Source: Thermoplasmata archaeon | GTDB taxonomy: Archaea; Thermoplasmatota; Thermoplasmata; RBG-16-68-12; JAGMCJ01 | Assembly: GCA_023130895.1 (NCBI GenBank) | Contig: JAGMAI010000055.1 | Location: 1 to 34,496 of the forward strand | Length of the DNA stretch: 34,496 nt | Direction of reading: 5' to 3' | In this document: piece after piece, positions 1-34,496 of the stretch | How the letters are laid out: each line of letters begins with the position of its first letter | Position numbering within the stretch: the stretch's first letter is position 1 | The notes under the pieces: generated by a model | Databases searched by the model: none | Seen by the model: the letters and a program-made list of their open reading frames with translations, nothing else | What the model was told of the DNA's origin: nothing | Program-made: the position numbers and the translations under genes

Positions 1-3000
1 CCGAGAAGCTCAAGGGTGATCCGAGCGGGAAAGCTGACAGACCTCATCTTCAACGGAGGGAAGTCCAAGCGGCCCGCCAAGTACACGAGGGTGTCCCTGA
101 TATTCGACAACAAGGACAGGGTATTCCCCGTCGACGCGGACGAGGTGAAGCTCACGAGGTACGTGAACCGCTCGCCTTCCGTGGAGGGAGGCTATAATTC
201 ATATTTCTACATCAACGACAAGCGGTCCAAGCTATCCGAGTTCGATTCCCTGCTCGCACATGCCAGGATAAGCGCGGACGGCTACAACATCGTCCAGCAG
301 GGGGATATCGCCAACATCGTTCAGATGGGCAACGTGGACAGAAGGAAGGTCCTGGACTCCATGGCTGGCATCTCGAAGTACGACGAGGACATCGAGAAGG
401 CCTACAAGAAGAGAGCGGACGTGGAGGAGAACGTGTCGAGGATCGAGATAATACTGGGCGAGATCAAGAAACAGATCCGCCAGCTCGGAAGTGACAGGTC
501 AGGCGCCCTCAAGTACAAGGAGATCAAGGACACGATGGACCTCGCCAACAAGCAGGTTGTCTTCAAGAACAAGGAGATGCTCGAGCATCAGGTCGTCGGC
601 ACGCTGAAGCAGATCGAGAAGTTCGAGTCCGAGAAGGAGAACCTGCTGAAAAGGAGGCAGGAGCTCTCCCAGCGGCTGGAGGAGTCCAGGCTGGAGCTGG
701 AGGACCACGAGAACAAGATGGTCGAGAAGGGCGGGGACGAAGTAAGGAAGCTCAAGCAGAGCATCGACGAACTCAGGATAGAAAGAGCCCGAGCGGAGGA
801 TGGCGCTGAGAACGCGGAGGAAGCCATCACAAAGACCACGGCTGAGATCCGGAACCTCAAGGAAGAGATGAAGAAGGTCGAGGGAGAGCTGGAGAAGCTC
901 TCGGAGGCGCTCCAGGAGACCGGGAAGCGTCTGCGCTCGAGGGAGAAGGAACTAAAGAAGAAGAGCGAGCGGATAGAGGAGTCCGAGCAGGCCGTCACGA
1001 GGTCCGATGCGAGCGCGCTGAAGCTGCAGAAGAACATCATTTCGATGAACAAGCATGTGCACGACTCGGAGGAAGAGCTCCACAAGGTCAAGCTCCAGGA
1101 TGACAGGCTCGAAGCGATGACAGAGAGGAAGAACGAGGAGGTCGCCCAGCTGGAGGAGTCCCAAAAGACAGCGGATTTCGAGCTGAAGGACTCCACCTGG
1201 CAGCTCAAGGAGGCGAACAAGGGCGAGAGGGCGAAGACAAAGAACCTCGACAAGCTGCACAGCGAGCTGGACAGGCTAAGAAAGGATGAGCGGGAACTCG
1301 TCCGGAAGGAAACGGAGCTGGAGGACGCTGTCAAGAGGCTCACCAGGGACTACAACCAGCTCAAGGCGGAGGCCCAGGCCGCAGAGGACGTGCAGAAGGG
1401 ATACACAAGGGCGGTCAGAGCCGTCCTGGAGACCCGGGACAAGGGGAAGATCAAGGGAATCCACGGCACCATCGCTCATCTCGCGAAGGTCGACCCGAAG
1501 TACGAGGTCGCGCTGAACGTCGCGGCCGGAGCGAGGATGCAGGCCATCGTCGTGGAGGATGACTCCGTTGCCGCGAAGGCCATAGAGTTCCTGAGATCCA
1601 AGCGGATCGGGCGGGCAATCTTCCTGCCCCTGAACAAGATGGTGACGAGGAGACCCCGTGGAAAGGCCCTCCTGGCCTCGAAGGAATCTCTCGGCTTTGC
1701 GATCAACCTCGTTGAATTCGACCAGGAATACGAGGCCGCCTTTTCGTATGTGTTCGGGGACACGCTCATAGTGGAGGACCTCGGGTCCGCTAGGAAGCTG
1801 ATGGGCGGCGTGAGGATCACGACGCTTGACGGAGAGCTGATCGAAGCAAGCGGGGCCATGATCGGCGGACAGATCGAGAGGGCCATCATCAAGTTCGGGT
1901 CACCGGACAAGGGAGAGATTGACAAGGTCTCCAAGGAGCTCCGAAGGGCCACGAAGAAGGCGGACGAGACAAGGAAGGAGATCGGGACTATCAGAGACCA
2001 GATCAAGACCGCGGAGGATGGCCTGAGCGACGCGAGAGAAGGGTCGGAGTCGTCCACATTCAAACTGTCCACGCTGAAGGCCAAGATCAAGGATTTCAAG
2101 AAGAAGTCCAGGTCCCTTTCGGAGAAGGTCGAGGAAGCCCTTTCGGACCTGGAGGAGCTGAGCAACAGCAGGGCAACGGCCGCCAAGGAGATCTCCGATT
2201 TGGAAAAGACCATCAGGTCCATGAAGGACGAGAGAGAGGGTGTGAAGAGGAGGCTCGAGAAGTCCACACCGGAGGCCCTTTCCAAGGAGCTCAGGTCCCT
2301 CGAGAAGGAGAGGAGCGGCCTTCGAGAAGAGATCAACGCCCTCGAGTCGAAGAGGGAGACCGTCAAGACGCAGATCGCAGTGATCGACGACAGAAAGAAA
2401 GAGATGACGGAAAGGCTCGAGTTCATGGAGACGTTCATCGAGGAGAACTCCCAGAAGTCAAAGGAGATGGAAAAGAAGAAGAGAGAGTCCAAGGAGAAGC
2501 TCCTCGCCTTGGAGAAGGTCGAGCAGTCGATGGGAGAGGAGCTTAAAGAGATCCGGGACCGCCGGGACGAGGCCTACAGGGAGAAGACGAGGCTCGAGAA
2601 CGAGATCGACAAGATCATCCACAAGATGGACACGAAGGAGGACTTCCTTCTCGGGCTCCAGCGGGAGCTGGATGTCGGGAAGCAGAACCTCGATGAGGCG
2701 GAGAAGACCCTGGAGGGCTATGAGATCGAGAGCACGGACGACCTCCCATCGGCCAACGATCTCAAGAGGACCATCGAGGAGTGCCAGAAGTCTATCGAGA
2801 CCCTGGGCCCCGTCAACATGAGGGCCCTCGAGGACTACGACAGGCAGAAGGACAGACACCAGGAGCTGAAGGACGAGTTCTCGCAGCTCGAGAAGCAGAG
2901 GAAGAACCTCCTCGGTCTGGTCGACGATCTGAACTCCAGGAAGAAGGACGGGCTCATGAAGGTCTTCACCGCGATCAACGAGAACTTCAGGCAGATACAC

Positions 3001-3441
3001 AAGGAGCTCTCGGATGGAGGCGAGGCAGAGCTTGTCCTGGAGAACGAGAAGAACCCCTTCGAGGGCGGACTCCTGATCAAGGCGAGACCGAGGCACAAGA
3101 AGCTCCTCAGGCTGGAAGCGCTCTCGGGCGGCGAGAAGAGCCTGGTCTCGATGGCATTCATCTTCGCACTTCAGCAGTACGACCCGTCCCCGTTCTACTT
3201 CTTGGACGAGGTCGATCAGAACCTGGACGCGGTCAACGCGGAGAAGATAGCCCGGGCGATCAAGGAGCACTCCGCTGTCGCCCAGTTCATCCAGATATCG
3301 CTCAGAAAGGTCACGCTGAAGGAATCGGACAATATCGTGGGCGTCACGATGCAAGACGAGGGAGTCTCCAACGTAGTGATGGAGGTCGGCATAAGGGAGA
3401 CCCCGGAACCCGAGCCCCCCACGGTGGAGGTGACGCCGTGA
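1..3441 (+). CDS. smc: Chromosome segregation protein SMC, 5'-truncated by window edge (Walker A region missing)
   Basis: Frame open from base 1 (PRSSRVIRAGKLTDLIFNGG, typical of the SMC N-lobe after Walker A); long coiled coils; hinge region (KGKIKGIHGTIAHLAKVDPKYEVALNVAAGARMQAIVVEDD); C-terminal signature LSGGEKSLVSMAFIFALQQYDPSPFYFLDEVDQNLDAVN. Confidence 0.97.
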   Translation, partial: PRSSRVIRAGKLTDLIFNGGKSKRPAKYTRVSLIFDNKDRVFPVDADEVKLTRYVNRSPSVEGGYNSYFYINDKRSKLSEFDSLLAHARISADGYNIVQQGDIANIVQMGNVDRRKVLDSMAGISKYDEDIEKAYKKRADVEENVSRIEIILGEIKKQIRQLGSDRSGALKYKEIKDTMDLANKQVVFKNKEMLEHQVVGTLKQIEKFESEKENLLKRRQELSQRLEESRLELEDHENKMVEKGGDEVRKLKQSIDELRIERARAEDGAENAEEAITKTTAEIRNLKEEMKKVEGELEKLSEALQETGKRLRSREKELKKKSERIEESEQAVTRSDASALKLQKNIISMNKHVHDSEEELHKVKLQDDRLEAMTERKNEEVAQLEESQKTADFELKDSTWQLKEANKGERAKTKNLDKLHSELDRLRKDERELVRKETELEDAVKRLTRDYNQLKAEAQAAEDVQKGYTRAVRAVLETRDKGKIKGIHGTIAHLAKVDPKYEVALNVAAGARMQAIVVEDDSVAAKAIEFLRSKRIGRAIFLPLNKMVTRRPRGKALLASKESLGFAINLVEFDQEYEAAFSYVFGDTLIVEDLGSARKLMGGVRITTLDGELIEASGAMIGGQIERAIIKFGSPDKGEIDKVSKELRRATKKADETRKEIGTIRDQIKTAEDGLSDAREGSESSTFKLSTLKAKIKDFKKKSRSLSEKVEEALSDLEELSNSRATAAKEISDLEKTIRSMKDEREGVKRRLEKSTPEALSKELRSLEKERSGLREEINALESKRETVKTQIAVIDDRKKEMTERLEFMETFIEENSQKSKEMEKKKRESKEKLLALEKVEQSMGEELKEIRDRRDEAYREKTRLENEIDKIIHKMDTKEDFLLGLQRELDVGKQNLDEAEKTLEGYEIESTDDLPSANDLKRTIEECQKSIETLGPVNMRALEDYDRQKDRHQELKDEFSQLEKQRKNLLGLVDDLNSRKKDGLMKVFTAINENFRQIHKELSDGGEAELVLENEKNPFEGGLLIKARPRHKKLLRLEALSGGEKSLVSMAFIFALQQYDPSPFYFLDEVDQNLDAVNAEKIARAIKEHSAVAQFIQISLRKVTLKESDNIVGVTMQDEGVSNVVMEVGIRETPEPEPPTVEVTP

Positions 3442-4355
3442 AGGAGAGCTACGAGGCGGTCCTCAACCACCTGCTCTTTCACAAGGCGCTGATCTCCGAG
3501 CAAGAAAACGGTGAAAGGATAACCGAGTACTTGCAGATGATCGAAGAGATAAACAAGGGGATGCACATCGCGTGCAGGGACCCCATGGAGAAGAGCCTCG
3601 CAGCGGCCTTCGAGCTTGTCATCGAGAGCAAGTTCGATCCGTGGGACATAAACCTGGTGGAGTTCACGAAGATGTACTTGAAGAAGGTCAAGCTGGACGG
3701 GGACGTGAATTTCGTGGTGGCGGGCCGCTTGATTCTCATGGCATGGTCCATCCTCAAGCTCCAAAGCGACGAGGTCCTAGAGGACGCTACGCCGCAACTT
3801 CCCGCTGAAGAGTGCTTCTTCTCGGATTGGGACATCCCGCTGGAGTTCTATCAGGCGCCCGAGGACCTTGACTACACCAACGTGATAATGCACACGGGCA
3901 TGAACCCGCTCAAGCAGGCGGTCAGAAGGCAGCCGGAGAGGAAGGTCACCCTGATCGAGCTCGTCGATGCCTTCGATGAGGCGAGAAAGGAGTCCGAGTA
4001 CAGGGCCAGGATCGAATCCCTCAGAGTGGCGAGCACGGAGCAGAGGGACGTGGAGTTCCACTCAAGGGTTCACAAGGAGAATCTGAGCGAGGACATGGTA
4101 GCGACATGGTCGCGAATCCGACAGTTCAACGGCGAGGCGATCCCCCTTCACAACCTATGGGACAACGACGTCTGGGACCGCGTGACGGTGTTCGTATCGG
4201 TGCTCTTCCTCTGCATGATGAACAAAGTGAAACTATGGCAGCGGAGAATGCCGCACGGCGAGATATTCGTGAAGACCCTGGTTGGAGAGGAATTGTTGAC
4301 CCAGGAGGATGTCGCAGAGACCCTCGAAGTGGACAAACTGGCGGTGATGAATTGA
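3438..4355 (+). CDS. scpA: Segregation and condensation protein A (ScpA kleisin)
   Basis: GTG start at 3438 overlaps the smc stop (GTGA). Protein begins VKESYEAVLNHLLFHKALI; contains DPWDINLVEFTKMYLKKVK and C-terminal winged-helix-like segment. The longer ORF from 2781 is antiframe extension within smc. Confidence 0.92.
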   Translation: MKESYEAVLNHLLFHKALISEQENGERITEYLQMIEEINKGMHIACRDPMEKSLAAAFELVIESKFDPWDINLVEFTKMYLKKVKLDGDVNFVVAGRLILMAWSILKLQSDEVLEDATPQLPAEECFFSDWDIPLEFYQAPEDLDYTNVIMHTGMNPLKQAVRRQPERKVTLIELVDAFDEARKESEYRARIESLRVASTEQRDVEFHSRVHKENLSEDMVATWSRIRQFNGEAIPLHNLWDNDVWDRVTVFVSVLFLCMMNKVKLWQRRMPHGEIFVKTLVGEELLTQEDVAETLEVDKLAVMN

Positions 4356-4852
4356 AGGCGAAAGGCGTCGTTGAGGCTGCTCTCTTCTCATCGTCCCACC
4401 CGCTCAGGATAGCCGAGATCTCGGACAGAACTGGCCTGAGCAAGGACGTGGTCAGGAGGTCCCTTGATGACCTGAGAAGGAGATACAACAGTGGCGAGAG
4501 CGCCATAGAGATAAGCAGGATAGGTCAGAGCTACATCATGAAGGTGAAGGAGGGGTACTCGGATGAGGTGCTGGAGTTCTCCGAATCGCATATCGGCCGC
4601 GACGTGCTCAAAACGGCCTCGTTGATAGCATATCATCAACCGATCATGCAGAGCGACCTGAAGATCCTCGTGGGAGGCAAGGTCTACGACCATGTGAAGG
4701 CTCTCAGGGACCTGGGGCTCATCATCACAAGAAGGAGGGGCCCCACATACGAGCTCGTAACCAGTGGGGCGTTCTCGGAATACTTCGGATTACCATCTAG
4801 CAACAGAGAAATCGTGAAGAAGGTGATGGCAGAGAGGATAGGAATACAGTAA
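4352..4852 (+). CDS. scpB: Segregation and condensation protein B (ScpB)
   Basis: TTG start at 4352 overlaps the scpA stop (TTGA). LKAKGVVEAALFSSSHPLRIAEISDRTGLSKDVVRRSLDDL...LIAYHQPIMQSDLKILVGGKVYDHVKALRDLGLIITRRRGPTYELVTS is a typical ScpB winged-helix pattern. Confidence 0.9.
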   Translation: MKAKGVVEAALFSSSHPLRIAEISDRTGLSKDVVRRSLDDLRRRYNSGESAIEISRIGQSYIMKVKEGYSDEVLEFSESHIGRDVLKTASLIAYHQPIMQSDLKILVGGKVYDHVKALRDLGLIITRRRGPTYELVTSGAFSEYFGLPSSNREIVKKVMAERIGIQ

Positions 4853-4987
4853 GCCAAATAGAGTGGTCAAATCATGTGGACGGGTGAGTGTCGTTGAATT
4901 TAAATAGAGGCAGGGTCATAAGTTAAATCTAACGACTGGAAGCTTGATGGAGCACAGCGTATAGCACACTGACTGCGGAGCCTAAGC

Positions 4988-7900
4988 ATGAGTTATCTCA
5001 AACACATCCAGCTATCAAAGCAGCTGGAAGAACGAGCGAAAGAGGCGACCAAGTTCCGACAGCTCGCAGAGAAGGAGCTTGAGGAAGCCAAGAAGGGAAT
5101 CGAAGAGGCCAAGAAGATAGACGCCAACATCGCCGAATCGGAAGCCACTTTTTCTGAGGCAGATGATGCTAAAAGGGGCAAGGACTACAAGCTTGCCCTG
5201 GAGAAGGCCACCGAATCGAAGCAGAAGGCATTGAAAGCGTATCAGGAACGTGTCAAGACAATCGTGGATTCGAGCCTCGTCCTCCTGAAGATGGCCAAGG
5301 ACATAGGGGCGGATACATCATCTGCCGACAGCTTGGCGAAGAGCGCTGGCGAGGCTCTTTCGCAGGATGACCTCGAGAAGTCCATAGAGTTCGCCCAAAA
5401 GAGCTGGGAGAAATCGGAGAAGATACTTCACGAGCACCTGTCAAGTTCGTTCTCGACCGCTCAGTCGATGATCGTTGCCGCCAAGAAGCAGGAGAAGGAC
5501 ACCTCTGTGGCGGAGGACCTCCTGTCGCGTGCAAGGAGCGCTGTGGAAGACCAGGATTACCAGACCGCCATGGACTACATGAACGAGTGTATGGAATCGG
5601 TCAGCTCGGAACTCAGCCAGGACATAAACGGGATGCTTGAGGATGCCCGGGCCATGATAGACGTCTCCAAGGAGATCGGGGAAGACACATCCAAGGTGGA
5701 TGGCATAGTCGAAAGAGCAAGGGCGGAACTCGAGAACAAGGATTTCGAAGGGTCCCTGAACTCCTCCAAGCAGGCGAGAGCGGAGGCGGAGAAGCTCCTC
5801 CACAGAAGCGTCGAGAACGGAATGGACACGGTCGAAAAAGCCATAGCCAAGGCCGAGAGAATCAAGGCGGACACGAGCAAGACGAAGACGCTCCTGTCCG
5901 AGACCAGGGATTCGCTGAAGGGTGGCAACTACAAGGAATCCGTGGTGCTCATCAAGAAGGCCTTGGAGAGCATCGAGAATGCTCAGTTCCAGACCGTACT
6001 CGAGACCATTTCCAGATCCAGATCCAAGTTCGTCACAGCGAGAGACATCGGCGCCGACCTTGGCAAGGCGATGGAACTACTGAACGCCTCAAGGGAATCG
6101 CTGAAGAAGGGCGATTTCGAGAGCGCTCTGGAACACGCTCGGAAGGGCGACGAAGAAGTCGACAGGCTTGTGGAGGAGTTCCGATCTGTTGAGAAGGAAG
6201 TATCTCAGCTCCAGGCCGATTTCGCGGAGGCGGAGGGCCTCGGCGTGGACATATCATCGGCGAAGGCTCTCCTCGACAAGGCGAGCCTGGCGCTCAAGAC
6301 GAGGAGCTTCGGGCGCGTGGCGAAACACATGGAGGAGAGCAAGGACGAGCTGGAGAAGGCACAGTACGAGAGGACCATGGAGCTGATCGAGTCCGCCGAG
6401 CTTGGACTCACTCTCGGAGAGCAGATCGGCGCTGACCTCAGCAAAGCGGACATCATCCTGGAAGAGTGCGTCGTCCTGACGAAGTCCAAGGACTACCTCA
6501 AGGCGATAGGGCTGGCAACCGAGTGCAGGGAAGTCACCGATGGGAAGGTCGATGAACACCTCGTGGAGACCATAGAGAGCCTTAGTGCGTCCGTGGATTC
6601 AATCGGCAAGGAGGCGGTCTCGGCCAGGAAGCGGCTGGACAAGGCGGAGAGCGCGCTCGCGATAAAGGACTTCTCGAAGGCCACCGAGCTCGTGACCGAT
6701 GCGCGGGACCTGCTCGAAGAGAAGTTCAAGGAGAAGGGAACTGGTCTCCTCCAGAGCCTCGAGGCCGGAATCGAGATCGGAAAGGTGATGGGTGAGACCA
6801 CTGACGAGCTCGAGACGAGACTTGAGAGCGTCAGGCAATCGATCCAGGAAGGCAAGTTCAACGAGCTCGTGAAGGTGACGGAGGATGTCGCTTCCGAGGT
6901 TTCGGGGCTGACGGACTCCGCCTTCTCATACGTCAAGGAGAAGGTCGTGGAGGCGAGAAAGGCAGGCGTCAGCATAGAAGAGATGAGGAACCTCCTGAAG
7001 AAGGCGAAAATCGCCATGGGGACGGAGGACTACTCCGATGCTTTGGGCCTGCTCGTGGACTGCAATCGGACCGTGGACGTGCATCTCAAGGACCACAAGG
7101 AGACGTACAACGCGATATCCTCCTCAGCCGCACTCGTCGGTGAGGCCAGAAAGAAGAGGATGGATGTCTCGAAGGCACTCAGGATACTTCTCGCGGCGAA
7201 GAAGGCGTTTGAGGGTCATGACTACGAAAAGGCCCTCGACCTCGCTACCAGGAGCAGGAAAGAAGCCGAGAAGCTCATGGTCCTGTACTCATCCGCGGAG
7301 AAGATCGCTGCCGTCAATGAGAGAATCGAGCTCGCTCAGGGATTGGAAATCGACATCGCCGGGATGAACGGGATCGTAGAAGAGGCAAAGGATGCGATAA
7401 AGGAGAAGAGGTACGAAGCGGCCCTTGAACTGGCGAAGAAGAGCTTGTCCGGCGTAGAGGAGCTTCTCAGGGATGGCATACTCGGCGCCATCACATCATC
7501 ACAATCAATTTCAACGGAGTCCCGCGAGATGGGCATTCTTACGGAGGCGGTGGACGACGACCTCACGGAAGCCAGGAAGCTCCTTGACGAGGGCGACTAC
7601 GATGCATCAGCGAAACTGACAGCCCAGGCAAGAGATGCCCTGTCAGACATGCGCGGGAAGCTCGATGAGGCCGCCGAGAGGGTCAAGGAGGCGAGAACCG
7701 CCCTCCAGGAGATCCAGAGCATGAACGTCGAGTCCCCGGAATCCGTGAGACTGCTCGAAAGAGCGGAAAGGGGCATTGAGACGGGGCGATACGAGGACGC
7801 GCTGGAATCTGCAGAGGAGTGCCTCAGGACATTGCAGCTCGAGAGGGACACGTACATCACTGATATGATAAACTCGTTCATCGAGGTCATCAAGAAGTCC

Positions 7901-9475
7901 AAGCAGGAAGGTGTGAACACAAAATCCGCAGAGGAGCTGATCGCGAGGGCCAAGAACCACTTCAGGGACGGGGAGTACAAGGAGTCCATCGAATTCGCGA
8001 TGAAGAGTGAGAGCGAGGTTGAGAGAGTTGGCCTCCAGCAAGACATGGCCAGAAAGGCCATCACGACCGCGAAGAAGAAGATGGACGGTTTCCCAATCAC
8101 GATCCAAGGGGCAGAGGATTTCCTGCGGGAAGCCCAAGGAGCCTTCAACGGTGGTGAATACCCCAAAGCACTCGAACTGAGCTTGAAGAGTGGGGACGTT
8201 TTCCACGAGGCGGTCGAGGCCTATGAGGATGCGAAGAAGTCGTTCGGACTGGCGGAGAAGATGCGCAACACCATCGTTTCAATAGGCGCGGACTCCTCTG
8301 GAATCGAGAAGATGCTGACCGAGGCCAAGTCCGCGCTCGATTCGGGCAACATGAAGGCGGCCAAGGAGGCCTCTAGTCAGTGCCATGAGTGGGCAACGGG
8401 CGTCGGCGAATCCCATCTGCTCCAGATCGCGACCCAGACGTCAGAGGACGTCGACCTTGCCGAGGAGCTTGGCCTGGAGAGCAGTCTGTCGAGACACAAA
8501 TTGGGAGAGGGCAAGGCCCTAATCAAGACCAGGGACTTCGAGACCGCCAAGGACCTCATCGAATCCGCCAGACAGGAGGTCGAGGGCATTCTGTCCGAGG
8601 TCGCCAACCAGGTGATTGCGAATTCCGAGAGCGCTGTGCGGTACGCCAAGAAGATGGGCGCGGATGTCGCCGAGAACGAGGAGATGATTGCATCCGCGAA
8701 GGAGACCCTCGAGCAGGGGAGATACCAGGACGCTCTCGACATGGCCGAGGAAGCGGTCAAGAAGGTCGAGTCCAGCCGAAAACTCGAGAGGGAGTTCATC
8801 GACCTCACGTACAAGGCGGACAGTATCATCGGTTCAGCGAAGAGGTTCGGGATCGACATCAAAGAGGCGGAGAAGCTCCTCCTTCAGGCCTTGGACGCGA
8901 AGAATGTGAACATCGAGGATGCGAAAGAGCATGCACAGCAGGCACTTGACCTGGCAAACGGGGCAATAGACGGTTTCGCCCCTTCGGTGACCGCTGAGAT
9001 AGACATCGAGAAGGCAGATCTGGATGAATGGATGGATGCGACTCTTACCCTCGAGAACAGCGGAAAGACGCTCGCCAGCAATGTCTCCATCCAGATGCTC
9101 GGAGACGCTGAGACTGAGGGGCTTGAGCCCGTCGAAAGCATCAGGGCGGGCGGCTCGGAGAGTCTCAAGTTCAGGCTCAGGATGACGGCACCAGGGACCG
9201 TGCCTCTGGCGATCAAGGTCATCTCTCACAGGGTTTTCGACGATGCTGAGTACATCGAGGAGAGCATCGCCCAGATCGATGTGACCGGAACTCCCGGGAA
9301 GGAGAAGAAGGACATTATCAAGATGGTTGCCGAGAAGGACACGAAGTGCAATCTCTGCCGTGGGAAGATAAAGAAGGGCTTCCCGATGGTCGTCTGTCCT
9401 TGCGGGGAGGAATTCCACGACACGTGCGCGGGAAGAGTCGAGGAATGTCCCGAATGCGGGACGTCCTTCACCTAG
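4988..9475 (+). CDS. Large helical-repeat protein (about 21 degenerate ~67-aa repeats) with CARDB-like beta domain and C-terminal RING-like zinc module
   Basis: 1495 aa; recurring motif of type 'GADxSKAxxLLxxAxxALxxGDYexALExAxxa'; near the C-terminus LDEWMDATLTLENSGKTLASNVSIQML resembles CARDB/Ig-like folds; end is CNLCRGKIKKGFPMVVCPCGEEFHDTCAGRVEECPECGTSFT. No signal peptide or TM helix seen. Confidence 0.85.
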   Translation: MSYLKHIQLSKQLEERAKEATKFRQLAEKELEEAKKGIEEAKKIDANIAESEATFSEADDAKRGKDYKLALEKATESKQKALKAYQERVKTIVDSSLVLLKMAKDIGADTSSADSLAKSAGEALSQDDLEKSIEFAQKSWEKSEKILHEHLSSSFSTAQSMIVAAKKQEKDTSVAEDLLSRARSAVEDQDYQTAMDYMNECMESVSSELSQDINGMLEDARAMIDVSKEIGEDTSKVDGIVERARAELENKDFEGSLNSSKQARAEAEKLLHRSVENGMDTVEKAIAKAERIKADTSKTKTLLSETRDSLKGGNYKESVVLIKKALESIENAQFQTVLETISRSRSKFVTARDIGADLGKAMELLNASRESLKKGDFESALEHARKGDEEVDRLVEEFRSVEKEVSQLQADFAEAEGLGVDISSAKALLDKASLALKTRSFGRVAKHMEESKDELEKAQYERTMELIESAELGLTLGEQIGADLSKADIILEECVVLTKSKDYLKAIGLATECREVTDGKVDEHLVETIESLSASVDSIGKEAVSARKRLDKAESALAIKDFSKATELVTDARDLLEEKFKEKGTGLLQSLEAGIEIGKVMGETTDELETRLESVRQSIQEGKFNELVKVTEDVASEVSGLTDSAFSYVKEKVVEARKAGVSIEEMRNLLKKAKIAMGTEDYSDALGLLVDCNRTVDVHLKDHKETYNAISSSAALVGEARKKRMDVSKALRILLAAKKAFEGHDYEKALDLATRSRKEAEKLMVLYSSAEKIAAVNERIELAQGLEIDIAGMNGIVEEAKDAIKEKRYEAALELAKKSLSGVEELLRDGILGAITSSQSISTESREMGILTEAVDDDLTEARKLLDEGDYDASAKLTAQARDALSDMRGKLDEAAERVKEARTALQEIQSMNVESPESVRLLERAERGIETGRYEDALESAEECLRTLQLERDTYITDMINSFIEVIKKSKQEGVNTKSAEELIARAKNHFRDGEYKESIEFAMKSESEVERVGLQQDMARKAITTAKKKMDGFPITIQGAEDFLREAQGAFNGGEYPKALELSLKSGDVFHEAVEAYEDAKKSFGLAEKMRNTIVSIGADSSGIEKMLTEAKSALDSGNMKAAKEASSQCHEWATGVGESHLLQIATQTSEDVDLAEELGLESSLSRHKLGEGKALIKTRDFETAKDLIESARQEVEGILSEVANQVIANSESAVRYAKKMGADVAENEEMIASAKETLEQGRYQDALDMAEEAVKKVESSRKLEREFIDLTYKADSIIGSAKRFGIDIKEAEKLLLQALDAKNVNIEDAKEHAQQALDLANGAIDGFAPSVTAEIDIEKADLDEWMDATLTLENSGKTLASNVSIQMLGDAETEGLEPVESIRAGGSESLKFRLRMTAPGTVPLAIKVISHRVFDDAEYIEESIAQIDVTGTPGKEKKDIIKMVAEKDTKCNLCRGKIKKGFPMVVCPCGEEFHDTCAGRVEECPECGTSFT

Positions 9476-11009
9476 CCAGCTTTCCCGCCTGTTTTTCGAC
9501 TTCCGTGTTGATCGTTCCCTCTTCCACGAGAGCCGCCAGACGCTCAACGTCCGCAGTCAACGGTCTATCATCATCCAGCCGGTCGACGTCCCGCCTGATT
9601 AGGTTGTACGCGGCGAGCGCGCCCTTTCCGGGTCTGAGGGGCTTGAGGAACTCGAGACCCTGAGCAGCGCAAAGGAGCTCGATGGCGACGATGTTCCTCG
9701 CATTGCCGACCGCCAAAGCCGCCTTTCGAGCAGCCCACATTCCCATGCTCACGAAATCCTCCTGGCCCGCCGATGTTGGGATTGAATCCGCCGACGCAGG
9801 ATGGGCAAGCGTCTTGTTCTCCGACGCCAAAGCGGCCGCGGTGCATTGTGCCATCATGTAGCCCGAGTGCGTGCCGCTCTTCTCCGTGAGGAAAGGCGGG
9901 AGACCGCTCAGATGGGAGTCGACCAGCCTGGCGATCCTTCGTTCCGAGAAGGACCCGAGGACGCACATGGCAAGCGAGAGATGGTCCATCGCCATGGCAA
10001 TCGGCTGCCCGTGGAAGTTGCCACCGGAGATGCTCTCGCCCGTTTCCGGGAAGACCAATGGGTTGTCCGTTGCGGAATTCATCTCCGTCTCGATGATCCC
10101 CCTCGCATAGTCGATTGCATCCATGACCGGCCCAATGACCTGTGGGATGCAACGAATCGTGTAGGCGTCCTGGACCTTAGGGCAATCCTCGTGTGACGGG
10201 ATGATCTCGCTCCCCTTGAGGAGTCTCAGCATGTTTCTCGCACAGGTCACCTGACCCTTGTGCGGGCGGACCTTGCCCAGCCTACCGTCGAAAGGCTGAG
10301 GGGAGGACTTGAGGGCCTCAAAGCTCATCGAGGCGGCTATCTGCGCAGCTTTGACCAGGTTCAGAGAATCGTGAATGATTAGACATGCCATGCCCGTCAT
10401 CACTGACGTGCCGTTTATCAGCGCGACGCCTTCCTTCGGTTCGAGGCGAAGCGGCTTGATCCCAGATTGCTTCATCCCTGCGCCCCCGGTCATCACCTCC
10501 CCGTCCAAGGAGCACCGGCCCTCTCCCATCATGACCGCCGCTATGTGAGCCAACGGCGCCAAGTCGCCGCTGGCACCGACGGACCCGATCTCTGGGACGA
10601 CTGGATGGACACCTTTGTTCAGCATCTCCAAGAGCGTCTCCACAACAAGAACACGGATGCCAGAGTGCCCTTTTGCCAGACTGTTGGCCCGAAGGAGCAT
10701 GCTTGCCCTGACGTGCCCCTTGCCGAGGCTTTCTCCGATTCCCGCACGGTGACTTCTCACGAGGTTCCTCTGAAGATCGAGGAGTTCCTTCTCCGGTATG
10801 ACAACGCTTGTCAGGTCGCCGAAGCCCGTGTTTATCCCGTAGGCCAGTCCGTCGGAGCTGAGGATCTCGAGCACCGCCTTCCTGGACATCTCCATCCCCT
10901 TCACGGCATCACGAGACAGACTGACCTTCTCGTAGTTCCTGGAAACCTGAACGACATCCATTATCGTGAGGGACTCTCCATCCACTGCAATCAAGGAACC
11001 ACCCTGCAT
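9468..11009 (-). CDS. hutH: Histidine ammonia-lyase (aromatic amino acid lyase family)
   Basis: MIO-forming ASG motif in GSVGASGDLAPLAHIA; YGINTGFGDL; NGTSVMTGMA; GGNFHGQPIAMAMD. Start set at ATG 11009 (MQGGSLIAVDGESLTIMDVVQVSR); the ORF upstream of this is non-homologous extension. Confidence 0.93.
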   Translation of the reverse strand: MQGGSLIAVDGESLTIMDVVQVSRNYEKVSLSRDAVKGMEMSRKAVLEILSSDGLAYGINTGFGDLTSVVIPEKELLDLQRNLVRSHRAGIGESLGKGHVRASMLLRANSLAKGHSGIRVLVVETLLEMLNKGVHPVVPEIGSVGASGDLAPLAHIAAVMMGEGRCSLDGEVMTGGAGMKQSGIKPLRLEPKEGVALINGTSVMTGMACLIIHDSLNLVKAAQIAASMSFEALKSSPQPFDGRLGKVRPHKGQVTCARNMLRLLKGSEIIPSHEDCPKVQDAYTIRCIPQVIGPVMDAIDYARGIIETEMNSATDNPLVFPETGESISGGNFHGQPIAMAMDHLSLAMCVLGSFSERRIARLVDSHLSGLPPFLTEKSGTHSGYMMAQCTAAALASENKTLAHPASADSIPTSAGQEDFVSMGMWAARKAALAVGNARNIVAIELLCAAQGLEFLKPLRPGKGALAAYNLIRRDVDRLDDDRPLTADVERLAALVEEGTINTEVEKQAGKLAR

Positions 11010-11108
11010 TGAGATACCTTTCCGACTATTTATGTTTCCGTGGGTTCCATCTCGGCTCCAATCGCCCTTCGAAACTTTAATGAAGAGCATGCCTCTTTCG
11101 TTCCAGTC

Positions 11109-12017
11109 GTGCAGATTGTATTCCTTGGAACCGGCGGAAGTTGGCCCTCGCCAAAGAGGAACGTTGCAGCCATAGCTGTCAAGAGAGGAAGGGAGATCAT
11201 CCTCTTCGATTGCGGTGAGGGGACACAGAGGCAGTTCATGATGTCCAGCCTCTCGTTCATGCAGGTTCAGAAGGTATTCATCACGCACTTCCACGGGGAC
11301 CATTTCCTTGGGCTTCCGGGACTCGTACAGAGCATGACGCTCAACGACAGGAAAGAGCCACTGCGGATATGGGGGCCCAGGGGGATAAGGGACCTCATGG
11401 AGGTCCTCCTGAGAATCGGCTACTTCAGTCCTGGCTTCGATGTCTATGTGGAGGAGATGGAGGATGGGTCCGAGGTGGATTTCCCGGAGTACACGGTCAG
11501 AAGCGTCAAGATGACGCATAACGTCCCATCAATTGGATTCGTGCTGCAGGAGAAGGACAGGCCTGGCAAGTTCAACCGTGAGAGGGCGATCGAGCTGGGT
11601 CTGCCAGAAGGTCCACTGTTCGGCAGACTTCAGAGGGGAGAGACCGTTGAGCACGACGGCATGACGGTCGCACCGGAAATGGTTCTCGGAGAAAGACGCG
11701 CGGGAAGGAAGATTGCATACTCCGGGGACACGCTGCCCTCGAGCAGCTTCGCGGACGCCGCAACGGGCTCCGATGTTCTCATCCACGACGCCACGACCGA
11801 TGCCAGCCTTGAGGAAAAGGCGAACGAGTTCGGACACTCTTCCTCCCGCCAGGCCGCTCAGATCGCGAGGGACTGCGGTGCCCGGATGCTGTTCCTGACA
11901 CACATCAGCCCCAGGTATGATGACGTGTCCACATTGGAGAAGGACGCGAGAGACGTCTTCGAGAACGCCCACGTCCCGAACGATTTCGACGAGCACCTCG
12001 TGCGGTACAAGGACTGA
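11109..12017 (+). CDS. rnz: Ribonuclease Z (tRNA 3'-processing endonuclease, metallo-beta-lactamase fold)
   Basis: VQIVFLGTGGSWPSPKRN, FDCGEGTQRQ, HFHGDHFLGLPGL, KIAYSGDT, HDATTDASLEEKANEFGHSSSRQAAQIA, FLTHISPRY. GTG start at 11109 preferred. Confidence 0.94.
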   Translation: MQIVFLGTGGSWPSPKRNVAAIAVKRGREIILFDCGEGTQRQFMMSSLSFMQVQKVFITHFHGDHFLGLPGLVQSMTLNDRKEPLRIWGPRGIRDLMEVLLRIGYFSPGFDVYVEEMEDGSEVDFPEYTVRSVKMTHNVPSIGFVLQEKDRPGKFNRERAIELGLPEGPLFGRLQRGETVEHDGMTVAPEMVLGERRAGRKIAYSGDTLPSSSFADAATGSDVLIHDATTDASLEEKANEFGHSSSRQAAQIARDCGARMLFLTHISPRYDDVSTLEKDARDVFENAHVPNDFDEHLVRYKD

Positions 12018-12095
12018 CGCGTCCATCACATTTGGAGAACCGAAAGGGATAAATCGAAGGCTGAACTTTCACTTCACTCCACGGGGAGGAATCGC

Positions 12096-13292
12096 ATGGA
12101 TCGCAACATCTGGGTTGAGCAGGCTAGTCGGATGCCGATGGAAGAGACGAAGATTGAGATCGTGGAAAGGAAGGGGATCGGGCACCCAGACAGCATTGCT
12201 GACGGGCTTGCGGAATCAGTGAGCAGGACGCTGTGCAAGCTGTACCTGGAACGGTACAACAAGATCCTTCATCACAATACCGACGAGACGCAGATCGTGG
12301 GCGGTCAATCGGCGCCCAGGTTCGGCGGTGGAACGGTCCTCGAACCCGTGTACATCCTTCTGGTGGGAAGGGCAACGACGCAAGTGGATGGAGAGAGGCT
12401 CCCGTACAGGTCGAGGGCGATCAGGGCGGCCCGAGACTACCTGGAATCCTTCTGCCCGCATCTCGACGTCGATATGGATGTCATGCTCGACTGCAGAATC
12501 GGCCAGGGATCCGTAGACCTCAGAGGCCTCTACGAGACCCAGAGGCTGCTCGCCAACGACACGTCGTTCGGGGTGGGCTATGCGCCCTTCAGCGAGACGG
12601 AGACGATCACGTACGAAACGGAGCGGCTCATCAACGGCCCGCTGAAGAAGGAGATCCCTGAAGCCGGCGAGGACGTCAAAGTAATGGCAACGAGGGTCGG
12701 CGACGACATCAACGTGACCGTGGCGGCAGCGATGGTCGACCGTCTCGTCCCGGACCAGTCGCATTATATCAGCGTCATAGAGGAGCTGAAGGACAGGCTT
12801 CTCGAGAACGCTCTGAAGCAGACGAATAGGAATGTGAGCGTGGACATCAACACCGGCGACAACTACGACGATGGCATATTCTATCTCACGGTGACGGGGC
12901 TCTCGTTCGAGAATGGCGACGATGGGTCCGTCGGCAGAGGGAACAGGGCGAACGGGCTAATCACGCCTTTCAGACCGATGAGCATGGAGGCGACGGCGGG
13001 CAAGAACCCCGTGACCCACGTCGGAAAGCTCTACAACATCCTGACCCTGAAGATCGCCAACGACATCGTCAAGGCTGGAGGGGGCGACATCCTCGAAGCC
13101 TATGTGAGAATCGTTTCCCAGATCGGGAAACCTATAGACGATCCCCAGGCGGCGAGCATCCAGCTCGTGATGGCCAATGGCGTTCAGCTGAGCGGAGTCC
13201 AATCGGAAGCTGAAGGTGTCGTCGATGAGTGGCTCGCGAACATCTCCAAGATCACTGACCTTATCGTGAACGGAGAGGTGTCCGTTTTCTAG
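12096..13292 (+). CDS. mat: Archaeal-type S-adenosylmethionine synthetase (methionine adenosyltransferase)
   Basis: [90 protein letters not shown]. Confidence 0.96.
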
Positions 13293-13380
13293 CGTGGTAC
13301 CCGACGCAGCATATGAATCCCGGCGGGAAACTGAGAAAGGGTTATAAGCGGTTTGTTCCATCTTAAGCCCAGTTGGCTGT

Positions 13381-14256
13381 GTGCAGATGACCGAGTTGAT
13401 GAGCGAACTCCGAGAGAAGAGGAACGAGAGGAACATCGAGGCGGAGAAGCACAAGAGAACGCGCGATGAGCTCAACGACAAGACGAAGCAGTGGGTCGGC
13501 AGAAGAGACGAGCTAAATGCCAAGGTCAGAGAGCTTATCGACGAGGCCGCGGTACACAGAGACAAAAGGGACAAGCTCAACCTTGATGTCAAGGGGGCAA
13601 AAGAGGAGAGGGACAAGCTCAACCGCGCCGTCAACGAGAACATCGATAGAATCAACAGATTGAAGAGGAGGCACACGCCGAGGGGAGAGGTGCCCCTGAA
13701 TCGATTGAAGAAGGACCTGAGGGACCTAGAGTTCAGGCAGATGACCTCGGTCATGAAGATCGACAAGGAAAGGCAGCTCGTGGAGGCCCTCTCAAGCGTC
13801 AAAGACACGATCGACGAGAGGGAGAAGGAGCTGGAGAAGGTCGAGGAGATCCAAGAAGCCATACGGGAGCTCGAGAGCGTCAAGTCGGAAGCCGAGAAGT
13901 GCCACGAAAATGTCGGCAAGCTTGCAGATGCGGCACAGGAAGAGCATGACAAGATGATGGCATACTACGAGAAGAGCGACGGGGTCAGAAAGCAGGCCGA
14001 CGACGCCCAGGAGCAGTTCATCAGAACAAAGATGATGGCCGACGAGGAGCACAAGAATCACATAGTCATGATCAGAGAGGTGCATGACTTCGACAAGATG
14101 GTAAGCGGGATACGACGCAAGCAGAGAAGGGCGAGAGTCGACAAGTACGAGACGGTCGCCAAGAGGGAAGCTGATGACATATATGACCGCTTCAAGAAAG
14201 GTGAGAAGCTCAGCACGGAGGACCTGATGACACTGCAGAAGTCTGGCTACCTCTAG
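13381..14256 (+). CDS. Conserved archaeal coiled-coil protein (COG1340-like)
   Basis: 291 aa, almost wholly charged coiled coil (MTELMSELREKRNERNIEAEKHKRTRDELNDKTKQWVGRRDELNAKVRELIDEAAVHRDKRDKLN); C-terminus RVDKYETVAKREADDIYDRFKKGEKLSTEDLMTLQKSGYL. Confidence 0.8.
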   Translation: MQMTELMSELREKRNERNIEAEKHKRTRDELNDKTKQWVGRRDELNAKVRELIDEAAVHRDKRDKLNLDVKGAKEERDKLNRAVNENIDRINRLKRRHTPRGEVPLNRLKKDLRDLEFRQMTSVMKIDKERQLVEALSSVKDTIDEREKELEKVEEIQEAIRELESVKSEAEKCHENVGKLADAAQEEHDKMMAYYEKSDGVRKQADDAQEQFIRTKMMADEEHKNHIVMIREVHDFDKMVSGIRRKQRRARVDKYETVAKREADDIYDRFKKGEKLSTEDLMTLQKSGYL

Positions 14257-14282
14257 AGATCAGTCCTTGTTTTTCGAGAAAG

Positions 14283-14292
14283 CTTTAAATAT
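14283..14292 (+). promoter_or_regulatory. TATA-box candidate for the small RNA at 14314-14389
   Basis: ctttaaatat lies about 26 nt upstream of the GGGGAG start of the structured element. Confidence 0.6.
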
Positions 14293-14313
14293 AGGTGAGA
14301 GAATATATCGAAT

Positions 14314-14389
14314 GGGGAGTTTTGGGCTAGTTCGTTAGAGTGCATCCCATCCCTTCTGACAAGGCTAGCCCTCCCTTTTCTATTTTTTG
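14314..14389 (+). ncRNA. Candidate structured small RNA with nested stems and T-rich 3' end
   Basis: Nested complementarity: GGGA 14315-14318/TCCC 14372-14375; GGGCTAG 14324-14330/CTAGCCC 14365-14371; GTTAGA 14334-14339/TCTGAC 14355-14360 (one G-U); 15-nt loop GTGCATCCCATCCCT; followed by TTTTCTATTTTTT at 14376-14388. No overlap with a credible CDS. Confidence 0.6.
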
Positions 14390-14558
14390 TCGTCCAGAGA
14401 GCGCCATGTGGTCCTGTCGTTGGACATAACAGAGACACACGTACATCCTGTCTCAGAGAATGTGCCGAAGCGGGGAACCGGGCTTCCCGGGAATGCGGCC
14501 AGCCATCCAGGGAATGGGCGGTGGAATCTTAATATAGGCAACGCCATATTTGACGACG

Positions 14559-15899
14559 ATGAGCTTTGAGAAATTCGGCGCCTCGCTCAGGAACGCGATG
14601 AAGAAGGTGCTCTCGGCCTCCCATCTGGACAAGGACGTCATAAGAGAGGTCATCAGGGATATCCAGCGAGCCCTGCTAAGAGCCGACGTCAACGTCCAAC
14701 TGACCCTCGAACTCTCGAAGACACTCGAGGAGAGGTCCCTGGAAGAGAAGCCGCCCGCAGGAATGAGCGCCAAAGAACACGTTGCCAGAATCATCTACGA
14801 AGAGCTCGTCAACATACTGGGAGAGGGGAAGGAGCTCAAACTCCAGAAGCAGAGACTGCTTCTCGTCGGTCTGTATGGCCAGGGGAAGACGACCACTGCG
14901 GGGAAGATGGCGAGGTACTTCCAGAAGAGAGGTCTGAAGGTCGGAATCATTGCGGCCGACGTCCACAGACCGGCCGCGTACGAGCAGATCTCCCAGATAG
15001 CGGAATCCATAAACGTGCCAGTCCACGGGGACCCCAGCGAGAAGAAGGCTGAGAGGATCGTGAAGGAGGGCATGAAGCGCTTCGAGGACTCCGATGTCGT
15101 GATAGTGGACACGAGCGGGAGGCATTCCCTCGAGAAGGACCTGATAAAGGAGATCAAGAGCGTGTCGAAGGTCGCAGACCCCACTGACACCGTCCTCGTA
15201 CTGGACGCGACGATGGGGCAGCAGGCGGGACCCCAAGCAAGAGCGTTCCATGACGCCGTCGGTGTCACCTCTGTTGTACTGGCGAAGCTCGACGGATCGG
15301 CAAAGGGCGGCGGGGCACTGAGCGCGATTTCGGAAACCGGCGCCTCGATCGTTTTCATAGGAACGGGCGAGAAGATCGACGATCTGGAGAAGTTCGATCC
15401 TCAGAGATTCATCTCGCGTCTTCTAGGAATGGGCGATCTGAAGCTCCTGCTGGAAAGGGCCCAGGAGGCCATGGACGAGGAGAAGGCCAAGGAGACCGTC
15501 AAGAGGATGATGGGTGGGAGGTTCACGCTGAAGGACATGTACAGCCAGATGGAGATGCTCAGCGGAATGGGCCCGCTCAGAAAGCTGATGAGCCTGTTGC
15601 CCGGAATGCCCGGAAAACTCAGCGACGATGACTTGGAGACCGCTCAGACCAGACTGAGGAAGTTCAGGTTCATCATGGACTCGATGACGGACGACGAAAT
15701 GACGACCCCGAAGATCGTGAAAGGAAGCAGGATCGCCAGAATCGCAAGGGGTAGCGGGACCTCCCCCAAGGACGTACGGGAGCTCCTGAAGCAGTACAAC
15801 ATGTCCCGGAAGGCGATCAAGGGCCTAGCGGGGAACCGCAAGATGAGGAAACAACTGATGAAACAGATGCAGGCCGCCGATTTCGATATGCCGTCCTAG
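14559..15899 (+). CDS. srp54: Signal recognition particle protein SRP54
   Basis: GQGKTTTAGKMARYFQKRG, VDTSGRHSLEKDLIKEIK, LAKLDGSAKGGGALS, IGTGEKIDDLEKFDPQRFISRLLGMGD, M-domain. ATG at 14559 preferred over TTG 14550; TATA-like cttaatata at about 14528 fits a near-leaderless start. Confidence 0.96.
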   Translation: MSFEKFGASLRNAMKKVLSASHLDKDVIREVIRDIQRALLRADVNVQLTLELSKTLEERSLEEKPPAGMSAKEHVARIIYEELVNILGEGKELKLQKQRLLLVGLYGQGKTTTAGKMARYFQKRGLKVGIIAADVHRPAAYEQISQIAESINVPVHGDPSEKKAERIVKEGMKRFEDSDVVIVDTSGRHSLEKDLIKEIKSVSKVADPTDTVLVLDATMGQQAGPQARAFHDAVGVTSVVLAKLDGSAKGGGALSAISETGASIVFIGTGEKIDDLEKFDPQRFISRLLGMGDLKLLLERAQEAMDEEKAKETVKRMMGGRFTLKDMYSQMEMLSGMGPLRKLMSLLPGMPGKLSDDDLETAQTRLRKFRFIMDSMTDDEMTTPKIVKGSRIARIARGSGTSPKDVRELLKQYNMSRKAIKGLAGNRKMRKQLMKQMQAADFDMPS

Positions 15900-16637
15900 C
15901 TACTCGCTCTCGATCCTGGGGGCTAGAAGATAGTGTACTTCTCCCTTTCCGTCGGAGACCTTGAACTCCATCTTGACGGGATAGTCAGTCCCCAAGAACA
16001 TCGTGATCGACCCAGCTGCGGAGACCGCCTTGACCATATTGGAGAAATAGTCGAGTGGGAACAGTGAACGGACGGTTTCCTTGCAGTCCAGCGACTCAAG
16101 GAGGTCCTTCGGCAACTTCAGATTGACGGAGTCCGTGTCCCCTTCAGAGGTCATCTCGAAGCCGTCCGGCGTGCATATCAAAGCGACGTGGTCAGAGACG
16201 CTCTCCGACGCCCGGATGCCCTGACGCAACTCCTCTGCCCTGACTGTCACCTTGACCGGGAGGTTCAGGTTCGGTGCCTTCGGATCGGACATGCCTGCGG
16301 TATCGACCAGCGCCATTCTGCGGGTGATGTTGCCGACGCTCATTATGAGCCTGTTCTTCTCCTCGTCGTAGTCCATGCTGACTATGTCCCCCGCCTTGGC
16401 CAGCTTCAGGACCTCCTTGAACTTGTCCATGTCCACGCCCATCTCTTGCTCGTCCGCACTGTACTCCTCGAAGGCGTCCTTTGCCACGGACAGATCAAGC
16501 ATCGCCACATGAGCGGGATCGACTGCCTTAACGGAAAGACCGTCTTTGCCAAGGTTGAGCTTGGCCTCATCAACGAGCGTCGAAATGACATCCACAATCT
16601 CTTTTAGCACCTCTGACTTGGCTTTTGCGCTAAACAT
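15900..16637 (-). CDS. pcn: DNA polymerase sliding clamp (PCNA)
   Basis: MFSAKAKSEVLKEIVDVISTLVDEAKLNLGKDGLSVKAVDPAHVAMLDLSV...FPLDYFSNMVKAVSAAGSITMFLGTDYPVKMEFKVSDGKGEVHYLLAPRIESE. Start at ATG 16637 preferred over the upstream in-frame ATG. Confidence 0.95.
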   Translation of the reverse strand: MFSAKAKSEVLKEIVDVISTLVDEAKLNLGKDGLSVKAVDPAHVAMLDLSVAKDAFEEYSADEQEMGVDMDKFKEVLKLAKAGDIVSMDYDEEKNRLIMSVGNITRRMALVDTAGMSDPKAPNLNLPVKVTVRAEELRQGIRASESVSDHVALICTPDGFEMTSEGDTDSVNLKLPKDLLESLDCKETVRSLFPLDYFSNMVKAVSAAGSITMFLGTDYPVKMEFKVSDGKGEVHYLLAPRIESE

Positions 16638-16804
16638 ATACTCCCCCGAGATTCTAAGTCCATCTCCGTAAACCACTTGGCGATTATAAAGGTATGCTCG
16701 ACACCTTTCTCGAAAGGAACACGCCAGATGGGAACGACAAATTCTGATACGTCGAAAACCATCGTGTGGCGCATACTGAGGAACGCGTTAGACTTTCTGC
16801 ATAA

Positions 16805-16813
16805 CTATATATA
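16805..16813 (+). promoter_or_regulatory. TATA-box candidate for the FG-GAP protein
   Basis: ctatatata about 45-50 nt upstream of ATG 16857; G-rich RBS-like ggggggt before the start. Confidence 0.5.
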
Positions 16814-16856
16814 CGCGAGAATCCAATAAATTCAACAGTTATTCACGGGGGGTCTT

Positions 16857-18587
16857 ATGAAAAGCCTATTGGCAGCTGCGACCATCTCGGTTCTCTTGTT
16901 ATCAGGTCTAGTGGGCATCTCCTCGATTCCTTCGGACCTGAGCCCGATGGCCATCGGGGACGACATGGTCCTCTACCGATATGACGCCGACAGAACGGGA
17001 AGAGCCCCCTTTGTGGGAGACATAGAAGAGCCACACGTGAGATGGGTTTTCAACACGAGCGCCAATGTGATATCGGCCCCGCTCATTGCAGACGTGAACG
17101 GTGACAGCAGGTACGAGGTGATTGTTGCGGCGGACAATGGTGGGCTGTATGTCATCGACGAGAACGGCGTCTTCCTCTACAGCACCTACTTCGCGCCTGA
17201 GTACCCGATGATGCCCGCAGCGGCGGACATCGATGGCGATGGGAAGCTCGAGGTCATGGCAGGCCAGGGAAGCCACAGCGTCGTTGGAGGGTCTCTCGAG
17301 ATACACGCCCTGAACGGCGAGGACCTCTCACCCCTGTGGAGCTACACCTCAACCTCTGGTTCGGAACACGGCTTCTTCGCATCACCCATGTTCCATGATT
17401 CCAACGACGATGGGATCGTGGATGTTCTCGTTGGGAGCATGGATGATTACTTCTACGCGTTCAACGGCCCCGACGGTAACATTATCTGGAAGAGTCCGAA
17501 GGGGCTCCACTACAACCGCGCGACCTCGCCCTTGGATGACATCGACAATGACGGGGATCAAGAGATCGTGGGATTCGACAATGCGGCCCAGATGCGACTG
17601 TACGATGCTGACACCGGGACTATCGAGTGGGAAACAGACCTCGGATACGGAGTCGGCTCCTCGCCTCTGATAGCGGATTTCGATGGCGATGGATACGGCG
17701 AGATCGCCAGCTTCATGGTCGTCACCGGAGGGATCTCGGTCCTGAACCACGACGGCTCGATTCTCTGGAACGACGCCTCCAGGAGTGATTTCTACAGTAC
17801 TCCCACAATCGCACAGATCGATGGTGATGGTCTTCCTGACCTGATCGGAGGCGACTTCAACAATCACACAGTCTTGGCATACCGCGGTGTCGACGGGACT
17901 CCTCTCTGGCAGACGGTTCTCCCGGACAACGCGAGAGCCCAGAGCTCGCTGGTCACCGCGGACGTGGACGGGGACGGCGAGATCGAGGTTCTGGCTCTGG
18001 GCAAGGACAGAAACCTCTTCTCCCTCGACGCCAAGACCGGCGCCATAGAATGGACATTCGGCATCGAGAAGCCGTTCGGACAGCCCACTGTCTGGGACAT
18101 CGACCAGGATGGCGTTGCAGAGATTGTACTGAGCGCGGCAGGCGGACTTGTCTACGTCCTCGAGCAGGCTCCTCAGCCCGATTTTCTCCCGAGAACCACG
18201 GGGTACTGGGAACATCAGTGCAAGGTGTCCGAGCCCAAGGAGGAGCATCCGGGCATAACGGATGAGTTCGCGCAAGGAATCGCCGACAACTCGCTCGTCT
18301 TCGTGGACATCCAGTCCAAGGACGACGTCTGCAGTGTGCTTTCGTCCAATCCGAAGTCGAACATGACAGGGAAGGCGCTGGTTCAGCTCATGGCACTCTG
18401 GCTCAATGTGGTCTCCGGATATGTGGACGCTTCGACGGGGATCGACCTCGGGAATCTGACCTCAGCGAGCACGGTGGGAGATGCGATCGCGGAGATAGAG
18501 GACATCATCCTTCACAGCACCGACAAGGCTGAACTGGAAAGGGCCAAGAACATCGCAGACGCGCTCAACAACGGCATTGGCGGCTAG
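16857..18587 (+). CDS. Secreted FG-GAP/VCBS-repeat (beta-propeller-like) protein with C-terminal Cys-containing helical domain
   Basis: N-terminal signal peptide (MKSLLAAATISVLLLSGLVGISS); repeated D-x-D/N-x-D-G motifs (DVNGDSRYEV, DIDGDGKLEV, DSNDDGIVDV, DIDNDGDQEI, DFDGDGYGEI, QIDGDGLPDL, DVDGDGEIEV, DIDQDGVAEI); C-terminal TTGYWEHQCK...LVQLMALWLNVVSGYVD. Confidence 0.85.
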   Translation: MKSLLAAATISVLLLSGLVGISSIPSDLSPMAIGDDMVLYRYDADRTGRAPFVGDIEEPHVRWVFNTSANVISAPLIADVNGDSRYEVIVAADNGGLYVIDENGVFLYSTYFAPEYPMMPAAADIDGDGKLEVMAGQGSHSVVGGSLEIHALNGEDLSPLWSYTSTSGSEHGFFASPMFHDSNDDGIVDVLVGSMDDYFYAFNGPDGNIIWKSPKGLHYNRATSPLDDIDNDGDQEIVGFDNAAQMRLYDADTGTIEWETDLGYGVGSSPLIADFDGDGYGEIASFMVVTGGISVLNHDGSILWNDASRSDFYSTPTIAQIDGDGLPDLIGGDFNNHTVLAYRGVDGTPLWQTVLPDNARAQSSLVTADVDGDGEIEVLALGKDRNLFSLDAKTGAIEWTFGIEKPFGQPTVWDIDQDGVAEIVLSAAGGLVYVLEQAPQPDFLPRTTGYWEHQCKVSEPKEEHPGITDEFAQGIADNSLVFVDIQSKDDVCSVLSSNPKSNMTGKALVQLMALWLNVVSGYVDASTGIDLGNLTSASTVGDAIAEIEDIILHSTDKAELERAKNIADALNNGIGG

Positions 18588-18904
18588 AACTCTCTCCACG
18601 TGTGACTGCATTTTGTGCATCGGTATATTCTGGTCTCGGGCTCGTCAGCGGCCCGTGTTTGCCTCAACTGCCAGAAGGCCTCGTTGTTCCCGCACTTCTC
18701 ACACTCGATCCTGGTCTTCGGAAGCGTCTCCATGATCTCGTCAAGGACAAGCGTCTCCATCTTCTCCTTTCTCTTGGTCCGCACGATCTGGCGGTCATCT
18801 TCCTCTCCGATCTTCCTAGAGTACTTGCATTGAGGATTGCTGCAGACCAGTTCCCCTTTCTCCGGATACATAAGGGACTCGCACTCGGGGCAGAAGAGGG
18901 ACAT
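18584..18904 (-). CDS. tfs: Transcription factor S (TFS, RNA polymerase RpoM/TFIIS-like cleavage factor)
   Basis: Two zinc ribbons: CPECESLMYPEKGELVCSNPQC and CEKCGNNEAFWQLRQTRAADEPETRIYRCTKCSHTWREF, with the acidic DE of the TFIIS-type hairpin. Confidence 0.95.
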   Translation of the reverse strand: MSLFCPECESLMYPEKGELVCSNPQCKYSRKIGEEDDRQIVRTKRKEKMETLVLDEIMETLPKTRIECEKCGNNEAFWQLRQTRAADEPETRIYRCTKCSHTWREF

Positions 18905-18949
18905 CCCGGCGTCATAGGGAGAATCCGAATAAAAACCTTTTGTGGCTGG

Positions 18950-19831
18950 TCAGCGGTAGTTCTTCAAGGCCCTTTCCGTCAGCTTTCGACCGATTCTCTC
19001 GCGATCCTCGACCGTTGTGGTGCTCTTTTTCTCCTGCCCCTTTGCCTTGGTCTTCGCACGTTTGCCCGGTTTCGATGACGGCTTGGCAGGGGTCGCGGCC
19101 CGTTTCCCTTGACCACTAGCCTTCTTGCCTGATGCGACGGGAATCTTCTTCATCGACCCGAGGGTCGTCTGTTGTCCCTCATCCCATCCCCTCGGGGCAG
19201 GTGACTTGGCGGCCGCGAAGGGCGAGTTGTATTGTCCCGCCACTATCACCGTGGGGACGCCTGCTCTGGTATACTCCATCTCAGTCCTTCTCTGGGAGGA
19301 GACCACGCCACCTATGTATGCGAAGATCACGGTCACGAGATAGCCATTGAGTCCCAGCCCAAGCGTTAGAGCCAGTGATTCCACGAAAGTCGTCACGTAC
19401 ACGGCCACGAATTCGATGTAAGGAGCAAGAACGGGAACGTTGGCGTGTAGGGCTGAGGCAATGTAGGAGGGGACGCCAGCCACATAGGATATCTCCTCTG
19501 TGAGTATCCCTTGATCTGCCATGGCCAACACAGCAATGAAGATGGCAACAGGGATGAATGCCGCAATGGCTCCTTTCCATGGCCCTCCCGCCCTCCTGCC
19601 ACCAACGTAGCCGGCGATCATCTGCCCGAAGGTTGGCATCCACCAGAGGAAGAGAGAAAGGACGAATGTGTACTGCACGGCACTCCAGAAGCCATACGGT
19701 GGATGGGACTCAATAGCCACTCTTCGCGAGTAAGTGTCTCTTCGACCGACATTCAAGACTCCCGAATCCATCAGCTTCATGGTGGTCTTATCGGCGGTCT
19801 TCGACTTCCTCTTCCGGCGCGTCATTCCCAT
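18950..19831 (-). CDS. Polytopic membrane protein with long basic Lys/Pro/Ala-rich C-terminal tail
   Basis: About 4 hydrophobic segments (VQYTFVLSLFLWWMPTFGQMIAGY; AIAAFIPVAIFIAVLAMA; VLAPYIEFVAVYVTTFVESLALTLGLGL; LVTVIFAYIGGVV) then GKKASGQGKRAATPAKPSSKPGKRAKTKAKGQEKK. ATG 19831 or 19825 preferred over TTG 19840. Confidence 0.65.
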   Translation of the reverse strand: MGMTRRKRKSKTADKTTMKLMDSGVLNVGRRDTYSRRVAIESHPPYGFWSAVQYTFVLSLFLWWMPTFGQMIAGYVGGRRAGGPWKGAIAAFIPVAIFIAVLAMADQGILTEEISYVAGVPSYIASALHANVPVLAPYIEFVAVYVTTFVESLALTLGLGLNGYLVTVIFAYIGGVVSSQRRTEMEYTRAGVPTVIVAGQYNSPFAAAKSPAPRGWDEGQQTTLGSMKKIPVASGKKASGQGKRAATPAKPSSKPGKRAKTKAKGQEKKSTTTVEDRERIGRKLTERALKNYR

Positions 19832-19846
19832 CCCTGACAAAGATTG

Positions 19847-19864
19847 GTCGGACTATTGTCCGAC
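19847..19864. repeat. Perfect inverted repeat GTCGGAC-TATT-GTCCGAC
   Basis: 7-bp arms with 4-nt spacer, lying between a minus-strand TATA-like element (~19887-19895) and the start codon of the membrane protein. Confidence 0.7.
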
Positions 19865-20011
19865 AACATGGTTAATATCGTAGGACGTATAAAAGTATTT
19901 CGTAACACCACATGAAGACCCACGAGGCGCGTTCCGGCTCCGTTCGTGTCGGTGGGTTGAACTGAGTTGAAGATCCTAGGGAGAAGTGGGGGCTTGTGAG
20001 CCCCGCAGAAG

Positions 20012-20119
20012 TCCCGACTCCCGGATTTGAACCGGGGATCTGCTGATATCGGCCGAGACCGGAAAGACTCCGGGAACCAACTACAGTCAGCCGCTCTAGC
20101 CAGTCTAAGCTAAGTCGGG
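20012..20119 (-). tRNA. tRNA-Tyr (GTA) with 33-nt intron at 37/38
   Basis: Minus strand: acceptor CCCGACT/AGTCGGG + A; D-stem GCTT/GAGC; anticodon stem GCTGA/TCAGC; loop CTGTAG-[intron 20048-20080]-A; T-arm CCCGG-TTCAAAT-CCGGG. C1:G72 pair fits archaeal tRNA-Tyr. Confidence 0.92.
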
Positions 20120-20121
20120 AA

Positions 20122-20194
20122 TGCCGCAGGCCGGACTTGAACCGGCGACTTCAAGATCTTCAGTCTTGCACTCTCCCAACTGAGTTACTGCGGC
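20122..20194 (-). tRNA. tRNA-Phe (GAA)
   Basis: Minus strand: GCCGCAG TA ACTC AGTTGGGA GAGT G CAAGA CTGAAGA TCTTG AAGTC GCCGG TTCAAGT CCGGC CTGCGGC A; full cloverleaf, anticodon GAA. Confidence 0.96.
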
Positions 20195-20219
20195 AACGGA
20201 CTTTCATATGATTCTGCAC

Positions 20220-20227
20220 ATATTAAA
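20220..20227 (-). promoter_or_regulatory. TATA-box candidate for the tRNA-Phe/tRNA-Tyr transcription unit
   Basis: Minus-strand TTTAATAT, 26-33 nt upstream of the tRNA-Phe 5' end. Confidence 0.5.
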
Positions 20228-20229
20228 GT

Positions 20230-20245
20230 TAGGGTTTCAACCCTA
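20230..20245. repeat. Perfect inverted repeat TAGGGTT-TC-AACCCTA
   Basis: 7-bp arms with 2-nt spacer, directly upstream of the tRNA TATA-like element (minus sense). Confidence 0.65.
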
Positions 20246-20280
20246 GATCCGAGGGCTCCTAAGTATCATTGATTGGAATG

Positions 20281-20296
20281 ACCAGTTGCAATTGGT
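20281..20296. repeat. Imperfect 16-bp palindrome ACCAGTTGCAATTGGT upstream of the pilin-locus TATA box
   Basis: Equals its reverse complement except for one symmetric base pair; ends 7 nt before the TATA-like element. Confidence 0.5.
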
Positions 20297-20303
20297 GGCG
20301 ACA

Positions 20304-20313
20304 CATATAAATA
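20304..20313 (+). promoter_or_regulatory. TATA-box candidate for the pilus locus
   Basis: catataaata about 50-60 nt upstream of ATG 20364. Confidence 0.5.
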
Positions 20314-20363
20314 CGTCATCCAACATTAGAACTAAGAGGAATCCGATTCTTCCAGGTGATGTG

Positions 20364-21386
20364 ATGGAGCCCTCGCGCAGAGCTTTTAGGATAAAGAGGA
20401 AACTTAAGTGGGACAATAAGGGAGTGGCTTCCACAGTGGGCACGATCATGGCCCTGATGGTCGTCATGACGTTCTTTTCCATGATAGTGAACCAGTACGT
20501 TCCCGTCTGGATGAAGGACGCCGAATCCGCTCATATGAATGAGGTTTACGGACAGTTCGGCACGCTCAAGGGATCGGTTGATCTGCAGGTTCTCTCCTGT
20601 GTGATCATGCTGCGTCAAAACGAGCCATGCATGAGGAGCAGCGGGTTCACTCCGATTGAAGTAGGTATCGACGGGGTCCCCATCTTTTCCGCACCGACCG
20701 TCGGGGAACTCACGGGGAGGGAAGACCGCGGGAAGTTCTCCGTCAATTTCAGCTATCAACATGAGGTCAAAGGCACTAACCAGACGTTCTACGTGAAACA
20801 GAACGCTTCGGGGAATATCGTCCTTGAAGTCGCGAACAGGTATTTCGTGAGACAGACTCTCACGTACGAGGGCGGGGCCATCATCAGATCCCAGGAGGAA
20901 GGTGAGGTCATGAAGGGAGAGCCTTCTTTCATGGTGACCAAGAAGGGTGACTACGTCGAGATTTGGATGTACCTCTTAGACCTGTACGGTGACGGCTCCG
21001 TGGGCGGCATCGGGACGCAGGGCGTCCACCATGACCTCATTGGGGCCTCGTGGGACGAGTACCACAATGTCAACTCTGACGTGACTATTGTTCACTGGAC
21101 CCAGAACGGCAAGGCGTGGTACAACTTCTTCAATGAGACGCTGTCAAGTGCCTTCGGCGTGACGGAACAGGACTACGAGGACAACTCACCTCCCGAATGG
21201 GATTGGTATGACAGCGGTGCACAGGAGAAGGCGACCAATCCGTATTTCATCGTGAAGAGGACGGCCTTCGATGATTACTCGATCGTTGAGGTCACGATAG
21301 AATCCGATGATGTGGACATCGGGAGGTTGACACTGGTTTCATCGAACTTCGACGTTGTCATCGGGGAGACCAGTTCTCGAACCTGA
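20364..21386 (+). CDS. Archaeal type IV pilin-like/archaellin-like protein
   Basis: MEPSRRAFRIKRKLKWDNKGVASTVGTIMALMVVMTFFSMIVNQYVPVW: basic leader, G|VAST cleavage-like site and hydrophobic helix as in archaeal class III signal peptides; first gene of the ATPase/platform cluster. Confidence 0.75.
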   Translation: MEPSRRAFRIKRKLKWDNKGVASTVGTIMALMVVMTFFSMIVNQYVPVWMKDAESAHMNEVYGQFGTLKGSVDLQVLSCVIMLRQNEPCMRSSGFTPIEVGIDGVPIFSAPTVGELTGREDRGKFSVNFSYQHEVKGTNQTFYVKQNASGNIVLEVANRYFVRQTLTYEGGAIIRSQEEGEVMKGEPSFMVTKKGDYVEIWMYLLDLYGDGSVGGIGTQGVHHDLIGASWDEYHNVNSDVTIVHWTQNGKAWYNFFNETLSSAFGVTEQDYEDNSPPEWDWYDSGAQEKATNPYFIVKRTAFDDYSIVEVTIESDDVDIGRLTLVSSNFDVVIGETSSRT

Positions 21387-21408
21387 GTCCAACGAAGAGG
21401 TATATGGT

Positions 21409-23085
21409 ATGTTTGGAGCAAAGAAACAGAGGAAAGTCCTGGTGCCAAAAGGCGCATCCACGGCAACGAAGTGGGAAGGGGGCAGAGGTTCCCACCTCAC
21501 GCCCATCGCACCCACTGAGGAGGAGTGGATAGACGAGCTTGAGATCTTGCCCATAAAGCCTCCCTTCAGCTACTCGAGGATAATCTACGACAACGAGGAG
21601 AGCGAGTACGTCTACGAGTCGTGGGAACCTTATCTCACCGAGAGAGAAGAGAAGCTGTTGGCCCTCATCAAGGACTCGCTCAAACGAACGCTGGAGTACG
21701 AGACCGGCACCCTGGGAATAAAAGACAAGGAGGAGTTCCTCAAGGAGAGCATTGACAGCTTCTTCAGGAGCAGGGGGATGCGTGTCGACGATAATTCCCG
21801 GGACAAGATCGTCTACTACATCACGAGGGACTACGTGGGCTACGGCCCAATCGATGTTCTGATGTCCGATAAGTCAATCGAGGACGTCTCATGCGATGGC
21901 GTCAGCGTTCCCCTTTTCATATTCCACAAGAAGTACGAGTCCATCAGGACGAGGGAGAGATTCGACGATGAGGATGACCTGAATTCGTTCGTCATCGGGC
22001 TTGGACAGAGATGCGGGAAGCAGATCTCTGTGGCCAATCCCATCCTGGACGGTACCAGCGTTGAAGGCCATCGTGTCCAGGCCACGTACGCAAGGGAGGT
22101 GACCACGCGAGGGTCATCCTTCACGATCCGGAGATTCAAGGAGAAACCATTCACTCCGACAGAGCTCATAAAGTACGGCACGGCATCGCCAGAGATGGTC
22201 GCGTATCTGTGGTTGGCCGTAGAGCACGGAAGGTCAATGATGGTCTGTGGCGGGACCGCAACGGGCAAGACCGCGACTCTGAACGCAGCGGCGTTGTTCA
22301 TCAGGCCAGGCGCAAAAATCGTGTCCATAGAGGACACGAGAGAGATCAACCTTCCACATGAGAACTGGATTCCAGGGACAACGAGAAGCGGCGTGGGCGA
22401 GAAAGGGGCAGATGGAAAGGCCGCCGGCGAGATAGACATGTTCGACCTCGTTAGGGCCGCTCTGAGGCAGAGACCCAACTACATCGTTGTCGGAGAGGTC
22501 CGAGGAAGGGAAACGTACACGATGTTCCAGGCCATGGCGACAGGCCACCCGACGATGTCCACCATGCACGCGGACTCCGTGAAATCGATGGTCAACAGAC
22601 TCGAGAATCCGCCCATCAACACACCGAGGATCTTGCTGACCGCGCTCAACTTCGTAATCATACAGAATTTCGCGAGAATCGGCGCCGAGTCAGAACAAGT
22701 GAGGAGAGTCGTTCAGGTAGTTGAGCTCGTCGGCTTCGAACCTGAGACGAACGAACTCATCACGAATACGGTGTACGAGTGGGATACGGCAACCGATTCG
22801 TTCATCTACAAGGGTCACAGCTTCCTCTTCGACGAACTGCAGGAAATGAAGAACATGACCCACGATGAGATGGACCGAGAGTTTCAGAGAAGGGTGGATC
22901 TGGTGAACTACATGGTCGAAAAGGACCTTGACGACTACAAGGACATCTCGAGACTCGTTGTGTCCTACTACCACTACCCTGAAGAGACCATCGAGAGGAT
23001 AAGGAACGAAATGGGATGGGTCCGAGAGGAACCCGAACCCGAGGATCTGGTTGAAGGTGATATGTTTGCCTCAAGAGAGGTCTGA
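21409..23085 (+). CDS. Type II/IV secretion-family ATPase (TadA/ArlI/GspE-like), copy 1
   Basis: Walker A GGTATGKTATLNAAALF; SIEDTREINLPHENW; RAALRQRPNYIVVGEVRGRETYTMFQAMATGHPTMSTMHADS. ATG start at 21409 (MFGAKKQRK). Confidence 0.93.
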   Translation: MFGAKKQRKVLVPKGASTATKWEGGRGSHLTPIAPTEEEWIDELEILPIKPPFSYSRIIYDNEESEYVYESWEPYLTEREEKLLALIKDSLKRTLEYETGTLGIKDKEEFLKESIDSFFRSRGMRVDDNSRDKIVYYITRDYVGYGPIDVLMSDKSIEDVSCDGVSVPLFIFHKKYESIRTRERFDDEDDLNSFVIGLGQRCGKQISVANPILDGTSVEGHRVQATYAREVTTRGSSFTIRRFKEKPFTPTELIKYGTASPEMVAYLWLAVEHGRSMMVCGGTATGKTATLNAAALFIRPGAKIVSIEDTREINLPHENWIPGTTRSGVGEKGADGKAAGEIDMFDLVRAALRQRPNYIVVGEVRGRETYTMFQAMATGHPTMSTMHADSVKSMVNRLENPPINTPRILLTALNFVIIQNFARIGAESEQVRRVVQVVELVGFEPETNELITNTVYEWDTATDSFIYKGHSFLFDELQEMKNMTHDEMDREFQRRVDLVNYMVEKDLDDYKDISRLVVSYYHYPEETIERIRNEMGWVREEPEPEDLVEGDMFASREV

Positions 23086-24097
23086 CACGTTCGACAAGTT
23101 AGAGGCGAGTAAGGCCTATGTGAAGACGAAGAGATTCAGGCCAGAGGAAACGGGGCTCAGAGGTCCGCATCAGATAAAGCTGGCCAAGGGCTCGAGACCG
23201 GAATACATCAAGCTGACGCCCTACCAGGAAACCTGCTGGCGCATCCTTGGTGGGTTCGTGGAGTCGAGGTTCGAACCGAAACAGGACTTGGAGGACGACC
23301 TCGTTCAGGCTCACATGAAGATCAGACCGGAAGAGTATCTGGCCTATGTCTGGATGAGCACGTTCATCATGGTGATCGTCGGTGTGGTCATTGGAGTGAT
23401 TCTCGGACCGCTCCTATTCGTGCTGGGCATTATGGATGGGCTGACAAGCATCATCATCGCCATCATGTTGGCAGTGGTTCCGGCACTCCTCACCTACTTC
23501 GTATTGTTGCACGCCCCTGCATCCGCCAAGAAGAAAAGGGGAACTAAGATCGATGCAAAGATCTCCGGAGCGATGAGTTTCATTTCCGCGATGGCGTCAG
23601 CCGATGTGCCAGTGAACGTCATTTTCAAGGAGCTCTCGAAGCAAGCCGTGTACGGTGAGGTTGCCGAGGAGGCCGAGTGGATAACGAGAGACACGGAGCT
23701 CCTGGGAGTCGATATCCTCTCCGCCATCCGTGCGGGTGCCGCGAGATCCCCGTCCGTCAAGTTCCAGGACTTCCTTCAGGGCGTCGTCACGACCTCCACA
23801 TCCGGAGGACAGCTCAAACCCTACTTCCTCATGAAGGCGGAGCAGTACGAGAAGGAGGACAAACTGGAGATGAGGAAGAACATGGAGACCCTCGGCATGC
23901 TTGCCGAGAGCTTCGTCACGGTCGTCGTCGCCTTTCCCCTCTTCCTCGTCGTCATCATGGCCATAATGGGCCTGATCAGCAAGGGCGGGTCAGGCTTCGT
24001 CGTGACACTGCTGTACGTCGTCGTCCTCCTGATGATACCGATTTCCCAGTTCGGGTTCATCTTCGTCATATGGAACATGGAACAGGAGGGCAAGTAA
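23051..24097 (+). CDS. Type II secretion F / TadC / ArlJ-like pilus platform membrane protein, copy 1
   Basis: Multiple TM segments; ISGAMSFISAMASADVPVNVIFKELSKQAVYGEVAEEAEWITRDTELLGVDILSAIRAGAARSPSVKFQDFLQGVVTTSTSGGQLKPYF typical of T2SSF domains. Non-ATG start (TTG 23051 or 23066); overlaps ATPase 1. Confidence 0.88.
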   Translation: MKVICLPQERSDTFDKLEASKAYVKTKRFRPEETGLRGPHQIKLAKGSRPEYIKLTPYQETCWRILGGFVESRFEPKQDLEDDLVQAHMKIRPEEYLAYVWMSTFIMVIVGVVIGVILGPLLFVLGIMDGLTSIIIAIMLAVVPALLTYFVLLHAPASAKKKRGTKIDAKISGAMSFISAMASADVPVNVIFKELSKQAVYGEVAEEAEWITRDTELLGVDILSAIRAGAARSPSVKFQDFLQGVVTTSTSGGQLKPYFLMKAEQYEKEDKLEMRKNMETLGMLAESFVTVVVAFPLFLVVIMAIMGLISKGGSGFVVTLLYVVVLLMIPISQFGFIFVIWNMEQEGK

Positions 24098-25029
24098 TGA
24101 CGCGAGAGGACCTGGAGCAGGCCAGAATCAAGATGTACGAGAAGCTGGACCTCGCCAAGCCCATACTGATCGTGAGCGGGAGCGTTGCTGCGGTTTTCGT
24201 CATCATCGCCATCCTGAACATGATGGATGTGGTCGATATTTCACTGCGTTCAGGGGAGACGCCGATCAAGAGGGGAATCGACTTCATCGTCTTTGCAATG
24301 CTCGTCATAATGGGGCCATACGGGTTCTACATGCAGAAGAAACTGAAGGAAGTCGCGGCCATCGAGGGAAGGCTTCCGGATTTCCTCAGAGACGTTGCCG
24401 AGGCGGGAAGGTTCGGAATGACCCTCGCCGACGCTATTGTCGTGGCCTCGACCGGTAGGTACGGGAGACTCACAGCAGAGATTGAGAAGATGGCTGCCCA
24501 GATCCAATGGGGGGTTCCCGCGAGCGAGGCCCTCAAACTCTTCAACGAGCGTGTCAAGACACCGATGGTTAGTCGTGTCGTCAGCATAATCGTCAAGTCG
24601 AGCGATGCAGGCGGAGATGTTGCGGATGTCCTGACAATGGTCTCGCACGATGCCAAGGAGACGCAGCTGACGGAATACGAAAGGAGCATTGCGATGTCGA
24701 CATACATCGCTGTCATCTACATCTCGTTCTTCGTGTTCCTTGTCACGATCGCAATCATCAACGCGACTTTCCTCCCGAAGATGCTTGAGGCGAGCGAATC
24801 GCTCACCACCTCAGGCGACGGGGATGGCGGTGCAGTGGACAGCCCACTTGCATCTGACCTGCCGAATATCGTGGAAAGCATCAAGTTGGCCTTCTTCCTC
24901 GCAGCGATAATACACGCTGTGGGGGACGGGCTTCTCGCGGGAGTTCTTGACAACGGGAGAGTGATCAGCGGATTCCGGCACAGCTTCCTGATGCTACTGA
25001 TCGGTTTCTCCATACTGAGTTTCATCTAG
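24097..25029 (+). CDS. Type II secretion F / TadC / ArlJ-like pilus platform membrane protein, copy 2
   Basis: ATG at 24097 overlaps the stop of copy 1 (TAATG). LPDFLRDVAEAGRFGMTLADAIVVASTGRYGRLTAEIEKMAAQIQWGVPASEALKLFNERVKTPMVSRVVSIIVKSSDAGGDVADVLTMVSHDAKE plus TM helices. Confidence 0.88.
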   Translation: MTREDLEQARIKMYEKLDLAKPILIVSGSVAAVFVIIAILNMMDVVDISLRSGETPIKRGIDFIVFAMLVIMGPYGFYMQKKLKEVAAIEGRLPDFLRDVAEAGRFGMTLADAIVVASTGRYGRLTAEIEKMAAQIQWGVPASEALKLFNERVKTPMVSRVVSIIVKSSDAGGDVADVLTMVSHDAKETQLTEYERSIAMSTYIAVIYISFFVFLVTIAIINATFLPKMLEASESLTTSGDGDGGAVDSPLASDLPNIVESIKLAFFLAAIIHAVGDGLLAGVLDNGRVISGFRHSFLMLLIGFSILSFI

Positions 25030-26832
25030 GTGATAGAATTGAGCGAAGCGATAGGCAAGGGTGTCAAAGAGGAGCTTGAAGAGCTCAAGAGGAGAGAGGT
25101 AGAGACTGCTGCAAAGCTCAGACAGCTCGAACGGGACAAGATGGCGACGGAGGGAGAGCTGGAAGTCTTGGAAGAACGCAGGAAGAGAGGCGTCTTCTCC
25201 GCCCTCGATGCCGTCAAGAGGGGGTATTTCAGCAAGCTTCTGGGCAAGAAGGGGATAAAGGTCCTCTCGCCCATGGTCAGTGCGGTCGAAGAGAAGACCA
25301 TGGGAAGGGTGACGACGATACCCAAGATCTCGAAGAAGGACCTCACGGAGATTGAGATCCTACCCATGATTGAGGGCTATTCCTATGTTCGCATAAACTA
25401 CGACACGCGCGCGAACGAGTACACGTACGAGGTCATCGAGCCGAAGCTCCTCCCAGAAGAGGAGGACATACTCGAGGTCCTCAAGGAGATCCTGGTCGAA
25501 TCACTCGAGACGATCGACGAAGAGGACGAGAGAGTGAAGGAGACCTACCTGAGGAGGATTGTGGACGGTCTTCTCCGAGAGCTCGGCGTAAGCCTTCATC
25601 CCATATCCAAAGAACGGATAATGTACTACGTGCTCAGGGACTTCATCAGGTACGGACCCATCGATGTCGTGATGATCGATGTCAACGTGGAGGATATCTC
25701 GTGTGATGGCGTTGATATCCCGTTCTACATCTATCACAGGAAGTACGGGTCCATCCCCTCCAACCTGAGGTTTGACGATGAGGGGGAACTCGATTCCTTC
25801 GTCGTTTGGCTGGCACAGAGGTGCGGTAAGCACATCTCGGTTGCGCAGCCGATGCTCGACGCCACGGTCCCGGACGGATCAAGGCTTCAGGCGACGCTCG
25901 GCAAGCACGTCACCAAGAGAGGCTCGAGCTTCACGATCAGAAGGTTCAGGGAGAACCCGTTCACACCTCTGGACCTGTTGAGATTCAAGACCCTGAATGA
26001 TGAGATGATGGCATATCTGTGGCTCGCCATCGAGAACGGTCAGTCCATGCTCATATGCGGTGGAACGGCGAGTGGAAAGACGACCACGCTCAACGCCATA
26101 CTGCTCTTCATACCGCCTCAGATGAAGATTGTCAGCATCGAGGACACGAGAGAGCTCAACCTGCCGCACGACAACTGGGTTCCCACCGTGACCCGTGCTG
26201 GATTCGGGACCAGGAGCAAGATCACGGGCAAGGCGATGGGAGAGATCGACATGTTCGACCTGCTGACATCCGCTCTGCGACAACGACCTCAGTATCTGAT
26301 GGTCGGAGAGGTCAGAGGAACGGAGGCCTACGTCGTCTTCCAGGCGATGGCAACGGGAAAGAGTGCGTACACGACGTTCCACGCTGAGGACGTACAGGCG
26401 ATGGTCCACAGGATGGAGAACGATCCCATCAACCTCCCGCGCGCTCTCGTCTCCGCACTGGACGTCGTCCTGATGCAAGCCCAGGTGAAGGTCGGGACCG
26501 ACATGACCCGAAGGGTGAAGTCGCTCACGGAGTTCATCGGCGTGGACCCGGAGTCGGACGAGCTCATAACCAACACGGCGTATTCATGGAACCCTGCGGA
26601 CGACACCTTCAACTACAGCGGGCACAGCTACGTCTACGAGAAGATATCCATCGCGAGGAACTGGTCACAGAAGAGGATGGAGCAGGAGGTCCGGAGGAGG
26701 ATTGGGCTCTTCAAGTACATGAGCAAGATCGGACTCGACAAACACACGGATGTGGCAAAGCTCGTCTCCTCGTACTACAAGGACCCCGACGCTGTCTACA
26801 AGAAAGCGCAAGAGGCTCTGGCGAGAGGCTAG
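25030..26832 (+). CDS. Type II/IV secretion-family ATPase (TadA/ArlI/GspE-like), copy 2, with N-terminal coiled coil
   Basis: GTG start immediately after the preceding stop. Walker A GGTASGKTTTLNAILLF; SIEDTRELNLPHDNW; SALRQRPQYLMVGEVRGTEAYVVFQAMATGKSAYTTFHAED; N-terminal coiled coil (VKEELEELKRREVETAAKLRQLERDKMATEGELEVLEERRKRG). Confidence 0.93.
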   Translation: MIELSEAIGKGVKEELEELKRREVETAAKLRQLERDKMATEGELEVLEERRKRGVFSALDAVKRGYFSKLLGKKGIKVLSPMVSAVEEKTMGRVTTIPKISKKDLTEIEILPMIEGYSYVRINYDTRANEYTYEVIEPKLLPEEEDILEVLKEILVESLETIDEEDERVKETYLRRIVDGLLRELGVSLHPISKERIMYYVLRDFIRYGPIDVVMIDVNVEDISCDGVDIPFYIYHRKYGSIPSNLRFDDEGELDSFVVWLAQRCGKHISVAQPMLDATVPDGSRLQATLGKHVTKRGSSFTIRRFRENPFTPLDLLRFKTLNDEMMAYLWLAIENGQSMLICGGTASGKTTTLNAILLFIPPQMKIVSIEDTRELNLPHDNWVPTVTRAGFGTRSKITGKAMGEIDMFDLLTSALRQRPQYLMVGEVRGTEAYVVFQAMATGKSAYTTFHAEDVQAMVHRMENDPINLPRALVSALDVVLMQAQVKVGTDMTRRVKSLTEFIGVDPESDELITNTAYSWNPADDTFNYSGHSYVYEKISIARNWSQKRMEQEVRRRIGLFKYMSKIGLDKHTDVAKLVSSYYKDPDAVYKKAQEALARG

Positions 26833-29800
26833 AGCTCTTCTGTCTCGTCTTCGACAGGCGCAGGCTTCTTGATTACTTTCTTCTGGACCACGGGCCTGTC
26901 CACCGGCTTCTTGATCACTTTCTTCGGAACCGGCCTGTCCAGCTTCTCCAGTTCCTCCCCGGGGACGGCCTTCTTCTCTACAGCGGGCGCCGCGGCTGCG
27001 GGTTTCGCTGGCGGCTCCTTTGCGGGCGGTTTCTTCGCTGGCGGGGCCTCAGCCTCGACATCCTCGAAGAGGGTACCGCACTTGTGGCACACCTTGGCCG
27101 TGACGGAGTTGAGCGTTCCACAGGACGGGCACGCGCGTGAGCCCATCTTCCTCATCTCCTCTTCTTCCTTGAGCCATCCCTCGAAGGTCACGAATGTTGG
27201 CTGCGTCTTCCACCAAGACTGGAACTCCCCCTCGCTGAGGGTTCTTCCGAGAGCCTTGTCGGCCTCAGCGCGGAACTTCGCAACGACCTCATCGTACTGC
27301 ATCCTCATCTTCTCGCGGTACTCCTCCATCTCGAGCTCTCCGGTCGCGAACTCCACGCCGCACTCGGGACAGACCTTGACACCGATGGGGATCCAAGCTC
27401 CGCAGCTACTGCACTTCGCCAGGTCCTTCTCGAACTCCACGCCGCACTTCGGACACTTCTCGCTCGACTCTGGGATGAAGGCTCCGCAGTTCCCGCATTC
27501 GACAAGCTTGCCGAGTCCGACGTACTTGAGATAGACGGTGATGGCAACGATGATGACGACTATGATTATGATGATGATGAGCCAGAGCCATATCGGAATC
27601 CCAAGGAACGTCCCCTCAAGCGGCCCGACTACCTCCTCGACCCTTATCGTCACTGTGGCATCTGTGATGGAGGCAATGTCGGTTGAGGCTTCGAGAGTGA
27701 ATGTGCCCGAAATGTCGTCAGGAATCTGGAAATTGGTGATGAGGAATTGGCCACCAGAATCGGTCACTGTGTTCACCGTAGCCGTGGTACCAAGGAGCTC
27801 GATATGAACTGTTATGCCAGGTATCGGATCGTGTGCATTCGTCTGGACACGGCCTCTGATGAGTATCGTCGCGCCGGGCTCGTATTCCGTGTTGTCCGGC
27901 GGCTGGCTTATCGTTATGAAGCCTTCAGGAGGAACGACTTGCAGGGATATCGTGACGTTGTTGTTCGAGTCGTCGCCCTCGGTGACCTGGTTTGCCGGAT
28001 CTACTGCCACAATGAGGTCGAAGGTCCCTGTATCGGGCAGGCCGTCTGGGACGGAGAGCTCGAAGTCACTGTGCGTGTCGCCTCCGATGTACAGATCGGA
28101 CAGGCTTGCAATCATGTTGGCGGTGCTTTCGATGTATGCTTCAATGGTGAACGACGCGACAGAGCTCTCACCGAGGTTGTAGACCCTGACGGTGAATGAG
28201 AATCCCTTGGCCTGTGTCACGTTCGGTGGAGATCCAAGACCCATGATGCTCGTCGAGTCCACCATGAGGTCTGACTCTGAAAGGACGGACTTCGTGATCG
28301 ATGCATCGTTGTTGTTCCAGTTGTAGTCCGTGTTCTCGATAGTGAGGTTGTCCGTGTAAGCGATTACTGTTATTTCATGAGGCCCTGACTGCTGGGCGGC
28401 CCATTCAACCATGGCAAGGGCAGATCCGCTGGACTTGATGAGGGGAATCGTGTCGTTGCCTATCGATACCCCGTCATCAAGGAACTCCACTCTGACGTTC
28501 GTCGCTTCGGCCGAGCCGATGTTGCGGACCTTCGCCTGAATGGTTACCGATGAGAAGACCGGAACCTGCGTCGGAATCGTAATGATGTCCTCCACCGGAA
28601 CTTCGAGGTCAGGCCAGCGGAACATCGTGACTAATTCCATATCGATGTTGTTCAGCTCGTTGACCTCGTTGATCTTGCCATACATGTCTATGAAGACGGA
28701 GATCTTGTTTCCAGCAGCAATCATCGCTGGTTCGCCTGGATTCCATGTGACCACAGCGTTCGCCGTACCGTTCGCTGGTATGTCGATTATTGCATCACCG
28801 ATGAAGTATGCCGCGAACGTCGACGGTTCGTTCTGCATGATGCCGTCCTCGTCGGGATCGATGTGGGTGGCGAAGAAGTAGACCTCAACATTCCTCGTCG
28901 TGATCTTGCCGTCATTGTGAATGGCGGCTGAGATATTCAGAGCCAGGTTGTACGGCTGGTCGTTCGAGATACCGTTGCCGCCGATGAAGCTGATTCCCTC
29001 ATGCCAGAACTCGGGAGTGAGGGCCGAGAACACAAGCCGGATGGTCGTGTTCGACTTGACGCTGTCAGCGATGTCCTTGTCTGGATAGTAGTCCCTGCCC
29101 TCAACTGGAAGGTACTTCGACCCGTTTGCTTTGTATGTCCAGGGCTCGTAGTGGTCCACCACGAACCTTACCTGCGAAAGCGCGCGGTACAAGTAGCTGC
29201 CCTCTAGAAGGGACACGTTTTGCACGGGATTGCCCTGGTCGTCGATGGCCAGACTCCAGTTGAGCGTGGCCGCGTCAAGATGATAGAGCGTGACGTTCGA
29301 CGTCGGAAGCAATGCCCCTGTACCGTCAACAAGCTCGACCGTGAGCCAGTAATAGACCGAGACCTTGGCGCTTCCAACGATCATGTTGGTCCACCAGTCC
29401 TCGCCGACAGGGATGTACGTCTCCACATCCGTAAGCCAGACCCATTGGTCACCGCCGAAGACGAGCTGCTGGTCCAGACCCGGATCGGCGAAGGACACGT
29501 TCCTTATGTCGAAGTCGAGCGTGCCGACATCACCGTCGTCCGTGTTCAGTGAGAGCGTGCCAACGGTCCAGAAGATCGTGTCCCATATGTATGACGTATT
29601 CTGAGTGTAGATGAACACTACATCCCCGGTGAGGTCCACGTTCTTGAGCGAGACATCGAATCCGGTTGCCCTGATATCCCCATCGAGCAGCGTGTCCTTG
29701 AAATCTATCCTCCCGTTCCCTCGGGTGAAGAGGGCTCCCTTTCCATGGAACTGCGAGTCCAGGAACACCTGGGAATCCTGCTCGGTTATCAGCTCTCCGT

Positions 29801-32780
29801 CGTCCAGCACGCAGACGTTCAGAGGCCAGTTGTTGTCGAAGTTGGTCTTCAGGTCACTGTTGATGAGGGTCAAGCTGCCTCCGTTCTGAATCTTCACGTA
29901 ATGCCTGCCAACGCCTGGTCCAGACTGAGTCACCGTGAGTTCCGAGTTAATGAACACGATGTTGCCCGTAATCACGAGGTTATCGGTCGGTGCGACGGAC
30001 ACCGAGTCCATTGTCTTGTCAAGCGACCAGATTGTCTGTAATCCTGTATAGACTATGTACTGAGCGACCACCGTGTTATCATCGTCGTTGCTCTCCCTTA
30101 TCGCGTCGGTCGGGTCGACTACGACCGTGATCTCCCCGAAACCGGGACTCCCGGCTGGTGCGGACAACGGGCTGGTTGCCAGGACCGTGGCCCCCGCTGC
30201 CAGGGTCGACGGGGAAGTCCATGTTCCCACTGAAACGCCGTCTATCCAGAAGGCCACCTCGAAGATGGCGGCGTCGGCCTGGCCTGCGTTGGATATCCAA
30301 GCGTCAGCCCGGATGTTCTGGCCCTCCGAGGGACAGGGATCGTCCGGAGACACGTAGTCCGTGATTATGACGAGATTCGCGACAGGAATGACCTGGATGT
30401 CCCAGGTGTCTTCGTTGTTGTCCTCACTGATCTCCTGCACCGTGTCCGTCGGATCGACGACGACGCGGATTGTGTAGTCGCCCACGGCAATGGGCGTCCA
30501 CTCGGTTTCCAGGGTGACGGTTGTTTTGTTATTTATCGTGTCTGAGTAGGTGATGAGATCGATGCTGTCCGCTCCGACAAAGAACTCCACGAAGAACTTG
30601 TTCGTCACATCAGCATTTCCCTGATTCTGAATCGTTGCGGTAATTGTCAACGGGTTGCCAGGATAGCCCTGACCTGGGGCGGTAATGAAGACAACGAGAT
30701 CGGGATAGAGGGGCTCAACCGTTATGGGCAGGGTCAGCCTGTTATTGCCCTCATTCGACTCCTGGATTACCCCGCCGGTGTCGACGGGCGGGTCAACATC
30801 AACGACGACAAGATGGGTTCCCACTGTCGCATTAATCCATACAGCCGAGCAGTCGGCTGAGTCGCCTATGTCCAGCCATGGGATGAGGCAGGATGGCAGG
30901 GTGGTCGCCCCCACCGTGAAGTCCACCCAGATATCGATGGCTGGCCATGAACCCACGTTCTCGACCGTTGCCCAGATGGTCACATTGTTACGAACGTGGA
31001 TTATCGCGGGATCTGTCCAGACGGCCGTGGGTGTAAGGTCTGGCTCAGGGAGGACCAGCCCGATGAGATATATGTCCAGCACGTATGTGTTATCGGACTC
31101 GGTCAGCGCTGGGTACGGGTTGAAAGCCATGGTTGCGAAGCCTATGAACGTAAGATAGGTGGCAGTCGCGTTGTAGTTGCCGATGAACTCGGTGTTCGGG
31201 AATGTGGGCTGCTGCAAGGTGCTGTTCATCCACTCAGAGAGTAATGGAATCCAAGTCCTTCCGTCCGGCCCGGTTGTCTTGTAGTTCCCGACGTTCTTCC
31301 CGAGGTATGCGAGTATGTCTGGGCTCGGATCGTTGGCCATGCCGTTTCTCGGGTACTCCGGTAGAGATCCATCGGCGAGGAATGCTATGTCAACATCAGC
31401 ACCCTCAACGGGAGCTCCGTTCTCATCCCGTACGGTCGGAACGAGCCATCGGTGGATGTAGAAGATCGCCTGGGAATCTATGACGAAGTAGTCCACGTCG
31501 ATCCAGATTCTGTCGAAGTAGACGTTTGCTGCCACGGAGGCATCATTGTAGAATGCCATGTCGAGATCCCGCAGCTTGTTGAATGTGTCCATGCCTGCGC
31601 CGTAGATGTCGTAGGATTCCGTGAACTCGGTATTAATCCCGCCTGTATTGACAGGAGTGATTGTCGTGTCATGCAGCGTCGGGTCTCCCTCCAGACCCCA
31701 CTGGACAGGGCGTGTCCCATCATATCCAGGATCCGTGGAGTAGGTCACCCAGAGCGTTGCACTGGTCATCACGTAGGGCAGGTCAAGGTCGAACCCGTCC
31801 ACGTACATCGTCTCCAAGGGCGCAACTGTGTACCTGATATTGTCATCGGCTTGCAGGAACGTCTCATCCTGTCCTGGTGGCGTGGTGTCCTTCGTCGGAT
31901 GAATCGAGTCCGGTAAGGCCGTGCCACTTCCGAGGATTATGTTACCGTAGGGCTGAAGACATGACGACCTCTGTGAGTTCAGAGTTGGGTTCTGGCTCTG
32001 GTCAATCGTCATATTGTAGATGTACACAATGGACGTGTCATCAGCCAGGATGACGTTGTGCAACCTGCTGATACCCGAGAAATCGACGCCCACATACGAA
32101 TTCACTATCGTCATCTCTGTGCTCCCCTTGAGCGTGATGTTGTACCTGAAATCGGAGCCTGAAGAGACCAATTCCTCGAATATCTTCTCGATCCTCGAGT
32201 CGTACAGCTCGACCGTGGAGCTCGTGAAGGTCATCACGGGGGCATCGTCGAACTCGTCCGTGTTCCCAACGTGCGTGCCCAGCTCCTGCGTGGAGAATCC
32301 TGTTATCATGGAATCGCGCATCGTGATTGAGGAGCCCGCGTAGGCGTTCAGCGTTCCCGGGAACTTCAGCTGGGAACCCGTCTCCATCACGAGGTTTCCG
32401 TAGACGTGCATGTTGAGCTTGGGGTAGCTGCTCAACTGGTCCAGCCAGGTCGAGACGGTGCTGTTTATCAAGCGAAGGGTCCCACCAGGTGCCTGGATCG
32501 TGAGATGATGCACATGTGTGATGTCCTGCAGGAACACTATACCGCCGTTCGTGACGGTCAGCGTGGCCCCGGCAGAGATAGTGACGTTGCCGTCAACCCG
32601 GTAGATGGCATCCTGCCACGCTTCGTTGCCGGTGATGGTCACGTCTCCGTTGATGTCGATTATCACAAGACCCTCGACCTCACGCTGGTCGAGAATCCCC
32701 ATCATGCTTCCAAGAATCATGGTCCCTACGATTAGGAAGCTCACGAATCTCATCATGAGCCTCGAGAAGTTCTTTCCCAT
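26829..32780 (-). CDS. Giant CARDB-repeat surface protein with signal peptide, C-terminal TM helix and cytoplasmic zinc ribbons
   Basis: Start ATG 32780 after strong RBS (minus ggaggaataaccATG); signal-like MGKNFSRLMMRFVSFLIVGTMILGSMMG; several CARDB-like units (PDLVVFITAPGQGYPGNPLTITATIQNQGNADVT..., PDLEVPVEDIITIPTQVPVFSSVTIQAKVRNIGSAEATNVRVEFL...); TM IWLWLIIIIIIVVIIVAITVYLKYV; then CGNCGAFIPESSEKCPKCG, CSSCGAWIPIGVKVCPECG, CPSCGTLNSVTAKVCHKCG and a Lys/Pro/Ala-rich tail. Confidence 0.9.
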   Translation of the reverse strand: MGKNFSRLMMRFVSFLIVGTMILGSMMGILDQREVEGLVIIDINGDVTITGNEAWQDAIYRVDGNVTISAGATLTVTNGGIVFLQDITHVHHLTIQAPGGTLRLINSTVSTWLDQLSSYPKLNMHVYGNLVMETGSQLKFPGTLNAYAGSSITMRDSMITGFSTQELGTHVGNTDEFDDAPVMTFTSSTVELYDSRIEKIFEELVSSGSDFRYNITLKGSTEMTIVNSYVGVDFSGISRLHNVILADDTSIVYIYNMTIDQSQNPTLNSQRSSCLQPYGNIILGSGTALPDSIHPTKDTTPPGQDETFLQADDNIRYTVAPLETMYVDGFDLDLPYVMTSATLWVTYSTDPGYDGTRPVQWGLEGDPTLHDTTITPVNTGGINTEFTESYDIYGAGMDTFNKLRDLDMAFYNDASVAANVYFDRIWIDVDYFVIDSQAIFYIHRWLVPTVRDENGAPVEGADVDIAFLADGSLPEYPRNGMANDPSPDILAYLGKNVGNYKTTGPDGRTWIPLLSEWMNSTLQQPTFPNTEFIGNYNATATYLTFIGFATMAFNPYPALTESDNTYVLDIYLIGLVLPEPDLTPTAVWTDPAIIHVRNNVTIWATVENVGSWPAIDIWVDFTVGATTLPSCLIPWLDIGDSADCSAVWINATVGTHLVVVDVDPPVDTGGVIQESNEGNNRLTLPITVEPLYPDLVVFITAPGQGYPGNPLTITATIQNQGNADVTNKFFVEFFVGADSIDLITYSDTINNKTTVTLETEWTPIAVGDYTIRVVVDPTDTVQEISEDNNEDTWDIQVIPVANLVIITDYVSPDDPCPSEGQNIRADAWISNAGQADAAIFEVAFWIDGVSVGTWTSPSTLAAGATVLATSPLSAPAGSPGFGEITVVVDPTDAIRESNDDDNTVVAQYIVYTGLQTIWSLDKTMDSVSVAPTDNLVITGNIVFINSELTVTQSGPGVGRHYVKIQNGGSLTLINSDLKTNFDNNWPLNVCVLDDGELITEQDSQVFLDSQFHGKGALFTRGNGRIDFKDTLLDGDIRATGFDVSLKNVDLTGDVVFIYTQNTSYIWDTIFWTVGTLSLNTDDGDVGTLDFDIRNVSFADPGLDQQLVFGGDQWVWLTDVETYIPVGEDWWTNMIVGSAKVSVYYWLTVELVDGTGALLPTSNVTLYHLDAATLNWSLAIDDQGNPVQNVSLLEGSYLYRALSQVRFVVDHYEPWTYKANGSKYLPVEGRDYYPDKDIADSVKSNTTIRLVFSALTPEFWHEGISFIGGNGISNDQPYNLALNISAAIHNDGKITTRNVEVYFFATHIDPDEDGIMQNEPSTFAAYFIGDAIIDIPANGTANAVVTWNPGEPAMIAAGNKISVFIDMYGKINEVNELNNIDMELVTMFRWPDLEVPVEDIITIPTQVPVFSSVTIQAKVRNIGSAEATNVRVEFLDDGVSIGNDTIPLIKSSGSALAMVEWAAQQSGPHEITVIAYTDNLTIENTDYNWNNNDASITKSVLSESDLMVDSTSIMGLGSPPNVTQAKGFSFTVRVYNLGESSVASFTIEAYIESTANMIASLSDLYIGGDTHSDFELSVPDGLPDTGTFDLIVAVDPANQVTEGDDSNNNVTISLQVVPPEGFITISQPPDNTEYEPGATILIRGRVQTNAHDPIPGITVHIELLGTTATVNTVTDSGGQFLITNFQIPDDISGTFTLEASTDIASITDATVTIRVEEVVGPLEGTFLGIPIWLWLIIIIIIVVIIVAITVYLKYVGLGKLVECGNCGAFIPESSEKCPKCGVEFEKDLAKCSSCGAWIPIGVKVCPECGVEFATGELEMEEYREKMRMQYDEVVAKFRAEADKALGRTLSEGEFQSWWKTQPTFVTFEGWLKEEEEMRKMGSRACPSCGTLNSVTAKVCHKCGTLFEDVEAEAPPAKKPPAKEPPAKPAAAAPAVEKKAVPGEELEKLDRPVPKKVIKKPVDRPVVQKKVIKKPAPVEDETEEL

Positions 32781-32873
32781 GGTTATTCCTCCATTAAGTA
32801 TCGATGCTGGATACCTATCAAACAACGCGTAACCAGTATGGTTCTAAACGCTTTTTGACAATAAGGTGCTTGG

Positions 32874-32885
32874 CATATATATATG
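32874..32885 (-). promoter_or_regulatory. TATA-box candidate for the giant surface protein
   Basis: catatatatatg about 95 nt upstream of ATG 32780 (implies a ~70-nt leader). Confidence 0.4.
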
Positions 32886-32930
32886 TTGTCCACCCAATTT
32901 CAGTCCACGTAATCTGTTCTGAAAATCTGG

Positions 32931-34109
32931 CTATTTCCTCTTCAGGATCTTGCGGATGGGTTTCTTCTTGGAGGACCCTTCCTCGAGCTTGTGACCGCAG
33001 GCGTAGCACATCACGGCGTCTGAGCTGATCATGGTCCCGCAGGCGGGGCAGGAAATCTCCTCTTCCTCGCTGGCTGCTTCTTCTTCCTCTGCGGGGGGCT
33101 CCTCTTCAGCGGGAGCCTCCTTGTCGCCTTCCTCGAGCTTGTGACCGCAGGCGTAGCACATCACGGCGTCTGAGCTGATCATGGTTCCGCAGGCGGGGCA
33201 GGGAACCTCGCCAGCCTCTCCTTCGGCGGGTTCTTCCTCGGCGGGAGCCTCCTCAGGGGGCGCCTCTTCGGCGGGGGCTTCTTCGGGCGCTTCCTCTTCG
33301 GCTGGAGCCTCTTCGGCCTCCTCGGCGGGAGCCTCCTCGGCGGGCATCTCTTCAGCGGGTTCTTCCTCTGCTGTGATTTCCTCGGCTGGAGCCTCTTCGG
33401 CCTCTTCGGCGGGAGCCTCCTCGGGGACCTCCTCGTCCGTGACCTCGGCCTCGACCATCTCCCTGACTTCCACTTCCTTGCCCAGGATCGCCTTCTCCTT
33501 CTCCATCAGCTTCTTTCCGTCCTCGATGAGCTTCTGCTTCAGCTCACGGACCTCTTCTTCCTCAGAGCTGACCTGCTTCTCCCTCTCCAGGAGGTCGTTC
33601 GCCTTCTGGATGTTGGAATCGAGAACATCTCTCAGCTCCTTCTCCATCTTCAGGAGGGCTTCTTCCCTCGCGAACACCTCATCTCTCTTCGAGGAGATCT
33701 CGTTCTCCTTTCCAGTGAGGCCCTCCTCCTTGCGAAGGACGTCCTCCTCGCGTGAAACGAGCTGCTCCTGCCTGGAAGATACCTCGGATTCCCGGCTGGC
33801 GAGCTCCGTCTCCTTCTGGGAGAACTCCGCGCCGAGCTTCTCGACTCTCTCCTTCTCCGCACTCAGCTCATTCCTCTCGGCCTCAATGCTCTCCTTCTCG
33901 GAGTCGAGGGTCTGTTTCGCAGAATCTATCTCGTCCTTCTGCGTCTGCACTCGTGCCTCTAGCTCACTAAGCTCCGCTTCTTTCGTCCGGATCGTCTCTT
34001 CCTTGTCCTTGAGTGCCTGCTCGACCTTCTTAATGGTGTCGAATATGGATTCACTGCCAAGGGCCGAATCGGAAGCGGCCTCTTCCTCTGGAGCCTCATC
34101 TTCTGCCAA
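32931..34109 (-). CDS. Coiled-coil protein with Glu/Ala/Pro low-complexity linker and two near-identical zinc ribbons
   Basis: Long Glu/Lys coiled coil, then repeated EEAPAEE, then CPACGTMISSDAVMCYACGHKLEEG twice, basic C-terminus SSKKKPIRKILKRK. TTG start at 34109. Confidence 0.8.
   Translation of the reverse strand: MAEDEAPEEEAASDSALGSESIFDTIKKVEQALKDKEETIRTKEAELSELEARVQTQKDEIDSAKQTLDSEKESIEAERNELSAEKERVEKLGAEFSQKETELASRESEVSSRQEQLVSREEDVLRKEEGLTGKENEISSKRDEVFAREEALLKMEKELRDVLDSNIQKANDLLEREKQVSSEEEEVRELKQKLIEDGKKLMEKEKAILGKEVEVREMVEAEVTDEEVPEEAPAEEAEEAPAEEITAEEEPAEEMPAEEAPAEEAEEAPAEEEAPEEAPAEEAPPEEAPAEEEPAEGEAGEVPCPACGTMISSDAVMCYACGHKLEEGDKEAPAEEEPPAEEEEAASEEEEISCPACGTMISSDAVMCYACGHKLEEGSSKKKPIRKILKRK
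32977..33052. repeat. 76-bp direct repeat, copy 1 (zinc-ribbon coding)
   Basis: ccttcctcgagcttgtgaccgcaggcgtagcacatcacggcgtctgagctgatcatggtcccgcaggcggggcagg; one mismatch (33036 C vs 33186 T) to the copy 150 bp away. Confidence 0.9.
33127..33202. repeat. 76-bp direct repeat, copy 2 (zinc-ribbon coding)
   Basis: Same sequence as 32977-33052 with one mismatch, offset exactly 150 bp. Confidence 0.9.
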
Positions 34110-34181
34110 TTATATCGCCTCACACAGATAAATAATCCCGCTCAAACCGAATACATCTCTTGCGGTAATAATCTTTTGTAT

Positions 34182-34496
34182 CTAATCACCCCCGCTATCG
34201 AAGATCGGGCCCAGGATGGATATCCCGTCTTCCCCGACCTGGACGGCGTGACGCTCCATGCTGTGCTGCGAGGCCCTCATCTTCTCGACCTGGAGGTAGC
34301 GGACGAGCTTTCCCCTCATCCTGTCCAGTCCCAGCATGATGATCCCATCGACCAGGAACCCCTCGTTTCCGAGGAGCTGGGACTCCGCTCCGAGAGACCT
34401 CTCCATGATGACGAACGAGATGAGGTCGTTGTCCCTGATCATCTTGAAGAAGTAGAACATCTTCTTTCTCATGTCGCTCACGTCCTCCATGAGCGA
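34182..34496 (-). CDS. C-terminal part of a KaiC/RAD55-like RecA-superfamily ATPase, 5'-truncated by window edge
   Basis: LVDGIIMLGLDRMRGKLVRYLQVEKMRASQHSMERHAVQVGEDGISIL resembles the KaiC-family C-terminal KMR-x-x-x-H region; frame remains open to the window end. Confidence 0.7.
   Translation of the reverse strand, partial: SLMEDVSDMRKKMFYFFKMIRDNDLISFVIMERSLGAESQLLGNEGFLVDGIIMLGLDRMRGKLVRYLQVEKMRASQHSMERHAVQVGEDGISILGPIFDSGGD

Follow-up and report, generated by a model that had tools for sequence, protein, structure and literature searches.

A conserved hairpin RNA of Thermoplasmatota, probably an ancient antisense regulator of cell division in archaea

What lies between a COG1340-like gene and srp54 in this Thermoplasmata genome? 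A preliminary description of the window (the whole 34,496-nt stretch of DNA analysed) had placed an undescribed structured RNA there, at 14283–14389, and suggested that its exposed loop could pair with G-rich ribosome-binding sites or other RNAs. We asked whether such an RNA is kept in relatives, whether it forms a unit of its own, and with what it might pair.

A hairpin RNA gene at 14314–14386

The three nested stems of the preliminary description are all present, on the plus strand. The outer stem P1 pairs GGGGA (14314–14318) with TCCCT (14372–14376) in the predicted fold. Stem P2, which is supported by covariation, pairs GGGCTAG (14324–14330) with CTAGCCC (14365–14371) and is lengthened by two G-U pairs. 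Stem P3, which contains two G-U pairs and is supported by both fold and covariation, joins GTTAGAG (14334–14340) to TTCTGAC (14354–14360). The pyrimidine-rich loop is C-rich as claimed, but its open part measures 13 nt rather than 15, a count that had included the closing G-U pair; this near-invariant loop (UGCAUCCCAUCCC / TGCATCCCATCCC, 14341–14353) is defined by the alignment, the folds and an antisense match described below. A TATA-like box, TTTAAATA (14284–14291), does lie ~26 nt 5’ of the first G of the outer stem, and the T-rich tract reported after the last stem (14376–14388) is likely a terminator, with T-rich tracts also found 3’ of the hairpin in most relatives. A covariance model matches 14312–14386 with 93.5 bits; the ends of the RNA gene, 14314–14386, are inferred from the promoter spacing, the outer stem and the T tract.

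Folding energy alone makes only a modest case for the hairpin: its MFE of -25.2 kcal/mol corresponds to a z of -2.26 in a dinucleotide-shuffle test, with the opposite strand close behind (z -1.51). What raises the hairpin far above chance is comparison: DNA matches, covariance-model matches and stem covariation. A DNA search matched it in 54 of 61 related genomes, and the covariance model, built from 27 distinct aligned copies, matches 200 of the 400 class genomes and 203 of the 296 sampled across the phylum Thermoplasmatota, although outside the class many of these matches are weak, with per-genome E-values of 1e-4 to 1e-6. The RNA gene, roughly 65 nt long, thereby occurs in the majority of the phylum sample. 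Among the matches listed, the TAGAGTGCATCCCATCCC records in the GTDB collection include Methanomassiliicoccales, halophilic Thermoplasmatota and other uncultured Thermoplasmata.

In the 27 distinct aligned copies the core GAGTGCATCCCATCC is invariant while the stems vary. With no more than these 27 sequences the covariation signal was weak and RNAalifold yielded no pairs; a set of 66 distinct sequences resolved the matter. In this larger set 90.0% of stem cells are paired, compared to 84.3% after shuffling, double changes occur in 10 of 13 stem pairs, and none of 500 shuffles equals the observed covariation score. P2 alone has compensatory double changes in five of its seven pairs, with 96.9% of cells paired. 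Because this alignment was fitted to the covariance model it favours the structure; folding without an alignment, however, gives at least 12 pairs around the loop in all 67 copies folded and leaves the loop predicted unpaired in nearly all of them. A near-identical loop is thus carried on stems as diverse as GGGCTAG/CTAGCCC, ACAGACCGG/CCGGTCTGT and GTGAACGGG/CCCGTTCAC. Phylum-wide conservation of the paired positions and abundant compensatory changes were what the preliminary description had made its proposal depend on, and both hold.

Some genomes seem to hold more than one copy. Members of family f48 (for example G505, G528 and G530) have 2–5 matches to the RNA model per genome, and in G505 and G476 the two copies examined in each are both RNA-like with different stems, which suggests paralogous RNAs.

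The RNA had been described as stand-alone rather than as a leader of srp54. The gene order COG1340–RNA–srp54 is common, and a TATA-like box stands 50–60 nt 5’ of the loop core in most of 42 loci examined. Copies also occur where srp54, the COG1340-like gene or both are undetected within 1.5 kb, and because the hairpin (always) and the TATA-like box (mostly) are kept there, the RNA behaves as its own unit, as had been claimed. Transcription from its own promoter is an inference from the promoter-like box and the T tract only, in the absence of transcript data.

The earlier exclusions also stand: ARAGORN and Rfam make no call of a tRNA on the hairpin, and no family model matches it as SRP RNA. 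The hairpin belongs to no Rfam family and we found no description of it in the literature searched, in keeping with its having been called undescribed. Elsewhere in the window, a 108-base Rfam tRNA match beside tRNA-Phe (20012–20119, minus strand), missed by ARAGORN, is probably an intron-containing tRNA gene.

The antisense site in the cdrS-like/ftsZ operon

The first DNA search gave additional exact matches of 20–24 nt besides the RNA genes. Read on the opposite strand, these are complementary to the loop together with the 3’ stem arm, and they lie between a small ribbon-helix-helix (RHH) gene and a gene of the FtsZ family that share one strand; the loci were annotated with HMMs of RHH and FtsZ proteins. 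For the loop the complementary sequence is GGGATGGGATGCA, located between a CdrS-like RHH gene and ftsZ. The window's own genome contains exactly two copies of the 15-mer AAGGGATGGGATGCA (a count that, like all our genome-wide counts, rests on pattern searches): opposite the RNA loop, and at 19011–19025 of contig C224, which is not the contig of the RNA gene. The C224 site lies 47 nt 5’ of an ftsZ start whose Shine-Dalgarno sequence is GGAGG. Thus the loop does have a G-rich complementary partner, as had been suggested, but this is the cdrS-like/ftsZ intercistronic site and no ribosome-binding site.

The site is present in 67 of 114 distinct RHH–FtsZ loci examined, 41–209 nt upstream of the ftsZ start, and another 10 sites stand downstream of an RHH gene where no ftsZ was detected, in at least two cases at a contig end. 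Over all loci examined every one of the 77 sites is antisense to the RNA and none is in reverse orientation; a reversed control of the 21-nt pattern, allowing up to three mismatches, gave no match in 61 genomes. The absence of reversed sites is the more robust figure, since sampling was not blind and many loci were chosen for carrying the site, so that 67/114 is no population frequency. For most of the extra matches the preceding gene is an RHH gene. Those of L400, L401 and L403, which depart from this, have one or two mismatches in the core, and L402 is most plausibly the diverged RNA gene itself. A site overlapping the FtsZ start in L171 has two mismatches and was judged to be chance.

The form of the site differs between families. 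In the Methanomassiliicoccales-type families f24, f29 and f30 the 13-mer is exact in most loci examined, and in other classes (f48, f69) the site is exact and lies ~20 nt past the RHH stop. Family f11 has only shorter GGGATGGGA sites, some of them 5’ of the RHH gene, and the target may have moved there; in the f11 loci L381, L382, L384 and L385 short sites of this type occur both upstream of the RHH start and downstream. Families f9, f12, f19 and f26 keep the RNA, and no site was recognised in their FtsZ loci examined. For families f15 and f22 no RNA match appears in their genomes among those listed in the class and phylum scans; a PF00091 search found no tubulin-family gene in the f22 genome G059, and the f15 genome G045 has an RHH–FtsZ locus (L386) without the antisense site.

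In eight loci of f8, f24, f29 and f16 (L425, L429, L430, L431, L434, L435, L438 and L404) the antisense site recurs at a second RHH gene that seems to stand alone, ~10–20 nt past the stop codon of that gene and with no ftsZ detected behind it. Such a gene is a possible second target.

The identity of the two target genes rests on unequal grounds. The upstream RHH protein is nearest to NCBIfam CdrS, but the protein of the window's own genome scores 35.6 bits against the NF058555 cut-off of 100 bits and all nine family members match this model weakly, short of what assignment as CdrS takes; we call it CdrS-like by synteny. The downstream protein has a tubulin/FtsZ GTPase domain (PF00091, 98 bits), sufficient to name it FtsZ, and scores 154.8 bits with TIGR00065, below the equivalog cut-off of 295. 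This FtsZ is short in the window's order, 267 aa in its own genome as against ~360 aa in f16, f20 and f37. Correspondence to cdrS-ftsZ2 is by synteny only, the FtsZ2 assignment having been made without a tree. Darnell et al. report the cdrS-ftsZ2 locus across most archaea and show that it controls division in haloarchaea (PMC7439475).

In the window's order and in f13 a predicted stem usually surrounds the site, mostly of 12–19 bp and shorter in some f4 predictions; its arms vary between families with complementarity retained; in Methanomassiliicoccales-type families a hairpin often stands 3’ of the site instead. Examples of the enclosing stem in the cdrS-like/ftsZ intergenic region are L161:1123–1273, L166:1269–1447 and L412:1087–1255. 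We noticed in passing that this predicted stem may be a cis-acting RNA element of its own. The alignment puts the Shine-Dalgarno sequence outside it, and the antisense site does not cover that sequence either. That the site is kept single-stranded could not be upheld, its unpaired probability being no higher than that of the flank (p = 0.30). We also considered the motif as coding sequence, since in some genomes it holds an ATG in frame with ftsZ (MGC...); this was rejected, as the frame is not conserved and downstream there is a better start, complete with Shine-Dalgarno sequence.

Covariation between RNA and target, and rival readings

The loop hardly varies, so most families are uninformative there and covariation of RNA with target rests on the flanks, mainly in f37. 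In f37 the RNAs have the sequence GGCATCCCATCCCCTCC, and most of the targets have GGAGGGGATGGGATGCC. The predicted duplex of L510 with L519 has 33 contiguous pairs and that of L511 with L520 at least 28; the stem arms of the two differ yet pair, GGCTGGTTGC with GCAACCAGCC and GGCTGGTAGC with GCTACCAGCC. In many families the P3 3’ arm (TTCTGAC in the window) is likewise complementary to the target, extending the duplex beyond the loop. Over 24 families the RNAs form stronger predicted duplexes with their own targets (mean -54.6 kcal/mol) than with swapped ones (-51.0 kcal/mol; p = 6e-5), and own duplexes are also the stronger within f37 (p = 1.2e-4). These p-values are only indicative, because the permutation leaves relatedness in.

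A conserved structured RNA encoded apart from its target, and complementarity to the target mRNA kept by selection, are criteria for a trans-acting base-pairing sRNA, and both are met, the second by comparison. It is at this comparative level that the structured RNA, its near-invariant loop, the antisense site with its position and orientation, and the RNA–target covariation are established. Pairing of RNA and target is strongly supported on the same grounds, and its occurrence in the cell is inferred.

RHH proteins bind short DNA motifs. The shared 12–13-mer might therefore be a double-stranded operator through which the CdrS-like protein acts on its own operon and on the RNA gene without any RNA pairing, a reading encouraged by the fact that the site always lies behind an RHH gene. 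An operator, however, need not keep one orientation, whereas 77 of 77 sites have the same sense; nor does it explain why the motif in the RNA gene coincides precisely with the loop of a hairpin that covaries, or the 28–33 bp duplexes of f37 with their family-specific arms, and we regard this reading as improbable. The RNA might instead have a housekeeping role, as a guide (C/D or H/ACA) or as a structural RNA (tRNA-like or SRP-related), with its match to ftsZ coincidental. In favour of this is a CTGA at 14356–14359 that resembles box D, but the CTGA lies within stem P3 and is lost in other families, and the sequence has no box C, so the boxes C (RUGAUGA) and D (CUGA) with kink-turn of an archaeal C/D box sRNA are not there. 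With no Rfam match either, and with a match to one operon across families that the empty reversed control and the uniform sense make no coincidence, this already disfavoured reading is hardly credible. Mimicry of a 5S rRNA loop, suggested by CCCATCCC, was rejected: the 5S gene of the window's own genome has another sequence, and the secondary matches proved not to be 5S.

Two other alternatives accept the pairing. The abundant cdrS-ftsZ mRNA might serve as a sponge or decay trigger that titrates an RNA whose main partner is another mRNA or a loop-binding protein. Since f9, f12, f19 and f26 keep the whole loop with no full site found, another constraint on the loop may indeed exist; no other conserved partner surfaced, though, since in the window's own genome the exact 15-mer recurs at the ftsZ site alone, and we hold the sponge unlikely. 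A little less unlikely is that the same pairing activates, opening a cis structure or protecting the mRNA and so raising ftsZ translation or stability. The long enclosing stem with compensated arms in the window's order and f13 could be remodelled by an antisense RNA, and the site leaves the Shine-Dalgarno sequence free; against this, that sequence falls outside the stem, which other families lack.

Proposed role and relation to known systems

We conclude, with a probability of roughly 0.78, that 14314–14386 encodes a trans-acting antisense sRNA controlling the cdrS-like/ftsZ mRNA, of which transcription, pairing in the cell and the sign of the effect are inferred. The sRNA would be transcribed from its own promoter and end at the T-rich tract, and its long hairpin would hold the 13-nt C-rich loop open. 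This loop (14341–14353), the proposed antisense seed, would nucleate pairing with GGGAUGGGAUGCA in the intercistronic mRNA and, in some lineages, also just past the stop of solitary CdrS-like RHH genes, and the duplex would extend from the loop into the stem over about 12–33 bp. Most likely the duplex alters processing or stability of the mRNA, lowering output of the division operon and uncoupling the CdrS-like protein from FtsZ. An effect on cleavage or stability is favoured over direct occlusion because the site is far from the ribosome-binding site and also occurs behind solitary RHH genes. With the site no more single-stranded than its flank and the Shine-Dalgarno sequence uncovered, no simple route to repression is evident; repression is inferred to be the likelier sign, by somewhat better than even odds, with activation and processing without net repression sharing the remainder equally.

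Small RNAs that base-pair with ftsZ mRNA are known in bacteria: DicF (PMC5069750), a Klebsiella cell-division sRNA (PMC10907235) and StfZ (PMC9628754). In contrast to these, the Thermoplasmatota RNA is archaeal, unrelated in sequence and structure and conserved phylum-wide, and its site lies in the cdrS-like/ftsZ intercistronic region, off the ribosome-binding site, with its effect inferred; the missing Rfam match also leaves homology to DicF without support. In archaea, sRNA162 of Methanosarcina mazei (PMC3510493) also acts in trans, on a bicistronic mRNA encoding a transcription factor; the Thermoplasmatota RNA differs in lineage, target and sequence, and has a phylum-wide hairpin and a covarying target.

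The haloarchaeal cdrS-ftsZ2 locus (PMC7439475, PMC8406309) has an RHH regulator gene followed by ftsZ, as in the Thermoplasmata target, although the Thermoplasmatota RHH proteins score well below the cut-off for CdrS. A third report (PMC8303175) describes mRNA and ribosome occupancy that diverge during growth in Halobacterium and transcript processing close to the ftsZ2 start, which hints that an unidentified agent controls the operon post-transcriptionally. The accessible parts of all three describe no comparable trans-acting RNA.

Few archaeal small RNAs have known targets, and we know of none whose target is kept across a phylum. Base-pairing sRNAs, including bacterial ones that target ftsZ, are a known kind; an archaeal one that spans a phylum and covaries with a target in cell division is, to our knowledge, new. 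It is probable, if a little less so than the antisense role itself, that this is an ancestral Thermoplasmatota antisense RNA, paired with cdrS-like/ftsZ since early in the phylum and balancing the division regulator against FtsZ. The antisense model makes predictions at the level of single base pairs that can be tested in cultured Methanomassiliicoccales, and the RNA is a specific candidate for post-transcriptional control of cdrS-ftsZ in a phylum other than that of Halobacterium. If the model is true, this ancestral antisense RNA would be a conserved riboregulator of archaeal cell division.
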